Shown here: in pieces, positions 1 to 58,471 of the stretch | How positions within the stretch are numbered: the stretch's first letter is position 1 | How the letters are laid out: every line of letters begins with the position of its first letter | Assembly: GCA_016214055.1 (NCBI GenBank) | Contig: JACRPE010000017.1 | Span: 1-58,471, forward strand | Length of the DNA: 58,471 bases | Direction of reading: 5' to 3' | Source: Candidatus Roizmanbacteria bacterium | GTDB taxonomy: Bacteria > Patescibacteriota > Microgenomatia > UBA1406 > GWC2-37-13 | Position numbers and translations under genes: made by a program | The notes under the pieces: generated by a model | What the model was told of the DNA's origin: nothing | Databases searched by the model: none | Seen by the model: the letters and a program-made list of their open reading frames with translations, nothing else

Positions 1-55
1 AATATACCACCCTATTCTTACTTGCAAAAGACAACAACTGGCATCGATGATACAA

Positions 56-457
56 TCAAATATGTTCCTCCCATTTTTCTTGACAAAGTCTCAGCCCAAT
101 TAGGGGCATGGAGTGGATACCAGGTGCTGGCTCAGAACCAGATTGAAAAAAGACTTTTTTGAAGTTTTTTACTTTGTTTTCATCAAACTCGATTCCTTCA
201 CCCATGAGGATCTTCTTTTTTTTTGTGCACGAGACAGAAGATTCTCCCCCCATATATCCGCCAATTGTCCCATCTGACCTTATTACCCGGTGGCAGGGGA
301 CTGCGGGGGCGTCTGGATTCTTCTTTAATATCTGGCCGATTGCACGATAGGCTTTTGTGTGAAGGGCTTGGGCCAGACCCTTATAAGTAGTCACCCTCCC
401 TCGGGGAATTTGTTTCAATAAGCTGTATACTTTTGATGGATTTATTTTGCTTTTCAT
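56..457 (-). CDS. MGMT/ATL-family DNA repair-like protein
   Basis: The 133-residue protein consists of the DNA-binding/active-site domain of O6-alkylguanine-DNA alkyltransferases without their N-terminal ribonuclease-H-like domain. The winged-helix part (GRVTTYKGLAQAL) is followed by the PCHRV motif with the acceptor cysteine at about residue 55 and by GGYMGG. A retained Cys means it could be an active alkyl acceptor, unlike ATL proteins in which Cys is replaced. The last 45 residues are an unusual tail with no recognised domain. I start it at the ATG at 457 because a TATAAT box lies six bases upstream; the longer TTG-start frame would include that promoter. Family is clear, exact activity is not. 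Confidence 0.8.
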   Translation of the reverse strand: MKSKINPSKVYSLLKQIPRGRVTTYKGLAQALHTKAYRAIGQILKKNPDAPAVPCHRVIRSDGTIGGYMGGESSVSCTKKKKILMGEGIEFDENKVKNFKKVFFQSGSEPAPGIHSMPLIGLRLCQEKWEEHI

Positions 458-463
458 ATGCTC

Positions 464-469
464 ATTATA
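464..469 (-). promoter_or_regulatory. -10 box, leaderless promoter of the MGMT-like gene
   Basis: A perfect TATAAT on the minus strand ends six bases before the ATG at 457. The predicted start of transcription is the start codon itself. Confidence 0.55.
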
Positions 470-506
470 TCTCAAAAATAAGCATGCATAAATATCAATT
501 ATTTGA

Positions 507-512
507 TATAAT
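507..512 (+). promoter_or_regulatory. -10 box, leaderless promoter of the MazG-like gene
   Basis: TATAAT ends seven bases before the ATG at 520. No convincing -35 hexamer is visible. It is divergent from the promoter at 464-469. Confidence 0.5.
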
Positions 513-519
513 ATAGGCT

Positions 520-906
520 ATGGATATGCAAGAGCTTATCAACAAAATCGAGGCTGTGTCACAGAAGTATTCAAAACAATATAAGATAAAACGAAATCCT
601 TCATGGTTTCTTCTCAAGCTACAAGAGGAAGTCGGAGAGCTTACCCAATGCTACCTTATGATGACCGGACGTGGACGCACAAAGAGTAAGACAAAAAAGG
701 AGCTGAGAACCGATTTTGAAAAAGAATTAGCCGACGTATTTTGTCACGTACTTCTTCTTGCGCGAGCAAATGGGGTAGATGTTGAAAGGGCAATCGATGA
801 CAAATGGCTGACATGGTATAAAAAGTTAAAGAAGGAGAACAAACAGCAAAAAAGCCTGGGTAAACAAAAAAAAGAAAAACAGAAAACCCCCACCCGGCAA
901 AAATGA
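520..906 (+). CDS. MazG-like nucleotide pyrophosphohydrolase
   Basis: A small all-alpha NTP pyrophosphohydrolase of the MazG/dUTPase type, expected to hydrolyse NTPs or dNTPs to NMP and PPi (house-cleaning). The metal-binding acidic helices are visible as EEVGEL (residues 31-36) and KELADVFCHVL (about 69-79), followed by the dimerisation helix. The last 25 residues are a Lys/Gln-rich tail that overlaps, on the other strand, the end of the gene at 826-1128, so the tail may be poorly conserved. Transcription is probably leaderless from the box at 507-512. Substrate cannot be told from sequence. Confidence 0.8.
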   Translation: MDMQELINKIEAVSQKYSKQYKIKRNPSWFLLKLQEEVGELTQCYLMMTGRGRTKSKTKKELRTDFEKELADVFCHVLLLARANGVDVERAIDDKWLTWYKKLKKENKQQKSLGKQKKEKQKTPTRQK

Positions 907-1128
907 TGAAACCTTATTTGAAACTTCTTTCATAAATAAAATTCCACTTACCAGCCCTCCCCCACGGTAGCACTCCGCAAACTCCTTTAACTCACCCACC
1001 TTAAAACAGCGGGCCGACTGACCCGGTAAAGGAGTCGTTTTTTTGATGGGGTAACCAATAAATAAGATATACAGTAGAGGACTTATAATTATCAAAAAAA
1101 CTATTATGTTTTTACAAAACTTAAACAT
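826..1128 (-). CDS. Small membrane protein of unknown function
   Basis: A 100-residue frame with an N-terminal membrane segment (about residues 8-27), a short extracytoplasmic Cys-containing region and a Phe/Leu-rich C-terminus. Its ATG overlaps the end of the DUF2142 gene by eight bases, which suggests translational coupling and supports it as a gene. Its 3' end overlaps the MazG-like gene by 81 bases on the opposite strand, where the sequence is low-complexity, so the true C-terminus is uncertain. No family recognised. Confidence 0.5.
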   Translation of the reverse strand: MFKFCKNIIVFLIIISPLLYILFIGYPIKKTTPLPGQSARCFKVGELKEFAECYRGGGLVSGILFMKEVSNKVSSFLPGGGFLFFFFLFTQAFLLFVLLL

Positions 1129-2473
1129 AGTACTTGGGGATAATTATAAAAAATAAAATAAAATAATATTGAAAAAGAGAGAACCATAAAAAATATTTAC
1201 TAACAAGATCAACCCTTATTTTTGAAAAACCCGCCGCACCTTTTACCAAATAAATTACAAACACAATAAAAGCGGGGAGAAGATATCTTCCCTGGATATC
1301 TCCTGAAAAGCGGAGGAGCTTATGACGAAGTGCGACTGAGAATAAAAATAAAATAAGTGAAAAAGAATGTGCAAGAAGGGTAGTATCTTGATTATTTTTT
1401 TCTTTAAATATTTGTACTATTCCTACAAAGCTGAAGAATATAAACAAAATCGTATAAGTAATAAAAAAAATCTTAAACGGATACGGCTCACCCCACCCCC
1501 AGAATCCTGCGTAATGCATTACGGTGTGCCGGAATTCCAATATTGCTTGGATGATTGCCTGGCCCAGATTGTAATGGGGGAGGTTAAATTTCCCCATGAT
1601 TGCAAAGTTGTCAATGACGGGTTGTCCATATCTTGTCAGGTTCAATAAAAACCAGGGCGAGATAATAAGAAAAGTCATTCCTAGATAGAGCACACAATAC
1701 CAAATAGATTTTCTTGTCCACTTATATTTCTGAAAAATAATAAATACAAAAAAGGGAACAAGGGCAACTCCCTGAAATTTCGTCCACATTGCAAAACCAC
1801 TTGTGAACGAATACACAAGAATAAATTTCGGAGAAATTTCCTCTTTCATTTTAAGTACTAAATAAAGAGCAAGAAGCGAAAAAAATAAAAGTGCACTGTC
1901 CGGGTTCACCGCAATACCCGCCTTTAGCGTAACGGGATTGATTGCAAAAAAAACAGTAAGATTTTCTGCAACATCAGTCTTTTTGAAAAGATATTTCAGG
2001 ATGAGATAAGCAAGATAGACGGAAATAAAATAAAAGAAGGATGATGCCAGGCGCACCACATAATACTGCGTAATCATATCAAGGTGAAGAAGGGTAGAAA
2101 CTGAAAAGAAGGCGGCCGCAACCGCGTGATAAAAAATAGGTTGGTGGCCCTGTTTGCTCAAGGGGTTATTAACTTTTGGAAAATCGACCGCCTTATTTTT
2201 TTGGGAAACAAATTTTTTTATTTTTTCAAAATCAGGGAGGACATAATTTTCACTGGCAACCTGAGTAGTGTTGAATACTTTCTCAAACGCCCCGAGGAGC
2301 TGATAATTTGTTGAAGTGTGTACATCGCGCACAAGACGGGGGTATTGAAGACGGGTTAAAAAATATACTATCTGATAGTGTTCGGGTTCATCAGGCGTCT
2401 GAAAGGGGGGAGATATAATGAAATAGATGAGGTAGGCGAGTACGATAAGATAGAGCTTCAAATGGCGCACCAT
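1121..2473 (-). CDS. DUF2142-type polytopic membrane protein, probable glycosyltransferase
   Basis: About 450 residues with many membrane-spanning segments. The N-terminal membrane helix is followed by PPFQTPDEPEHYQIVY, the signature of DUF2142 proteins, which resemble GT-C-fold lipid-linked-sugar glycosyltransferases (the acidic PDE motif sits in the first outer loop). A role in cell-surface glycan assembly is therefore likely but not proven. An in-frame extension to 2554 would run into the thioredoxin gene and its promoter; I use the ATG at 2473, which has a TACAAT box seven bases upstream. The downstream small membrane gene overlaps its stop codon. Confidence 0.75.
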   Translation of the reverse strand: MVRHLKLYLIVLAYLIYFIISPPFQTPDEPEHYQIVYFLTRLQYPRLVRDVHTSTNYQLLGAFEKVFNTTQVASENYVLPDFEKIKKFVSQKNKAVDFPKVNNPLSKQGHQPIFYHAVAAAFFSVSTLLHLDMITQYYVVRLASSFFYFISVYLAYLILKYLFKKTDVAENLTVFFAINPVTLKAGIAVNPDSALLFFSLLALYLVLKMKEEISPKFILVYSFTSGFAMWTKFQGVALVPFFVFIIFQKYKWTRKSIWYCVLYLGMTFLIISPWFLLNLTRYGQPVIDNFAIMGKFNLPHYNLGQAIIQAILEFRHTVMHYAGFWGWGEPYPFKIFFITYTILFIFFSFVGIVQIFKEKNNQDTTLLAHSFSLILFLFSVALRHKLLRFSGDIQGRYLLPAFIVFVIYLVKGAAGFSKIRVDLVSKYFLWFSLFQYYFILFFIIIPKYYV

Positions 2474-2480
2474 AGCCCTT

Positions 2481-2486
2481 ATTGTA
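2481..2486 (-). promoter_or_regulatory. -10 box of the DUF2142 gene
   Basis: TACAAT on the minus strand ends seven bases before the ATG at 2473, again a leaderless arrangement. It lies back to back with the trxA promoter. Confidence 0.45.
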
Positions 2487-2525
2487 TCAAAACCAATTCC
2501 TCTTGACTTCTCATTTTGCGCGGGG

Positions 2526-2531
2526 TATAGT
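2526..2531 (+). promoter_or_regulatory. -10 box of trxA
   Basis: TATAGT ends eight bases before the thioredoxin ATG at 2540. No upstream Shine-Dalgarno sequence could fit in such a short leader. Confidence 0.45.
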
Positions 2532-2539
2532 GTATACCT

Positions 2540-2863
2540 ATGCCAGTCGCACACTTGTCAAAAGATACGTTTACCTCGGAGGTCATCAATAAAAAAGGTG
2601 TCGTGTTTGTGGATTTTTATGCCGAGTGGTGTGGACCGTGCAAGATGACAGCTCCCGTCATTGAGCAACTTGCAACAGAGCAAAAAGACATTACCTTTTA
2701 CAAGGTTGATGTGGATCAAAACAGTGAGCTCGCCTCACAGTACTCGGTATTTTCTATTCCCACCTTCGTTATCTTCAAGGACGGACAGATCGCCGCACAA
2801 TTTTCAGGAGCGATGGGTAAGGAAGGATTTACAAGCGAAATCAAACGGGTATTAGGCGAGTAA
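2540..2863 (+). CDS. trxA: Thioredoxin
   Basis: A complete 107-residue single-domain thioredoxin, a cytoplasmic dithiol reductant that can supply electrons to enzymes such as ribonucleotide reductase. The redox motif WCGPC lies at residues 30-34, preceded by VDFYAE, and the cis-proline region FSIPTFVIFKDG is present around residue 75. Length and motifs are canonical. It stands alone, convergent with the unknown gene at 2868-3287 and separated from it by four bases. The class II reductase encoded nearby is a plausible client. Confidence 0.95.
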   Translation: MPVAHLSKDTFTSEVINKKGVVFVDFYAEWCGPCKMTAPVIEQLATEQKDITFYKVDVDQNSELASQYSVFSIPTFVIFKDGQIAAQFSGAMGKEGFTSEIKRVLGE

Positions 2864-2867
2864 TCTT

Positions 2868-3287
2868 CTAACTTCTTATCACCCGAATTATTTTCCCGTG
2901 AACTACGCGCAGTGCCAGGTGTGCCTGTCTCAATACAAAAACCGCAAACTCGGCAAGCCAACGATATGATGAGGTGATGGGTTCGTGCAATCCTTTTATA
3001 ATCTTTTCATCTGAAATGGGAAGTTTAATATTTTTGTATGACGAAAATTGAGTTGAGGACACGGGTTGGAGGCCAATCATAGTAAGGTCTGAAGGGAGTT
3101 TGATCGACTCAGACCGGGGCTGAACATACGGTTTAACTTCCTCAGACGGCTCATGTTCCACGGCTTCTTGCAAATGTAAAGATTCGGACGGTCCCAAGAC
3201 CGGTTCAGCCTCCTTGGGCAACCCCGCAGACTGCGGTTGAAGCTTTTTTATGAGGTCGTCGATGGGGGTAAAGTTTTGCGCGGCCAT
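2868..3287 (-). CDS. Hypothetical protein, acidic linker plus conserved C-terminus
   Basis: A 139-residue protein with a short N-terminal segment, an acidic Pro/Glu/Ser-rich linker (about residues 20-65) and a better structured, basic C-terminal third (about 95-139). There is no signal peptide or clear membrane segment and no recognised family. A TATACT box six bases before its ATG supports the start. It is four bases from the end of trxA, facing it, and is followed downstream of its start by the 426-residue gene in the same direction. Confidence 0.6.
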   Translation of the reverse strand: MAAQNFTPIDDLIKKLQPQSAGLPKEAEPVLGPSESLHLQEAVEHEPSEEVKPYVQPRSESIKLPSDLTMIGLQPVSSTQFSSYKNIKLPISDEKIIKGLHEPITSSYRWLAEFAVFVLRQAHLALRVVHGKIIRVIRS

Positions 3288-3293
3288 AGATTC

Positions 3294-3299
3294 AGTATA
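3294..3299 (-). promoter_or_regulatory. -10 box of the gene at 2868-3287
   Basis: TATACT on the minus strand ends six bases before the ATG at 3287, inside the gap after the upstream gene's stop codon. Confidence 0.45.
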
Positions 3300-3308
3300 A
3301 CGGATAAA

Positions 3309-4589
3309 TTAAGCGCATGTTGTTCCTGTCTTTTCTGCATGTTTTTGCTTCGTCAACCCACAATGAGGACAGGAAGTTCTACCCTCGCCAGAAGGAATGG
3401 GACGATTACACTGGGGGCAGGGAAATGAGCTAGCCTTTTCATTTTCACTAGTTACCTTGGTTTCAAGAGGTGTGTTTTTATAAAGGGCATTGAAGAAATC
3501 CATATTTGACAGAAATCTTTGCTGTGTATCGCCAGGGAATGTATTATTGTGACTTTCTACTACCGGACAGCTACCTCCTCCTTGAACCAAGGGGCTATTT
3601 TGTTGAACATGAGCAAATGCACGACTCAAATATTCTAGAGGCAAGGGTTGAATAAAGTCATGAGATCCATATGAATGAGTATTAATTTCATCTCGTATTC
3701 TTTGCGCGTGCGAGTACACACTCAGAAGAATTGCTTTTGCCTGTTGAGTTTTGTCTAGATATGCCGCTGTATTATCAGGCGTTTCACTCAAATTTATCAT
3801 GATAGTAGAATATGCCCTTATCCAAGAGGAAAGCCGCTTATCAATCTCCCGTTCAAATCTAAGTGATTGATTTATTTTAGCTTGGCTTACACCAACTGTT
3901 TTGAGTAAGGCTTGCAAGGAATCTTGGGGAGAAGATGAATAGATAAATGTAGGAGTATGAAGAAATTCATTCGTACTTTTAATATCAAAAAACGTATGTG
4001 GATCAATATTGCTTGCAATCTCTTTACTCCTTATTAATTCTCCTCGTTTTTCCTCATAACGCAATACATACTCCTTAACATTCCCATTTCCCTGAGGGGT
4101 TAGTAGAAAAACAAAACCGTAGTCTGCTATTTTGGGGGGAGAGATCCATACAGCTGTTGGTGAGATCCCTTTGTAATGCTTTATAAACTCACTCTCAATT
4201 CTTCCAAACCCATCAGTCTCTGCTTTTTCCCTATCTTCACCCAATTGTGCAGCCTTACGGTAAGTGTCCATCACATGCATCCCTCCATAATCAAATCCAT
4301 CAGGATTAATGGTATAGGGAACCGTTGTATAAGGAACTTTACCAACAAATTCACCAATGAATCGTTTAACGTTTTCTTCAAGATAATATATTTTGTCTTC
4401 GGTCGGTACTTCTTTTCTTTGTTTCAAAAATTTTACCTCATTATCGATCGAATAATATTTAAAAATTGAATCAGACCTATTTTCATATCTTGCAAGCCAA
4501 GAAGTATCAATTTCTTGCCGAGGGGGAATGTTTTTTTGAAGGTATGTTCCTATTTTCTGATCTTCGCGAGATCGTATTTCAAGTATCAT
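3309..4589 (-). CDS. Hypothetical protein with C-terminal zinc ribbon
   Basis: A 426-residue predicted cytoplasmic protein of mixed alpha/beta composition without membrane segments. The only recognisable element is a C-terminal zinc ribbon: CPQC and CPHC pairs at about residues 394-397 and 408-413, in a rubredoxin-like context. The body contains no catalytic motif I recognise. It follows the nrdR-nrdJ-adenosyltransferase operon in the same direction after a 151-base gap that holds an inverted repeat (4636-4665), so it is probably a separate unit. Function unknown. Confidence 0.65.
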   Translation of the reverse strand: MILEIRSREDQKIGTYLQKNIPPRQEIDTSWLARYENRSDSIFKYYSIDNEVKFLKQRKEVPTEDKIYYLEENVKRFIGEFVGKVPYTTVPYTINPDGFDYGGMHVMDTYRKAAQLGEDREKAETDGFGRIESEFIKHYKGISPTAVWISPPKIADYGFVFLLTPQGNGNVKEYVLRYEEKRGELIRSKEIASNIDPHTFFDIKSTNEFLHTPTFIYSSSPQDSLQALLKTVGVSQAKINQSLRFEREIDKRLSSWIRAYSTIMINLSETPDNTAAYLDKTQQAKAILLSVYSHAQRIRDEINTHSYGSHDFIQPLPLEYLSRAFAHVQQNSPLVQGGGSCPVVESHNNTFPGDTQQRFLSNMDFFNALYKNTPLETKVTSENEKASSFPCPQCNRPIPSGEGRTSCPHCGLTKQKHAEKTGTTCA

Positions 4590-4635
4590 ATCGATTCCCT
4601 GCTCGGGGTACGTTCTTTAGGAGTATCGGGCTATT

Positions 4636-4665
4636 ACACCGTAAAAGTTACTTCCTTTTACGGTG
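4636..4665. repeat. Perfect 12-bp inverted repeat in intergenic region
   Basis: The arms ACACCGTAAAAG (4636-4647) and CTTTTACGGTGT (4654-4665) are perfectly complementary around a six-base loop. No T-run follows on either strand, so it is not a classical intrinsic terminator. The arm resembles the inverted repeat at 20595-20641. It may end the nrd operon or act as an operator for the gene at 3309-4589. Confidence 0.7.
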
Positions 4666-4740
4666 TGAACCGTTGCGGCACAGCTACTGATTCACACAGT
4701 ATTCCTAGACCTCAAGAACACTAATAACTAGCTCATTGTA

Positions 4741-5241
4741 TCAGACAACCACTTCATTTGTGTTATATGTGCGGGCAAACATGAAGAGAAGGTCGGAAAG
4801 GCGATTGAGGTAACGGATGACGATTTTCAATGCATTATCATACCGGACAACACTCCGTTCTGCGCGGCGGCATATCGTGCGGGCAATATGAGCATGTACC
4901 GAAAGCTCAGTTCCTTGAGGAAGAATAAATTGAGTTAATTTGGGAAGTTTTAATTCAAGAGTGTCGATGATTTTTTCAAACTTAATAATTTCTTTTGCCA
5001 GATAATCAAGATTTATTTTTGCCCCCGCCAAATATCCCATCATTTGATAAAGATCTTTTTGGATAAAAGTAAACAGTTCTTTATCGTCTTTATTTTTAGT
5101 CTTTGAAATGAGAAGTCCAAGATATGCGGATAGTTCATCAAGTCCTCCGTAAGCCTCAATCTGTAGGTCTGATTTGAGAAGGCGCTTGCCCCCGAATAGG
5201 GCAGTTGTTCCGTCATCGCCGGTACGGGTATAGATACTCAT
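4741..5241 (-). CDS. ATP:cob(I)alamin adenosyltransferase, PduO type
   Basis: Converts cob(I)alamin and ATP to adenosylcobalamin. The 166-residue protein opens with MSIYTRTGDDGTTALFGG, the N-terminal ATP-binding signature of the PduO/MMAB family, followed by the VDELSAYLG-like GGLDELSAYLG segment and, near the C-terminus, the RTICRRAERSVV and YLNRLSDLLF helices. I use the ATG at 5241 because this matches the family start and lies one base after the nrdJ stop codon. Its partner is clear: NrdJ needs adenosylcobalamin as cofactor. No corrin biosynthesis genes are visible, so the corrinoid is presumably taken up. Confidence 0.92.
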   Translation of the reverse strand: MSIYTRTGDDGTTALFGGKRLLKSDLQIEAYGGLDELSAYLGLLISKTKNKDDKELFTFIQKDLYQMMGYLAGAKINLDYLAKEIIKFEKIIDTLELKLPKLTQFILPQGTELSVHAHIARTICRRAERSVVRYDNALKIVIRYLNRLSDLLFMFARTYNTNEVVV

Positions 5242-5242
5242 A

Positions 5243-7603
5243 TTAACACTCAGAATATCCACATCCATAACACTTCTTACACCCCTCCTCATGAGCTAAA
5301 AGAGCTTCTCCACAAGATGGACAGAGATCATAAAGTCCTTTATCTGGCGGTTGTTGGATAAGGGAAGCTTGGGTTGCCTCAGAGACAAGTGTGGGTTGTG
5401 GAACAACCTCATCTTTGTGATCGTGACCGGGTGCGTCCAGGTTATAATGCATGGAAAGAACCTTCGCAACTGCGTCAGGCAAACTTCTCACTTTATCCTT
5501 TCCAAATCCCATAGTGCGAGCTCCACCAATTCCTTGGAGTTGATTAACAATTTGTTTTATTCTTTCAAGTGCTGGCAAATGCGATGCAAACCGAAGAGCG
5601 AGAGATATGGTTCTACCCAATCCTTCAGCCATTGCCGAAACATCGGATCCGGGTTTACTGATGTTTATGAAAACCTCAAGTGGTTCGGGAGGGGAGCCTC
5701 CGTTAGTGTTAATGGTTATAAACGCTACTCCAACGGGGGTGTTTATACGATATGTTGCCCCCCGTACAACCATAGGACGCGGCTTGACACTATACTGGGG
5801 AAGTGTAGACTTTTTTTCCTCTTCCTTCTTCTCAACGCGCTCCAAGACTCCCGCGCGGGATCCTTCTCTCATGTAGGCAATTCCCTTCAATCCTTGTTTA
5901 TAAGCAATGTTATAGAGACGCTTTACATCTTCAACGGTATGAGTCTTGGGGGCATTTACTGTCTTTGAAATTGACGCATCAACATATTTTTGAATAACTG
6001 CTTGCACTTGCACATGTTCCTCTGGAGAAAGCTCACTTGCAGAGACAAACCATTCCGGTCTTTTTATTTTTCCATCCTTCATCTCTTTTTCGTGTTTTTT
6101 ATACCAAGCCTCATACAGGTGGTGGCGCATAACCCGCTCACCCAATCGATCTTTGCGCACAAATTCAAACTCAAAGACCGGCTCAATACCTGAGGTAGTA
6201 TTGGCCATGAGCGATGTTGATCCGGTAGGTGCCTGCATGAGAAGGATGGAGTTGCGGATGCCTTTTTGGGCAATTCCTTTTTGTATTTCATCGGGCAACT
6301 GTTCGATAAATTTACCCTTACCATATTTTTCCTTATCAAATTTGGGGAAAGCTCCTTTTTCTTTAGAGATCTCAACGGAAGTTTGGTAAGCCTCATCGCG
6401 AATTAATTTATACACTTTATTGATAAAAATGAGTGACTCTTTTGATCCATAGCGCATATGAAGCTTAATAAGAGCATCTCCAAGCCCCATGGTTCCCAAT
6501 CCGATGCGGCGTTCGCCTTCAAGTTGTGTCTGGCGAATTCCTTCAAAAAAATACTGGTCCATGTCGATTATATTATCTTGAAAACGGACACCGGCTCGTA
6601 CAACTCTTTTAAGGGTGCTAAAATCAAACTTGCCTTTTTTATCAATACTGCCACCTTTGATTAATGCGGAAAGATTTACGGACCCAAGGTTACACACACC
6701 CCAAGGAGGAAGACCTTCCTCACCACAAGGATTCACACAATTTATTCGGTTCCAATACCAATTATTATTCATTTTGTTATATCGCTCCATGAATACAACA
6801 CCGGGTTCGGCTGATTTCCACGCGGCCTCCGCGATCAAATCCCAGATTTTTCTGGCTTTTACCACTTTGCGGACGATGATTTTTTTATTCAATTTCTTCC
6901 ACTCTTCCAAATCCCCATTCCATTTCTCATCATACTCAGGATCATTCGTGTCGGGGAATACCAAAGGCCAATCAGCATCTTTTTCAACCGCGTCCATGAA
7001 AGAGTCAGAGATACAGAGGGAAAGGTTTGCCCCGTTTATACGAAGCAGATCCTGTTTTACAGTAATAAATTCTTCAATGTCAGGATGCCAATCCCACAAC
7101 ATCAACATAAGAGCACCACGACGAGTGCCCCCCTGCTGGATGATATCTTTTGTTGCGACAGAAAAAAGCTCAGCCCAGTTGATGGGGCCTGAGGAGAATC
7201 CGTTTACTTTTTTGACGCGGGATCCACGCGGTCGGAGTGAAGAAAGGTTTATGCCGACTCCACCGCCCCGAGCCATAATTTCGACCATCCGTTTCAAGGT
7301 ATCCAAAATGCCTCCCCGCGAATCTTTAGGGCTTGGAATCACGAAACAATTATAGAACGTGACATCAAATCCGGTTCCGGCGCCAGCCAATATGCGGCCA
7401 CCGGGAATATATTTAAAATCCTTCATCGCTTCATAAAATTCTTTTTCCCATTTTTTCCCATCCTCTTTTTTTTCTTGGGATGCGACCGCCTTCGCAATCC
7501 GCTTCCACATCTGACCGGGATCTTTCTCAATAGGGGCACCTTTTTTATCCTTTAATGCGTAGCGGTCCAGAAAGACCTTTTGAGAAAAACCAGTGAGTTT
7601 CAT
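5243..7603 (-). CDS. nrdJ: Adenosylcobalamin-dependent (class II) ribonucleotide reductase
   Basis: Reduces ribonucleotides to deoxyribonucleotides using a radical generated from adenosylcobalamin, oxygen-independently. The 786-residue protein shows the first redox Cys (C86 in FYNCFVIP), the GGGVGIN loop, NPCGE (residues 291-295) and CNLGS (304-308), and a C-terminal Cys-rich tail (CPSCG ... CYGCGYSEC), which in this family passes electrons to the active site. It lies in an operon between nrdR (six-base gap) and the cobalamin adenosyltransferase (one-base gap). No class I or III reductase is present in the window. Long antisense frames over this gene are shadows. Confidence 0.96.
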   Translation of the reverse strand: MKLTGFSQKVFLDRYALKDKKGAPIEKDPGQMWKRIAKAVASQEKKEDGKKWEKEFYEAMKDFKYIPGGRILAGAGTGFDVTFYNCFVIPSPKDSRGGILDTLKRMVEIMARGGGVGINLSSLRPRGSRVKKVNGFSSGPINWAELFSVATKDIIQQGGTRRGALMLMLWDWHPDIEEFITVKQDLLRINGANLSLCISDSFMDAVEKDADWPLVFPDTNDPEYDEKWNGDLEEWKKLNKKIIVRKVVKARKIWDLIAEAAWKSAEPGVVFMERYNKMNNNWYWNRINCVNPCGEEGLPPWGVCNLGSVNLSALIKGGSIDKKGKFDFSTLKRVVRAGVRFQDNIIDMDQYFFEGIRQTQLEGERRIGLGTMGLGDALIKLHMRYGSKESLIFINKVYKLIRDEAYQTSVEISKEKGAFPKFDKEKYGKGKFIEQLPDEIQKGIAQKGIRNSILLMQAPTGSTSLMANTTSGIEPVFEFEFVRKDRLGERVMRHHLYEAWYKKHEKEMKDGKIKRPEWFVSASELSPEEHVQVQAVIQKYVDASISKTVNAPKTHTVEDVKRLYNIAYKQGLKGIAYMREGSRAGVLERVEKKEEEKKSTLPQYSVKPRPMVVRGATYRINTPVGVAFITINTNGGSPPEPLEVFINISKPGSDVSAMAEGLGRTISLALRFASHLPALERIKQIVNQLQGIGGARTMGFGKDKVRSLPDAVAKVLSMHYNLDAPGHDHKDEVVPQPTLVSEATQASLIQQPPDKGLYDLCPSCGEALLAHEEGCKKCYGCGYSEC

Positions 7604-7609
7604 ATTTCT

Positions 7610-8056
7610 CTATAATAATTTTTTAACTTCCTTCTCAACATCGTCAATATCTACAAACCGTTTGAATACCGACGCAAACCGAATGTACGCAATTTTATCA
7701 AGAACTTTCAATTTTTTTGCAACCCATTTTCCAATCTGGTTGCTTTCTACCTCGGACGTGCCTAAATTTTTCAATTCCTGCTCAACCGTGAGGACCGTTT
7801 CTTCTATTTGCTGGGCCGTTAATGCCGTTTTTTCACATGCTTTAAAAAGCCCCCTCCTCAACTTATCCCGGTCAAACCGTTCACGTCGACCATCCCGCTT
7901 GACTACTAAAATAGGTAAATCCTCTAACCGCTCGTAGGTGGTGAAGCGCTTTTCACATTTGGGACAGCTTCTCCGCCTCCGAACCGTTGTTCCATCCTCC
8001 GATAACCTCGTCTCAATTACTTCTGTATCCGTGTGTTTACAAAATATACAAAACAT
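7610..8056 (-). CDS. nrdR: NrdR transcriptional repressor of ribonucleotide reductase
   Basis: A standard-length (148 residues) NrdR. The N-terminal zinc ribbon has Cys at 3, 6, 31 and 34 with the RRRRSCPKC segment, followed by an ATP-cone domain (about residues 46-136) starting LPILVVKRDGRRERFD that senses ATP/dATP. NrdR represses reductase operons when dATP is high. It is the first gene of the nrdR-nrdJ-adenosyltransferase operon. A palindrome overlapping its own start codon (8049-8066) is a candidate NrdR box and would make the operon autoregulated. Confidence 0.96.
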   Translation of the reverse strand: MFCIFCKHTDTEVIETRLSEDGTTVRRRRSCPKCEKRFTTYERLEDLPILVVKRDGRRERFDRDKLRRGLFKACEKTALTAQQIEETVLTVEQELKNLGTSEVESNQIGKWVAKKLKVLDKIAYIRFASVFKRFVDIDDVEKEVKKLL

Positions 8057-8066
8057 ATATGTTGTG
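8049..8066 (-). promoter_or_regulatory. Palindrome overlapping nrdR start, candidate NrdR box
   Basis: AACATATATGTT (8052-8063) is a perfect 12-bp palindrome that extends to 18 bp with one mismatch. Its A+T-rich core and ACA/TGT ends resemble NrdR boxes. It contains the nrdR start codon. No clear second box at the usual spacing was found. Confidence 0.4.
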
Positions 8067-8224
8067 CCACTTAAAACTGTAAAACACTACCAATAGGTTT
8101 ACAAGAGGTCAAATTATAAGCAAAATATATCATTGTTGTCCTTTAGCCTCAAAGTAAAAATCAGCATTTCATAATCTATAATTAAGTTGAACAAATATAA
8201 GCGGCGGCAAGGTTGCATTCAAGT

Positions 8225-8322
8225 CAAATACCAAATGACAAAGACTCAAATGCACAAATCAAGTTTAAATTACAAACATAAAATCTCTTTATGAATTTGT
8301 GGTTAATTGTGCTATTTGTGCT
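8225..8322. repeat. A+T-rich imperfect inverted repeat
   Basis: The left arm is built of AAATGACAAA/CACAAAT-like units (8225-8276) and the right arm carries their complements (ATTTGTGG, ATTTGTGC, 8294-8322). It could fold into an imperfect hairpin. The composition differs from coding DNA nearby and it ends just at the promoter of the HARP gene. A second element of this style is at 36640-36787. Confidence 0.5.
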
Positions 8323-8327
8323 ATTAT
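8322..8327 (+). promoter_or_regulatory. -10 box of the HARP gene
   Basis: TATTAT ends six bases before the ATG at 8334, which favours this start over the in-frame ATG at 8307. Confidence 0.45.
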
Positions 8328-8333
8328 ATAGAC

Positions 8334-8957
8334 ATGGACTCATATATTTTAGACACGAACCTTTTTTTCAATATGGAGGAAGGTTTGAATTTAGGAGATA
8401 AGACGGATGCGGTGGTCATCTTCCTCACAAAGAAGGCAAAAGAGTTAAAAAAAAGTGGACAGGCGCAATTTTATATGACTCCGCGGATAGTTGAGGAATT
8501 CCTCAGTTTTTTTGAAAACAAAGAGCAACCTTTTCTCAAAGATTTTTTAAGCGGTATAATCATCCAGTCTCCCAACGTCGGATCTCTTTCCTTCTCAGCC
8601 CAAATTTTTTATCAGCTGGTAGATGATATCCGAGCACGGAGCTATCGGGGGCTTCGGGTAGGTGAGGAAGAAATACAAAAAGCAGGACATCTCATGCAGG
8701 GTAAGACCGACCTTTCCAAAAAAGATTTTGAAATTTCCATAGGCGAAGTGGTAAAAAAATTCCGCGACCGCTATCGGCAAGCTACCCGGTTTGGGTTTTT
8801 GGACAGCCTCGCAGACCTTGACATCATCATGCTTTCCCAAGAGTTGGGGGGAACACTTGTGTCCACCGATGAAGGGGTATTACATTGGGGAAGGATATTT
8901 GGAGTTAAAGAGATGCCGGCATCTGTTTTTGGACAACTTCTTCGTCGTCCGGAATAA
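8334..8957 (+). CDS. Protein-only RNase P, HARP type (PIN-domain nuclease)
   Basis: A 207-residue protein matching the 'RNA ligase partner'/UPF0278 family, to which Aquifex Aq_880 belongs; that protein is an RNA-free RNase P that matures tRNA 5' ends. It begins with YILDTN, followed by a helical middle (IFYQLVDDIRARSYRGLRV) and LDSLADLDIIMLSQELGG then STDEG. The acidic residues D7, D157, D161 and D179 have the same spacing (4 and 22) as I recall for the catalytic aspartates of Aq_880. I recognise it from motifs, not from a search. The ATG at 8334 fits the family start and a TATTAT box six bases upstream. Its end overlaps the next gene by 53 bases, convergent. Confidence 0.85.
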   Translation: MDSYILDTNLFFNMEEGLNLGDKTDAVVIFLTKKAKELKKSGQAQFYMTPRIVEEFLSFFENKEQPFLKDFLSGIIIQSPNVGSLSFSAQIFYQLVDDIRARSYRGLRVGEEEIQKAGHLMQGKTDLSKKDFEISIGEVVKKFRDRYRQATRFGFLDSLADLDIIMLSQELGGTLVSTDEGVLHWGRIFGVKEMPASVFGQLLRRPE

Positions 8958-9450
8958 GTTTCGAAAGAAACTCAATCACTTTATCGGTAAAGTTACGCGG
9001 TGCCTTTTCCATATACATCAGGTGTTTTGAAAAAAGGGCAGTTACCTTCTTTTTGACTTCGTCATTGGGTACCACCAAATATGCATGATAAAAATAGGGG
9101 GCATAGCTGACGACCGTCACAATATCAAAACCAAACTTTTTGGTGTAATAAAAATGGGAAAGAAACTCCCAACGGAGGGTAATGCCAGTTGTCTCGATGC
9201 CAAATGTGGTGACTATATGTTCAACCTCAGGGGGGGGCGTGATGGTCAGGACATAAAAGAGAAAGAGAAGGGTAAGAATTGGGATGAGAAGGATACGGTC
9301 TCCGAAGAAAAAAATAATAAGGGAGATGAGAAGGGAAAGGGCGATATAAAACCGCAAAATATTCTTACTCCGCTTTTTATAAGCACGCAGAGGCGCTTTC
9401 CACGAAAAAAGCCGTTGAATATTGCCATTTTCGCCTACATGTTCATCCAT
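8905..9450 (-). CDS. Two-TM membrane protein of unknown function
   Basis: 181 residues: a basic N-terminal cytoplasmic part, two adjacent membrane segments (about residues 32-52 and 53-70) and a C-terminal domain of about 105 residues containing VEHIVTTFGIETTG and WEFLSHFYYTKKFGFDIV. This resembles the conserved hypothetical membrane proteins common in CPR genomes with a PH-like beta domain, but I cannot name the family firmly. Its 3' end overlaps the HARP gene by 53 bases on the opposite strand. Confidence 0.65.
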   Translation of the reverse strand: MDEHVGENGNIQRLFSWKAPLRAYKKRSKNILRFYIALSLLISLIIFFFGDRILLIPILTLLFLFYVLTITPPPEVEHIVTTFGIETTGITLRWEFLSHFYYTKKFGFDIVTVVSYAPYFYHAYLVVPNDEVKKKVTALFSKHLMYMEKAPRNFTDKVIEFLSKLIPDDEEVVQKQMPASL

Positions 9451-9492
9451 ATATACATTTTTCTTTATTTTGAGGAAAAAGTCAAATTGAGT

Positions 9493-9520
9493 TGCAAATT
9501 ATATCCTATAATGTTATAAT
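9493..9520 (+). promoter_or_regulatory. Promoter, -35 TTGCAA and -10 TATAAT
   Basis: TTGCAA (9493-9498), a 16-base spacer and TATAAT (9515-9520) lie six bases before the ATG at 9527. A good leaderless promoter; another TATAAT overlaps at 9507-9512. Confidence 0.6.
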
Positions 9521-9526
9521 ACCTAC

Positions 9527-9886
9527 ATGGATCAATTCAATAAAGCCATTTCTTTCTTTTTGGGACTTATCGTCGTTGTCGTCTTTTTAGCCGTTGCAAC
9601 GGGTAAAATTAACTTGAAAGGCAAAACACTTCCTTTTTTGAAAGGATCAACCGTCGCAATTACTCCTACTCCCACTCTTGAACCAATAAACACTTTTTCA
9701 CAAACCGGTAATACTCAAAGCAAACCAACCCCCACAACCCAGCAAAACTCTCAATACCGTACCTATTCGGGTACCGTCAATTCAGTAAACACCATCCCCA
9801 GTACAGGGCCGGAAATGTTACTTCCTTTAGTGATATCTACATTCTTCGGAGGATCTTTCCTCAGGAAAATAAGCAGGAAGAAATAA
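9527..9886 (+). CDS. Small surface protein with LPxTG-like C-terminal sorting signal
   Basis: 119 residues: an N-terminal membrane segment (about 9-25), a Thr/Pro/Gln-rich extracytoplasmic linker and a C-terminal IPSTGPE motif followed by a hydrophobic stretch and a basic tail (RKISRKK). This is the layout of a sortase substrate with Ser at the third position of the motif. No sortase gene lies in the window. It is convergent with the VirB2-like gene four bases away. Role at the cell surface inferred only from topology. Confidence 0.65.
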   Translation: MDQFNKAISFFLGLIVVVVFLAVATGKINLKGKTLPFLKGSTVAITPTPTLEPINTFSQTGNTQSKPTPTTQQNSQYRTYSGTVNSVNTIPSTGPEMLLPLVISTFFGGSFLRKISRKK

Positions 9887-9889
9887 CAA

Positions 9890-10537
9890 CTACGGAGTCG
9901 GAGCGGCTGTCTGACCTGAAAAACCCGGCAATCTCAAAATACCCGACCCGATAAGATTTATAATAAAGACCGACCCCAACGTGAAGATGAGACCGATTAT
10001 TGCCCCCATTATCACTCTTTTTCCCTGATTTAGACGCTCGGCCTCACCCTGCGAAGAAAGCAGTAAGAAAGCCCCATACATAAGATAGAGAAAGGCAATC
10101 CCCCCCGTTATACGGAATACCAAAAGATCAAAAAGTGCCTGCACAAAACTGGACGCGCCCGTATTTTTATCGTTCTGAAACCCCCCCGTTGAGGTTAAGC
10201 ATCCGATCATGGTAAATTGACGACCCACATAGGGAGTCGGCGGAAGAAGGGTAGTGGGAACAATCCGCACCGTATCACAAAGAGTCGCATCCGGCACGGT
10301 ACCCGTGGGGTAAAGACTGGGATATAAACACCTTACACACGAGGTCCAATTACCGGGGACGGGACCAAAGGTGGGGTCAGGACTGCAGGCGGCACTTGCC
10401 CCGTTTATTATCACCGGACAGAATCCGCATGCGTCACAGGTGACATAATTTGCGGCGGCTGAGACAGGGGCAAAATGAGGAGAAAGAGTAACAAAAGCCA
10501 GCAACAAAAATAATCCTAAGAAAAAGAAGCGTCTCAT
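9890..10537 (-). CDS. VirB2/TrbC-like pilin protein with Cys-rich N-terminal region
   Basis: 215 residues: a signal peptide (about 1-28), a Cys-rich segment (YVTCDACGFCPVII ... CVRCLYP) and at the C-terminus two membrane helices separated by a short polar turn (LLLSSQGEAERLNQGKRVIMGAIIG), the typical topology of VirB2/TrbC pilins. CPR genomes often carry such proteins together with VirB4 and VirB6 homologues. Here the VirB6-like gene (30604-33174) and the VirB4 block (35797-39174) are about 20 kb away. It may form part of a DNA uptake or pilus machine; that is inference. Confidence 0.7.
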   Translation of the reverse strand: MRRFFFLGLFLLLAFVTLSPHFAPVSAAANYVTCDACGFCPVIINGASAACSPDPTFGPVPGNWTSCVRCLYPSLYPTGTVPDATLCDTVRIVPTTLLPPTPYVGRQFTMIGCLTSTGGFQNDKNTGASSFVQALFDLLVFRITGGIAFLYLMYGAFLLLSSQGEAERLNQGKRVIMGAIIGLIFTLGSVFIINLIGSGILRLPGFSGQTAAPTP

Positions 10538-10610
10538 ATATATTTTCAGTATATACTAAAAAAACCAAGGTTTGTAATTTGTTTTTTCAGTATAAAACAA
10601 AAAATATACG

Positions 10611-10616
10611 TATAAT
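10611..10616 (+). promoter_or_regulatory. -10 box of the SpoIID-domain gene
   Basis: TATAAT ends six bases before the ATG at 10623. The intervening TAAAGG contains a purine run but is too close to serve as a normal ribosome-binding site. Confidence 0.5.
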
Positions 10617-10622
10617 TAAAGG

Positions 10623-12362
10623 ATGAAAAGAGTGTTATTTGTGTTTGCGGTTGTATTGTTTGCCCTCCTTGCAATCAATACGTATGCAGATCAGTATGAT
10701 GATGTCACCAATGAGCTCGAAGGACTAAAGAAAACCTTCAACGATCTTAATAAAGCCAACAACACCAATCAAGCAACTCTGGACGATTTAAACAAGCAGC
10801 TCCAAAGCATCAAGGGAAAAATTCTCTTTTTTGAAAATGAAATAGAAAAAAAACAGGCACAGGTTGTGGAGGGAGAAAAAGTGTTTGAGTATCAAAGAGG
10901 TCTTTTAAATGCGCGGGCAAAATCATATTACAAAAACGCGAGCAAAAACTCCTTTTCCTTTATGCAACTTCTGTTATCAGACAACCTTTCGGTGTCACTC
11001 CAAAATTTCTTTTATCAGAAAACACTCGTTGATGAGGACCGGCGGGCGATTGAAAAAATTGCTCTTTATATAAAGGATATTCAGGATAAAAAAAAGTCAC
11101 TCGAAGGCGAGACCGCCCGGCTTGCCGTCATCAAAGTTGAGGTTGACAAGCAATCGAGCTTCCTCGCGGGGGAAGTTGCCAAGACAAAAAAATATTTAGG
11201 GGAGCTTCAAAGTAAGATCGCGTCCCTGACCGCACAACAGCAGGCAATCATTGCCGCACGTCAGGCGGGGTTAAATCTTCCCCGGTCGGCCGGCACTTCA
11301 CTCGGCGGGTGTGTGGATGACCGGAATGTTGACCCGGGTTTTGGAAATGCCTTTGCGTTTTTCAGCTATGGGTCGGTTCACCGAGTAGGGATGAATCAGT
11401 TCGGCGCATATGGAAGAGCAAAAGCCGGCCAAAATTATGAAACGATTCTAAACGCATACTATAGCAATGTAAAACTGGAATGTAAAAACTTTCCAAATAA
11501 TAAAATAAAAGTGCAGGGTTATTCTGAGGTTGATATTTACGATTATTTAAAAGGTATTGGGGAGATGCCTTCCGGATGGGGAGATAGCGGAGGGTATGAG
11601 GCGTTAAAGGCGCAGGTAGTCGCCGCCGCATCTTTTGCTTATGCATACACAGGTGGCGGAAATAATGAAATATGCACAAATCAGGACTGCCAGGTATATA
11701 CCGGAGGAAATAAAGGAGGAAAATGGGAAGGGGCGGTTAATGATGTAAAAGGAAAGTGCGGAGACAATAATGTACAGGTGATGGTTTCAAATGATACCGG
11801 AGAAGTCATCAAGGCGTGGTATGCATCGACTCACGGAGGGTATGAATGGACATCGGGTGAGATTTGGGGTTCACAAAAACCCTGGACGAAACACATGCAG
11901 GACACCATGTCGAGTGCGAACAGTTTCTCGGAACTCAATGACCGCGCATGGGATCGCGAGTCACCGTGGTTTTATTGTGATTGGGGAGCGCGTGCCGATC
12001 ATAATAAAACCGCTTGGTTGAAGGGCGACGAGGTTGCGGACATTGTGAACGTGATTCTTTTGGTACGCGCGGATTCATCCACATCATCACACGTTGGTCA
12101 ACCGGATAAACCGACCGGCGACACGTGGAATCAAGATAAAGTTAAGTCGGAGTTAAAAGGCAGGGGAACAACACCTTTTAACTCAATTTCTTCCATATCA
12201 ATTAACGCGGATATTGGTTACGGAAAGACAAATGGGGTCACCGTACAGGGAGATGCCGGATCTCAATCATTTGATGGAAAAGAATTCAAGGACTTCTTTA
12301 ATGTGAGAGCACCTGCCAACATACAGATTGTAAGCCAACTTTATAATGTAGAAAGAAAGTAA
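10623..12362 (+). CDS. Secreted coiled-coil protein with SpoIID/LytB domain
   Basis: 579 residues. A signal peptide (1-22) is followed by a long coiled coil (about 25-205) like those of CwlO/PcsB-type peptidoglycan hydrolase regulators. The C-terminal half is a SpoIID (amidase-enhancer) domain: HRVGMNQFGAYGRAKAG at about residue 252, YLKGIGEMP, EALKAQVVAAASFAYAY, and STHGGYEWTSGE. SpoIID proteins act on peptidoglycan as lytic transglycosylases or amidase activators, so a role in cell-wall remodelling is likely. The combination of both modules in one secreted protein is typical of some CPR bacteria. Its 3' end overlaps the acyltransferase gene by 22 bases, convergent. Confidence 0.85.
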   Translation: MKRVLFVFAVVLFALLAINTYADQYDDVTNELEGLKKTFNDLNKANNTNQATLDDLNKQLQSIKGKILFFENEIEKKQAQVVEGEKVFEYQRGLLNARAKSYYKNASKNSFSFMQLLLSDNLSVSLQNFFYQKTLVDEDRRAIEKIALYIKDIQDKKKSLEGETARLAVIKVEVDKQSSFLAGEVAKTKKYLGELQSKIASLTAQQQAIIAARQAGLNLPRSAGTSLGGCVDDRNVDPGFGNAFAFFSYGSVHRVGMNQFGAYGRAKAGQNYETILNAYYSNVKLECKNFPNNKIKVQGYSEVDIYDYLKGIGEMPSGWGDSGGYEALKAQVVAAASFAYAYTGGGNNEICTNQDCQVYTGGNKGGKWEGAVNDVKGKCGDNNVQVMVSNDTGEVIKAWYASTHGGYEWTSGEIWGSQKPWTKHMQDTMSSANSFSELNDRAWDRESPWFYCDWGARADHNKTAWLKGDEVADIVNVILLVRADSSTSSHVGQPDKPTGDTWNQDKVKSELKGRGTTPFNSISSISINADIGYGKTNGVTVQGDAGSQSFDGKEFKDFFNVRAPANIQIVSQLYNVERK

Positions 12363-13300
12363 TTGAGTGCAACCTGCACCAGAGAAGTTATCCCCAACAC
12401 TGCGAGAAAAAACGTCACCCAGTTAAACGGAAAATGGAAAAAGACAGTCACCACAAAAATGACAAGTATGTGGATAAAAAATATCTCATACGAGTATCTG
12501 CTTAAGAAATGAATAAACCTTCGGGTAACCGCAAATAATCCTTTTTGAGAAAGAAAATACAAGATATTTAATCCGGCCAGGCAATAAGAGAGATGATAGA
12601 TGTTAGGCGGATATTTATTGTCATACATCCGGAGGGAGTGGCCAAGGGGAACAAGTACGAATTGTTGTGTTACCAAAAAAATTGCAAAAAATCCAAGAGT
12701 TAATCCCCAAAACAAAAATGTATTCTTCCTGATCTTTTCAAAATACATCGTGTAGATAATAATCAAAGACCAGGGGAGCCACATGATAAAACGGTACCAG
12801 GGGAGAGGAGTATACTTCAGAAAAATAATCGAAGAAATAACCGCGACTATTATATACATATATAAGACAATGCTATATTTTCTCCGCAAAAAGCTGAAAA
12901 ATGGCATGAGGATGGTAAGCTCGATAAAGAGAATTACCAGCCAACTGAAATCAATCCCCCCCGTGAGGGTAAGATTTTGGAAAATATAGTTGGGAGTTAG
13001 TTTTTGAGGCTCCTTTAAAAAAGTAAAAAGAAAATAAACAGCCAGAAAAATATAGTAAGGAATGATCAGTCGTTTTAACCGTTTTAAAAAGTGCTGCCAA
13101 AACAAAGGAAGGGTCTCAACTTTATCTTTCAAATAATAGAGATAGGAAGAGCAGAAAATAAAGGCAACGACCGCGAACTGACTGAGCTCGATAAGAGTGT
13201 AGGCGATATTGTTTTGCAGGAAATACACGTTGGTGTGTATCATAATCATCGCAAAGATAGAGATCCCGCGGATATCATCGATAAAGTCCAGTCGCTTCAT
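12341..13300 (-). CDS. Acyltransferase 3 family membrane protein
   Basis: A polytopic protein of about 319 residues that opens with LDFIDDIRGISIFAMIMIHT, the first membrane helix and R...H motif of acyltransferase family 3 (OatA/WecH-like), which O-acetylate or otherwise acylate cell-surface sugars. Around ten membrane segments follow. I start it at the ATG at 13300, which overlaps the stop codon of the preceding O-antigen-ligase-like gene as ATGA, indicating translational coupling; the upstream 20 residues of the longer frame would lie inside that gene. Substrate unknown; surface polysaccharide is the likeliest. Confidence 0.85.
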   Translation of the reverse strand: MKRLDFIDDIRGISIFAMIMIHTNVYFLQNNIAYTLIELSQFAVVAFIFCSSYLYYLKDKVETLPLFWQHFLKRLKRLIIPYYIFLAVYFLFTFLKEPQKLTPNYIFQNLTLTGGIDFSWLVILFIELTILMPFFSFLRRKYSIVLYMYIIVAVISSIIFLKYTPLPWYRFIMWLPWSLIIIYTMYFEKIRKNTFLFWGLTLGFFAIFLVTQQFVLVPLGHSLRMYDNKYPPNIYHLSYCLAGLNILYFLSQKGLFAVTRRFIHFLSRYSYEIFFIHILVIFVVTVFFHFPFNWVTFFLAVLGITSLVQVALNYFLSTL

Positions 13301-14463
13301 GACATAATTATGCCAAATAACACGCCCAAGAGGAGAGTATTTTGCTGCAAGGTCAACCAATAATGGTCGCTCAAACCAGTGAGTAAGACCGCAAGAAGTA
13401 TTAGTAGAACGCCCATATTCCGCCGATATTTCTTTAGTAACAAAAAGGTGAGTACAAAAATAAACACGCCCATGATAATTCCCGTCTCCGTCACAAATAA
13501 TAAATAAATATTATGGACCGGCTGAAGAAAAAAATAGGAATATTTTATGGGAAAAGCATACTGGGCAAGGAGATAGTTCCCGAGCCCTACACCAGTAAGA
13601 ATATGTTGAGAGATTATCGTCAATGACTGAATCATAAGAGTTATTCTTTTCTGAAAGCTCAATGGGTCGGTTTGTGCGGATAAAAAGACGAGAGCAAGAA
13701 AAAGAGGGGAAAGAATCTTTGCAAGAGTGCACACGCGGCAGGACTGCTTTTCCTTGAAAAAATACCAAGTGTTGAGAAAAAGAAAAACAAGGATGACGTT
13801 CTTAGAGAAAGAAAGAAAAATGATGAGAGAGCAGAGCGCAAGCGTCAAATATTTAAGCAAAGCATTTGTGATGCTCTTATTCGTGAGGAAAAATAAATAA
13901 ATAAGGAGAAAAAAACCGGCCAAGGAATTCGGGTGGGAAAAAGTGCCATATGCGCGGAGTATTTCATTGCCCTGAAGGGACGCCTTTGCGATACCCGGAG
14001 TTGAGAGAGTAAAGTACCGCTCGCCTAAAAAATACCATATTCCTTGAAGCGAGTGGCGGGTGATAAACTGAGTAACGACCAAAATTGATTGAACAAAAAC
14101 AAAAAACATAAAGCCGCCGATTATTGCATTTTTATATCTTGGAAATTGTTTTTTAAATATCGCAAATAGTGCAAGCACTTCAATTATTCTTATCAGCCGG
14201 TAAAAAAAAAGAGGCTTTGACCAGGCAAAAATTGCGTTGATAAATAAAAGAATTAAAAACCAAAGAAATATTTTTTTTCTGAAAAAGAAAAATACTGTTT
14301 TAAAGTTAAGCAATATGAGTAAGAACGTGAGGATATCAGTCAGATAAAGTGTAGGGGCGAGATAATCAATTCTTACCCCTCCAAGATAGGAAAAATCAAA
14401 GAAAAAATGTTTACCTAACTGTGTGGGGAGAAGAAAACTGAAGAGGAAATAGATGATGTACAC
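13297..14463 (-). CDS. O-antigen ligase/polymerase-like membrane protein
   Basis: A 388-residue protein with about ten membrane segments and the features of the Wzy_C/WaaL superfamily: GTFSHPNSLAGFFLLIY in the middle, then SFSKNVILVF, and GVGLGNYL with PVHNIYLLFVTETG in the periplasmic loop region near the end. These enzymes polymerise or transfer lipid-linked glycans. Start is a GTG at 14463, chosen because TACAAT lies exactly six bases upstream. It forms an operon with the downstream acyltransferase (ATGA overlap), implying joint work on a surface glycan. Confidence 0.8.
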   Translation of the reverse strand: MYIIYFLFSFLLPTQLGKHFFFDFSYLGGVRIDYLAPTLYLTDILTFLLILLNFKTVFFFFRKKIFLWFLILLFINAIFAWSKPLFFYRLIRIIEVLALFAIFKKQFPRYKNAIIGGFMFFVFVQSILVVTQFITRHSLQGIWYFLGERYFTLSTPGIAKASLQGNEILRAYGTFSHPNSLAGFFLLIYLFFLTNKSITNALLKYLTLALCSLIIFLSFSKNVILVFLFLNTWYFFKEKQSCRVCTLAKILSPLFLALVFLSAQTDPLSFQKRITLMIQSLTIISQHILTGVGLGNYLLAQYAFPIKYSYFFLQPVHNIYLLFVTETGIIMGVFIFVLTFLLLKKYRRNMGVLLILLAVLLTGLSDHYWLTLQQNTLLLGVLFGIIMS

Positions 14464-14469
14464 GTCATC

Positions 14470-14475
14470 ATTGTA
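14470..14475 (-). promoter_or_regulatory. -10 box of the O-antigen-ligase-like gene
   Basis: TACAAT on the minus strand ends six bases before the GTG at 14463, supporting a leaderless GTG start. Confidence 0.45.
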
Positions 14476-14495
14476 TCATGACGGGATATCTTTGA

Positions 14496-14501
14496 TACAA
14501 T
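14496..14501 (+). promoter_or_regulatory. -10 box of the IDI-like NUDIX gene
   Basis: TACAAT ends six bases before the ATG at 14508, divergent from the box at 14470-14475. Confidence 0.45.
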
Positions 14502-14507
14502 AGATAG

Positions 14508-15047
14508 ATGGACTACTACAAGGCGATTCAGTACCTGGCGGTTGTTGACCGTGAAGATAACATAATTGGGAAAATGGAAAAGTGGGAAGCGCACAAAAAA
14601 GGAGTTTTACATCGGGGATATACCGCAATCTTGGAATTTGAAAATAACATCATTCTTCAACACCGCAAACACCCGGTATTTGATGGGGTTTACGATCTTT
14701 CCTTTTCTTCACATGAATTTTATCAGGGTGTGAAACTTCAACCGGATGAGGAGGCGATTTATGAAGGGTTAAAAAGGGAATGGGGGGTTGATAAATTTGA
14801 AATTAGAAATTTGAAATTTTTAAACACCGTTTATTACAAGGAAAAAGATATAAAGAGCGATTATTTTGAACACGAGATTGATTATATCTATGTGGTCGAA
14901 CTTAATAAGATGCCTACTGCAAACCCTGATTTTGCGTATGGACAAAAAGTAATCAGCAAAGCGACTGTTGCGTCTGACATCGCAAAACTTGGAGTACCCC
15001 TTGCTCCATGGGTGGAGAAAATTTTGGATGCAAAGCTGATTCCTTAA
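14508..15047 (+). CDS. NUDIX protein related to isopentenyl-diphosphate isomerase
   Basis: 179 residues resembling type 1 IDI, which isomerises IPP to DMAPP. Metal-ligand positions of the family appear kept: His in WEAHK and LHRG, H69, and the E-x-E pair E121/E123 (FEHEIDY); the NUDIX helix reads GLKREWGV (88-95). The IDI catalytic cysteine position (Cys67 in E. coli, NSVCGH) is Ser here (LSFSSH, S67), so isomerase activity is doubtful and NUDIX hydrolysis of a diphosphate is an alternative. Residues 99-104 (IRNLKF) are encoded by a repeat-like segment also found in gltX. Ends at the terminator shared with tmRNA. Confidence 0.75.
   Translation: MDYYKAIQYLAVVDREDNIIGKMEKWEAHKKGVLHRGYTAILEFENNIILQHRKHPVFDGVYDLSFSSHEFYQGVKLQPDEEAIYEGLKREWGVDKFEIRNLKFLNTVYYKEKDIKSDYFEHEIDYIYVVELNKMPTANPDFAYGQKVISKATVASDIAKLGVPLAPWVEKILDAKLIP
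14805..14819 (+). repeat. 15-base repeat inside the IDI-like gene
   Basis: AGAAATTTGAAATTT occurs here and again, identical and in the same reading frame, at 40161-40175 inside gltX. Both encode the residues RNLKF. Confidence 0.7.
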
Positions 15048-15053
15048 AAAAAA

Positions 15054-15080
15054 GACCACTTTCTGTGGTCCTTTTTTTTT
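15054..15080. terminator. Bidirectional intrinsic terminator
   Basis: GACCAC (15054-15059) pairs with GTGGTC (15065-15070), flanked by a run of A on the left and ten pyrimidines, nine of them T, on the right. It can end the IDI-like transcript on the plus strand and the tmRNA transcript on the minus strand. Confidence 0.85.
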
Positions 15081-15520
15081 GGTGGAGATGCCGGGAATTG
15101 GACCCGGGTCCGGGGAAACACCCGTACAAACGTTTAGCGAGGGATAAAGTATCTTTACTCTAATCCGAGACGTAGATACATAGACGTTTTCGGATAGTCA
15201 GTTTAAGGGTTTATTCGAACTCCCCGGCTGACTGAAAAAACCGGTTCGCTCTATCTCGATTGGTTAATCTCCTGATCCTTATTGAACCGAGAAAAATAAG
15301 GCAAGAGGTTTCCCTTCAAGAGGGTTTTTAGAACTTAGACAGTTCTAAATGCAAGAGACATATTTTGGTTTCTAAGGCCAAGCATGTCAGCTGCAAGTTC
15401 TTGAAGAGGAGCAACGGCTTCACTAAAAGTGGTAGCTGTTATTGTTTTTTCTATTTGACGCATAGATACGCCCACGCCGTTTGTAAAAGTGCAAATTCCT
15501 CGTCGATGCCTTGCATCCCC
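15080..15520 (-). ncRNA. ssrA: tmRNA (transfer-messenger RNA)
   Basis: The 5' end GGGGATGC (minus strand, from 15520) pairs with the 3' acceptor strand GCATCTCC, which is followed by ACCA; the T-arm reads GGGTCCAATTCCC. The 5' region contains the CATCGACGAGG segment equivalent to the conserved GATTCGACGG. A tag frame can be read from a GCT resume codon at 15436 to a TAA at 15335-15337, 33 codons, beginning ATTFSEAV and ending SLAFRTV. The stop codon sits in the loop of a hairpin (TTTAGAAC/GTTCTAAA), as in other tmRNAs. The tag is about three times the usual length and lacks the ALAA-type end. smpB lies just upstream in the same direction. Confidence 0.9.
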
Positions 15521-15552
15521 ATAAATATTTGCAAATTTGCTTGGGCAAATTT

Positions 15553-15569
15553 ATTGAGCTTCGCTCAAT
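15553..15569. other. Small perfect hairpin between smpB and ssrA
   Basis: ATTGAGC and GCTCAAT form a seven-pair stem around a three-base loop. No T-run follows on the minus strand, so it may be a processing or pausing site between smpB and the tmRNA rather than a terminator. Confidence 0.45.
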
Positions 15570-15616
15570 GGCAAATATTTTTGGGGTGAACCCCGTTGCC
15601 TTCTTATGGTTCACAC

Positions 15617-16066
15617 TTAGACTTTCTCATACTCTCGCATTTCTCGTTTTTGATTCCGTTCGATATCTCGTCCTTTCTCAAGCTTTCTCTTTTCTATCTC
15701 TTTTCGTGGTCGGCACAAAGCTACTTCTAGCTTGATTGTGCGGCCTCTATTATAGCACGAAATAGGGGCTAAAGTCAATCTGCCGCCCTGTTTTAATTTG
15801 ATCTGAAGACGCAGGATTTCCTTGCGGTGAAGAAGGAGTTTTCGGGTTCTTTTCGGGTCGTAATCCTTTACGCTGGCAAATTCATAGGGAGGGATATTGG
15901 CGTTTATGAGATAGACCTCATCTCCCAACATTTTTACAAATGCTCCGTCCAGTTGGCACTGTCCATCCCGAATTGATTTGACCTCGCCTCCAGTCAATAC
16001 AATCCCTGCCTCGACTGTCTCAAGGCTTTCATAGTCACGGCTAAACTTGCGATTCAGGATTTTCAT
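15617..16066 (-). CDS. smpB: SsrA-binding protein SmpB
   Basis: A canonical 149-residue SmpB, the protein partner that carries tmRNA into stalled ribosomes. It shows the N-terminal NRKFSRDYE segment, ETVEAGIVLTGGEVKSIR, the NIPPYEFAS loop, and the RTRKLLLHRKEI helix; the C-terminal basic tail (EKRKLEKGRDIERNQKREM) is the part that enters the mRNA channel. It lies 96 bases upstream of ssrA on the same strand, so both are probably co-expressed. A TACAAT box six bases before the ATG marks its promoter. Confidence 0.96.
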   Translation of the reverse strand: MKILNRKFSRDYESLETVEAGIVLTGGEVKSIRDGQCQLDGAFVKMLGDEVYLINANIPPYEFASVKDYDPKRTRKLLLHRKEILRLQIKLKQGGRLTLAPISCYNRGRTIKLEVALCRPRKEIEKRKLEKGRDIERNQKREMREYEKV

Positions 16067-16072
16067 AAACTT

Positions 16073-16078
16073 ATTGTA
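16073..16078 (-). promoter_or_regulatory. -10 box of smpB
   Basis: TACAAT on the minus strand ends six bases before the smpB ATG, predicting a leaderless smpB(-ssrA) transcript. Confidence 0.45.
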
Positions 16079-16168
16079 TCAAACCGAGGCCTAATATCCC
16101 ATGCACCCAGGATGGTTATATCATTTACATTTATTTTTAAATATTTATACGAGTTTATATAGAAATAG

Positions 16169-16174
16169 TATACT
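16169..16174 (+). promoter_or_regulatory. -10 box of the membrane HtrA-like gene
   Basis: TATACT ends eight bases before the ATG at 16183; an AAGGGG run lies between. Confidence 0.4.
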
Positions 16175-16182
16175 AAGGGGAT

Positions 16183-17961
16183 ATGTTTGGCCGTTTGAAC
16201 AAAATAGTTACTCCAAAAATATATTTTTCCATCGGGGCCTTCACTGTAGTCTTTTTCTTAATTCTTACAATTTTTTTTAATAAATTTACGCTGTTTTTTC
16301 AACACAATCCTATTATGTCAGTTGTTTTTGGGCCAATGTATTTGGGAAATATACTTGCTGGAGTTGTAACCTTTCTTTTAGGTATAGCGTCACTCACTCA
16401 AAAAAAAGAACCTTGTGTGGTAAAAGAACAGAAACAAATTAAGGCTACTAAGCCAAAAAGAGTATATCTTTTCTCCTTTTTTATTATGTTTGTGGTTTTA
16501 ATTATATTTCTTATCATTTCTAATACCTCATTTTTTACTAAAGATACTACTCAATTTCCAAGGTTGGTAATTATGGCTTTTTTAGCTATGATTTCATTGG
16601 CTTTATTTACACTTTATCTTATAACTTATCCAAATAAAGTAATCCTAAAAAATGCAAAAAATAGTGAAAGACATACCATTTCATATTGGATTGGCGATTT
16701 TGTTGTTTCATCTATCCTGGCATTGCTAATTAGCATAATGTTCGGTTTTATAGCAATTCCATTTATGCAGGTTGCAGAAGGACTTTCATTTGCAGAAAAA
16801 GCAAAGATTGGCGGAATTAACATGTGGAGAATTGTTATTATGTTCGGAATTCTAACTGCAACGTTTTCTGGATTATGTTTTCATAAAAAAATATATAGGA
16901 GCCTTGCTGGAATACTTATATTTAGTTGGGTTATTGGAACTGTTTTTGTTGTTTTTATGAATCTATCTCCTAACAAAACACTAGTTAACATGGGACAAAT
17001 TTCAAACCCTGACAACTATCTCACAGATAGAAGCTCTTGTAACAAAGAATTAACCCTTCAACAAACTAAGGGTTGTATTTTAAGAGTGCTTCGTGACGAC
17101 GGAGGACACGGAACTGGATTTATCATTAAACAAGGGTATTTAATTACGAATAAACATGTAATTGAGGGGGCTGGAAAGCTCACTGTTTATATCAATGGGG
17201 AAAAAGAAGTAAAAGTATGGAACTACTCTCCCAATCTTGACCTCGCAATTCTTAAATTGCCTGAAACATCACTTCCAAACACATGCAATTGGTTTGATTC
17301 AAAACAATTAAATATAGCCGAAGAACTCTATACATTTGGGTGGCCAAACAGCCCTACGGGCGATTCGACAGTTACAAAAGGTGTCTTTTCAAGAACTAAC
17401 AAATATGATGATGGTACAGAAGATATACAAACGGATGCCTCTATTAACCCAGGCAATTCAGGTGGCCCATTAGTAAATGAATGTGGAGTGGTAGGAATCA
17501 ATACAACAAGGGCAGAATGGACACAAGAACAGTCACCAAGAGTAATTGAAGGAATGAGCTTCGCACTTTCATCAAATTATATTCATTCAACAGTAAATGA
17601 GCTTATCAACACTGGAACTATTTCAAAAGGAATACCAAATCAAACTAGGTACCAGTCAGCTGGAAATGCTCCAAGTAATCCATCTCAAAACTTTACATTA
17701 AATCTAGAAAGCATCAAGTCATATTTAAACGATTTATATAGGGTAAAATCCTCCTGGGAACAAGCACGAGGACGCGTTAATAGCGAAAAATTAGATAGAT
17801 TGATTGATTCCTTCAATCGACAAATCGAATTTTGTAACCATCTTGTAAATAAGTTGTCTAATGGGCAACGAGCTTCTGGGGATGATGTCAATCTCTGGAA
17901 TGCAGTTCTTAAAATGAGCGATGAATCTGCAAGACTTACAAACGAACTAAACGGCAGATAA
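16183..17961 (+). CDS. Polytopic membrane protein with HtrA-like serine protease domain
   Basis: 592 residues. The first 265 hold about seven membrane segments in three groups. A trypsin/HtrA-type protease domain follows (about 290-485), with the full catalytic triad: H325 (TNKHVIEG), D353 (NLDLAIL) and S426 (INPGNSGGPL). No PDZ domain is visible; the last 90 residues are a helical region after a Ser/Pro/Asn linker. Such proteins degrade misfolded extracytoplasmic proteins or cleave envelope substrates. The large multi-span N-terminus is unusual for DegP/HtrA, which have a single anchor. It stands alone. Confidence 0.82.
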   Translation: MFGRLNKIVTPKIYFSIGAFTVVFFLILTIFFNKFTLFFQHNPIMSVVFGPMYLGNILAGVVTFLLGIASLTQKKEPCVVKEQKQIKATKPKRVYLFSFFIMFVVLIIFLIISNTSFFTKDTTQFPRLVIMAFLAMISLALFTLYLITYPNKVILKNAKNSERHTISYWIGDFVVSSILALLISIMFGFIAIPFMQVAEGLSFAEKAKIGGINMWRIVIMFGILTATFSGLCFHKKIYRSLAGILIFSWVIGTVFVVFMNLSPNKTLVNMGQISNPDNYLTDRSSCNKELTLQQTKGCILRVLRDDGGHGTGFIIKQGYLITNKHVIEGAGKLTVYINGEKEVKVWNYSPNLDLAILKLPETSLPNTCNWFDSKQLNIAEELYTFGWPNSPTGDSTVTKGVFSRTNKYDDGTEDIQTDASINPGNSGGPLVNECGVVGINTTRAEWTQEQSPRVIEGMSFALSSNYIHSTVNELINTGTISKGIPNQTRYQSAGNAPSNPSQNFTLNLESIKSYLNDLYRVKSSWEQARGRVNSEKLDRLIDSFNRQIEFCNHLVNKLSNGQRASGDDVNLWNAVLKMSDESARLTNELNGR

Positions 17962-17988
17962 TCGAGGGAGCTTTTTTGTAATTTAAGA

Positions 17989-17994
17989 TATAAT
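17989..17994 (+). promoter_or_regulatory. -10 box of the SIMPL gene
   Basis: TATAAT ends six bases before the ATG at 18001. Confidence 0.5.
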
Positions 17995-18000
17995 GTTTGT

Positions 18001-18756
18001 ATGAGACTATTCAAGGATGTATCTTCAAACCTCTTATTCATCGGCCTTGTGGTATTTGTAAGCACCGCTCTTTGGTCCTATGCTTTTTTCACGAAGGAAA
18101 TAAAAACATATAAAAATGTCGTGTCGGTCATTGGTGTTGCCACCAAAGAAGTTACTTCAGATCACGCATCTTGGCGGATCTCATTAGCCCGAAAAAGCTT
18201 AGATCGCAGTGCAAACTTAATAAAACTGAGCGCAGATGAAAAAAATATTCAGTCATATCTCTCCTCTTCGGGCTTCTCTCCGGAGGAGATTTCAACCCCT
18301 CAGATATCAGCCGTTGTTAATTATAAACCGAACCCAAACGGCTATGGTATAACCGATGAGGTTGCGTCCTATGAGACAAGGTCGACCTTTTATGTCACAA
18401 CCAACAAGGTTAATAAGGTTGAGGAGGGAGTAAATCTTCTCCGTCGATATGGTGAGGAGAATAATATTGAGATGGTCGAGGATACCTCCGAATATACGTA
18501 CTCCGCATTTGAAAAAGAAAAAATTCCCCTTCTTCAAAAGGCGATTGAGGATGCACAAAACCGGGCAAATGCACTTGTGAACGCCACCAAAGGAGTGTCA
18601 AAAACATCAATCGGAAAAATCCTGAGCGCCCAACAAGGGATATTTCAAGTAAATAGCACCAATGATAATAGTGTTTCTGATTATGGGAACTTTGACACTT
18701 CCTCAATCCAGAAGACTATACGTGCAACCGTGACGGTTGAGTTTGCGGCAAACTAA
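18001..18756 (+). CDS. SIMPL (DUF541) domain protein
   Basis: 251 residues: an N-terminal membrane anchor (about 11-30), then a SIMPL/DUF541 domain typical of extracytoplasmic proteins. Signature parts are VVSVIGVATKEVTSDHASWRISL at its start, the pairing helix with LSSSGFSPEEISTP, and the final KTIRATVTVEFA strand. Members are thought to be surface or periplasmic proteins with stress-related roles; no enzymatic activity is established. The end overlaps the MscL-like gene by four bases, convergent. Confidence 0.85.
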   Translation: MRLFKDVSSNLLFIGLVVFVSTALWSYAFFTKEIKTYKNVVSVIGVATKEVTSDHASWRISLARKSLDRSANLIKLSADEKNIQSYLSSSGFSPEEISTPQISAVVNYKPNPNGYGITDEVASYETRSTFYVTTNKVNKVEEGVNLLRRYGEENNIEMVEDTSEYTYSAFEKEKIPLLQKAIEDAQNRANALVNATKGVSKTSIGKILSAQQGIFQVNSTNDNSVSDYGNFDTSSIQKTIRATVTVEFAAN

Positions 18757-19058
18757 CCCTCTTTTTTCTTATCCAATTTGTCTAGACGTAGCCACTTAAC
18801 CCCAAAGTAAACAACTGCGGCAACGACCAGAAAATCAAGAAGTGTCATGAGGAAATGGCCATACAATATCTTCGTATTAAAAAGAGGAAAGTATGCATTG
18901 GCGAGGCCCTTCGTACTTCCTAAGATCAGTCCTAAAAATGGATTAAGTAAATCAGTGAGAAAGGCAGTCACCACCTTTGTAACGGATCCACCCAAAATAA
19001 AACCGATTGCCAAACCTAAAACTCCCCGTTCGCGGATAAATTCAAGAAAGCCCTTCAT
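18753..19058 (-). CDS. MscL-like mechanosensitive channel
   Basis: About 101 residues with two membrane helices: KGFLEFIRERGVLGLAIGFILGGSVTKVV matches the MscL N-terminal amphipathic helix and pore-lining TM1, and NPFLGLILG follows it as in MscL. TM2 (LMTLLDFLVVAAVVYFGVKWL) ends in a Lys/Asp-rich tail. The periplasmic loop is short. It would release solutes on hypo-osmotic shock. I start at the ATG at 19058; the longer frame runs through a palindromic repeat (19086-19114), a common false extension. Slightly divergent, so I give the family rather than the gene name. Confidence 0.75.
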   Translation of the reverse strand: MKGFLEFIRERGVLGLAIGFILGGSVTKVVTAFLTDLLNPFLGLILGSTKGLANAYFPLFNTKILYGHFLMTLLDFLVVAAVVYFGVKWLRLDKLDKKKEG

Positions 19059-19085
19059 ATGTTTGTAAAAAAATTGTAATTTTAG

Positions 19086-19114
19086 ATTGGATTCCCGCCT
19101 CCGCGGGAATGACA
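19086..19114. repeat. REP-like palindromic element
   Basis: ATTCCCGC (19091-19098) and GCGGGAAT (19103-19110) form a perfect eight-pair stem, within the GGATTCCCGC...GCGGGAATGACA context of a palindrome family dispersed in many bacterial genomes. It is G+C-rich compared with its surroundings. Only one copy is in the window. Confidence 0.65.
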
Positions 19115-19115
19115 T

Positions 19116-19934
19116 TTAGATTCTTTGTGCGATTATCAATACTGCCTCACCCGTACCCATTATTCTATTCAATAATGAAAGAAGAGTAAAGTATACTCGT
19201 TTAAGCAGGGGATACGTCCTCCGTGCATCATCTTCAAAGCCAATCTTTACTATCTCAAACCCTTGTTTCTGTAAATATTCCACCAGATATTTTGTATTAA
19301 AATGCCAGATGTGTTCGTTCGGCAAAAGAGACTCCCAGAATTTTCTCCTGATTTTAAAAATCATATTATGAGTGTTCGGAACGCCGATGATTAAAACACC
19401 GTTTTTTTTAAGTGCCCTTTTAATCAATGAAAGTTCAGCATTTACGTCTTCGATATGTTCAAGGACATGGTTATAGATGATACAATCAAATTTCATTTTT
19501 TGCTTTTTAAGATAAGAAGAAAGCGTATCATTTGATATATTATTTTTAAGAATTTTTTTGGCATAAAGAAATGCCTGCTTGTTTGGTTCTAAACCCCACA
19601 CATCAAACCCTTTTCTTTTCAATAAAGAAAGTAGTATGCCCGATGAACACCCGACATCCAATACAGAGCCCTTTCTGACAACCCGCTGTTCAACCGACGC
19701 GGTTAGGCGGGCAAACAGCTTTTCAAATTCTTTTTTACGTCTTTCATATTCTTCGACCTTGGTAGTGACGGGGTTGAATAATTTATTTTTCCTGGAGGGA
19801 AATGTTTTGAGGATTCCACAGTTTTCACATCGACCGATGACGGTACCTTCGTAATCATTGAATACGGTTTCATTTTTATACACGATATACGGCTTAAAGG
19901 AAGAATTTTTTTTGCAAACACATGAAGATCTCAT
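19116..19934 (-). CDS. SAM-dependent methyltransferase with N-terminal Cys motif
   Basis: 272 residues. The N-terminus has two Cys pairs (SCVC and CENC) that may bind zinc, then a class I methyltransferase domain: motif I SVLDVGCSSGILLSLLKRKG at about residue 92, acidic motif II GLEPNK, and DCIIYNHVLEHIEDV, typical of the Methyltransf_23 group found in sugar or lipid modification. Its ATG overlaps the stop codon of the ACT-domain gene (ATGA), so both are translated from one transcript. Substrate unknown. Confidence 0.8.
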   Translation of the reverse strand: MRSSCVCKKNSSFKPYIVYKNETVFNDYEGTVIGRCENCGILKTFPSRKNKLFNPVTTKVEEYERRKKEFEKLFARLTASVEQRVVRKGSVLDVGCSSGILLSLLKRKGFDVWGLEPNKQAFLYAKKILKNNISNDTLSSYLKKQKMKFDCIIYNHVLEHIEDVNAELSLIKRALKKNGVLIIGVPNTHNMIFKIRRKFWESLLPNEHIWHFNTKYLVEYLQKQGFEIVKIGFEDDARRTYPLLKRVYFTLLSLLNRIMGTGEAVLIIAQRI

Positions 19935-20590
19935 CGGTGAGAGATGGTCTTTTTTAATACGGAGAACGCACGGTCGACATCGGCTTCCTTCAAGATGATG
20001 GTAAACTCAGTATAAGTGGAAGCGACCTCAATCACGTTGATCCCTTCCCATCCGAGTGCTTTTAAAATGTATCCATAAAGTCCGGGCGTTGTCACATTGA
20101 TAGTAGGCAGCTGAATGGTAATCGCTGAGAGGCTCTCCTCAATTGATATTATTTTTTCTTCCTTAAAATTTTGCTCAACCAAAGGTTTAAGATCCTGACT
20201 TAATATAATCGCCGTTTCAAACACTCCCTGAGTGATGATGAAAAAATACTTATGATTTTTATGAATTTTTTCAAAAAAATGACGGTGTTTATCGATGAGG
20301 GTATCGGAGTTCACGAGCGTATACTCCATCAGGTTTGAGCGGACTATCATATCGGGGTTTTGTTTGAAGATGGCGCGGACGTCTTTTTCTTTCGAATATT
20401 TTCTTTTTGATAACCGTTTGAGTGCCATGATGATCGCCCCTGTTTTTATCGTCTTAAAGACCTTTTCCTCAACATCAGCTTTTATGAGGCGGGCGAGGGA
20501 GGAGTAATTAATGATATTTTTACTAATCCCTTCCTCAAGAAGGGGGGAGTATCGGACTAATTCTTCAACAGCCTCAGCAATCGTGATCAT
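19931..20590 (-). CDS. ACT-domain protein, possible amino-acid-responsive regulator
   Basis: 219 residues. The N-terminal region contains INYSSLARLIK ... TGAIIMALKRL, which looks like a small helix-turn-helix. The C-terminal third has an ACT-type fold, GLYGYILKALGWEGINVIEVASTYTEFTIILKE, like the regulatory domain of aspartate kinase. No kinase domain is present. ACT domains bind amino acids, so this could sense the product of the neighbouring LysW pathway; that is inference. It has a strong promoter (TTGACA, 17 bases, TAAAAT) with dyads, almost the same as that of the second lysW at 22872-23042, and it is divergent from GNAT-lysK. Confidence 0.7.
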   Translation of the reverse strand: MITIAEAVEELVRYSPLLEEGISKNIINYSSLARLIKADVEEKVFKTIKTGAIIMALKRLSKRKYSKEKDVRAIFKQNPDMIVRSNLMEYTLVNSDTLIDKHRHFFEKIHKNHKYFFIITQGVFETAIILSQDLKPLVEQNFKEEKIISIEESLSAITIQLPTINVTTPGLYGYILKALGWEGINVIEVASTYTEFTIILKEADVDRAFSVLKKTISHR

Positions 20591-20594
20591 GTTT

Positions 20595-20641
20595 ACACTG
20601 TAAAAGTAAGTTAAATTGTTATTTTGCTACTTTTGCAGTGT
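20595..20641 (-). other. Inverted repeat in the leader of the ACT-domain gene
   Basis: ACACTGTAAAAGTA (20595-20608) pairs with TACTTTTGCAGTGT (20628-20641); in RNA all 14 positions pair if one G-U is allowed. The proximal arm ends five bases before the start codon. The distal arm can also pair with AGTGTT at 20651-20656 (minus sense), but that lies at the -10 box and is probably not transcribed. Confidence 0.55.
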
Positions 20642-20674
20642 TCAAATTTTAACACTTTCTGTGTTTTTTGTCAA
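20637..20674 (-). promoter_or_regulatory. Promoter-operator of the ACT-domain gene
   Basis: On the minus strand TTGACA (20674-20669), a 17-base spacer and TAAAAT (20651-20646). A dyad GTGTT-N8-AACAC (20655-20638) covers the -10 box and predicted start, a typical repressor position. The whole block is similar to 23113-23149. Confidence 0.65.
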
Positions 20675-20687
20675 TAATCATCAAAAA

Positions 20688-20717
20688 TTGTACAAACATC
20701 ATCTTTTAGGCTAACAT
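20688..20717 (+). promoter_or_regulatory. Promoter of GNAT-lysK
   Basis: TTGTAC (20688-20693), an 18-base spacer and TAACAT (20712-20717), ending nine bases before the ATG at 20727. Divergent from the ACT promoter, so the same regulator could act on both. Confidence 0.4.
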
Positions 20718-20726
20718 AGGCTCTCT

Positions 20727-21779
20727 ATGGCATTAACAAGAGAACGATTCGGGGGCGATACACCAGTTACGGCGAGTACGAGTAGTGTTGGTGCTCTTGT
20801 GTGGCCGCCAATCGAGGCAAGCGAACAGCGGAAAAAAGGGGTTCTGATGAGAGTGCTTGAAAGTAAAAGAGATTTGTTGTCTATTATCAATGAATTTAAT
20901 ACCACCCCATTTGGAAGAAATGAAAAAGGGGAAGATATAACTCGTAAAAGTGGGCGAATTTTTGTTTCAAATCAAGCCTTAAGAGAGGTAATAGGGACTC
21001 CAGGAGAAGGCATAGATGTCATCGAAACCGTTGTACCATTACGAAAGAGCGGGATCCCCCAACTAGAAGACTGTAGCATGGTTTATCTTGGGAGCAATCA
21101 TGAGTCTAGGAGAACGGCTCCAAATATAATCGCTCAAGAGATGGAGGAAGCAGAGGGAATTTTCCAATCAGAAATTTTACCAAGCAACCATGCCTATCAG
21201 GATTTTGAATTTAACATACTTACAGAGGAAATGAAAAATGACGCAACCATTCAAAGTCAATATGATACTTTATATCAGGCATTTGGTTGGGGTAGTGAAG
21301 ATGTTGCAAAGATATTAACAAATGAAAATAATGTATTAGTCGCGGCATTTAGACAGGATGAATTAGTGAGCGCAGGTCTTGCTGAGCGGTGTGAAATTCC
21401 TCTTGAAAGAAATGGAGAAGAAATTCCATTTGTCATGTATGAGATAACTGAAGCGGCAACAAAACAGGAGTATCGAGGAAATGGACTATATACTCAAGTA
21501 GCTATCAAATTAATGGAATATCTCGCAACCACCGATGTAAATTTAGCCTATGCCGAATCAAATTTACAAGCACCAGGAGTTTTGAAATCAGCCCATAGAC
21601 AGGGAAGGCATAGCGGTATAGAATCAGCCAGAGAGTTTGGGTTGCCGGCGAGACCACTAGAGCAACATGTACGAATTTCAGCAGGAACAAGAGATGTAAG
21701 GCCTGAAAGTGAGAAGAATGATTTATTAGTTACCTTTATGCCAAGAGAGGAAATCTTACAACAATATGGGGAAACTTGA
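20727..21779 (+). CDS. GNAT-fold N-acyltransferase linked to the LysW cluster
   Basis: 350 residues. The C-terminal half contains the acetyl-CoA-binding motif A of GNAT enzymes, QEYRGNGLYTQVAIKLMEYL (about 247-266), preceded by the beta-strand region LVSAGLAERCEIP and followed by LAYAESNLQAPGVLKSAHRQG. The N-terminal 150 residues have no recognised fold. Its last 14 bases overlap the lysK-like gene, so the two are co-translated. By context it may acylate an amino acid connected with the pathway (one known GNAT relative is beta-lysine acetyltransferase), but no substrate can be assigned. Confidence 0.7.
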   Translation: MALTRERFGGDTPVTASTSSVGALVWPPIEASEQRKKGVLMRVLESKRDLLSIINEFNTTPFGRNEKGEDITRKSGRIFVSNQALREVIGTPGEGIDVIETVVPLRKSGIPQLEDCSMVYLGSNHESRRTAPNIIAQEMEEAEGIFQSEILPSNHAYQDFEFNILTEEMKNDATIQSQYDTLYQAFGWGSEDVAKILTNENNVLVAAFRQDELVSAGLAERCEIPLERNGEEIPFVMYEITEAATKQEYRGNGLYTQVAIKLMEYLATTDVNLAYAESNLQAPGVLKSAHRQGRHSGIESAREFGLPARPLEQHVRISAGTRDVRPESEKNDLLVTFMPREEILQQYGET

Positions 21780-22875
21780 AGCGCTAACAAAACAACTGAT
21801 ATCGATTCCCTCTCCATATCCAAATGAAATGAAGTTGGCCAACTTTATCAAAACTTTTTTCAAACAAAAAGGATATAAAGTATTTGAGCAAAAAGTCGAG
21901 GACAATAGAAGCAATATTATTGTAGAAAAAGGTTCAGGAAAGAAAACAATTCTTTTATATTCACATCTTGATACGGTGGGAATAGTGGACGGCTGGAAGA
22001 CAAATCCATTAAGACCAGTGGTAATTGGGGATAAACTTTTTGGGCTTGGCTCATATGACATGAAAGGGGGTATGGCAGTCAATATAAATACTTTTTTAGA
22101 ACATGAAGCGAAAAATATCAAGCTTAGATTATTATTTTGCATAGATGAAGAAAATATTTCAAAGGGCGGCTACGTGTTTGCGAATTCCTCTTTCATGAAG
22201 GACGTTGATTGTGTTTTGAGTCCTGAACCTGCATTTGCCCATGGAGTAAATGGTATCGTCACCGGTCGTATAGGACGGGCAGTTATTCAAGTTAAGTTAA
22301 CCTATCCATCACAACATTTTTATTTCTACAATCCTCAAAATGATATTAATATCGTTAGCGCACTCGTTATACAAAAGCTAAAACAAATATATAAAAAAAA
22401 TGGAGACGCTAAGGAGTTTGCTTTTGTCCGATCTTTGCAATCGCAGTCTGTTGGTATGTCTACTCCTCAGGAAGTTTTTATCGAACTTGATACTTCAGTT
22501 TTACCGCCAAAAACAAACAAGGACATGCTTGCGTCAGTCACTCAAATTATTTCTAAAATAACACAAGCTCACAATGTTAAGTATGAGGTTAATTTCAAAA
22601 AAAGAGAAACACCTTTTTTATCGGGGTATAAACTATCAGAAAACAATAAATATTTAAAGCAACTTTCACAGTCGATTATATCTGTAACTGGAAAAAAAGC
22701 AGTTCCCTATTTTCGATCATCCGTTGCAGATGAAAACATATTTGGCGCTTTGGGAAAGACAGTATTGGGAATTGGGCCCGAAGGTGATAGTGCACACGGA
22801 GCTAATGAGTGGGTTTCTGTCTCATTATTAACGAGACTGCAGGACATTTATCTCAATTTTCTAAGTCACCTCTAA
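21766..22875 (+). CDS. lysK: M20 metallopeptidase, [LysW]-lysine/ornithine hydrolase-like
   Basis: A 369-residue ArgE/DapE/CPG2-type di-zinc hydrolase. LysK releases lysine or ornithine from the C-terminal glutamate of the carrier protein LysW. Metal ligands are visible: H67 and D69 (YSHLDTVG), D98 (GSYDMKGG), the catalytic E128-E129 (DEEN), then a Glu in SPEPA and a late His in DSAHGANEW. LysK assignment rests on context: lysW, lysX, lysY, lysZ and lysJ follow within 5 kb. It overlaps the GNAT gene by 14 bases and faces the second lysW with a four-base overlap. Confidence 0.85.
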   Translation: MGKLEALTKQLISIPSPYPNEMKLANFIKTFFKQKGYKVFEQKVEDNRSNIIVEKGSGKKTILLYSHLDTVGIVDGWKTNPLRPVVIGDKLFGLGSYDMKGGMAVNINTFLEHEAKNIKLRLLFCIDEENISKGGYVFANSSFMKDVDCVLSPEPAFAHGVNGIVTGRIGRAVIQVKLTYPSQHFYFYNPQNDINIVSALVIQKLKQIYKKNGDAKEFAFVRSLQSQSVGMSTPQEVFIELDTSVLPPKTNKDMLASVTQIISKITQAHNVKYEVNFKKRETPFLSGYKLSENNKYLKQLSQSIISVTGKKAVPYFRSSVADENIFGALGKTVLGIGPEGDSAHGANEWVSVSLLTRLQDIYLNFLSHL

Positions 22876-23042
22876 TCTTCCTCCTCCCGCGCGACTTGCA
22901 AATATACTCCTCCCTCGGAAGTCAATCTTCCCACCACGAGCGGAGAGAGACATTCATCACAACGTACTATCTCAGAATCATCGCCGGACTCAAACATGAT
23001 ATGGGCCATGCATACTGGGCAGGATGATTTGATTACTTTCAT
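22872..23042 (-). CDS. Second LysW-like protein lacking the WGE/WGQ tail
   Basis: A 56-residue zinc-ribbon protein with Cys at 8, 11, 28 and 31 (SSCPVC, RCDEC) and the same architecture as LysW, but ending in AREEED. The conserved Trp-Gly-Glu end, whose last residue carries the substrate, is absent and the stop codon follows Asp directly. It therefore should not act as a normal carrier. It has its own promoter, nearly identical to that of the ACT-domain gene. A competitor, zinc protein or regulator role is possible. ATG at 23042 fits the family; a longer frame to 23072 exists. Confidence 0.75.
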   Translation of the reverse strand: MKVIKSSCPVCMAHIMFESGDDSEIVRCDECLSPLVVGRLTSEGGVYLQVAREEED

Positions 23043-23112
23043 AACAATCTCATTGTAGTTCACAGAAATCAACAGTCAATTTTTTACTCAAAAATAACGA
23101 AATTGCTTAAAA

Positions 23113-23149
23113 GTGTTAAGTTTTTAACTGTTTTGGCGCTTTTTGTCAA
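23113..23149 (-). promoter_or_regulatory. Promoter-operator of the second lysW
   Basis: On the minus strand TTGACA (23149-23144), a 17-base spacer and TAAAAA (23126-23121), with a dyad GTTAA-N4-TTAAC (23128-23115) over the -10 box. Shares TATTGACAAAAA and AACACT at the same spacing with the block at 20637-20674. Confidence 0.65.
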
Positions 23150-23163
23150 TATTTCTTAAAAAA

Positions 23164-23191
23164 TTGCTTTTCAGTATTTACCCTCTATAAT
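23164..23191 (+). promoter_or_regulatory. Promoter of the lysW-lysX-argC-lysZ-lysJ operon
   Basis: TTGCTT (23164-23169), a 16-base spacer and TATAAT (23186-23191), 28 bases before the lysW ATG. No Shine-Dalgarno sequence is visible in the short T-rich leader. Confidence 0.55.
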
Positions 23192-23219
23192 GGTTTCATT
23201 ACAAATCTATTATTTTTTT

Positions 23220-23393
23220 ATGAAAGGTACATGCACTGTTTGCGATGCGTCCGTTACTCTCCCAAAAGATACGGAGGAGTCTGAAATAATAAGTTGTTCC
23301 GATTGTAAATCACGTCTGGTTGTACAAAAAATTAGCAATGGAAAAGCTACTCTCGAAAAAGCCCCGGTAGTCGAGGAAGATTGGGGACAATAA
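23220..23393 (+). CDS. lysW: Amino-group carrier protein LysW, with C-terminal Gln
   Basis: A 57-residue zinc-ribbon carrier: Cys 5, 8, 26 and 29 (TCTVC, SCSDC) and an acidic C-terminus VVEEDWGQ. In the LysW pathway the alpha-amino group of aminoadipate or glutamate is attached to the side-chain carboxylate of the carrier's last Glu. The usual ending is EDWGE; here the last codon is CAA (Gln) and is followed directly by TAA. The side chain is then an amide and would have to be deamidated first, or another chemistry is used. The ATG at 23220 gives the family length. lysX follows after one base. Confidence 0.92.
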   Translation: MKGTCTVCDASVTLPKDTEESEIISCSDCKSRLVVQKISNGKATLEKAPVVEEDWGQ

Positions 23394-23394
23394 T

Positions 23395-24243
23395 ATGATT
23401 ACCATAGGGCTTCTCCATTCAACCATACGAGGCGACGAAAAACTTATTCTTGAGGCGGCAAAAAAAAGAAAAGTAAATATTAAGTTAATTGATATAAGGA
23501 CGGAAATCTTCAATCCGCTCACCTATAAAATTGATTTTGACGTTGCCCTTGTCAGATCGGTTTCCACAGTAAAGGGAACATATGCGGCAAACTTCTTTGA
23601 AACTTTTGGAGTACCCGTCATTAATTCATCGTCTGTGACCCATATCTGTGAGGATAAATTCTATACCTCCCTCTATCTTTCACAAAAAAAGGTTCCCACT
23701 TTAAAATTTGCGCTTGTGTTTAATCTCGAGCAGGCTGTCCAGGCAGTGTCTGAGTTGGGCGGATTTCCTGTGGTGATAAAGCCCCCTTTGGGGTCATGGG
23801 GAAGATTGTTGGCAAAGGTAAATGACATGGATGCTTTAGAGGCAATTATCGAACACAAAGACGTTCTTGGATCACCCCAGCAAAAAGCCATCTACATACA
23901 GGAATATATAAAAAAACCGGGACGCGATATTCGATCTTTTGTGGTGGGAGGAAAAGCAATTTGCGCAATCTATCGGGACTCACCTCATTGGATCACCAAT
24001 ACCGCACGCGGTGGAAAAGCAAGCAACTGCCCCGTGACAAAGGAAATATCCCGACTTTCCAAAGCCGCCTCTGAAGCAGTGGGTGGAGGGATATTAGCCA
24101 TGGACATCTTTGAAACAGACAAGGGTCTTCAAATAAATGAAATTAATCATACGATGGAATTTAAAAACTCGGAAACTCCAACGGGAGTCAACATTTCAGG
24201 GGCGATTGTAGACTATTGTGTAAAAGTTGCAAAAAAATCATGA
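23395..24243 (+). CDS. lysX: ATP-grasp ligase LysX/ArgX, attaches substrate to LysW
   Basis: A 282-residue RimK-type ATP-grasp enzyme that joins the amino group of alpha-aminoadipate (LysX) or glutamate (ArgX) to LysW. Typical family segments are present: VALVRSVSTVKG, FPVVIKPPLGSWGR (ATP-binding), SPHWITNTARGGKAS (residues 197-210, catalytic/substrate loop) and the metal-binding EINHTMEFKNS (249-259). It shares an operon with lysW (one-base gap) and overlaps argC/lysY by ATGA. From the motifs alone I cannot decide between aminoadipate and glutamate preference. Confidence 0.93.
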   Translation: MITIGLLHSTIRGDEKLILEAAKKRKVNIKLIDIRTEIFNPLTYKIDFDVALVRSVSTVKGTYAANFFETFGVPVINSSSVTHICEDKFYTSLYLSQKKVPTLKFALVFNLEQAVQAVSELGGFPVVIKPPLGSWGRLLAKVNDMDALEAIIEHKDVLGSPQQKAIYIQEYIKKPGRDIRSFVVGGKAICAIYRDSPHWITNTARGGKASNCPVTKEISRLSKAASEAVGGGILAMDIFETDKGLQINEINHTMEFKNSETPTGVNISGAIVDYCVKVAKKS

Positions 24244-25280
24244 AAACGATTTCCATATTAGGAGCTTCGGGTTATGCCGGGGGAGAGATTCTCCGGATTC
24301 TTATCAATCATCCGGGGGTGAAGATTAAACAGGTGACTTCCCGCCAGTTTGCAGGACAATCAGTATCTCTCGTCCATCCAAACTTAAGAAAGCTCACCGA
24401 TCTAATATTCATCCATCCTGATCAACTTGAATCATGCGACGTTCTTTTCGTTGCATTACCTAACGGTGCTTCCATGGATCTTATGACGGGTTTGTCAAAA
24501 AAAGCTAAAAAAATTATCGACTTGGGTGCTGATTTTCGGTTACACAAGAGTCACGTTTTTGAATCGTGGTATAAAAAGAAGCATACTTCCCCAGACTTAT
24601 TGAATAAATTTGTATATGGTATTGCGGAACTGCATAGAAAGGAAATTGCAAAATCCTCATTTATTGCGTGCGCCGGGTGTGAGGCGACTGTTTCAATACT
24701 AGCCCTTTATCCCTTGGTTAAACACCACCTCATCGAACCTAACATTATCATTGATGCAAAGATGAGCAGTTCTCAAGCAGGTATCAAGCCTACGTTTTCT
24801 TCTCATCACCCTGAGCGGGCAGGGTCAGTACGCTCCTATATGCCCACCGGGCATCGGCATACGGCCGAAATCATCCAAGAGCTTTCGCCTTTTATAAAAA
24901 ATATTTCTGTTGCCATATCAGCAACTGCCTTGGATATGGTGAGGGGACTTTTGGTAACCATTCATACGGTACCTAAAAAAAATATTACGGAAAAGGATGT
25001 ATGGAAAGCATACCGAAGTGAGTATGAAGATGAACAATTTATCCGTATCGTTAAAGAGTTGCAGGGAATATATCGTTATCCGGAGCCAAAATTATTACAG
25101 GGCACCAATTTTTGTGATATTGGGTTTGAGATGGATACAAAAACAAACAGGCTGGTTGTCATTGCCGCAATTGATAATTTAGTGAAGGGAACCGCAGGGC
25201 AGGCAGTACAAGCGCTCAATATTATTTTGGGTATTCCAGAAAAAACGGGTCTCGAATTTCCCGGGTTACACCCAATTTAA
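24240..25280 (+). CDS. [LysW]-phospho-aminoadipate/glutamate reductase (LysY/ArgC)
   Basis: 346 residues of the N-acetyl-glutamyl-phosphate reductase family, which reduces the acyl phosphate made by LysZ to a semialdehyde with NADPH. The dinucleotide-binding motif GASGYAGGEILR is at residues 8-19, the catalytic cysteine C147 lies in AGCEAT, and the histidine region reads PTGHRHTAEI. The ATG at 24240 overlaps the lysX stop codon (ATGA) and gives the expected N-terminus, rather than the frame opening at 24216. Two bases separate it from lysZ. Confidence 0.93.
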   Translation: MKTISILGASGYAGGEILRILINHPGVKIKQVTSRQFAGQSVSLVHPNLRKLTDLIFIHPDQLESCDVLFVALPNGASMDLMTGLSKKAKKIIDLGADFRLHKSHVFESWYKKKHTSPDLLNKFVYGIAELHRKEIAKSSFIACAGCEATVSILALYPLVKHHLIEPNIIIDAKMSSSQAGIKPTFSSHHPERAGSVRSYMPTGHRHTAEIIQELSPFIKNISVAISATALDMVRGLLVTIHTVPKKNITEKDVWKAYRSEYEDEQFIRIVKELQGIYRYPEPKLLQGTNFCDIGFEMDTKTNRLVVIAAIDNLVKGTAGQAVQALNIILGIPEKTGLEFPGLHPI

Positions 25281-25282
25281 TT

Positions 25283-26083
25283 ATGAAAATTCTAAAAGTT
25301 GGAGGCGGATCATCAATAAATTGGGACTACATCGGGGAAGACGTCGCAAACCTTCTTAAAAAAGAACAGCTTATCATCGTCCACGGGGCGGGGAGTATCC
25401 GGGATAAAATTGCTGCTCAACTCAATGCTCCTTCAAGAACCATCATTTCTCCGTCGGGATTCTCAAGTACTTACACGGATAAAAAAGCCATAGAAGTATT
25501 CCTCATGGTCTACGCGGGATTGGTGAATAAACAAATTGTTGCAAAATTGCAGTCATACGGGGTGAATGCGGTGGGCTTATCCGGAGTAGACGGTAAGCTT
25601 TGGCAGGCAAAACGGAAAAAAGAGATTCTTTCTCAAGAAGGATCGAAAATAAAAGTAATAAAAGACAGCTATACGGGGAGGGTTGAAAAAATTAATACGT
25701 CATTGTTGTCACTGCTTCTTGAGCATAAGTATGTTCCGGTAATCTGTCCTCCCGCCATAAGTGAGGAATGTGAAATAGTAAACACAGATAATGACACGGC
25801 AACAGCAGTACTGGCAAAGGAGATGAAGTGCAGCGAAATAATCATGCTTTTTGAAGCTCCGGGCTTATTGAAAAATCATAAAGACGAGTCGTCAATCATC
25901 AAACATATACCAAAAGAGAAAATTGATGATTATTTGATGTATGCACAAGGGAGAATGAAAAAAAAATTGTTGGGTGCAAAACAGGCGTTTAATTGGGGAG
26001 TGACCAAAATGTATTGGGGTGATGGCAGAGTTACTCGTCCCATTACCCGTATACTAAAAGGAGAGGGAACAATTATCAGTTAA
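25283..26083 (+). CDS. lysZ: [LysW]-aminoadipate/glutamate kinase LysZ
   Basis: A 266-residue amino-acid kinase of the ArgB/LysZ type that phosphorylates the side-chain carboxylate of the carrier-bound substrate. KVGGGSSINW at the N-terminus and IIVHGAGSIRD form the phosphate-binding Gly loops; NTDNDTATAVLAKEM is the ATP-binding segment, and GRMKKKLLGAKQAFNWGV the C-terminal one. LysZ enzymes have a characteristic long insertion with VKDSYTGR-like sequence (here IKDSYTGRVEKIN), which distinguishes them from ArgB, so the carrier-protein type is well supported. Confidence 0.92.
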   Translation: MKILKVGGGSSINWDYIGEDVANLLKKEQLIIVHGAGSIRDKIAAQLNAPSRTIISPSGFSSTYTDKKAIEVFLMVYAGLVNKQIVAKLQSYGVNAVGLSGVDGKLWQAKRKKEILSQEGSKIKVIKDSYTGRVEKINTSLLSLLLEHKYVPVICPPAISEECEIVNTDNDTATAVLAKEMKCSEIIMLFEAPGLLKNHKDESSIIKHIPKEKIDDYLMYAQGRMKKKLLGAKQAFNWGVTKMYWGDGRVTRPITRILKGEGTIIS

Positions 26084-26094
26084 TACAGAGCGCA

Positions 26095-27261
26095 ATGAAA
26101 GACTATAGTTATCTTCAGCAAAAATGGGTAGCGAACACGTATCCTAATCGCAATATTGTTTTAGAAAAAGGAAAAGGGCTCTATTTGTTTGATCAAAATG
26201 GAAAAAAATATATAGATTGCATGAGTAATTACGGCGTAAATATATTTGGATACGGATATCTTCCGATTAACAAAGCAATATCGTCTCAACTATCAAAACT
26301 TATCACCCTTCATGGAAGTTTTGTAAATAAGGAACGGGCCGAGGCGAGTCAAATGATAGTTGAGAGGTGTGGTCCATCATATGCACAGGTGTATTGGTCC
26401 AACTCAGGAGCGGAGGCAATTGAGGCGGCTCTGAAATTCGCCGTACTTACAACCGAAAAAAATAAATTCATAGCATTTTCCCACGCGTATCATGGGAAGA
26501 CCCTTGGTGCCTTGTCTGCAACCGATGGAGATAAATATAAGAAGGCTTTTTTTCCTCTTTTATGGGACTTTGTTCACATCAAATATGATGACATCACTGC
26601 GGTCGAGAATGCAATTGATGAAAAGACTGCGGGAGTTATCATCGAACCTATTCAAGGAGAAGGGGGATTAACCCCACCAAAAAAAGGGTATTTAAAAAAA
26701 GTTCAACAGCTCTGCAATAAGCACAACATCCTTCTTATCTTAGATGAGATTCAAAGCGGGACAGGCAGGACGGGATATTTTTTGAGCAGTCATGAAGATA
26801 AAGTTGAGGCTGATGTGGTATGTTTGGGGAAAGGATTGGCGGGAGGTATTCCTGTTGGGGCAACAATTTTTACTCAGGCCGTTGCAAATAAAATTCCTAA
26901 AAATATTCACACCTCTACTTTTGGCGGAAATCCTCTTGCCTGTGCGGGAGTTATTGCAACATTGCAACATCTCAACCAACCAATGTTGGATAACGTCCGG
27001 AAAATGGGCAGATATTTTATGAGTCAGCTGCAAAAAATAAAGTCATCCCTTATTGTTGAAGTTCGGGGAAAGGGACTCATGATCGGGGTTGAAGTTAAGG
27101 ATAAACGGAATGAGATATTAAAAAAAATGCAGGAGGAGGGGGTGCTGGTGATTCCGGCAGGTGAAAACGTAGTGCGTTTTCTTCCGCCTTATATCATCAC
27201 AAAAGAACAAGTAGACAGGGTGTTTAAGATATTTAAAAAAGTTATCGATGATTTGACATAG
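26095..27261 (+). CDS. lysJ: [LysW]-aminoadipate/glutamate semialdehyde aminotransferase LysJ
   Basis: A 388-residue class III PLP aminotransferase (ArgD/LysJ family) that converts the carrier-bound semialdehyde to the lysine or ornithine form. Visible elements: SNSGAEAIEAALK (102-114), FSHAYHGKTLG, the PLP-binding LDEIQSGTGRTG (216-227) and the Schiff-base lysine K246 in CLGKGLAGG, then TSTFGGNPLACA. It starts eleven bases after lysZ and ends three bases before the amidotransferase-like gene, so all belong to one operon. Confidence 0.92.
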   Translation: MKDYSYLQQKWVANTYPNRNIVLEKGKGLYLFDQNGKKYIDCMSNYGVNIFGYGYLPINKAISSQLSKLITLHGSFVNKERAEASQMIVERCGPSYAQVYWSNSGAEAIEAALKFAVLTTEKNKFIAFSHAYHGKTLGALSATDGDKYKKAFFPLLWDFVHIKYDDITAVENAIDEKTAGVIIEPIQGEGGLTPPKKGYLKKVQQLCNKHNILLILDEIQSGTGRTGYFLSSHEDKVEADVVCLGKGLAGGIPVGATIFTQAVANKIPKNIHTSTFGGNPLACAGVIATLQHLNQPMLDNVRKMGRYFMSQLQKIKSSLIVEVRGKGLMIGVEVKDKRNEILKKMQEEGVLVIPAGENVVRFLPPYIITKEQVDRVFKIFKKVIDDLT

Positions 27262-27264
27262 GCC

Positions 27265-27921
27265 ATGTGCAGATTTCTTTTGTATAAATCAAAACTTCCC
27301 CAAAATCCTCAAGCGATCATCCAGGCTTTTAGTCGAATGGCAAAAAAAAGTAAGGCTTTTGACGGTGATTGGCAAGGAGACGGGTGGGGGATATCGTGGT
27401 TAGAAAATAATGCGTGGAAATCCTATAAATCAATTAAGCCTATCTGGGAAGACAGAACAAAAGATTCATTATCCTTTTCATCAAAATTATTTCTCATACA
27501 TTCAAGAAGCGCATCATTTTCTCAGCACAAAAATAACTTGGAATATAATCAGCCGTTTACTGATTCAAGTGCCGCCTTTGTTTTTAACGGGTTGATTAAG
27601 GGCGTTTCCTTACATTTGCCTGGCGAGATCGGTTCGCAAAAAATCTGGTCGCTTGTGCAAAAAAAACTATTGACGATGTCACCCGAAAAAACAGTAAAGG
27701 AGATCCTGAGAATAATTTTAAAAAATAGTAAAACGGTTCAGGCTCTCAACATGGGGATCGCGGATAAAAAATATATATATGCTCTTTGTTATTATTCAAT
27801 CCACAAGGACTATTACTCTTTACATTATTCAAAAAAAGAAGATGTCAGTATCATTTCTTCGGAGCCCATAGATGGGTTTGATTTCAAGACCCTATCAAAA
27901 GGTGAAGTGATACAACTCTAA
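27265..27921 (+). CDS. Stand-alone class II glutamine-amidotransferase-type hydrolase
   Basis: A 218-residue Ntn-hydrolase of the GATase class II (YafJ/EgtC-like) family with no synthase domain. After Met removal the nucleophile is Cys2 (MCRFLLY). Other signatures: GDGWGISW (38-45), IHSRSAS (78-84), YNQPF (94-98), the oxyanion-hole FNGLI (107-111) and SSEPID near the end. Such domains hydrolyse a glutamine side-chain amide or, in EgtC, a gamma-glutamyl amide. It is the last gene of the lysW operon, three bases after lysJ. I propose deamidation of the LysW C-terminal Gln, or cleavage of the carrier link, as its role. The 3' end overlaps the FTR1 gene. Confidence 0.85.
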   Translation: MCRFLLYKSKLPQNPQAIIQAFSRMAKKSKAFDGDWQGDGWGISWLENNAWKSYKSIKPIWEDRTKDSLSFSSKLFLIHSRSASFSQHKNNLEYNQPFTDSSAAFVFNGLIKGVSLHLPGEIGSQKIWSLVQKKLLTMSPEKTVKEILRIILKNSKTVQALNMGIADKKYIYALCYYSIHKDYYSLHYSKKEDVSIISSEPIDGFDFKTLSKGEVIQL

Positions 27922-28530
27922 AAGTTCTTTTCCTCCGGTGAAGATAAGATATATCCCGAACCCCACAAGCACATACTCCGTTATGCGAAAGAGTTTTTGG
28001 ATATGGAGATGGAGATATGTCTTATAAAGAAATACGGTTGCAACGAGGGCTCCTATGAAACCGATGACAAGACCCATCATGTTTTCATAAAATGATTTGT
28101 TAAATGCTAAAGACGAAGTAAATAGAACGATTTCAACTCCCTCTTGAAGAACCAATAAAAAAGAAACAAGCATAAAAGAAAAAGAACTTTGCTTTGTATT
28201 TTTCATAAAACGGTCAAGATGGTTGTTTTTATTTTTGGAAAATAGGGGATGGAGGAGGAAGGTAATAATAATGAGGAAGGTCCCGGATACAACCAAAAGA
28301 ATATGTTCAAATATTTCCAATTGTTCCTCCGGAAGTATCGCGTGCAGTTTTCCCACGAGAATAAAGGAGATAAGGACTAGGGATAAGGAACCAATCAGTC
28401 CGGTAATTGCCCCACCTATTATTTGTTTTTCCTTTCCGAGCGAAAACCGCTTTGAAAATCCCAACAAGATGCCCACGACCAGCATGGACTCGATGAATTC
28501 GCGGAATGAAATAAGGACAGTCGAAAGCAT
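27895..28530 (-). CDS. FTR1-family iron permease
   Basis: A 211-residue membrane protein with about seven helices. The family's REXXE iron-binding motif appears in the first helix as REFIE (residues 9-13). The second copy reads QEGVE (about 128-132) instead of REGLE, keeping the acidic residues but replacing Arg. FTR1/EfeU proteins import ferric iron after oxidation or together with EfeO/EfeB; no partner genes are in the window. Convergent with the amidotransferase-like gene, overlapping it by 27 bases. Confidence 0.82.
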   Translation of the reverse strand: MLSTVLISFREFIESMLVVGILLGFSKRFSLGKEKQIIGGAITGLIGSLSLVLISFILVGKLHAILPEEQLEIFEHILLVVSGTFLIIITFLLHPLFSKNKNNHLDRFMKNTKQSSFSFMLVSFLLVLQEGVEIVLFTSSLAFNKSFYENMMGLVIGFIGALVATVFLYKTYLHLHIQKLFRITEYVLVGFGIYLIFTGGKELLELYHFTF

Positions 28531-28577
28531 AAACTGATACTTAATAAGTAATGTATATATTATAGCAGGTGGGATAG

Positions 28578-29471
28578 TTAGTTTTCTCCCTTTATGATAA
28601 CAAGAGATGCTGATATGAGTATCAGTACTCCACCAACGAGAGTAACTACGGTTGGAATTTCGCTAAAAAACAAAAATGCAAAAACAATTCCAAAAATCAA
28701 TTCTGACAATAAAATTATACTACCCGTAGTTGCTTTGAAATATTCGAAACCTTTTGTCATAGTAAACCAAGCAAGAAAATTATCAATACCAAAAAGCATA
28801 GTAGCAATCCATGTTTTAGTTGAAATTTGATTTATTCCTCCCTGAAAATAGAATTTATTTTCAAAAAATAATCCTAAACCTGCAAGGACGACCACACCCA
28901 CAAAGGTGTTTATCAACATCATCGTACTTGCTGGTATTTTACTCAATTTTTTTCGGAGTATAAGATACACCGATTGACCAACTGCGGCTAAAATTGCAAA
29001 GAATCCGCCGACCTTCCATGTGGGAAATGCATTTGGCTGAAAGAGTAATACGAGGGAAATAAAACTTAATATGAGAGATATAATATTTGTCGTATTTATT
29101 TTGTCTTTAAGAAGAAAAAATCCTAAAATAGGAGCAATGATTGCGTAGCTATAAAATAAAAATAGTGCATTTCCTACCTGGGTATAGAGAATTCCATAAG
29201 TAAATGCAAGGTTGGTCAAAGCATAGCCGAATATGGTAATGATTAAAAGTGTAAGAACATCTTTTCTATTTATATTAATCTTAGCTCTTGATACGATGAA
29301 AAAATACATTGACGCAGACAAAAAAGCAAAAACATATCTTAAAAATACCTGTGAAATCGGAGGAATACCACCTTTTCCAAGTATACGAATAAGAACGGGC
29401 ATAATGCTATAAAGAAACGCAGATAGTAAGAGAAAAAAAACTCCCCTCCTTTGTTTACTTAATTCCTTCAT
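28578..29471 (-). CDS. EamA/DMT-family transporter
   Basis: About 297 residues with ten membrane helices arranged as two EamA repeats (first half begins RRGVFFLLLSAFLYSIMPVLIR, second AILAAVGQSVYLILRKKL). Members export or exchange small metabolites such as amino acids or nucleobases; the substrate cannot be predicted. I use the ATG at 29471, because a TATAAT box ends six bases before it and lies inside the longer frame that starts at 29489. It stands alone between the iron permease and the M24 peptidase. Confidence 0.85.
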   Translation of the reverse strand: MKELSKQRRGVFFLLLSAFLYSIMPVLIRILGKGGIPPISQVFLRYVFAFLSASMYFFIVSRAKININRKDVLTLLIITIFGYALTNLAFTYGILYTQVGNALFLFYSYAIIAPILGFFLLKDKINTTNIISLILSFISLVLLFQPNAFPTWKVGGFFAILAAVGQSVYLILRKKLSKIPASTMMLINTFVGVVVLAGLGLFFENKFYFQGGINQISTKTWIATMLFGIDNFLAWFTMTKGFEYFKATTGSIILLSELIFGIVFAFLFFSEIPTVVTLVGGVLILISASLVIIKGEN

Positions 29472-29477
29472 ATAGTA

Positions 29478-29483
29478 ATTATA
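29478..29483 (-). promoter_or_regulatory. -10 box of the EamA transporter
   Basis: TATAAT on the minus strand ends six bases before the ATG at 29471 and decides that start against the upstream one. Confidence 0.55.
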
Positions 29484-29543
29484 AGGCAAATCGCTCTGGA
29501 AAGATAATAAAAATCTTTCAGTAACTAATTTTGAGATATCAAT

Positions 29544-29549
29544 TACAAT
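29544..29549 (+). promoter_or_regulatory. -10 box of the M24 peptidase gene
   Basis: TACAAT ends six bases before the ATG at 29556. Confidence 0.45.
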
Positions 29550-29555
29550 AATTGT

Positions 29556-30647
29556 ATGTATTCAAAGAGACAAATAATAATTCAGGATATGATAAAAGGA
29601 TTCCATGTTGATGCTTTATTCATAACTAACTTCTACAACATTCTCTATTTCACTGGTTTCAGGACACTGGTGCCGCATGAGAGGGAAGCGTTTCTTCTCG
29701 TGACGAAAAAGAATGCCTATATATTTAGTGATGGAAGATATGAAAGACACACCCCTTCCCCCTCTCAAGAGGGGAATTTTAAATTACTTACTCCGGAGAA
29801 GGGATTGATGAAACATTTACAGGAGATTATAGCTGAGGAAAAAATCGTGAAGATGGGATTTGAGAGGGAAGACCTGAAATGGAGTGAATATAATACGTTT
29901 CAGAAATCACTCGGAGTAGAACTTATTCCTCAAGATAGGGTTGGGGTAAAAATACGGGCGGTAAAAGACGCGCAGGAAATTGCAAAAATAAAAAAAGCGT
30001 GTGAGGTTGGGGACGAGTGTTTGCGCGATATTTCAAAAACACTTCGGGAAGGGTCGTCTGAAAAAGAAGTTGCATGGAATATTGAAAAATGGATACGGGA
30101 TAAAGGATATGAAATTGCGTTTGACCCCATCGTTGCAGTTGATGCAAATTCAGCAGTTCCCCACTACGATACCAAGAATGGAAATAGTCACGTAAAAAGC
30201 AATTCCATAATTCTTATTGATATGGGCGTTCGGTATGATGGGTATAATTCAGATATTACCCGAATGTTCTTCATGGGAAAACAACCGGATGAAGTGATAG
30301 GGGCATATGAGACACTTCTTTCTGCACAAACAAAAACGATCCGATACTTATCAAAGGATCACAAATTGGCTGATGTCGACAAGTATTGTCGACAACTGAT
30401 AACCGACAACCGACTACCTACTTACCCTCACTCAACGGGACATGGGGTAGGACTTGAAGTTCACGAAAATCCTAAGGTTTCAGGAACATCGGAGGAAACA
30501 TTTCAGTCAGGGAATATCATCACTATTGAACCGGGGATTTATCTTCCGGGAAAGTGGGGGATGAGGATCGAGGATACGGTGGCGATTACTTCAAACAAAC
30601 AAGTTAAGGTGTTGACGGCTTATCCGAAGTTGCTGCAGGTTCTGTAG
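29556..30647 (+). CDS. M24 family metallopeptidase (Xaa-Pro aminopeptidase/dipeptidase)
   Basis: 363 residues with the creatinase-like N-terminal domain (about 1-130) and a pita-bread catalytic domain. Five metal ligands are visible: Asp in IDMGVRYDGYNSDITR (two Asp), His in HSTGHGVGLEVHENP, Glu in ITIEPGIY and Glu in GMRIEDTV. Cleaves the N-terminal residue from peptides with Pro at position two, or Xaa-Pro dipeptides; the two activities are not distinguishable here. Length is typical of PepQ/PepP relatives in Gram-positives. The 3' end overlaps the VirB6-like gene by 44 bases, convergent. Confidence 0.9.
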   Translation: MYSKRQIIIQDMIKGFHVDALFITNFYNILYFTGFRTLVPHEREAFLLVTKKNAYIFSDGRYERHTPSPSQEGNFKLLTPEKGLMKHLQEIIAEEKIVKMGFEREDLKWSEYNTFQKSLGVELIPQDRVGVKIRAVKDAQEIAKIKKACEVGDECLRDISKTLREGSSEKEVAWNIEKWIRDKGYEIAFDPIVAVDANSAVPHYDTKNGNSHVKSNSIILIDMGVRYDGYNSDITRMFFMGKQPDEVIGAYETLLSAQTKTIRYLSKDHKLADVDKYCRQLITDNRLPTYPHSTGHGVGLEVHENPKVSGTSEETFQSGNIITIEPGIYLPGKWGMRIEDTVAITSNKQVKVLTAYPKLLQVL

Positions 30648-33174
30648 GTTTATCTTCAATCTTCATTTCTTGGGCCATTTCAAGATGTTTTTCTTCCTCT
30701 GCAGGTTTAGCTTTTTTCAAATCGACCAACTCTTCCTCATCTGCAGATTTTGCTTTCAGTTTTTCCGTGATTTGTTTTTCCATATCCTTCATTTCCTTCA
30801 CGTGTTTGGCCGCCTCGAGTTTCGCTTTCAAATAGACTGCAAGTTCTTCACCCTTCAGATTATTGATAAGGAATATGGGGAGGATATATCCCAGATCATC
30901 CACCCCCTGAGCCTTCAGGGTAGGATCGGCGGACATAAGTTCATTCAACGTGTTTGTAATAAAGACAATATCCTGCTCAAGCCACTCTTCACGGGAAGAC
31001 AGGTTTTCAGATATGGGCACCTCACCTTTTTCATATTGCTGAGTCCACATCTTTTTAACCTCCTCATAATCTTCAATAGATACGGTAGAAGGAATCGAGA
31101 CCGTTTGCTCAATATTTTTTTCCGGCTCAGTTACCAGTGGAGTCTGAGTGGAGATAATACTTACAATTTGGGCTTCTTGTAGATTTTCCTTTTCAGCAAT
31201 TTGTTTAATGGTAGCCTTATCGGCAACTGCGAACTTTGAAATCTCTTGGATGACCGATATAATTTTTGTTTTCTCAAGACCCGTTTCTTTTACAATATTA
31301 CCAATGACTTGTGCAGGGAATTGCGAAGCCTTTGATTTATATGAGGAGAGGATGGATTGAATCTGTGGGGCGGTAATACTGAATGTCTTGGACAACGTAT
31401 TTACTATTCCCGGGTTGGATGCAACTGAGGTCATGAAAGAACTGCTGACCGATGATATTTTTTCAGGTGAGACATTCGTCTTACTTGAAATGACCTGATT
31501 AATTGAAGTAGCTCCAGGGACCGTCTTGAGAAGTTCCTGCTTCCGGGTATTTTGTTCAAGTGCGGATGAGGATATGGAAGATAATATTTGACGTGCGACC
31601 TTATCCTGTTTAACCGTGCGATTGAAAAGCTCGGTCCGGATATTCATGTACTTCTGGCGTTCCACGGGCGACTCAGCCTTAGTCGGTTGTTTGAGGAAAT
31701 CAAGAGTCTTGGTCACAATTTCCCGGGTAGTTTTATTTGTTTCAAACTTTGCAATATCGGTCAGCTTATTCATGGAAAGGTTCAGGGACTTACTGATATC
31801 CTCAGTTCTGGTTCTTTTGATGTCTTCCATGGTTTCCAAGTGAACTTTAAGGGGAACTTGGACCTCTTTGGGCATGCGCATGGAAGTATTCATGGAAGTT
31901 GGCGCTTGACTGGGTGCCGAAGGAGGGGCTTTTGGCCCAATACCCCCATGGGTCTGATCATACATCGAAAGAAGAATATTTTTCATGGCATTAATTCCGT
32001 CACAACAGTAGTCCCGGAAAATGCGCAGTAGCCACCATGGGAAAAATATAGCCGCCCACAACATAATGAGGGTGACTACATATTCAACGAAGGTATCGAC
32101 ATAGTTTCCGTTATTCAGGGCGCTCAGTTTTTGCGCGCCAATCTGCGCGGGCCCACCATAAGAGATATTAATCCCTGTTGGGTAAATATATCCCAGTATG
32201 TTGTTGGTACGCGAGAAATCAAAGGCATAAGGAAGCCCTCTTTTCCAGATAGTTGCCAAGGCGCCCAGGAAAATCGCAAACATAGGACCATAAAATACCC
32301 ATTGGAAAAAAGAGCCAATCCATATCCACCCTACATTGCGGATAAATACAAATGGCATAAGAAGCGCCAAAAAGGGAGCGGCAAACAGAAGAAACCAGAG
32401 AAGTATTTTTCTTAAAATGAGCATGGCGCCCATCGCATAGTAGGTGATATTAGTGATCCTGAGAAGAAGGAGTTCGGTATTTGCCGCCTCCTGGACTTTA
32501 TAATTGAGATCCCGGCAACCGACAAAATCGACATAACTGCTTTCCTGACTAACTGATCCGGTAAAGTAGATGTTAAATAATTTACTCCCTCCTAGGTTTT
32601 CAATGAAAAACTTCATGAGAATATCTGAAAGTTGCACAAGAAAGATCACGATGGCATAGGAGAACACAATATACAGGAGTCCCATGAAAATTTTCGAAAC
32701 AATGGGCCATACTTGAACCTTTATCTGAAAGTTCGATTGTTGACCGACGATAAGTCCCAAACCGAACAGAGCAGACACCAATATAAAAAGAAAAAGCGCG
32801 ACACCGCTTGTAGTATTCCAGATAATGCGCAGGGAGGGATGATTATCTATGGCGTTTTTGCTGAGGGCCCAATACACAAACTGGCGCGCACGCTCGTTAG
32901 ATTTTCCCTGCGAAGTAACCTCCTGGTCGAGAGTCCAATAATGATTTCGAAGGGGGTCTTTAATAAACTCATCGTGAGATGCAACACAGGGCTCATCCTT
33001 ATATGCATCCTTTAGGTCGTTGGGACAGTTTCCTTGGCTACAAGGGAGATATAACTGGGATGCGGTTGCAGGATCGGCTGCAGAGACAGGGGCAGGCAAT
33101 AAAACAGAGTGCAACATTACAAATACAAATGAAGAAATCACACAAAACCCAGCCAGTCTCAAGACTATTCTCAT
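30604..33174 (-). CDS. VirB6/TrbL-like type IV secretion membrane protein with long C-terminal tail
   Basis: 856 residues. A signal peptide and a Cys-containing extracytoplasmic segment (LPCSQGNCP ... EPCVASH) precede five to seven membrane helices (about 110-400), including LLWFLLFAAPFLALLMPFVFIR and a Trp-rich segment, as in CPR VirB6-like proteins. From about residue 415 the protein is hydrophilic and helical to its end, with repeated Ser/Thr/Ile/Lys-rich segments and an acidic-basic coiled coil, and must be cytoplasmic or tail-like. Together with the VirB2-like and VirB4 genes it may make a DNA-uptake or pilus machine. A TAATAT box is six bases upstream. Confidence 0.72.
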   Translation of the reverse strand: MRIVLRLAGFCVISSFVFVMLHSVLLPAPVSAADPATASQLYLPCSQGNCPNDLKDAYKDEPCVASHDEFIKDPLRNHYWTLDQEVTSQGKSNERARQFVYWALSKNAIDNHPSLRIIWNTTSGVALFLFILVSALFGLGLIVGQQSNFQIKVQVWPIVSKIFMGLLYIVFSYAIVIFLVQLSDILMKFFIENLGGSKLFNIYFTGSVSQESSYVDFVGCRDLNYKVQEAANTELLLLRITNITYYAMGAMLILRKILLWFLLFAAPFLALLMPFVFIRNVGWIWIGSFFQWVFYGPMFAIFLGALATIWKRGLPYAFDFSRTNNILGYIYPTGINISYGGPAQIGAQKLSALNNGNYVDTFVEYVVTLIMLWAAIFFPWWLLRIFRDYCCDGINAMKNILLSMYDQTHGGIGPKAPPSAPSQAPTSMNTSMRMPKEVQVPLKVHLETMEDIKRTRTEDISKSLNLSMNKLTDIAKFETNKTTREIVTKTLDFLKQPTKAESPVERQKYMNIRTELFNRTVKQDKVARQILSSISSSALEQNTRKQELLKTVPGATSINQVISSKTNVSPEKISSVSSSFMTSVASNPGIVNTLSKTFSITAPQIQSILSSYKSKASQFPAQVIGNIVKETGLEKTKIISVIQEISKFAVADKATIKQIAEKENLQEAQIVSIISTQTPLVTEPEKNIEQTVSIPSTVSIEDYEEVKKMWTQQYEKGEVPISENLSSREEWLEQDIVFITNTLNELMSADPTLKAQGVDDLGYILPIFLINNLKGEELAVYLKAKLEAAKHVKEMKDMEKQITEKLKAKSADEEELVDLKKAKPAEEEKHLEMAQEMKIEDKPTEPAATSDKPSTP

Positions 33175-33180
33175 AATTTC

Positions 33181-33186
33181 ATATTA
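33181..33186 (-). promoter_or_regulatory. -10 box of the VirB6-like gene
   Basis: TAATAT on the minus strand ends six bases before the ATG at 33174. Confidence 0.4.
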
Positions 33187-33211
33187 ACATTTTTTCACCT
33201 CGTACTGAAGA

Positions 33212-33862
33212 TTATTTTGACGTATGATGTTTTTTCTTATGCTCCGTGTGTTTTGGAGTATAGGGGTTTCTTTTTGAGTAGTAAAATATGGAACCGGCAA
33301 TCAGAAGAAAAGCACCTCCTGCTATCGCTCCGGCATTTTTCGGAACATCAAACCCTGTCTGCGGTAAAGCGGTTGGCACGATGGGTGCGGGCGTTGCGGT
33401 GGGTTGATTTACTTGAGGAGTAGCCGTAAGTACGGGAAGAGATGTGGGTGACGGTGTTGCGGTTGGCTGCCACAAAGTACACAATTCCGTTGAACCGGAT
33501 GGCGTAAGTATTTTAAATACCACGGTGGCAAATACTCCTGATCCATTAAATCCCACGTTATTAGTACCCGTGATGAGAAGCTTCCCCGTACCTTGAGTGG
33601 TAGTGTCAACGGTCAAGCTGTTCATAGAAGCTCCGGCGGCTGAACTCACATACTGCAAAGGCACCGTATCATACGTCATACCGGTTTGGATTGTGTTGAT
33701 AGTATCTCCCTGTGAGTCAAGATTGATGATGAAGGTAACCTCCTGTCCTTGCACGAGTGTGCCGGATGGGGGAATAAGATCAAACTTTACCGCAAACGCA
33801 GAAGGAGCATATACCAAAAGGACAACCACAAAGGAAACAAGAATACTCAACTTCTTCAACAT
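33212..33862 (-). CDS. Cohesin-like domain surface protein with LPQTG sorting signal
   Basis: About 216 residues: a signal peptide (1-23), a beta-sandwich domain like cohesin (VKFDLIPPSGTLVQGQEVTFIINLD ... GVFATVVFKIL), a Pro/Thr-rich linker, then LPQTGFD, a hydrophobic segment and a basic tail rich in His and Lys. This is a complete sortase-type cell-wall anchor. Cohesin-like modules bind proteins or other modules at the surface. The ATG at 33862 gives a proper signal peptide; the longer frame to 33967 would run across the neighbouring divergent gene. A 14-bp palindrome (33863-33876) precedes the start. Confidence 0.8.
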   Translation of the reverse strand: MLKKLSILVSFVVVLLVYAPSAFAVKFDLIPPSGTLVQGQEVTFIINLDSQGDTINTIQTGMTYDTVPLQYVSSAAGASMNSLTVDTTTQGTGKLLITGTNNVGFNGSGVFATVVFKILTPSGSTELCTLWQPTATPSPTSLPVLTATPQVNQPTATPAPIVPTALPQTGFDVPKNAGAIAGGAFLLIAGSIFYYSKRNPYTPKHTEHKKKHHTSK

Positions 33863-33876
33863 ACTATCATGATAGT
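33863..33876. promoter_or_regulatory. 14-bp palindrome upstream of the cohesin-like gene
   Basis: ACTATCATGATAGT is a perfect palindrome directly abutting the ATG at 33862. It also supplies TATCAT six bases upstream, a possible -10 box. An operator overlapping the start is possible. Confidence 0.4.
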
Positions 33877-33924
33877 AAATCTTTGTCCGTTTCACAAGAG
33901 GTTCAAAAACAGGCATTTTTTTGG

Positions 33925-33930
33925 TATAAT
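33925..33930 (+). promoter_or_regulatory. -10 box of the DUF5667 gene
   Basis: TATAAT ends eight bases before the ATG at 33939. Confidence 0.45.
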
Positions 33931-33938
33931 GGTACCTC

Positions 33939-34481
33939 ATGATCAAAAAAGCAACCATATTGGCCATTTCCTTTTTCTTTTTAATTCCCGCCTTTTTTTA
34001 CATCATCACCTCCTCATACTCACAGGCGATTACGTTATCTGAAAAAAAGGTAATATATAATCTTCCTTATGCGGGCATCCTGCCGGACAACCCCCTTTAT
34101 TTTTTTAAACAGGTTAGGGATACCATCCTTGAATTTACCACGCGTGACCAGGTCAAAAAAGCAGAACTTCTCCTCCTCTCTTCTGACAAAAAACTAGCTA
34201 TGGCCTTGCTTCTTTCAAAAAAAGGAAAAAACACACTCATGATCAAGGTTCTTATCCAGGCGGAGAAGTCATCCCTGAGCATTCCTTCCCTGGTGACTTC
34301 ATCCAAAAAGCAGGGCGTAGGGCCAAAAGAGGGACTCGTCTATCGTCTTAAACTCAGCAATGCGAAACATCGTGAAGTAATTGAAGGGCTCATCAAAGAT
34401 CTTCCCCAAGGACAGGAAAAAGAGATGAATTTAGTGTTGGATTTGAATAACCAAACAAGGAAACTGCTGGAAACTCTTTAA
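33939..34481 (+). CDS. DUF5667-type secreted protein
   Basis: 180 residues: a signal peptide or membrane anchor (about 8-30), then LPYAGILPDNPLYFFKQVRD, the typical opening of DUF5667 proteins, and a helical remainder rich in Lys/Leu. This family is widespread in CPR bacteria, has no known function, and is expected outside the cytoplasmic membrane. It is followed 57 bases later by rpsA in the same direction, but separate promoter-like sequence lies between them. Confidence 0.78.
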   Translation: MIKKATILAISFFFLIPAFFYIITSSYSQAITLSEKKVIYNLPYAGILPDNPLYFFKQVRDTILEFTTRDQVKKAELLLLSSDKKLAMALLLSKKGKNTLMIKVLIQAEKSSLSIPSLVTSSKKQGVGPKEGLVYRLKLSNAKHREVIEGLIKDLPQGQEKEMNLVLDLNNQTRKLLETL

Positions 34482-34538
34482 GGTAAGCTTGTTTTTTGGG
34501 ACACGATTTGATATAGTAGAACTTCGGAGTACATATTC

Positions 34539-35630
34539 ATGACAAAAAAAACAAAAACAAAATCAACCGCGGCTCCTGCAACGGTAAACCCCATGGAGCT
34601 TCTTCTTCAAAAGACTCAGGCGGTAAAACTCAAAAAAGGCGCAGAGATTGAAGCAACCATTATTTCCATTTCAAAAAAAGGAACCCTGTTTGATATTGGC
34701 GCAAAAGCATATGCCGTGTTAGGGGATAAAGAACTCAAAGAAATTTCAACCTACCTTCCCTACCTCAAAGTGGGCGAAAAAGTCCAGGCCCGGATCATTT
34801 CTGAGGAATCTAAGGAAGGATTCCCCGTACTATCACTCCGAAAGTTTTTTGAAAACGGCAAATGGGAGATATTGAAGATCAAAAAGGAAAAAGAAGCAGA
34901 GATCGAAGTGGTATGCGGAGAGTACGGCAAGGGTGGAGTGTTTATTGACTTCATGGGAATCCGCGGAGTCATTCCTAAAATCCAGTTAACCGAAGACTAT
35001 CTTCAAAACCCTGAAAAATTAAGCGGACAAAAAATAAAAGTGAAGATTCTGGAAGTTGATGAAAAGAAAAACAGACTCGTCGTTTCTCAAAAAATTGCCT
35101 TCCTGAAAATCTCCCAGAAAGAACTCATGGAAGGTTTTGACAAAATCGAAGTGGGCAAGGTATATAAAGCAACCGTCTTGGGAGTTTCCGAGTTTGGCAT
35201 TTTCTGTGAAGTGGTTGGAGTTGAAGGGCTTATCCACATATCCGAGATATCATGGGAAAAAGTTTCAGACCCCTCTGTTTTCGCAAAAATTGGAGACAAA
35301 ATTGATGTCATGGTTGTTGAAAAAAATGTAAATGACCTTAAGCTGAATCTTTCCATCAAACGTTTAAGCCAGGACCCTTGGGAAACTATTGAAGAAAAAT
35401 ATCCTAAAGATAAAGAGGTTAAGGGTGAGGTGGTTCGACAGGAGAGGTATGGATACTTCGTGCGACTTGAACCCGGAATCGAAGGATTGGTCCATATCAG
35501 CAAGCTGACCGGTAAAGAAGACCTCAAACTGGGCTCCTTCATCAAAGCATATATTGAAAAAGCCGATCGTAAATCCCGCAAAATGAGCCTCATACTGACT
35601 CAAAGCGAGAAACCAGTCACCTATCGATAA
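34539..35630 (+). CDS. rpsA: Ribosomal protein S1 (four S1 domains)
   Basis: 363 residues with four OB-fold S1 repeats: about 30-100 (EIEATIISISKKGTLFDIG), 115-190 (degenerate, GKGGVFIDFMGIRGVIP), 205-275 (VYKATVLGVSEFGIFCEVVGVEGLIHISEISW) and 290-355 (VKGEVVRQERYGYFVRLEPGIEGLVHISKL). A short Lys/Thr/Ala-rich N-terminus precedes them. S1 helps the 30S subunit bind mRNA; a four-domain form is common outside Proteobacteria. Unlike most genes here it has a leader of roughly 20 bases with CGGAG before the start. Confidence 0.9.
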   Translation: MTKKTKTKSTAAPATVNPMELLLQKTQAVKLKKGAEIEATIISISKKGTLFDIGAKAYAVLGDKELKEISTYLPYLKVGEKVQARIISEESKEGFPVLSLRKFFENGKWEILKIKKEKEAEIEVVCGEYGKGGVFIDFMGIRGVIPKIQLTEDYLQNPEKLSGQKIKVKILEVDEKKNRLVVSQKIAFLKISQKELMEGFDKIEVGKVYKATVLGVSEFGIFCEVVGVEGLIHISEISWEKVSDPSVFAKIGDKIDVMVVEKNVNDLKLNLSIKRLSQDPWETIEEKYPKDKEVKGEVVRQERYGYFVRLEPGIEGLVHISKLTGKEDLKLGSFIKAYIEKADRKSRKMSLILTQSEKPVTYR

Positions 35631-35761
35631 TCTTCCTCGTTTTTGAACACGTCTTTTCGCAAATGCAGCAAGCTAGTAGGCATAATCTCAGATTATTACC
35701 TTGGTTGCCACGCATGCCATTTGCTCAAATCCGCATTCTTCAAACGTTTATTATTTAAACG

Positions 35762-35790
35762 GTGACACGTCTCACGTTTTGCGCTATACT
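35762..35790 (+). promoter_or_regulatory. Promoter of the PrgI-VirB4 operon
   Basis: GTGACA (35762-35767), a 17-base spacer and TATACT (35785-35790), ending six bases before the ATG at 35797. A CGTTTA/TAAACG stem-loop just upstream may end the rpsA transcript. Confidence 0.6.
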
Positions 35791-35796
35791 GAAAGT

Positions 35797-36639
35797 ATGG
35801 AGCAACATCCGATACCACGACAGATTACTTCTTTTGAATTCAAACTCATCGGGTTTATGACCCTGAAACAATTCCTGTATGTGGTCATATTTGCTCCAGC
35901 AGGGTATATTGTATATTCGCTTTTTCCGATACCCCTTATCAATATTATTTTAGGGTTTTCGGTGGGAATGTTGGGTGTGGTCTTTGCGTTTGTTCCCATC
36001 AATGACCGCCCCCTTGAGGTGTGGATACGGAATTTCTGGAGACGTCTCAATTCACCCACTCAATATTTTTATCATAAAAACAATCCTCCCCTTTCCATCT
36101 TTCAGGACCTTTTTTTTGTCACTGATCCCCACAAAGTTGTAGCACATATTGAGTCCCAAAAAAAGCTTTCCCAATATTTAGCGAACACAAAGCAGGTGAT
36201 GGTCGCCAACACTCACAAACAGGATGTACAAAAAACAATCAATACTCCGTATGAGGGGCTTCGAGTAACCCCTCCATCGGTGGGTAAACCTGCCATCAAG
36301 CCCCCTGTTTTTAATACTGCCTCTTTATCACAACCGGTTGGGCCAACACCCGTACTGACGGACGAAAAAAAACCTTTTTTTATCGGCGAAGTTAAGAATA
36401 ATAAACATATTTCGTTACCCGGAATTCTTATATATGTAAAAGACGCGCAAGGTACTCCGGTCCGGCTATTAAAAACAAATCCGCATGGTATTTTTGCAAC
36501 CTATAACCCTCTACCACAAGGAGAATATACTTTTGAGGTGAAGGATCAAAAGAACATCTATTTTTTTGATACAATGAAATTAGCCATCACCGATCAGAAT
36601 GTTGGCAATATTGAGATTATGTCGAAAGAAATGTTATAA
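35797..36639 (+). CDS. PrgI-family type IV secretion protein with C-terminal Ig-like domain
   Basis: 280 residues. The N-terminus (PRQITSFEFKLIGFMTLKQFLYV) and two membrane helices followed by PINDRPLEVWIRNFWRRLNSP are diagnostic for PrgI proteins, the VirB3-like partner of VirB4 in Gram-positive and CPR type IV systems. A Pro/Thr-rich linker leads to a C-terminal carboxypeptidase-regulatory/CnaB-like beta domain (LPGILIYVKDAQGTPVRLLK ... PQGEYTFEVKD), an uncommon addition. The start at 35797 is set by the family N-terminus and promoter. Followed by two more genes of the same system. Confidence 0.85.
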   Translation: MEQHPIPRQITSFEFKLIGFMTLKQFLYVVIFAPAGYIVYSLFPIPLINIILGFSVGMLGVVFAFVPINDRPLEVWIRNFWRRLNSPTQYFYHKNNPPLSIFQDLFFVTDPHKVVAHIESQKKLSQYLANTKQVMVANTHKQDVQKTINTPYEGLRVTPPSVGKPAIKPPVFNTASLSQPVGPTPVLTDEKKPFFIGEVKNNKHISLPGILIYVKDAQGTPVRLLKTNPHGIFATYNPLPQGEYTFEVKDQKNIYFFDTMKLAITDQNVGNIEIMSKEML

Positions 36640-36787
36640 AGTTCAATATCCAATACCCAAATTCCAATTAACAATTCTCAATATCCAATTCTCAATTTTC
36701 AATTTCCAAATCTTGGATATTTGTTTTTCTGGACATTGGAGATTGGCTAATTGGTAGTATTGGTTATTGGAAATTGAGATTTTAACT
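36640..36787. repeat. A+T-rich inverted repeat of TCCAAT-like units
   Basis: The left part (about 36643-36707) is a degenerate array of CAATATCCAAT/CAATTTCCAA units, and the right part (36731-36780) carries their complements (ATTGGTTATTGGAAATTGAG). It can form a long imperfect hairpin between the PrgI gene and the next gene. It resembles dispersed intergenic repeats common in Microgenomates genomes and the element at 8225-8322. Confidence 0.65.
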
Positions 36788-37441
36788 ATGCCCGTCACAA
36801 AACCCACATCACCAGTCAAGGCATCCACCCAAACCTTTATCGAAATAGAGGATATCAAGGACGACGTCCTTTTATTGAAGGATTTTTCAGCCGCGATCGT
36901 GATTGAAGTGGGTGCAGTGAACTTTTGGCTGCTTTCATCTGAGGAGCAGACCTCCACCATCTATGCATACGCAAGTTTGATTAACTCATTATCTTTTCCC
37001 GTGCAGATATTGATTCTTTCAAAAAAGATGGACATTTCATCTTACCTTGAATATCTTGATGCAAAGATGAAACAAAAAAAAGAGGATCTCATGCGCACGC
37101 GACTTGCACAATATAAGGACTTTATCAAAAGTGTCGTGAAAAAAAATACGGTACTTGAGAAAAAATTTTATTTCGTCGTGCCTTTTTCCCCACTTGAGAT
37201 GGGGGTTTCGGGGATCGGGTCGGGAATGAAGAAAGAGTATGTAATATCACGGGCCAAAACGGCACTCTATCCAAAACGCGACCATCTTTTAAGACTGTTG
37301 GCAAAGATTGGACTTCGCGCAACCGTGATGCAAAAACAGGAGCTTACCGAGCTTTTTTACAACTTATATAATCCATCGGCTACCGGGCGCATGTTGGCAC
37401 CTGTGGAGAGTTACACCGACGTTATCATGACCAGTATTTAA
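36788..37441 (+). CDS. VirB4-associated protein of unknown function
   Basis: 217 residues, cytoplasmic. It begins after the repeat element (ATG at 36788; an upstream frame would lie inside the repeat) and shows IEIEDIKDDVLLLKDFSAAIVIEVGAVNFWLLSSEEQ, which resembles the N-terminal domain of VirB4/TraC ATPases. It is three bases upstream of the virB4 gene. In CPR genomes this separate protein commonly sits between PrgI and VirB4, so it probably supplies part of the ATPase's N-terminal domain or a subunit of the same machine. Confidence 0.7.
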   Translation: MPVTKPTSPVKASTQTFIEIEDIKDDVLLLKDFSAAIVIEVGAVNFWLLSSEEQTSTIYAYASLINSLSFPVQILILSKKMDISSYLEYLDAKMKQKKEDLMRTRLAQYKDFIKSVVKKNTVLEKKFYFVVPFSPLEMGVSGIGSGMKKEYVISRAKTALYPKRDHLLRLLAKIGLRATVMQKQELTELFYNLYNPSATGRMLAPVESYTDVIMTSI

Positions 37442-37443
37442 TT

Positions 37444-39174
37444 ATGGCAAATAATCAAGCTACCCCGGGCGGTCCGCAAAGCGTTGCAAATGTATTGGCG
37501 ACCGGGACCGTCGGGATAAAAGACCTACTCGCGCCTTCTTTTGTAGAGGTGGATTTTACGCATCTGAAAATAGATGAAAAATTTTATCGGACTCTCTATG
37601 TGGTAGGGTACCCCCGCTATGTTGCCGCAAACTGGCTTTATTCTCTCATCACGTTTGACCACCCCCTTTATATTTCCATGTATATTTACCCAACCGAATC
37701 AAAGTCGGTTCTGGATGAGCTAAAAAGAAAAATTGCGGAGATGGAGGCAACCATCGAGTCAGATGTAAAAGCGGGAAAAGTAGTTGACCCGACAGTCCAA
37801 GTCGCACTTGATGACGCCTTTGCATTGCAGGCCGAACTTGCAAAGGGATCCGAACGGTTTTTCCAATTCGGACTTTATATCACTATTCCCGCCGATACCA
37901 AAGAAGAGCTTGAAACGATTACGAAGGAAGTTGATTCATCTCTTTCATCCATTCTCGTTATTGCAAAACAGGCAATTCTCGAAATGGAAGAGGGGTTCAA
38001 ATCAACGCTTCCCATGTTTTCAGATAAATTATCGGTGTGGCGCAACATGGACACGACTTCCCTTGCCACGACCTTCCCTTTTGCAACGGCGTCTCTTACC
38101 CGCAATGAGGGAATTCTTTACGGCATCAATCAGCACGACGGAAGCCTTATCATATTTGACCGCTTCACTCTTGAAAATGCCAACTCGGTAATTTTAGGTA
38201 AATCAGGAGGAGGAAAAAGTTTCTTTGTAAAACTGGAAGCACTTCGTCTTCTCATGATGGATGTGGATGTCATTATCATTGATCCTGAAAATGAGTACCG
38301 CAAATTAACCGAGACGATGGGGGGAGAGTTTGTAGTGTTTTCAACAACATCTCAGTATAAAATCAACCCCTTCGATTTGACCAAAGACCACCCCGAACCT
38401 GACGAACTTTCCAATAAGATTCTTGCACTTCATTCTCTCATGAGAGTTATCATGGGAGACCTTACCCCTGCACAAGACGCTTTACTTGACCGTGCATTGG
38501 TACTGACCTATCGCGAGGCAGGCATTACTCAAGACCCCGCAACCTTTACAAACGAAGCGCCGCTCCTGGAAGATCTTTATAAAATATTTAACGGTATGGA
38601 AACGCCTGAAGCAAAAGAGATGGCCGGACGGTTGGAGAAATTTGTGATGGGATCGGCCTCTGGTATTTTTAATCAAAAGTCGAATTTTGATATAAAAAAT
38701 CACTTCACCGTCTTCGGCATCCGCGATCTTGAGGAAAATTTGCGACCGGTTGCCATGTATATCGTTCTTGATTATATTTGGAACGTGGTCCGTCGGGGTG
38801 AACCAAAAAAAAGAGTACTCATCGTGGATGAGGCGTGGTATCTCATCAAACATAAAGACTCGGGAGCATATTTACACAATTTTGCAAAGCGTGCACGAAA
38901 ATATCACCTCGGTCTTACCACCATAACTCAAGACGTAGAAGATTTTCTCGCAACCGATGAGGGAAAAGCCATTGTCACTAATTCAAGTTTGCAAATTATC
39001 CTCAAACAATCGACCGCCGCAGTTGATAAAATCACGGAGACGTTTTATCTCACCGGAGGCGAAAAACATTTTCTTTTGTCAGCCGGAGTCGGTGAGGGAC
39101 TTTTTTTCGCGGGTCAATCCCATGTGGGCTTCCGCGGCATAGCCTCAGATGACGAGCGGGGACTTATCGAATAA
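37444..39174 (+). CDS. virB4: VirB4-type conjugation/secretion ATPase
   Basis: 576 residues of the VirB4/TraC family, the motor of type IV secretion and conjugative pilus systems. Walker A is LGKSGGGKS (about 250-258), Walker B RVLIVDEAWYLI (about 457-468), and the RARKYHLGLTTITQDVEDFL segment with an arginine cluster follows. The N-terminal 230 residues hold the usual VirB4 alpha/beta domain with AELAKGSERFFQFGLYITI. It shares an operon with PrgI and the 36788 gene. gltX begins 15 bases downstream with its own -10 box. Confidence 0.9.
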   Translation: MANNQATPGGPQSVANVLATGTVGIKDLLAPSFVEVDFTHLKIDEKFYRTLYVVGYPRYVAANWLYSLITFDHPLYISMYIYPTESKSVLDELKRKIAEMEATIESDVKAGKVVDPTVQVALDDAFALQAELAKGSERFFQFGLYITIPADTKEELETITKEVDSSLSSILVIAKQAILEMEEGFKSTLPMFSDKLSVWRNMDTTSLATTFPFATASLTRNEGILYGINQHDGSLIIFDRFTLENANSVILGKSGGGKSFFVKLEALRLLMMDVDVIIIDPENEYRKLTETMGGEFVVFSTTSQYKINPFDLTKDHPEPDELSNKILALHSLMRVIMGDLTPAQDALLDRALVLTYREAGITQDPATFTNEAPLLEDLYKIFNGMETPEAKEMAGRLEKFVMGSASGIFNQKSNFDIKNHFTVFGIRDLEENLRPVAMYIVLDYIWNVVRRGEPKKRVLIVDEAWYLIKHKDSGAYLHNFAKRARKYHLGLTTITQDVEDFLATDEGKAIVTNSSLQIILKQSTAAVDKITETFYLTGGEKHFLLSAGVGEGLFFAGQSHVGFRGIASDDERGLIE

Positions 39175-39176
39175 TA

Positions 39177-39182
39177 TATAAT
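39177..39182 (+). promoter_or_regulatory. -10 box of gltX
   Basis: TATAAT ends six bases before the ATG at 39189, directly after the virB4 stop codon. Confidence 0.45.
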
Positions 39183-39188
39183 ATCTTC

Positions 39189-40610
39189 ATGATAGTACGT
39201 ACACGCATTGCTCCATCTCCCACAGGAAAAGATGTTCATGTGGGAAGCATCTCAACAGGTCTCATGAACTATGCGTGGGCAAAAAAAAATGGGGGACAGT
39301 TTATCATCCGCATTGAAGACACGGACCAATCACGCATCGTACCGGGAGGAGAAAAAAAGATGTTGGAGACACTTGACGCGATCGGACTGAAAGCCGATGA
39401 GTCGCCAAAAGTGGGCGGACCTTTTGCCCCCTACCGGCAATCCGAGCGGTTGGACATCTACAAAAAATACGCGCTGGAATTGATTGCAAAAGGAAAAGCA
39501 TATTACTGCACGTGCCCACCCGAAAGGCTTGACTCGATGCGCAAACAACAGCAGGCAGAAAAGAAAATGCCGAAATATGATCGGCAATGTTTTCATAATC
39601 AAGCAGAAATAAAAAAGCAAGTTGAGGCAGGGGCATCACACGTCATCCGGCTCCTCATGCCGGAAAAGGAAATAGTATTCCACGATCTGATTAGAGGAAC
39701 AATCACCGTCCAAAGCAACACTCTGGATGATCAGGTACTTCTCAAGTCAGACGGATTTCCCACCTATCATCTGGGAGTTGTGGTAGACGATCATCTCATG
39801 GAAATCTCACACATCATCCGCGGTGAGGAGTGGCTTCCCTCAACCCCAAAACACATCATTTTATTTGAAGCATTCGGATGGAAAATACCGGAATTCGCCC
39901 ATGTGTCACTCTTGCGCAACCCGGACAAATCAAAATTATCCAAACGAAAAAATCCCGTGTGGACAAGTGAATATTTGGAAAAAGGTATTTTAAAAGAAGC
40001 ACTCCTAAATTATTTAGCCCTCATGGGATGGAGTCATCCGGACGGAAAAGAAATATTTTCCCTTGAGGAATACGTCAAGGTGTTTGATTTAAAAGATGTA
40101 CAGACAACCGCGCCGGTCTTTGACCCGGTCAAACTTGAATGGATGAACGGCGAATATATAAGAAATTTGAAATTTGAAATTTTGAATTTGAAGATACAGG
40201 AATATATCGGAGGTGATTATGATAAAAAAATAATTGAGAAAACAATACCGCTCGTTCGAGAGCGTTTAAAAAAACTTTCAGATTATCTCCCTCTTTGCTC
40301 TTTTATATTTCATGCCCCGGCAACCTTCGAGGTTGACATGGGCACATATAAGGATTTGCTTAAAAATATTTCGGACACACTGTCAACCGTCTCAGATTGG
40401 AAAGCTTTGACGGTGGGTGAGGCCATGGGGGACTTGGCTAAAAAGTTAGAAATGAAAAACAGCGAGTTTTTTATGGTTCTGCGAGTTGCAATTACAGGAA
40501 AGAAAATTTCCCCACCTTTGAATGAATCCATGGAATTGTTGGGGAAGGAGGAGTGTTTGAGAAGGATTAATAATACGTTTCTTGCCAGTGTGGGTCCGTC
40601 TCAACTTTAA
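39189..40610 (+). CDS. gltX: Glutamyl-tRNA synthetase
   Basis: 473 residues, a class I synthetase that charges tRNA with glutamate. RTRIAPSPTGKDVHVGSIST holds the HIGH-box equivalent (HVGS), FIIRIEDTDQSR follows, and the KMSKS-like loop is KSKLSKRK at about 254. The anticodon-binding C-terminal part is somewhat short. Around residues 324-336 the sequence RNLKFEILNLKIQ replaces the usual segment after NGEYIR and is encoded by a repeat-like run (40161-40195). The gene overlaps era by 44 bases, convergent. Confidence 0.95.
   Translation: MIVRTRIAPSPTGKDVHVGSISTGLMNYAWAKKNGGQFIIRIEDTDQSRIVPGGEKKMLETLDAIGLKADESPKVGGPFAPYRQSERLDIYKKYALELIAKGKAYYCTCPPERLDSMRKQQQAEKKMPKYDRQCFHNQAEIKKQVEAGASHVIRLLMPEKEIVFHDLIRGTITVQSNTLDDQVLLKSDGFPTYHLGVVVDDHLMEISHIIRGEEWLPSTPKHIILFEAFGWKIPEFAHVSLLRNPDKSKLSKRKNPVWTSEYLEKGILKEALLNYLALMGWSHPDGKEIFSLEEYVKVFDLKDVQTTAPVFDPVKLEWMNGEYIRNLKFEILNLKIQEYIGGDYDKKIIEKTIPLVRERLKKLSDYLPLCSFIFHAPATFEVDMGTYKDLLKNISDTLSTVSDWKALTVGEAMGDLAKKLEMKNSEFFMVLRVAITGKKISPPLNESMELLGKEECLRRINNTFLASVGPSQL
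40161..40195 (+). repeat. Repeat-derived segment within gltX
   Basis: AGAAATTTGAAATTT followed by two more GAA-TTTTG-like units in one run, encoding RNLKFEILNLK. The first 15 bases are identical to 14805-14819 in the IDI-like gene and are read in the same frame. Confidence 0.65.
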
Positions 40611-41448
40611 GCTCAAGAAATATTTTTTTATTTGTTGCGAGGGCAATTTCTTTTCGGGCATAGCTTCCTATCTCTTTAATTTTTCGGCCCCCCGTCCCAA
40701 TAAGCATCCTCTTATATCTATCTTGAGTAGTAAGGATACGAGCCTTTATAAGCATAACACCATTATCACGAGTGACAATATCGTCTACAACAGCGGTAGT
40801 CGTGTAGGGAATTTCTTCACCCATCATGAGGAATACTTTTTCCCGAATGAGTTCTGCGATAAAGACATAGCTGTCGACATTTAATAGGGGATAGACACCT
40901 TTTTGTTGTGCCTCAGACAATACCCCTTTTTCATTTTCCTTTTTTTCGGGAAGTAGTTCAAAGACACGTTTCATGAGTGGCTTAACATGTGTTTGATTCA
41001 AGCCTGATATGAGAAAAACATCCTTAAATTCATCCTCCAGAAATTTATATTGAGGAAGGTATGTCTTTTCATCATCGTCAATTTTATTTATGACTAATAT
41101 CTTCGGCTTTTCAATTTTCCGGACAATTCCCAATACTTTTCCTTCTTCAAAATCTCTTTTCCTCGTATGGTCTACCATATAGATGACCGCATCGATTTCC
41201 TCATGGAGCGCCTGAAAGGTATTCTGATTTATCCGTTTTGAAAGCTTATCTTCGGCCTTACCAAATATTCCCGGGGTGTCAATAAATATGATCTGGCCCT
41301 GTTCACCTTCATAAAGGGCTTTGATAGGAAATCGGGTGGTTTGAGGCTTAGGTGAAGTTATGGCGACCTTGGTGCCAATGAGATTATTCAGGAAGGTTGA
41401 TTTGCCTACATTAGGGCGTCCTATTAGTAATATTTTGCCTTGCTTCAT
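40567..41448 (-). CDS. era: GTPase Era, ribosome assembly factor
   Basis: 293 residues. The G domain shows G1 GRPNVGKST (8-16), the G2 region PKPQTTRFPI, G3 DTPG and G4 NKID; a C-terminal KH domain follows, with AVVDDIVTRDNGVMLIKARI and the GTGGRKIKEIGSYARKEI KH loop. Era binds the 3' end of 16S rRNA during 30S maturation. There is one substitution in the G2 segment (TRFPI for TRHRI). TATAAT lies seven bases before the ATG. It overlaps gltX at its 3' end. Confidence 0.95.
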   Translation of the reverse strand: MKQGKILLIGRPNVGKSTFLNNLIGTKVAITSPKPQTTRFPIKALYEGEQGQIIFIDTPGIFGKAEDKLSKRINQNTFQALHEEIDAVIYMVDHTRKRDFEEGKVLGIVRKIEKPKILVINKIDDDEKTYLPQYKFLEDEFKDVFLISGLNQTHVKPLMKRVFELLPEKKENEKGVLSEAQQKGVYPLLNVDSYVFIAELIREKVFLMMGEEIPYTTTAVVDDIVTRDNGVMLIKARILTTQDRYKRMLIGTGGRKIKEIGSYARKEIALATNKKIFLELKVETDPHWQETYY

Positions 41449-41455
41449 TACCTGT

Positions 41456-41461
41456 ATTATA
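41456..41461 (-). promoter_or_regulatory. -10 box of era
   Basis: TATAAT on the minus strand ends seven bases before the era ATG, back to back with the sigma-factor promoter. Confidence 0.45.
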
Positions 41462-41471
41462 CCAAAATTAG

Positions 41472-41477
41472 TATAAT
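41472..41477 (+). promoter_or_regulatory. -10 box of the sigma-factor gene
   Basis: TATAAT ends six bases before the ATG at 41484. Confidence 0.5.
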
Positions 41478-41483
41478 TACTCC

Positions 41484-42014
41484 ATGACTATGGAAACGGT
41501 ACTTCCGACTGACGAAGAGATAATCATAAACATTCGACAAGGTAAGATCGATCTCTACTCATATATTGTAAAAAAGTACACTCCACGCATCCTTCAATTT
41601 ATTTCATCCCGTTTGTTTGATAAGCTGGAGGCGGAAGACTTGACACAAAATGTGTTTATCAACTTTTATAAAGGCATCGGACGATTTGATGAAAAGAAAC
41701 CTCTTTTGCCCTACTTATATGAGAGTGCACGAAATGAATTAAAGATGTTTTATCGTTCGCATAAGGAAGTGTTATCTTTAGATGAGCAGATCATGGTTGA
41801 TGAGCAATCAACAAAAGAAACAAACCTGATTGATATTGATGAAGTCCTCAAGGATATATCAGGAGATCAAAAAAAAGCATTAAAACTCATCTCTGAAGGG
41901 TATTCATATCAGGAAATTGCGGATAAAATGAAAAAAAATATCAATACGGTGCGCACCCTTATCAGGCGTGCCCGGCTGTTATTAAATTCAAAAAAAACTT
42001 ATGAAAAAGCTTGA
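41484..42014 (+). CDS. ECF-type RNA polymerase sigma factor
   Basis: 176 residues with sigma-70 region 2 (EAEDLTQNVFINFYKGIGRFDEKKPLLPYLYESARNELKMFYR, about 49-91) and region 4 (SYQEIADKMKKNINTVRTLIRRARLLL, about 137-163); region 3 is absent as in ECF factors. It would direct polymerase to a small set of promoters, often for envelope stress. It overlaps the next gene by 14 bases; the following three genes encode membrane or secreted proteins, so a signal from the cell surface is likely. Target promoters not identified. Confidence 0.88.
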   Translation: MTMETVLPTDEEIIINIRQGKIDLYSYIVKKYTPRILQFISSRLFDKLEAEDLTQNVFINFYKGIGRFDEKKPLLPYLYESARNELKMFYRSHKEVLSLDEQIMVDEQSTKETNLIDIDEVLKDISGDQKKALKLISEGYSYQEIADKMKKNINTVRTLIRRARLLLNSKKTYEKA

Positions 42015-42399
42015 AGATAAAATAATCAATAAAATGTATGTGTTGGAAACAAAAAAAACCGGCCTTTCACTCATTACCAAAACTATTTTGTTTTTCTTTT
42101 TCGGATTATCTGCAATATTTCTTACCCAGATTTTAGTAGAGGTGTTTTTTGAAACAGGATCTGATAATGTTTTTGAAATCCTTCAGGAGGATTGGCAGGT
42201 TGTTGCCAAACATGGGGTGGACATCATTTTCTCCCTGTATCAGGAGATACCCAAACCCCTTATTCTTATTATATTTGTCTCGTTTGGCATTTCCCTTCTT
42301 GCTTTATTGACTTTCATCAAAAACTTTGGCAAGATTAGATATAAAGTTATCGCCCTTTCACAATATTGGAAAAAGGGCCGAAACCGTAAGACCACATGA
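42001..42399 (+). CDS. Two-TM membrane protein, possible anti-sigma partner
   Basis: 132 residues with a short cytoplasmic N-terminus, one membrane segment (about 26-46), an extracytoplasmic loop of about 40 residues and a second membrane segment (about 83-103), then a basic tail. The start lies inside the sigma-factor gene (14-base overlap), so it is translationally coupled to it. Position suggests an anti-sigma or accessory role, but no zinc-binding anti-sigma motif is present. Unknown family. Confidence 0.6.
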   Translation: MKKLEDKIINKMYVLETKKTGLSLITKTILFFFFGLSAIFLTQILVEVFFETGSDNVFEILQEDWQVVAKHGVDIIFSLYQEIPKPLILIIFVSFGISLLALLTFIKNFGKIRYKVIALSQYWKKGRNRKTT

Positions 42400-42857
42400 A
42401 AAAAATAATCATCCTCCTTGTTCTTTTTGCCCTTCTGCTTATTCTTGCCATTTTTTTGGTAGTCAATGAAACACAGAAGCGGACCAATGCGGCGGCATTA
42501 CTTAATAGCGGGAGTACGGAAAAAGAAGGCAAGATTAATACTGAATTTTTTGAAGGCAAAAGACCCAGCGCAACACTCATTCCGACAAATGCCGCAGCGC
42601 AAACTCTTTTTTTAACGTTATCATCACCCACAACCAACCAGACGGTGAGCGGCGCCAGCATACTCGTAAAGGGTATGACGGTTCCACTTACACCCGTTAT
42701 GATAAATGAATTTGAGCTTACCGCAGATTCACAAGGCAACTTCTCGAAATCTCTATCTCTTGATGAGGGAGAAAATTATATAAGTGTAATCGCATATAAC
42801 AGTGAAGGGCAGGTAGTTGAAAAGGAATTGGTTATTACGAGGGAGGTTCAGGAGTAA
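42396..42857 (+). CDS. Secreted/anchored protein with bacterial Ig-like domain
   Basis: 153 residues: an N-terminal membrane segment (about 4-22), a short linker, then an Ig-like beta domain (LTLSSPTTNQTVSGASILVKG ... SLDEGENYISVIAYNSEGQVVEKELVI, about 68-150) like the glucodextranase-B/Big-type repeats of surface proteins. It overlaps the previous gene by ATGA and is followed by the DUF5666 gene. A surface-exposed part of the sigma-factor module is likely. Confidence 0.7.
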   Translation: MKKIIILLVLFALLLILAIFLVVNETQKRTNAAALLNSGSTEKEGKINTEFFEGKRPSATLIPTNAAAQTLFLTLSSPTTNQTVSGASILVKGMTVPLTPVMINEFELTADSQGNFSKSLSLDEGENYISVIAYNSEGQVVEKELVITREVQE

Positions 42858-42895
42858 CCGTGAAACTTATTTGAAAATTTTGCATATATATTAAT

Positions 42896-43540
42896 ATGAA
42901 GATAATAAAAACAGTGTTTGCCGCCTCTTTAATTCTTGCATGTACGCTGGGTGCATCTCATTATGTGGAGGCCAAATCAACTGAACGACCACTGAGCATT
43001 GTCAACTCGATAAAAGAAAAAGTTAAGTCTCTTCTCCCGAAACAGTTTCGCGGAAAGTTGAAGACAATAAGCGGTTCAGTGTTGACGGTTACCACAAACG
43101 AAAATAAAGATATTATCGTGAACCTGGTCAAAGAAACCATGCTCAAACGCAGATTTGGTGCAAATTCAACTCTAAGTGAACTCATGGTAGGGGATGAACT
43201 TGCGGTTGTTGGAAAAAGACACAAAGGCACTGACGGTCAGTATTCTGAGAGTGAAGTCGATGCGAAATACATTCGAGATCTTTCCATACAGCGGAGAAAT
43301 GCGGTATTTACCGGAACTATTACGACTAAGGCGGATTCGTCGTTTACTCTTCAGACGGTAAGCCGGGGATTGCAGAATGTATATATATCCTCTACAACCA
43401 CCATACATGAAAAAGATAAAGTTAAAACATATGCCGACCTGGCAGTGGGAGATAAAGTCTTGGTGAAAGGGGAACTTTGGGATCGTGCAAATACAAAAAT
43501 AGATGCAAAAAAAATTCTTAGACTACCCTCTTCAAAGTAA
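42896..43540 (+). CDS. Secreted protein with two DUF5666-like domains
   Basis: 214 residues: a signal peptide (1-26) and two small beta domains of the DUF5666 kind (about 60-125, LKTISGSVLTVTTNENKDIIVNLVKET, and about 135-210, AVFTGTITTKADSSFTLQTVSR ... GDKVLVKGELW). DUF5666 domains occur in secreted proteins of CPR and other bacteria and have no established function. It sits between the sigma-factor module and the two-component genes. A similar single-domain protein ends the export operon at 48539-48940. Confidence 0.72.
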   Translation: MKIIKTVFAASLILACTLGASHYVEAKSTERPLSIVNSIKEKVKSLLPKQFRGKLKTISGSVLTVTTNENKDIIVNLVKETMLKRRFGANSTLSELMVGDELAVVGKRHKGTDGQYSESEVDAKYIRDLSIQRRNAVFTGTITTKADSSFTLQTVSRGLQNVYISSTTTIHEKDKVKTYADLAVGDKVLVKGELWDRANTKIDAKKILRLPSSK

Positions 43541-43563
43541 TTATTCGTAATAAGATCGGGTTA

Positions 43564-43594
43564 TTCAGCTGATTTTCAGATATACCGATATAAT
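43564..43594 (+). promoter_or_regulatory. Promoter with response-regulator-type site, two-component operon
   Basis: TTCAGCTGATTTTCAG (43564-43579) occupies the -35 region, nine bases before TATAAT (43589-43594), which is six bases before the ATG at 43601. Almost the same 16-mer lies at the same place in front of the export operon (45269-45284). Confidence 0.6.
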
Positions 43595-43600
43595 AAGCGT

Positions 43601-44275
43601 ATGAGAATACTCATCGTTGAAGACGAGCACAGGATCGCAACTGCAATCAAGAAGGGTTTGGAACAAGAAGGATATGCGGCCGATGTTGCGTATACAGGTA
43701 CTGAAGGATATGCTTTTGCGGTTACTGAGGAGTACGACCTTATCATTCTCGATCTCATGCTTCCGGGAAAAGACGGTATCACTTTTTGTAAAGAACTCCG
43801 TGGTGAAAAAATTCACACCCCAGTCCTCATATTAACTGCCAAGGGGCAGCTACATGACAAAATTTTAGGGTTGGATAGCGGAGCCGATGATTATCTCACG
43901 AAACCCTTTGCTTTTGAAGAGTTGCTGGCACGAATTCGTGCATTAATTCGAAGACCCAAAGTGACACAAAGCAATGTATTAGTCATTGAAGATCTTCAAC
44001 TTAATACGTTGTCGTTTGAAACTACACGGAACAATAAACCCATATTTTTGTCACATAAAGAATTTTCACTTTTGGAATATTTGATACGTAATGCAAAAAA
44101 AGTTTTGACAAAAGATCAAATTATCGCTCATGTTTGGAATTATGATGCGGATATTCTCCCCAACACCATTGAAGTGTATATCCGCAAACTGCGGAATAAG
44201 GTAGACCTCCCTTTTCCCAAAAGCAGACACCTCATTCAAACGGTTCGCGGGTTCGGTTACAAGATTGGCACTTAA
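43601..44275 (+). CDS. OmpR/PhoB-family response regulator
   Basis: 224 residues. The receiver domain has the acidic pocket (ILIVEDEH), phospho-acceptor D51 (LIILDLMLPG), Thr and Lys (LTAKGQ, YLTKPF). The C-terminal winged helix ends in the recognition segment TIEVYIRKLRNKVD and TVRGFGYKIG. It is paired with the histidine kinase three bases downstream. The shared motif at the two promoters around it suggests that it controls its own operon and the macA/macB-like export genes. Confidence 0.93.
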   Translation: MRILIVEDEHRIATAIKKGLEQEGYAADVAYTGTEGYAFAVTEEYDLIILDLMLPGKDGITFCKELRGEKIHTPVLILTAKGQLHDKILGLDSGADDYLTKPFAFEELLARIRALIRRPKVTQSNVLVIEDLQLNTLSFETTRNNKPIFLSHKEFSLLEYLIRNAKKVLTKDQIIAHVWNYDADILPNTIEVYIRKLRNKVDLPFPKSRHLIQTVRGFGYKIGT

Positions 44276-44278
44276 TAT

Positions 44279-45262
44279 ATGTTTAATAAAACAAGAATGA
44301 TCCTCACCGGTTGGTATCTTCTCATCATCATGCTTTTGAGCATTTCGTTCAGCGTGGTCATTCATAAGATATTAACTCAAGAGGTAGTACGTTATGCGCA
44401 CATTCAGCAAATCCGCATGGAGAGAAGACTGCATATTGTAATCGCCGATGATGATTTAGTAAATGAAATTACCGGGCGGATTACGATTGCACTCATTGCA
44501 ATCAACGGAGCCATTTTTTTTATTTCAGGAGGTCTCGGGTTTGTTCTTGCAGGTAAGACACTGGAGCCGATCAAAGAAATGATGGACGAACAGAACCGTT
44601 TTATCAGTGATGCATCTCACGAATTAAGAACCCCTCTCACTTCTCTGAAAACTTCGATGGAAGTGCATTTAAGAGAGAAGAGTGCAACTCTTGAAAGTGC
44701 GAATTCTCTCATCAAAGAAAGTATTCTTGAGGTAAACAGGTTACAAACTCTGTCAGAAAACTTACTTCAAATAGCCCAATATGAAATGAGTAAGAACGTG
44801 ATAAAACCTGTACAAGTAAATATCAAAGTCGCCATTCAAGATGCGCTTAAAAAAACCAGCTCCCTTATGAAAAGCAAACAGATCGACTCAATTAATCAAT
44901 TAATTGATACACCGGTTCTGGGGAACCCCTATGCCCTCGTTGATTTGTTTGTTATATTGATTGATAACGCGGTCAAATACAGCCAATCAGGGAGTAGGGT
45001 ATATGTCAAAATGAAAGTATCAACTAAATCAGTAGCAATTCGTGTGATAGACGAAGGTATCGGAATAGAAAAAGAGGATCTTCCCCATATATTTGAAAGG
45101 TTTTATCGTTCGGACAGTGCGCGCATAAAAAATAACACTGGCGGATACGGATTGGGGCTCTCGATTGCCAAAAAAATTATCGACGAACACAAAGGATCAA
45201 TAACCGTGAAAAGTAACGTGGGGAGAGGATCGGAATTTATTGTTACCCTCCCAAAAGGATAA
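44279..45262 (+). CDS. Sensor histidine kinase
   Basis: 327 residues with two membrane segments (about 8-30 and 67-92) around a short outer loop of about 35 residues, no clear HAMP domain, then HisKA with H114 (DASHELRTPLTSLKT) and a HATPase_c domain: N-box DNAVKYS, G1 DEGIGIEKEDLPHIFERFYR, G2 GGYGLGLSIAKKI. The small loop implies sensing at the membrane. Operon partner of the response regulator upstream (three-base gap). Ligand unknown. Confidence 0.92.
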   Translation: MFNKTRMILTGWYLLIIMLLSISFSVVIHKILTQEVVRYAHIQQIRMERRLHIVIADDDLVNEITGRITIALIAINGAIFFISGGLGFVLAGKTLEPIKEMMDEQNRFISDASHELRTPLTSLKTSMEVHLREKSATLESANSLIKESILEVNRLQTLSENLLQIAQYEMSKNVIKPVQVNIKVAIQDALKKTSSLMKSKQIDSINQLIDTPVLGNPYALVDLFVILIDNAVKYSQSGSRVYVKMKVSTKSVAIRVIDEGIGIEKEDLPHIFERFYRSDSARIKNNTGGYGLGLSIAKKIIDEHKGSITVKSNVGRGSEFIVTLPKG

Positions 45263-45268
45263 TCAGTT

Positions 45269-45300
45269 TTCAGCTGAATTTCAGCCAGTTTTTATATAAT
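45269..45300 (+). promoter_or_regulatory. Promoter with response-regulator-type site, export operon
   Basis: TTCAGCTGAATTTCAG (45269-45284) lies ten bases before TATAAT (45295-45300), which is eight bases before the ATG at 45309. It differs at one position from the 16-mer at 43564-43579; further CAG triplets flank it. Confidence 0.6.
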
Positions 45301-45308
45301 TTATTCTT

Positions 45309-46610
45309 ATGAAGAGTTTCTTCAAAAGTCTTTCAAACCGATTTATCAAATTAGGATTGCCGATTAAGATAATCATTGTCATGCTGTGCATCGGAGGGAT
45401 GTGGTTAATCCTTTCAAAGATAATTTCTCCTAACGCTAAGACGTCAACCTATCAAACTGGAGTGGCCGAGATGGGAAATCTCGTAGTTACCGTAACCGGA
45501 TCAGGGCAGGTGTCAACCTCCAATAATGGAACGGTTTCAACCCTGGCAACAGGGGTGGTAACAAAAGTATACGTCCAGGATGGTGATGAAGTTAAGACGG
45601 GGGATAAGATTGCCGAGGTTGAATTGGATTTGAAGGGTCAGCAAAATGCGAACGAAGCATTGTCAAGTTATCAAAGTGCAAGAAACACCGTTGATACCGC
45701 AAAGGCAAATATGTTTTCAACTCAGTCGACCATGTTTACCAACTGGGATGCCTTTATGAAAATTGCCCAGAACGGCACATATCAGTATGAAGACGGAAGA
45801 CCTAATAATATCAATCGTGCGCTCCCCGAGTTCCACATCGCCGACGATAATTGGTTATCGTCGGAGGCAAAGTATAAAGTTCAGCAAAATATCGTAAATC
45901 AATCTCAAATTGGGCTCAGTGCGGCCTGGTCTGCCTATCAACAAACTTCTCCCACCATCTACGCTCCTATTTCAGGAACCGTTTCGGGTTTATCTTTACA
46001 GATTGGATCAGTTATCGTTGCTACAACTAACAGCAACAGTGCACAAAGTGCAACTAAAATTGCATCTGTTAAAACAAAGGCGCTTCCCACCGTATCAATT
46101 AACCTGACTGAGATTGATGTACCCAAGATTCACTTGGGAGATAAGGCGACGGTGACATTTGATGCATTTTCAGACAAAACATTTACCGGAAAAGTTATCA
46201 GTATTGATACTTCAGGAGTAGTGTCTTCAGGAGTTACTACTTATCCCGCAGTCATAAAACTTGATGTGGAATCAAGTTCGATACTTCCCAACATGGCGGC
46301 TTCTGCAAATATCATCACCGCCACAAAAGACAATGTACTGTTAGTACCCGCTACAAGTGTAAAAAAACAAGCAGACGGCTCCCAATATGTGCAGATTTTG
46401 AAAAATAATAAACCCGTAGATGTTGCGGTTGAAGTTGGTTTATCATCAGACACACAGACAGAAATTATTTCCGGATTAACGGAGGGAAGTATCGTGATTA
46501 CCGGAACCACTTCGCCGGCAAGGACAGGTCAAACCTCAAGTGCGGGCTCGCAATCTCCGTTCAGTAGCTTTGGTGGGGGAGGCAGGGGCGGTGGATTTAT
46601 CGGCAGATAA
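45309..46610 (+). CDS. MacA-like periplasmic adaptor (HlyD/RND family) protein
   Basis: 433 residues: an N-terminal membrane anchor (about 20-40), a split lipoyl domain (GVVTKVYVQDGDEVKTGDKIAEVELD ... PTIYAPISGTVSGLSLQIGS), a short helical hairpin between, and a beta-barrel domain (EIDVPKIHLGDKATVTFDAFSDKTFTGKV). The C-terminus is Gly/Arg-rich. Partner of the ABC ATPase and permease that follow (two-base gap). In single-membrane bacteria MacA-like proteins help MacB-type exporters; there is no TolC here. Substrate may be a peptide or drug. Confidence 0.88.
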   Translation: MKSFFKSLSNRFIKLGLPIKIIIVMLCIGGMWLILSKIISPNAKTSTYQTGVAEMGNLVVTVTGSGQVSTSNNGTVSTLATGVVTKVYVQDGDEVKTGDKIAEVELDLKGQQNANEALSSYQSARNTVDTAKANMFSTQSTMFTNWDAFMKIAQNGTYQYEDGRPNNINRALPEFHIADDNWLSSEAKYKVQQNIVNQSQIGLSAAWSAYQQTSPTIYAPISGTVSGLSLQIGSVIVATTNSNSAQSATKIASVKTKALPTVSINLTEIDVPKIHLGDKATVTFDAFSDKTFTGKVISIDTSGVVSSGVTTYPAVIKLDVESSSILPNMAASANIITATKDNVLLVPATSVKKQADGSQYVQILKNNKPVDVAVEVGLSSDTQTEIISGLTEGSIVITGTTSPARTGQTSSAGSQSPFSSFGGGGRGGGFIGR

Positions 46611-46612
46611 AA

Positions 46613-47293
46613 ATGAATACTAAATCCATCATTCAAACAAAACATCTCTTCAAGATTTACAACACGGGTGTAATTGAAACTGTAGCCCTATCTGACGTCT
46701 CCTTTCAAATAAATAAAGGGGAATTTGTAGCCATCATGGGTCCATCAGGCTCCGGGAAATCAACCCTCATGCATATTTTGGGAGCACTTGACCTTCCCAC
46801 CTCTGGCGAATACTTACTTGATGGGGAAATGGTAAGTAAGCTAAAGGATGAGGAGCTTGCCGATATACGTAACCGAAAAATAGGATTTATTTTTCAGGCG
46901 TATAATCTTCTTCCCCGCACTACCGCGATGAAGAATGTCATGCTTCCCATGAGATACGCGGGTGTAGCAAAAGAAGAGCGAGAGGAAAAGGCAAGAAAAT
47001 ATCTTACATTAGTTGGTCTCGGTGACCGACTGGAACATACATCAAATCAATTGTCCGGAGGACAGCAACAAAGAGTTGCAATCGCCCGAGCACTGGTTAT
47101 GAATCCTGCAATATTATTAGCCGATGAACCCACGGGAAATATTGCGAGCGTACAAGCTGAAGAGATAATGAGTCTATTTAAAAAATTAAATAATGACGGT
47201 CATACAGTGGTCATGATCACTCATGAACCGGATATTGCCGCGCACGCCCAACGCATTATTCATGTTAAAGACGGAAAAATAGTTAAAGAATAA
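46613..47293 (+). CDS. MacB/LolD-type ABC transporter ATP-binding protein
   Basis: 226 residues. Walker A GPSGSGKST (about 43-51), Q-loop FIFQAYNLLPRTT, signature LSGGQQQRVAIARAL, Walker B AILLADEPTGNI and H-loop VMITHEP. It has the MacB/LolD-specific NLLP loop and lacks a membrane domain, so it works with the separate permease two bases downstream. Energises the export system started by the MacA-like protein. Confidence 0.93.
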   Translation: MNTKSIIQTKHLFKIYNTGVIETVALSDVSFQINKGEFVAIMGPSGSGKSTLMHILGALDLPTSGEYLLDGEMVSKLKDEELADIRNRKIGFIFQAYNLLPRTTAMKNVMLPMRYAGVAKEEREEKARKYLTLVGLGDRLEHTSNQLSGGQQQRVAIARALVMNPAILLADEPTGNIASVQAEEIMSLFKKLNNDGHTVVMITHEPDIAAHAQRIIHVKDGKIVKE

Positions 47294-47295
47294 AT

Positions 47296-48519
47296 ATGGA
47301 TATACTTGAATTATTTATCGAAAGTTTAGGAACACTCACCTTGAATAAAACCCGTACGGGTTTGGCTATATTGGGTATCGTCATCGGTATAGGGAGTGTC
47401 ATCGCCTTAGTTTCGCTCGGTCAGGCAACACAACAATCGGTACAGTCGCGTATTGAATCTCTTGGCTCCAACCTTTTAACTATCCAACCCGGCTCGACTA
47501 ACCAAGGAGGAGTCAGGGGTGCACAGGGAGGGCGGACCACGTTAACTTTGGACGATGCAAAAGCAATTGAAACTTCAACACTGATTACCACCATCGGTAA
47601 AGTTTCACCCGAATTTTCCCGACGCACTCAAATTACCACGGGAGGAAGTAATACCAATACTCAAGTGATAGGATCAACACCTGCTTATGCAGAAGTACAT
47701 AAAGTCACCATTGCCTCAGGAAGTTTTATAACTCAACGGGATGTTGAGGTGATGAGTAAGGTCGCAGTTTTGGGCCCACAAGTAGTTACCGACTTATTTG
47801 GTGAGGGCGCCAATCCCATCGGACAAAGTATCAGGGCTGGAGGTCAAACATTAAAGATTGTTGGCGTCACTCAAGCAAAGGGGGGGTCAGGCTTTCAAAA
47901 TCAGGACGATATGGTATTTGTACCTCTTACTACCGCGCAAAAACAATTGTTTGGAGTGAATTATCTTGGATCAATTGCTCTTGAGGCAAAAAGCGCAGAC
48001 GTCATGGCCGATGCACAGAATGAAGTTGGTTATTTCCTCCTGACAAAACATAAATTAAGCGATCCTACCCAGGCAGATTTTTCGATACTATCACAACAAG
48101 ATATATTAAACACCGTTACCTCAACTACCGGAACTTTTACGTCACTTTTAGCAGGTATTGCGGCAATCTCTTTACTGGTCGGAGGAATAGGGATCATGAA
48201 TATTATGTTGGTTACGGTAACCGAAAGGACACGCGAAATTGGTTTGCGTAAAGCACTCGGGGCCAAGAAAAAAATCATCATCACTCAATTTTTATTGGAA
48301 TCAATCATCCTAACTTTTACGGGAGGAGTGATTGGAATTATTCTTGGGATTATAACGTCATATTTTATCTCCAATCTCACCAGCTCACCATTTGTTATCT
48401 CACCCGCATCAATTTTACTTGCATTTGTAGTGTCGGCAGGTATTGGAATATTATTTGGATGGTATCCTGCACAAAAGGCGGCAGGGTTGCAGCCAATTGA
48501 AGCATTACGGTATGAATAA
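47296..48519 (+). CDS. MacB-type ABC transporter permease (FtsX family)
   Basis: 407 residues with one N-terminal membrane helix (KTRTGLAILGIVIGIGSVIALVSLG), a large MacB-PCD extracytoplasmic domain (about 45-265), and three C-terminal helices of the FtsX fold, including LLVGGIGIMNIMLVTVTERTREIGLRKALGA, a hallmark sequence. Together with the MacA-like adaptor and ATPase it forms a mechanotransmission-type exporter. Gly/Ser/Thr-rich loop near residue 75. Confidence 0.93.
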   Translation: MDILELFIESLGTLTLNKTRTGLAILGIVIGIGSVIALVSLGQATQQSVQSRIESLGSNLLTIQPGSTNQGGVRGAQGGRTTLTLDDAKAIETSTLITTIGKVSPEFSRRTQITTGGSNTNTQVIGSTPAYAEVHKVTIASGSFITQRDVEVMSKVAVLGPQVVTDLFGEGANPIGQSIRAGGQTLKIVGVTQAKGGSGFQNQDDMVFVPLTTAQKQLFGVNYLGSIALEAKSADVMADAQNEVGYFLLTKHKLSDPTQADFSILSQQDILNTVTSTTGTFTSLLAGIAAISLLVGGIGIMNIMLVTVTERTREIGLRKALGAKKKIIITQFLLESIILTFTGGVIGIILGIITSYFISNLTSSPFVISPASILLAFVVSAGIGILFGWYPAQKAAGLQPIEALRYE

Positions 48520-48538
48520 ATTATAAATTTTTTTTATT

Positions 48539-48940
48539 ATGAAAAATAAAAACATATTTCTCGTTCTGGGGTTAATAATTTTAGTAGGAGCAGGCGCATT
48601 TTATGGAGGGATGAGATATCAAGAAAGCCAACCTGCCACATTTTCACGACAAGGGGGGGCCGGGGGAGTAGGGTCACGGCAAGGTCAAGGGGGCCGCACG
48701 GGATTCCGTCCGGTGAATGGAGAAATTATTTCGACTGATGAAAAAACAATAACGGTAAAACTCCAGGACGGGAGCAGTAAAATAGTTTTGCTTTCGGATA
48801 AAACCACGATAAATAAAGCAGAGGTGGCCGCAAAAACAGATTTGAAATCAGGGGTAAAAGTAGCGGTATTTGGAGCAACCAACAGTGACGGGAGTGTAAC
48901 CGCTCAAAATATTCAACTTAACCCGCTGATGAGAAGATAA
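48539..48940 (+). CDS. Anchored DUF5666-like protein ending the export operon
   Basis: 133 residues: a signal anchor (about 5-25), a Gly/Arg/Gln-rich linker, and one DUF5666-like beta domain (GFRPVNGEIISTDEKTITVKLQDGSSKIVLLSDKTTI ... NSDGSVTAQNIQL). It follows the permease by 19 bases and shares this Gly-rich linker style with the MacA-like protein, so it is probably part of the export system, perhaps as an outer partner. The end overlaps the helicase gene by 23 bases, convergent. Confidence 0.68.
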   Translation: MKNKNIFLVLGLIILVGAGAFYGGMRYQESQPATFSRQGGAGGVGSRQGQGGRTGFRPVNGEIISTDEKTITVKLQDGSSKIVLLSDKTTINKAEVAAKTDLKSGVKVAVFGATNSDGSVTAQNIQLNPLMRR

Positions 48941-50090
48941 ATAATTCCTCTTCAGCTCGGGTGACGGCGGTGTATAACCATCGTCGCCACTCATCATCAG
49001 TCATCTGTGAGAACCTCTCCTCAAAGAGGATGACCCGTTTTGCTTGACTGCCTTGAGCTTTATGGACCGTGAGGGCGTATCCGAAATCAAAGAGGTCTCC
49101 CTTCATAATTTCCGACCGTTTATCAGTAAAGTTCAAAGAGGTGTCGCTGTTAAATTGTTTGACCGAAATAAGGCCTTTGAAGTTATTTGTTTCCTCATCC
49201 ATTTTAATCTCTGCCCGATACCAATCAACACCCGCATTTTCGATAGTTACTATGGTTCCCAACATGCCATTGAAGATATGATCTTTATGATTATTCCGAA
49301 GACAGATGACACGGTCTCCGCTTTGAGGAGAAGGGGACTCAAATCCTAGAGCTCCTCTGATAAATGAATTTAGTTTTCTACGTGTTTTATTATATCCACA
49401 GAGGACAAGCGTATCGTAATCATAACTGCTTAAAAGTTCGCTGACCGTCTCCTGCGCGTCAGTGCTGTTGAGTATAACTTTTTTTATACTATCTCCGTAT
49501 ATTCCCGCCGGAATATTTCCATTTTCCCTTGCGAGTAGAGATATTTTAATGATGGGGTTGTGTTTTGCTTGTCGGTGTATCTCTTCCAATTTGAGATGAG
49601 GCTTCTGCATGAGGTTGAAGTTTCCTTTTATGGGGGGAAGTTGTCCGTGATCTCCCACCACGATGATGGGAATTTTATAAGCCATTAAATGTTGCCAGAT
49701 AAGCCCATCGACCATGGAAGCCTCGTCGATGATGATAAGGTCCCGGTCAATCTTATCTTTTGTTTTCCACCCGATAATCTGTTCTTTTTCATCGACGATG
49801 GGCGAGTATATGAGAGAGTGAATGGTTCCGACGGTGTCCTGCGACATGACAGTATCCGTCTCTTTCAGTTTATTGCGTAACACGCGAGAAGCCTTTCCGG
49901 TGTAACTCGCAAAGCCAACTTTCAATTTCTTGTCCAGCTTGTCGAGTCTTTTCCGTAGATGCGCAATAAAAGTAGTTTTTCCCGTGCCCGCATATCCTCC
50001 AAGAGTGATATAAGGCATAGCTTCTTTATCTTTCCGGTACCATTCCAATACATCACCGAAAGCTTTTTTCTGATCACGGGAAAGGGTCAT
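48918..50090 (-). CDS. RecD2/Pif1-like superfamily 1 DNA helicase
   Basis: 390 residues. Walker A is LGGYAGTGKTTF (about 30-41), Walker B LIIIDEASMVDG, then VVGDHGQLPPI (motif III), and near the C-terminus ALTVHKAQGSQAKRVIL (motif V) and YTAVTRAEEELFIFS (motif VI), all of the RecD/Dda/Pif1 branch. No N-terminal nuclease is attached. It is a stand-alone 5'-3' helicase candidate for repair or recombination. Its ATG overlaps the stop of a tiny basic protein gene (50087-50218). Confidence 0.88.
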   Translation of the reverse strand: MTLSRDQKKAFGDVLEWYRKDKEAMPYITLGGYAGTGKTTFIAHLRKRLDKLDKKLKVGFASYTGKASRVLRNKLKETDTVMSQDTVGTIHSLIYSPIVDEKEQIIGWKTKDKIDRDLIIIDEASMVDGLIWQHLMAYKIPIIVVGDHGQLPPIKGNFNLMQKPHLKLEEIHRQAKHNPIIKISLLARENGNIPAGIYGDSIKKVILNSTDAQETVSELLSSYDYDTLVLCGYNKTRRKLNSFIRGALGFESPSPQSGDRVICLRNNHKDHIFNGMLGTIVTIENAGVDWYRAEIKMDEETNNFKGLISVKQFNSDTSLNFTDKRSEIMKGDLFDFGYALTVHKAQGSQAKRVILFEERFSQMTDDEWRRWLYTAVTRAEEELFIFSSAG

Positions 50091-50218
50091 CTTTTAGCTT
50101 TTCTTTTTGTGGTTTTCTTTTTTACGACTCTTTTTTTTGAAGAGACTTTTTTCTTTGCGACTCTTTTCACAGTTTTTTTAACGACTTTCCTTTTAGCAAC
50201 CTTTTTTTTCTTTGCCAT
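50087..50218 (-). CDS. Very small lysine-rich basic protein (43 residues)
   Basis: A 43-codon frame starting at 50218, beginning MAKKKKKVAKRK-like with KKTVKRVAKK repeats and ending KRKAKR. Nearly all residues are Lys, Arg, Val, Ala, Thr or Ser, like the C-terminal tails of histone H1 and HctB-like DNA-binding proteins. Its stop codon overlaps the helicase start codon (ATGA), which argues for a translated gene. A DNA- or RNA-binding role is inferred from composition only. Confidence 0.6.
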   Translation of the reverse strand: MAKKKKVAKRKVVKKTVKRVAKKKVSSKKRVVKKKTTKRKAKR

Positions 50219-50291
50219 ATATAAAAAATAAATGAATAATACTTAACATTAACAGTAAAAAAATACTATGTCAATGACAATTAAAATATAT

Positions 50292-51278
50292 TTACAAAAA
50301 ATCTAAAGAATAATCCACCCAATTTTTCTCAGCCGCTCTTTTGAGCCATATTTTTGCAATTTTATTTTTCAAATCAATAATCATTTTGGCAATTGTGCGT
50401 TCATTCATAATACTTGCATGAGGACCTTTGGAAATATCACTGTTCACTTTCATTATTTCTTCCATCGACATTTTATTTTTCACCAAACTCTTTGCTTTTT
50501 CATATCTTTGAAAAGTATGAGTTAAATTTTCGGTCTCCTCAAATGTCTTTAACCTTTTTGAGAGGTAATGGTTGGTATGGATAAAAGGAAGTGGGGGTTT
50601 TAAAAGTATTTGCTGAGAAGCGGTACACTCTAAATCCCAGATATTTTCTCTATTTACTACAACATGATTATAACCATTTGCTCTTGGAATTAATACTAAT
50701 TTTTCGAAGTCTTTTTCAATATCTTTTGTCTCTGAAAGCCAGCGAGCTATGATGTTGCGAGGTACGCCTATTTGATTGCCAGTATGGTCCAGAGTATTAA
50801 TGGCTTGCACATAACCATGTGAGTTGACGCTGATTGAAACACCGCCTAGTGTATTGAAATAGTACAACTCAAGGATGGTGGTGTCTTTAATCGTTTTTTT
50901 TAATACACAGATATCATTTTCTGAATCTTTTTCCCAATCTTCGTTATGAGAAATTGTTTTACCGTTATTTGTCACAAATGTGGTGCATTTTTCAGGATTA
51001 TCTTGAGACATACCTACATCAGTCATAAGAGTCCAGAGATCTTCAAACAAAATGTGTGATGCAATCGCATATCCATTTATTTCCTCAATGTATTGGGGGA
51101 AATATTTTTTGGTTACGTCGAAATATTTTTTTGCATTTTCTGTTTTTGCTTTCCAATTTACACTCTTTTTTCTTTTTTCAATTGTATTTCGAGTGATGGT
51201 CCCGAATATTTCTCCCGTCTTTAGTCCAAGCTCATAATTATCCCGAGCATTTATTTCATAATAATTTTTATGTTTCAT
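50292..51278 (-). CDS. C45/AAT-type Ntn-hydrolase
   Basis: 328 residues resembling the acyl-CoA:6-aminopenicillanate acyltransferase and related C45 amidases. These are made as precursors and cleave themselves before a Cys nucleophile: here EKCTTFVTNNG with C98, followed by the characteristic HNEDWE (111-116). Later elements (SVNSHGYVQAINTLDHTG, VPRNIIARW, IHTNHYLS) fit the family. Members act on amide bonds of small molecules or peptides. It is six bases downstream of the glycosyltransferase gene, so both are probably one operon. Substrate unknown. Confidence 0.78.
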   Translation of the reverse strand: MKHKNYYEINARDNYELGLKTGEIFGTITRNTIEKRKKSVNWKAKTENAKKYFDVTKKYFPQYIEEINGYAIASHILFEDLWTLMTDVGMSQDNPEKCTTFVTNNGKTISHNEDWEKDSENDICVLKKTIKDTTILELYYFNTLGGVSISVNSHGYVQAINTLDHTGNQIGVPRNIIARWLSETKDIEKDFEKLVLIPRANGYNHVVVNRENIWDLECTASQQILLKPPLPFIHTNHYLSKRLKTFEETENLTHTFQRYEKAKSLVKNKMSMEEIMKVNSDISKGPHASIMNERTIAKMIIDLKNKIAKIWLKRAAEKNWVDYSLDFL

Positions 51279-51284
51279 GTTTTA

Positions 51285-52469
51285 TTACCTTAAATAAGCG
51301 TATATATTCTCAACTGCTTTATTTTCACCACCTGCTTGGATGAGGGCTTTGCTAATTTTCTCCGCATTGAATTTATATGATGGGTTCTTCATTATTTTTT
51401 CAACATATTTCAAATATTCTTGAATATCATCACTTGTTTTTGGATAGCAAATACCTGCTCCCAATTCTTCGACACGATCAGCATTAATTCTCTGTTCTTG
51501 AATGTGAGGAATCAAAAGCATGGGTACTCCGAAATAAAGGCTTTCATTTACACTATTCATACCCCCGTGGCTGATAAAAAGAGACGCTTTTTTTAATAAT
51601 TCCAACTGAGGAAGATATTTATCGACATAGACATTATCTGGAATTTTTCCTAAATCATTCCGATCAATATATTTCCCTATAGAAATGAATGCCTGATAGG
51701 GAGTATTTTTGAACATTTGTGTAAGACTCTTATACAGCGCAAGGTTGTCGTTGTATACAGTACCGAGCGCAACATAAATGATGGGTTTCTTTGTATTTAA
51801 TAGATGGGAGGGTATTGTTTTTTCTTCTCGATTATATATGATGGGGCCAACAAATTTATAGCTAGAATCAAATGATTTTCTATTTGGTTGAAAATAATCC
51901 GACGTAAACACAATATTTAGTTTTTCTTTGTTGCCAAACATATCGGTAAAAAATGGAGGAGGATAATCGATATCTTGATACAATTTTCTATGTTGATTGA
52001 AAATATCAATCGTTTTTGAAAAATGTTTAAGTTGGTATATATAATCTGGCAATAGGAATTTAGTATAAGACAGGATTATGTCGGTATTTATCGCCATACT
52101 GGGAACAAAAGCGACGGTGGGAATATGGGTGATTATCCCTGCAAGCTTTCCCCAGATACTTAGTGAATCATGTATCAGGCAATCGGGCCGCTCATCACGA
52201 ATAAGTTCAACAAGAGGCTGAGTTAATTGTTTTGCTGCAATTAAGCTTTGTTCTGCAATATTTGTGGCATTATGAAGAATGCGAAAGTCAATCATTTTAA
52301 AGTTTGTTGTTGAAGTGCGAAAGCGAGCCCCAACTTTTTCTATTTGTTTCTTAAATATAGCAAGGTTATGTATGACAACCTCATGACCATCCTCAACTAA
52401 TTTTTTAGCAACGCCCAACATAGGGTTTAAGTGTCCATATGCCGGCATGGTTTGAAAAATAAACTTCAT
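51285..52469 (-). CDS. MGT-type family 1 glycosyltransferase
   Basis: 394 residues with the GT-B fold of macrolide/UDP-glucuronosyl-type transferases: N-terminal FQTMPAYGHLNPMLGVAKKLVEDGHEV and the C-terminal donor-binding LFISHGGMNSVNESLYFGVPMLLIPHIQEQ (about 298-328). Such enzymes transfer sugar from nucleotide donors to lipids or small molecules. The Ntn-hydrolase gene follows within six bases, which might indicate a joint role in modifying a small metabolite, but the acceptor is unknown. Confidence 0.85.
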   Translation of the reverse strand: MKFIFQTMPAYGHLNPMLGVAKKLVEDGHEVVIHNLAIFKKQIEKVGARFRTSTTNFKMIDFRILHNATNIAEQSLIAAKQLTQPLVELIRDERPDCLIHDSLSIWGKLAGIITHIPTVAFVPSMAINTDIILSYTKFLLPDYIYQLKHFSKTIDIFNQHRKLYQDIDYPPPFFTDMFGNKEKLNIVFTSDYFQPNRKSFDSSYKFVGPIIYNREEKTIPSHLLNTKKPIIYVALGTVYNDNLALYKSLTQMFKNTPYQAFISIGKYIDRNDLGKIPDNVYVDKYLPQLELLKKASLFISHGGMNSVNESLYFGVPMLLIPHIQEQRINADRVEELGAGICYPKTSDDIQEYLKYVEKIMKNPSYKFNAEKISKALIQAGGENKAVENIYAYLR

Positions 52470-52497
52470 TTCTTTATATTGAAAATTATAGGAACAG

Positions 52498-52503
52498 TAT
52501 AAT
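52498..52503 (+). promoter_or_regulatory. -10 box of the ferric-reductase-like gene
   Basis: TATAAT ends eight bases before the ATG at 52512. Confidence 0.45.
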
Positions 52504-52511
52504 ATAACTAT

Positions 52512-53108
52512 ATGACTTTTTTGTTACGGCATATCAGAACAATCGTCCTGTTGATTAGTGGAATAGTTGCAACCATTGCATCAAATATTCAACCGGTTCA
52601 TCAGACATATTCATTCCTTGCATTGATTTATTTGTATATATCATTACTTTCAAGCCCCTTGTATAGTGTATTTCCTACCCTTCCTTTTCGGGGGTTATAT
52701 ATAAAAGCCCGACGGTCGATTGGTCAATCTGCTTTTGTATTTGCCGGACTCCACGGATATTTTTCCTTCATAAATGTGGTTGGGGGATTGCATGGGCTGA
52801 AATTACTTGACCGATCTTATGCATTAAAAATGAGCTTAGGAACGTTGGCATTTATCATTCTTTCACTCATGGCATCAACGTCTTTTGACAAAGCAGTTGC
52901 TTTTTTGGGCCCAACCCACTGGAAAAACCTTCACCGTCTCGTTTATCTTGCAGGTGTTCTCATCATTTTTCACGTATATTTGATTGGGCCCCATTTTGCA
53001 AACCGTTTTTCTCCCCAATCAATTATTTTTTTTATAGCACTGGTGATTTTATTTTCACTTGAGGCAATTCGTTTTAAGAAGTATCTATCAAGTAAACTGC
53101 CACATTGA
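52512..53108 (+). CDS. Ferric-reductase-like transmembrane haem protein
   Basis: 198 residues with six membrane helices like the ferric reductase/MsrQ/NOX cytochrome b domain. Likely haem-ligand histidines lie in VFAGLHGYFSFINVV and in HWKNLHRLVYLAGVLIIFHVYLI. No flavin or NAD domain is attached. It would pass electrons across the membrane to an acceptor. An interest in iron also fits the FTR1-type permease elsewhere in the window, but they are not linked. Convergent with the next gene. Confidence 0.75.
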   Translation: MTFLLRHIRTIVLLISGIVATIASNIQPVHQTYSFLALIYLYISLLSSPLYSVFPTLPFRGLYIKARRSIGQSAFVFAGLHGYFSFINVVGGLHGLKLLDRSYALKMSLGTLAFIILSLMASTSFDKAVAFLGPTHWKNLHRLVYLAGVLIIFHVYLIGPHFANRFSPQSIIFFIALVILFSLEAIRFKKYLSSKLPH

Positions 53109-53110
53109 CC

Positions 53111-53698
53111 TTAAGCTCTTCTTGTCAGTTTCCCCAATTTGAATTTAACCAAAAGAAAAAGAATGAAGTCAACAAGGAGTAGGTATATTTGAAAACCGTA
53201 ACTTTGGAAATTCCACTCTTTAATAGTCAATAAGGCGATAATCGCACTAACCGTAACGAGTAAATAAAGGAGACTACTTTCTGATTCGGGGTCACGATAA
53301 GATTTTAGCAACGTTGGAATTGCCGCAAGAGCATCCGCAATAATGCTAAATAAAATAGCGATATTCCCCACTTTTGTTATATACCATAGAATTAACCCGA
53401 TCAAAGAGAGAAGCCCACAGACTGCATCGATTAAGGTAAGTTTCCAAACAGATTTTTTATTGATGAAGGAGCCCAGGAGAACAAGGAGAGGAACGAATCC
53501 CGCGATAAAGGTTGCCAGCGATAAAATACCCACTCCCTGCTTGATTTCTGCGGTAAAAGCAATGAGTGGAGCAAGAGCCCATAGAAACCAGGTGACTCTA
53601 TTTGGCTTTGTATTTCCCCTGACAGTATCGACAAAATAATCCCACCCACCGACGAGTACCAGTATTGCCCCAAGGATTACAAAGTTTTCATTTATCAC
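53111..53698 (-). CDS. Polytopic membrane protein of unknown function
   Basis: 195 residues with about six membrane helices. Short motifs such as GWDYFVDTVRGNTKPNRVTWFLWALAP and the repeat-like NIAILFSIIADALAAIPTLLKSYRDPESES suggest an internal duplication related to small-solute carriers of the PQ-loop kind, but no named family is certain. It starts at a GTG (53698) with TATACT seven bases upstream. Confidence 0.65.
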   Translation of the reverse strand: MINENFVILGAILVLVGGWDYFVDTVRGNTKPNRVTWFLWALAPLIAFTAEIKQGVGILSLATFIAGFVPLLVLLGSFINKKSVWKLTLIDAVCGLLSLIGLILWYITKVGNIAILFSIIADALAAIPTLLKSYRDPESESSLLYLLVTVSAIIALLTIKEWNFQSYGFQIYLLLVDFILFLLVKFKLGKLTRRA

Positions 53699-53705
53699 AC
53701 CAATA

Positions 53706-53711
53706 AGTATA
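53706..53711 (-). promoter_or_regulatory. -10 box of the gene at 53111-53698
   Basis: TATACT on the minus strand ends seven bases before the GTG start at 53698. Confidence 0.4.
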
Positions 53712-53735
53712 TCATGAAGGCCCGCCCACCATTTT

Positions 53736-54704
53736 TTAGTTCAAATATCTCTTAATGTTTTCAACGTGCCCTTCGTAAGTCTTCGCGCAATGAATTGTTT
53801 TATTGCCATCATGGAGGTAAAAGATGCAGGGGGTTTCATCAGGATTGAGAACTGCCCTCATATAATCAATGTTTGGACTGCAAATCGGTGTTGGGGGTAA
53901 ACCTTTATGTAAATACGAGTTATAGGGGGAATCATTTTGCTTTTCTTTGATATCAATCGATCCCCACCACCGACCTGATTTATCTTTGCCCCGGGTATAC
54001 TGCATGGTTGCATCAATCTGAAGCGGCATGCCAATGTCCAACCTGTTCCAGATAATTCCTGAGATAAGCCTCATATCTTCCTGGCCCGCGGCTTCCCGCG
54101 CGATGAGGGAGGCTATTTTTAAACCGGTGGTCCACTTAATATTTCCGTCAATATATTTTTGCGAAAGTGGAGCAAACTTTTCATTAAAACGGGCGATGAG
54201 GCGACCGGCTATTTGCTCTCCCGATTCATCGATAGGAAGAAGGTACGTGTCGGGATAATAAACCCCTTCTTTGTATTCGGGTTTTGAATTGGTATAAATG
54301 GTGTTCCATTTATTCAAATCATCATCGCTCCATTTAAGTGCCTCAGCAAGTATCTCGCCAATCTGTTCTTTCCGGAGACATCCACCAAAAGTAACCCACA
54401 CTAGGTCAGGGCGGTTGGTGATTTTATGTAACACATCTTGTGCTGACATATTTCCGCTTAACCTGAATCCTCCCGACTCAATCTTTTTTCCCGGAGCAAT
54501 CACATTCATTAAAAATTCAAACGCGTTGGTATTTTTTATAAATCCTCTATCCTTCAATTCTTTTATCACGTCAAACCCTGCCTGATATTGAGGGACGGTA
54601 AATATTTTTATTTCACTTGAATTGTTAACAGGACCCAATAAATACCAATAAAACGAAAACAATACTACCCCAAAAAAAAGAATAAAGAAAAGGATTTTTT
54701 TCAT
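53736..54704 (-). CDS. mltG: Endolytic murein transglycosylase MltG
   Basis: About 322 residues: an N-terminal membrane anchor (about 1-22) and the YceG/MltG domain, which cleaves nascent glycan strands to set their length. Typical segments are GVYYPDTYLLP, LKIASLIAREAAGQEDMRLISGIIWNRL (with the catalytic Glu in REAAG), GMPLQIDATMQY, SPYNSYLHKGLPPTPICSP and a final KTYEGHVENIKRYL. The ATG at 54704 gives a proper anchor; the longer frame to 54791 lies inside the DUF167 gene. The upstream DUF167 gene ends 23 bases earlier. Confidence 0.92.
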   Translation of the reverse strand: MKKILFFILFFGVVLFSFYWYLLGPVNNSSEIKIFTVPQYQAGFDVIKELKDRGFIKNTNAFEFLMNVIAPGKKIESGGFRLSGNMSAQDVLHKITNRPDLVWVTFGGCLRKEQIGEILAEALKWSDDDLNKWNTIYTNSKPEYKEGVYYPDTYLLPIDESGEQIAGRLIARFNEKFAPLSQKYIDGNIKWTTGLKIASLIAREAAGQEDMRLISGIIWNRLDIGMPLQIDATMQYTRGKDKSGRWWGSIDIKEKQNDSPYNSYLHKGLPPTPICSPNIDYMRAVLNPDETPCIFYLHDGNKTIHCAKTYEGHVENIKRYLN

Positions 54705-54727
54705 GATCGTAGTGTAATTATAGCTTG

Positions 54728-54949
54728 TTATTTCCCAACCTCTATTATCTTTTTTCGTGAAGTTTGGCCGGAGACGATTTGAATTTTCCATTTCGGAAGA
54801 TCAAAATGGACGCTGAGGATCTTGATTACCGCCTCATTTGCTTTATTATCCACGGGAGGCGCCTTTGTGTAAACCAGATAATGAGTCACATCTACCCTCT
54901 CAACTTTTTCCTCCATTTTTCGAGGTTTTACGGTAACAAATATGCGCAT
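54728..54949 (-). CDS. DUF167/YggU family protein
   Basis: 73 residues, a small alpha/beta protein: MRIFVTVKPRKMEEKVERVD, then the conserved YTKAPPVDNKANEAVIKILS and VSGQTSRKKIIEV. This matches DUF167 (YggU) in full length. The family is widespread and of uncertain function. It lies between a 41-codon gene (TGATG overlap) and mltG in one direction. Confidence 0.88.
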   Translation of the reverse strand: MRIFVTVKPRKMEEKVERVDVTHYLVYTKAPPVDNKANEAVIKILSVHFDLPKWKIQIVSGQTSRKKIIEVGK

Positions 54950-55074
54950 CAGTCAAGAGGATCGGGGGGGTGGTATCCTGCGTCTTTTGAGCTTTTATAA
55001 GTTGAGGAACTTACCCCCACTTGTAATAATCCGATTTTCTTCAGGAATGCAATAATTTTTTTAATAAAGTTCAT
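54949..55074 (-). CDS. 41-residue hypothetical protein coupled to DUF167 gene
   Basis: A 41-codon frame beginning MNFIKKIIAFLKKIGLLQVG and ending YHPPDPLD. The N-terminal half is an amphipathic Lys/Ile/Leu helix, the C-terminal half polar and Pro-rich. Its TGA overlaps the DUF167 start codon (TGATG), which is good evidence for translation. No family recognised. Confidence 0.5.
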   Translation of the reverse strand: MNFIKKIIAFLKKIGLLQVGVSSSTYKSSKDAGYHPPDPLD

Positions 55075-55122
55075 AAGGGTTTATTAACTTAGAATAACTG
55101 GTATCAGATTAACATATTTTAT

Positions 55123-55584
55123 TCAGTGTTGCCAGACGGCAAAACCCTGAAACCTTAACATATTCGCAAGTTTTGCCTCCATCATCATGGTATTTTTTTG
55201 ATCAATGAGGGGATTGTATTTAACAAATAAATCAGGCCGGAGACGCAAACCATACACTCCCGGATAATAGCTTCCCCGCGTATGTCCACCACCCCGTACA
55301 AATTCGTGAAATTTTTCTTTTCCATCGCATACGCAGTCATAGCCCAGCTTTTCTTTTTTTGCGTGTTCCCGGTGTTGTTTAAAACGGCATTCACAAGTAT
55401 GTGAAGTTGATCCTACATAGAGACAATCCATTCCTTTGCGGTAATGAGGATTTGCAATCATGAACGTCCGATTTTTTGTCAGCTCAAAATCAAGCTCGAT
55501 TACGTAGAGGTGGTAATGGCCGCATCTCCGGGATGCAAAACATTTATGACAGGTGGGAGAGTTGGTCATGGCTTTATTCTGCAT
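55123..55584 (-). CDS. GIY-YIG-like nuclease domain protein
   Basis: 153 residues. After a Cys-rich start (CHKCFASRRCGHYH) the fold is GIY-YIG-like: HLYVIEL equals the GIY strand, DCLYVGSTSHTCECRFKQHRE the YIG strand with Arg and His, and the Glu of MEAKLANMLRFQGFAVW is the likely metal ligand. An insertion of about 20 residues separates the first two elements. Possible nuclease in repair or mobile-element biology; not a full homing endonuclease. The start may be at 55584 (overlapping the exporter's end) or at 55569. Confidence 0.65.
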   Translation of the reverse strand: MQNKAMTNSPTCHKCFASRRCGHYHLYVIELDFELTKNRTFMIANPHYRKGMDCLYVGSTSHTCECRFKQHREHAKKEKLGYDCVCDGKEKFHEFVRGGGHTRGSYYPGVYGLRLRPDLFVKYNPLIDQKNTMMMEAKLANMLRFQGFAVWQH

Positions 55585-57355
55585 CGATATTGAACTCTTT
55601 CAGTTTTTCATCTGAGGATGCGCCCATCTTTTGATACGCGAGAAGTTGAGTGTATACGCCATTTTGTTTTTCCAAATCCTTCGGGTTTCCTTGCTCAACA
55701 ATCCGTCCTTTTTGTATGACGATGATATGATCTACGCTCCGTATCGTTGAAAGCCGGTGGGCGATGATGATGGTTGTCCGGCCTTTCATAAGGGTATTGA
55801 GTGCCTGCTGTACCTCGTACTCCGATTTGCTGTCCAAGCTTGATGTTGCCTCGTCAAATATGAGTATGGGAGGATCTTTGAGGAGTGCGCGGGCTATAGC
55901 AATCCTTTGTTTTTGACCCCCGGATAATTTAACCCCCCGTTCTCCGATCTCCGAAAGATATCCCTTGGGAAATCTCCTGATAAAATCATCGGCATTTGCA
56001 ATCTTAGCCGCATCTTTTATTTCCTGTTCGGTTGCATCTTCCCGCCCGTATCGGATATTGTCTTGGATTGTTCCTGAAAAGAGAAACGTATCCTGAAAAA
56101 CCACTCCGATATTTTTCCGTAACGACTCTTGGGTGACTGAGGCGATATTGTGATGATCAATCAAGATTTCCCCTTGTTGCGGTTCGTAAAACCGGAGGAT
56201 AAGATTGGCAATGGTAGACTTACCTTCTCCCGACTCGCCAACAATTGCTAGCTTCCTTCCCTGAGGGATGGAGAATGAAATATCCTGGAGGACATGTTGA
56301 CTGTTTGCATAGAAAAAGCCTACATCTTTGAATTCAATCGCTCCATTCACGTGTGACAGGTGTTTTGCATTGTTTTTATCAGATATCGAGATGGGAGTAG
56401 CAAGCACATCAAAAAAATCTTTACTTCCCGATTGCGCCTGCTGAAGTTGTCCGATGATAAAGGACATCGCAAAGAGGGGGAACTTCGCCTGATTGGCCAG
56501 CTGAAGAAGAAGTGTCATCTCGCCGATAGTGAAGCGCCCCTTAAAAGTAAAGTAAATAATATATCCAAAGACACTAAACATAATTGCGTTCAGTATGATG
56601 CGCCGGTAAAAATCATAGGTATGCCAGTCTTTTGACTGCTTGTCCGCAAGTCCCACGATGGCACTCCGTGTTTTTTTGAAATACTCAAACTCGGATAGTT
56701 CCTGAACAAATGATTTAATCACGCGGATAGTTGAAAGTGCCTCAAACACCCGGCCCGAAGTGAGGTCGAGTATTGCATTCTTCTCACCCTCTTTTTTACC
56801 CCAGGCAACTGATGATTTATGGGAAATAAAAATATAAATGGGAAAAAGAAGAAAGAGGAGGATTGCCAACTCCCAACTATACAAACTTATGATGAAAAGG
56901 GTTATGATAGTGGAAACAAAAAAGGGTAAAAAATTATTCACCATCTGTGCGATGAAGGTTGATATACTCGTGATACCGCGGTCAAGTTTGTTTACGATCT
57001 TTCCCGTGATTTCATTATCAAAATATTCAACCGAAAGTCCCAACACATGCCGGTAATATTTTTCAGACAAATAATTATTAAGTTTTGCAGTCATGATGTC
57101 ACTGAAATACTGTGAAATATCAGTTATGGTGGTTATGAGAAAGTCAGTTCCCAGAATGAGGATAAGATAAGTGATGAGAAGGGATATTTCGGCCGGATGT
57201 CCTGATAATTTAGAAACGATCAGATCCACGATAAGTTTCGTAAGGAGAGGCCCAACCTGGCTGAGAAGAGCCAAAAACACAACCGAGCACCCCATGACGA
57301 CATAAAACTTCTTAAACGGTTTCGTGTAGGTTATGATCTTCCAAAGCTGTTTCAT
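55574..57355 (-). CDS. ABC exporter, fused membrane and ATPase domains (MsbA/MDR type)
   Basis: 593 residues, a half-transporter with six membrane helices (about 15-330) and a C-terminal nucleotide-binding domain: Walker A GESGEGKST, Q-loop VFQDTFLFSGTIQDNI, signature LSGGQKQRIAIARALL, Walker B ILIFDEATSSLD and H-loop IIAHRLST. It should work as a homodimer exporting lipid, peptide or drug. No partner half-transporter is adjacent. Overlaps the GIY-YIG-like gene by 11 bases. Confidence 0.92.
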   Translation of the reverse strand: MKQLWKIITYTKPFKKFYVVMGCSVVFLALLSQVGPLLTKLIVDLIVSKLSGHPAEISLLITYLILILGTDFLITTITDISQYFSDIMTAKLNNYLSEKYYRHVLGLSVEYFDNEITGKIVNKLDRGITSISTFIAQMVNNFLPFFVSTIITLFIISLYSWELAILLFLLFPIYIFISHKSSVAWGKKEGEKNAILDLTSGRVFEALSTIRVIKSFVQELSEFEYFKKTRSAIVGLADKQSKDWHTYDFYRRIILNAIMFSVFGYIIYFTFKGRFTIGEMTLLLQLANQAKFPLFAMSFIIGQLQQAQSGSKDFFDVLATPISISDKNNAKHLSHVNGAIEFKDVGFFYANSQHVLQDISFSIPQGRKLAIVGESGEGKSTIANLILRFYEPQQGEILIDHHNIASVTQESLRKNIGVVFQDTFLFSGTIQDNIRYGREDATEQEIKDAAKIANADDFIRRFPKGYLSEIGERGVKLSGGQKQRIAIARALLKDPPILIFDEATSSLDSKSEYEVQQALNTLMKGRTTIIIAHRLSTIRSVDHIIVIQKGRIVEQGNPKDLEKQNGVYTQLLAYQKMGASSDEKLKEFNIDAE

Positions 57356-57422
57356 AATATATTACTTTTTTTATATAAGTTTATTCTATAATAATCATAT
57401 TATACGTTTAAACTATTATTAT

Positions 57423-57956
57423 ATGATAACTGCTTTACAGCTCATCAAGGATCAGTTAAAAGAAGCACATGAAATGTTTTTGCAAACGGTTGCCGATATT
57501 AAGGAAGACCACCTTCACAAAAACCCTGGAGGAAAGGCTTTGCCTCTGGGCTCATTATATGCACACCTACTTTATTCTGAAGACGTCATCGTACAGGGAA
57601 TGATTCGGGGGAAAGCTCCTCTCTATACAACTCTATGGAAAGACAAGACGGGCGCAAGTGCCCCCATGCCCGCAATGGATGACAAGTGGGAAGCAAATCA
57701 TGTAATGTGGTCCAAAAAAGTCAAGATCGATCTGACTAATATGAATAAATATGGGAAAGCAGTATTTACTGCAACGGAAAAATACGTCGATTCATTAAAA
57801 GGGAAGGATCTTGAAAGGATAGTTGACTTAGGAAGTTGGGGGAAGAAAACGGTCGCCTCACTTCTTTGCGGATTTGTCATCGGTCATGCCAATAGTCTGA
57901 CGGGAGAAATCTCAGCCGTTAAAGGAATCAACGGAGCAAAAGGCTATCCGTTTTAG
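57423..57956 (+). CDS. DinB-like four-helix-bundle protein
   Basis: 177 residues resembling the DinB/DUF664 superfamily of metal-binding helical proteins, some of which are thiol transferases. The predicted metal-site positions are His in LYAHLLYSED, and the final His in FVIGHANSLTGEISAVKG; the middle His (HVMW) is a possible third ligand. The start at 57423 follows a T/A-rich region; the in-frame extension upstream is hydrophobic and lies over the divergent exporter's start. Function unknown. Confidence 0.72.
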   Translation: MITALQLIKDQLKEAHEMFLQTVADIKEDHLHKNPGGKALPLGSLYAHLLYSEDVIVQGMIRGKAPLYTTLWKDKTGASAPMPAMDDKWEANHVMWSKKVKIDLTNMNKYGKAVFTATEKYVDSLKGKDLERIVDLGSWGKKTVASLLCGFVIGHANSLTGEISAVKGINGAKGYPF

Positions 57957-58002
57957 GCTTCTTGCATAATCCAGACAGACATGATATAGTAACTGGACTT
58001 TT

Positions 58003-58344
58003 ATGTACGATAGGTGGCCAATACGCCATAATTATGGAGAGTTCGTCAAAACTTCGCATAAGCGTCTTGCAGACCTTCAGATATCCAGAGCTTTTGAATC
58101 TGATATTACACCTGAAGACTCAGTAGACTCGAATCAGTCTCCAATAGAAACTTATATATTATTAGTTCCTCCCAGGCTAGTAGGTGTTCACGAAAATACA
58201 ATTGGAGATCCTTTTAGACCTGAGTATATTCCTCCTGGTCATAGATATAGTGGCTTTGCAGATATTAATTTAAGTAATGGTTGGAATGGGCCGGCTATAG
58301 CAGTAGCCGCGCAAACACCAGAAATATATAATGATAGGCTCTAG
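58003..58344 (+). CDS. Hypothetical protein, 113 residues
   Basis: A soluble-looking frame without signal or membrane segments. The middle contains IETYILLVPPRLVGVHE and the second half is rich in Pro/Gly/Asn/Tyr. I recognise no family. It is preceded by TATAGT (57985-57990) twelve bases before the ATG and lies directly upstream of the transposase fragment. Confidence 0.5.
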   Translation: MYDRWPIRHNYGEFVKTSHKRLADLQISRAFESDITPEDSVDSNQSPIETYILLVPPRLVGVHENTIGDPFRPEYIPPGHRYSGFADINLSNGWNGPAIAVAAQTPEIYNDRL

Positions 58345-58372
58345 ACTAGCATTTTCTTGCTAAAATAGAGAA

Positions 58373-58471
58373 ATGGGTTGTAATAACAAGCCAATAAGTA
58401 AACATCGGTTGAAAAAGATATTGTTTTGTTTTTCACTTGATCTGACAGCATCTCAGACGGCACTAATTACA
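58373..58471 (+). mobile_element. IS1595-type transposase, 5' fragment cut by window end
   Basis: The open frame from 58373 begins MGCNNKPISKHRLKKILFC and continues FSLDLTASQTALIT to the last base. This matches the N-terminal helical segment typical of IS1595-family (IS1016-like) transposases. The rest, including the DDE-type catalytic core, lies outside the window. A short stem (TAGCA...TGCTA) precedes the start. Confidence 0.65.

Follow-up and report, generated by a model that had tools for sequence, protein, structure and literature searches.

Textbooks present RNase P as a ribozyme that is nearly universal. The window analysed here, a stretch of 58,471 nucleotides from Candidatus Roizmanbacteria (Microgenomatia, CPR), carries a gene which a sequence-only reading had assigned to the family of protein-only RNase P (HARP), and this raises the question of whether HARP is the only enzyme of tRNA 5' maturation in the host or a second one beside the ribozyme. 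From the genome content, we strongly infer that it is the only one. The reading in which the host relies on HARP alone as its RNase P, this protein having replaced the ribonucleoprotein (RNP) in the ancestor of the host's order and, separately, in a second family of the class (f15), has in our estimate a probability of about 0.9. It is conceivable that the host has an RNase P of some entirely new type.

In the available part of an earlier survey, the bacteria reported to rely on HARP only are essentially the Aquificaceae, a few Nitrospirae, and unclassified bacteria which are not named there (PMC6380272); it is possible that the present host group was partly noticed among the latter. Bacterial HARP (178 instances) has been described as highly restricted, mostly to extreme environments, and as linked to an RNA ligase (PMC12153264), and CPR genomes are held to harbour RNase P RNA, which is used as a completeness check (PMC8172020). 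Among the open-access papers searched, none was found that joins HARP with Roizmanbacteria, Microgenomates or Patescibacteria. If the reading proposed here is true, both that completeness check and that description of bacterial HARP need revising. An order which has only HARP would also be a natural test of HARP as a housekeeping enzyme, and its HARPs, which are diverse and number in the dozens, are a resource for structure-function studies.

The HARP gene and its product

The coding sequence (8334-8957, + strand) runs from the ATG at 8334 to a stop codon which ends at 8957, and its product has 207 amino acids. Over its full length it matches TIGR03875 with 145.6 bits (curated cut-off of 95.3), a profile also matched by 22 of 22 relatives, and PF08745 with 138.3 bits (cut-off of 27). 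In phmmer searches against solved HARPs the E values are as low as 2.5e-25, and the closest solved relatives in the phmmer and profile searches were all deposited as RNA-free RNase P. The AlphaFold model (pLDDT of 91) matches the Hydrogenobacter HARP-pre-tRNA complex in Foldseek (8kda_E, E of 3.2e-15, TM of 0.84/0.91) as well as the pre-tRNA complexes of the HARPs from Planctomycetes and Aquifex. Its 34 top matches are HARPs without exception, VapC toxins being far weaker matches (E of about 0.007). Profiles, phmmer and fold all agree that the protein is a genuine HARP, as had been proposed from its resemblance to Aquifex Aq_880.

The four catalytic aspartates, D7 (codon 8352-8354), D157 and D161 (8802-8816, from the first codon to the last) and D179 (8868-8870), all on the + strand, align with D7, D138, D142 and D160 of the Aquifex enzyme (PDB 8kd9) and are invariant across all the HARPs compared (44/44 sequences for D7). 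The sequence-only reading had stated that they are spaced as in Aquifex, which holds for D157, D161 and D179 (4 and 18 residues) and fails for D7-D157, an interval which is 19 residues longer here. About 12 of these extra residues belong to a lineage-specific lengthening of the spike, a pair of helices (residues 89-121 and 129-152 in the model) inserted in the PIN fold. The alignment and the AlphaFold model locate this extension, which is peculiar to the order, at the tip of the helix pair (about residues 116-135; 8679-8738, + strand). The interval R108-R144, equivalent to R116-R138 in the HARP of Planctomycetes bacterium GWF2_40_8 (PbHARP; PDB 7e8o, with pre-tRNA), is 36 residues long in the window HARP and 35-38 in the HARPs of the order, with one exception, compared to 21-26 in canonical HARPs and 21-27 in those of f15.

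R100 (8631-8633, + strand), which aligns with PbHARP R108, an arginine near the scissile phosphate (PMC9051087), is kept in 37/38 HARPs of the order and in all the f15 and canonical ones. R144, R148 and R152 (8763-8789, + strand) align with R138, R142 and R146 of PbHARP and with R125, R129 and R133 of Aq_880, and each is either invariant or present in 37/38 HARPs of the order; mutants of Aq_880 and PbHARP at the equivalent positions have lost their activity or have a strongly reduced one (PMC8266387, PMC9051087). Aq_880 (PDB 7f3e, 8kd9) has in common with the HARPs of the order the PIN_5 fold, the four catalytic aspartates and these three arginines, and PbHARP its catalytic D151, D155 and D173 together with R108, R138, R142 and R146. 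However, the structural alignment with Aq_880 gives an identity of 28-30%, the spike of the order is longer than in either protein (by about 12 residues between the helices relative to Aq_880), and the order has no conserved equivalents of PbHARP R116 and R123. These are two of the four arginines that contact the tRNA elbow, and they hold the T-loop in PbHARP (PMC9051087, PMC8266387). As the residues at the corresponding positions vary within the order, the details of substrate recognition must be different, and the alignment suggests that these HARPs hold the tRNA elbow in a modified way.

By analogy with the solved relatives, the 207-residue protein would act as a homo-oligomeric PIN-domain metallonuclease, with four or more subunits as is typical of HARPs: the spike-helix domain of one dimer would bind the elbow of the pre-tRNA, while D7, D157, D161 and D179 of the neighbouring dimer would hold Mg2+ and cut the 5' leader. 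It would be essential by necessity. Several HARPs assayed elsewhere showed no activity in vitro (PMC10941002, PMC12153264), which counts against the sole-RNase P reading.

rnpB and rnpA in the host lineage

The sequence-only reading had left open whether this lineage has lost rnpB and rnpA, and had proposed to search for both. Neither is found in the genome of the window (1.2 Mb, 26 contigs, 97% complete), where the Rfam class A model of rnpB (RF00010) has no match. With E values up to 10, there is no credible rnpB match in the 72 genomes of the host family, the only four matches having 5.7-11.2 bits compared to a cut-off of 100, and rnpA is above its cut-off in 0/72. The rnpB searches consisted of class A models and motifs only. 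In a sample of 187 genomes of the class, neither gene occurs in any of the 20 that have HARP, and the 167 HARP-lacking genomes have rnpB in 150 cases, rnpA in 152, and at least one of the two in 162. The HARP-lacking genomes with neither gene were inspected one by one: G094 does have rnpA at rpmH, the rnpA of G240 is interrupted by N's, G104 is a member of the HARP family f15 and likewise misses rnpA at rpmH, and G208 and G210 are only 75-83% complete.

HARP might nevertheless coexist with a ribozyme too diverged for these searches. Some CPR rnpB are detected only at very low score thresholds (PMC8172020), and RF00010 misses rnpB in a few genomes of the class which have rnpA, such as G175, G194 and G239 (family f9). 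Because Rfam misses diverged CPR rnpB, a model-free motif test was devised, which uses AGGAAAGTCCRGAC (CR-I) and ACAGAAYCYGGCTTA (CR-V), shared by the rnpB genes of the class, even by the most divergent among them (f5, f9). In f9 (G165, G175, G194, G211, G220, G239), the RF00010 score of rnpB is near or below detection and CR-I and CR-V are intact. Exact CR-V is present in 23/30 HARP-lacking genomes, five of which had been missed by Rfam (G086, G117, G175, G194, G239). An exact CR-I lies upstream in 22 of the 23, at 196-408 nt in 21 of these (G087 is the 22nd); in the remaining genome, G086, the motif is at a contig end. The test thus recovers genes that Rfam misses, yet it is empty in the HARP genomes, where exact CR-V is found in 0/50. 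Thirteen one-mismatch CR-V matches in HARP genomes were rejected, being near background (about 7 in the reversed control) and having no CR-I nearby. Assembly gaps do not account for the absence of rnpB and rnpA, since two genomes with the same pattern, G070 and G014, are single contigs. The loss of rnpA as well, with its locus closed up, and the coincidence of both absences with HARP in two separate lineages also argue against a hidden ribozyme, which appears improbable.

The gene order of HARP-lacking relatives is rpmH-rnpA-yidD-yidC. The loci read in the window's genome and in its order are instead rpmH-yidC-jag, with 8-54 nt from rpmH to yidC (in one genome of family f3, G237, the short rpmH locus contains no yidC), so that yidD was lost along with rnpA. 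Family f15 has retained yidD, and its rpmH-yidD-yidC locus is arranged as described for Aquifex (PMC10941002). The genome of Aquifex aeolicus, like those of the order, is devoid of rnpB and rnpA, and rnpA is missing from its rpmH-yidC region; unlike Aquifex, the order has also lost yidD and is not confined to hyperthermophiles. A gene for DnaA is found beside rpmH in f15 (2/4 genomes read) and in several rnp-bearing families, not in the order.

In a tree of YidC, the order groups with the rnp-bearing families f5 and f9 (100/99) and f15 with the rnp-bearing f10 and f37 (93/87), the two HARP host lineages being separated. This suggests that the ribonucleoprotein RNase P was probably lost twice within the class. 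HARP would have taken over from the rnpB/rnpA enzyme in the ancestor of the Roizmanbacteria order, the RNP being lost afterwards, and the same replacement would have occurred independently in f15. On balance, we favour the broader view that HARP replaced the RNA-based RNase P at least twice in one CPR class, outside hyperthermophiles, to which bacteria with HARP only had been considered mostly limited, and without a ligase, and that the larger lineage has its own grip on the tRNA elbow, with a longer spike and two T-loop arginines lost.

Spread of HARP and its likely substrates

The host was correctly guessed to be a CPR bacterium: its nearest named relatives are Candidatus Roizmanbacteria, and the window HARP is 78% identical to that of RIFOXYA2_FULL_38_14. 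HARP is present in 67/72 genomes of the host family (44/44 of the good ones) and in every member of the order sampled, including both other families sampled. It is above cut-off in 20 of the 187 genomes of the class sample, and in only two of a phylum sample of 380, both from the window's own family. Family f15 also belongs to Microgenomatia and is not a sister of the order. In the HARP tree, which is unrooted, the proteins of the order and of f15 come together, apart from archaeal, Aquificota and proteobacterial HARPs (99/97), so that one acquisition in CPR followed by transfer and two acquisitions are both possible. No HARP was found among phages and viral contigs, the only plasmids with a homologue are four haloarchaeal ones, and no anti-phage defence model gave a match. 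A contig filed as Thermoanaerobaculum aquaticum (DYJZ01000057.1) carries a HARP of the Roizmanbacteria type adjoining dnaA and is probably misbinned.

That the protein could be a PIN toxin of the VapC type, or a specialised RNA nuclease paired with an RNA ligase, is suggested by the place of PIN_5 in the VapC group, by the name of TIGR03875 ("RNA ligase partner") and by the dispensability of archaeal HARPs (PMC12153264, PMC10941002). The archaeal and proteobacterial HARPs with an adjacent ligase (TIGR01209/Rnl3) do belong to the same family, TIGR03875, but their hosts have retained an RNP RNase P and, in most cases, the ligase, and both are absent here: Rnl3 is above cut-off in 0/187 genomes of the class. 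No small antitoxin-like gene is conserved beside HARP (clustered ORFs of at least 90 aa), whose recurrent neighbours are dnaA-dnaN, nrdR and a membrane protein. Unlike toxins, which have a patchy distribution, HARP is fixed in the family; its occurrence is exactly complementary to that of rnpA and rnpB, and VapC toxins are the weak structural matches mentioned above. A role of this kind is very improbable. As a housekeeping RNase P, HARP would carry out the same reaction as the bacterial class A enzyme (rnpB RNA and RnpA), 5' maturation of tRNA, although the two are unrelated and the latter is not detected in the host genome or the order.

The genome of the window has 45 tRNA genes and that of G070 has 44. 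Promoter-like -10 elements end mostly 10-19 nt upstream of the tRNAs, so leaders of several nucleotides are expected. Asp-Val tRNA pairs have spacers of 5-6 nt in the genes read, and tRNA-Arg(CCG) and tRNA-Ala(CGC) abut with CCA alone between them (contig C1 of G070, about 77441-77586), so that a single cut would yield a 3' end and a 5' end at once. Short leaders and tandem spacers have thus been kept, and a 5'-processing enzyme is still needed. Some -10 elements end only 9-11 nt upstream and their leaders are possibly very short, but given the other elements and the tandem pairs it is hardly credible that the tRNAs are transcribed without leaders, as they are in Nanoarchaeum equitans, with no need for RNase P and another role for HARP. 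CCA is encoded by about 6/43 tRNA genes; the Hydrogenobacter HARP has a tenfold preference for CCA-less substrates (PMC10652100). The window also contains a tmRNA gene (15080-15520, - strand; 79.3 bits with Rfam, missed by ARAGORN), another likely substrate of RNase P.

Expression and neighbourhood of the gene

Upstream of the window HARP, a putative -10 element, TATTAT (8322-8327, + strand), extended by a TGn at 8319-8321, ends 6 nt before the ATG. In most of the order's HARP genes, an extended -10 element likewise ends 6-8 nt upstream of the start codon and a Shine-Dalgarno sequence is lacking, so that their mRNAs look leaderless; that of the window HARP is probably leaderless too.

HARP adjoins dnaA-dnaN in 31/60 loci, about 16 of them in the order dnaA-dnaN-HARP with a gap of often a few nucleotides, and nrdR in 23/60, which is the arrangement of the window. 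On the - strand (4741-8056), the genes for a cobalamin adenosyltransferase, an adenosylcobalamin-type ribonucleotide reductase and NrdR are side by side. On the other side of HARP, region 9890-12362 encodes a T4SS-pilin-like protein and a coiled-coil protein with a SpoIID domain, which are both recurrent neighbours of HARP in the order.
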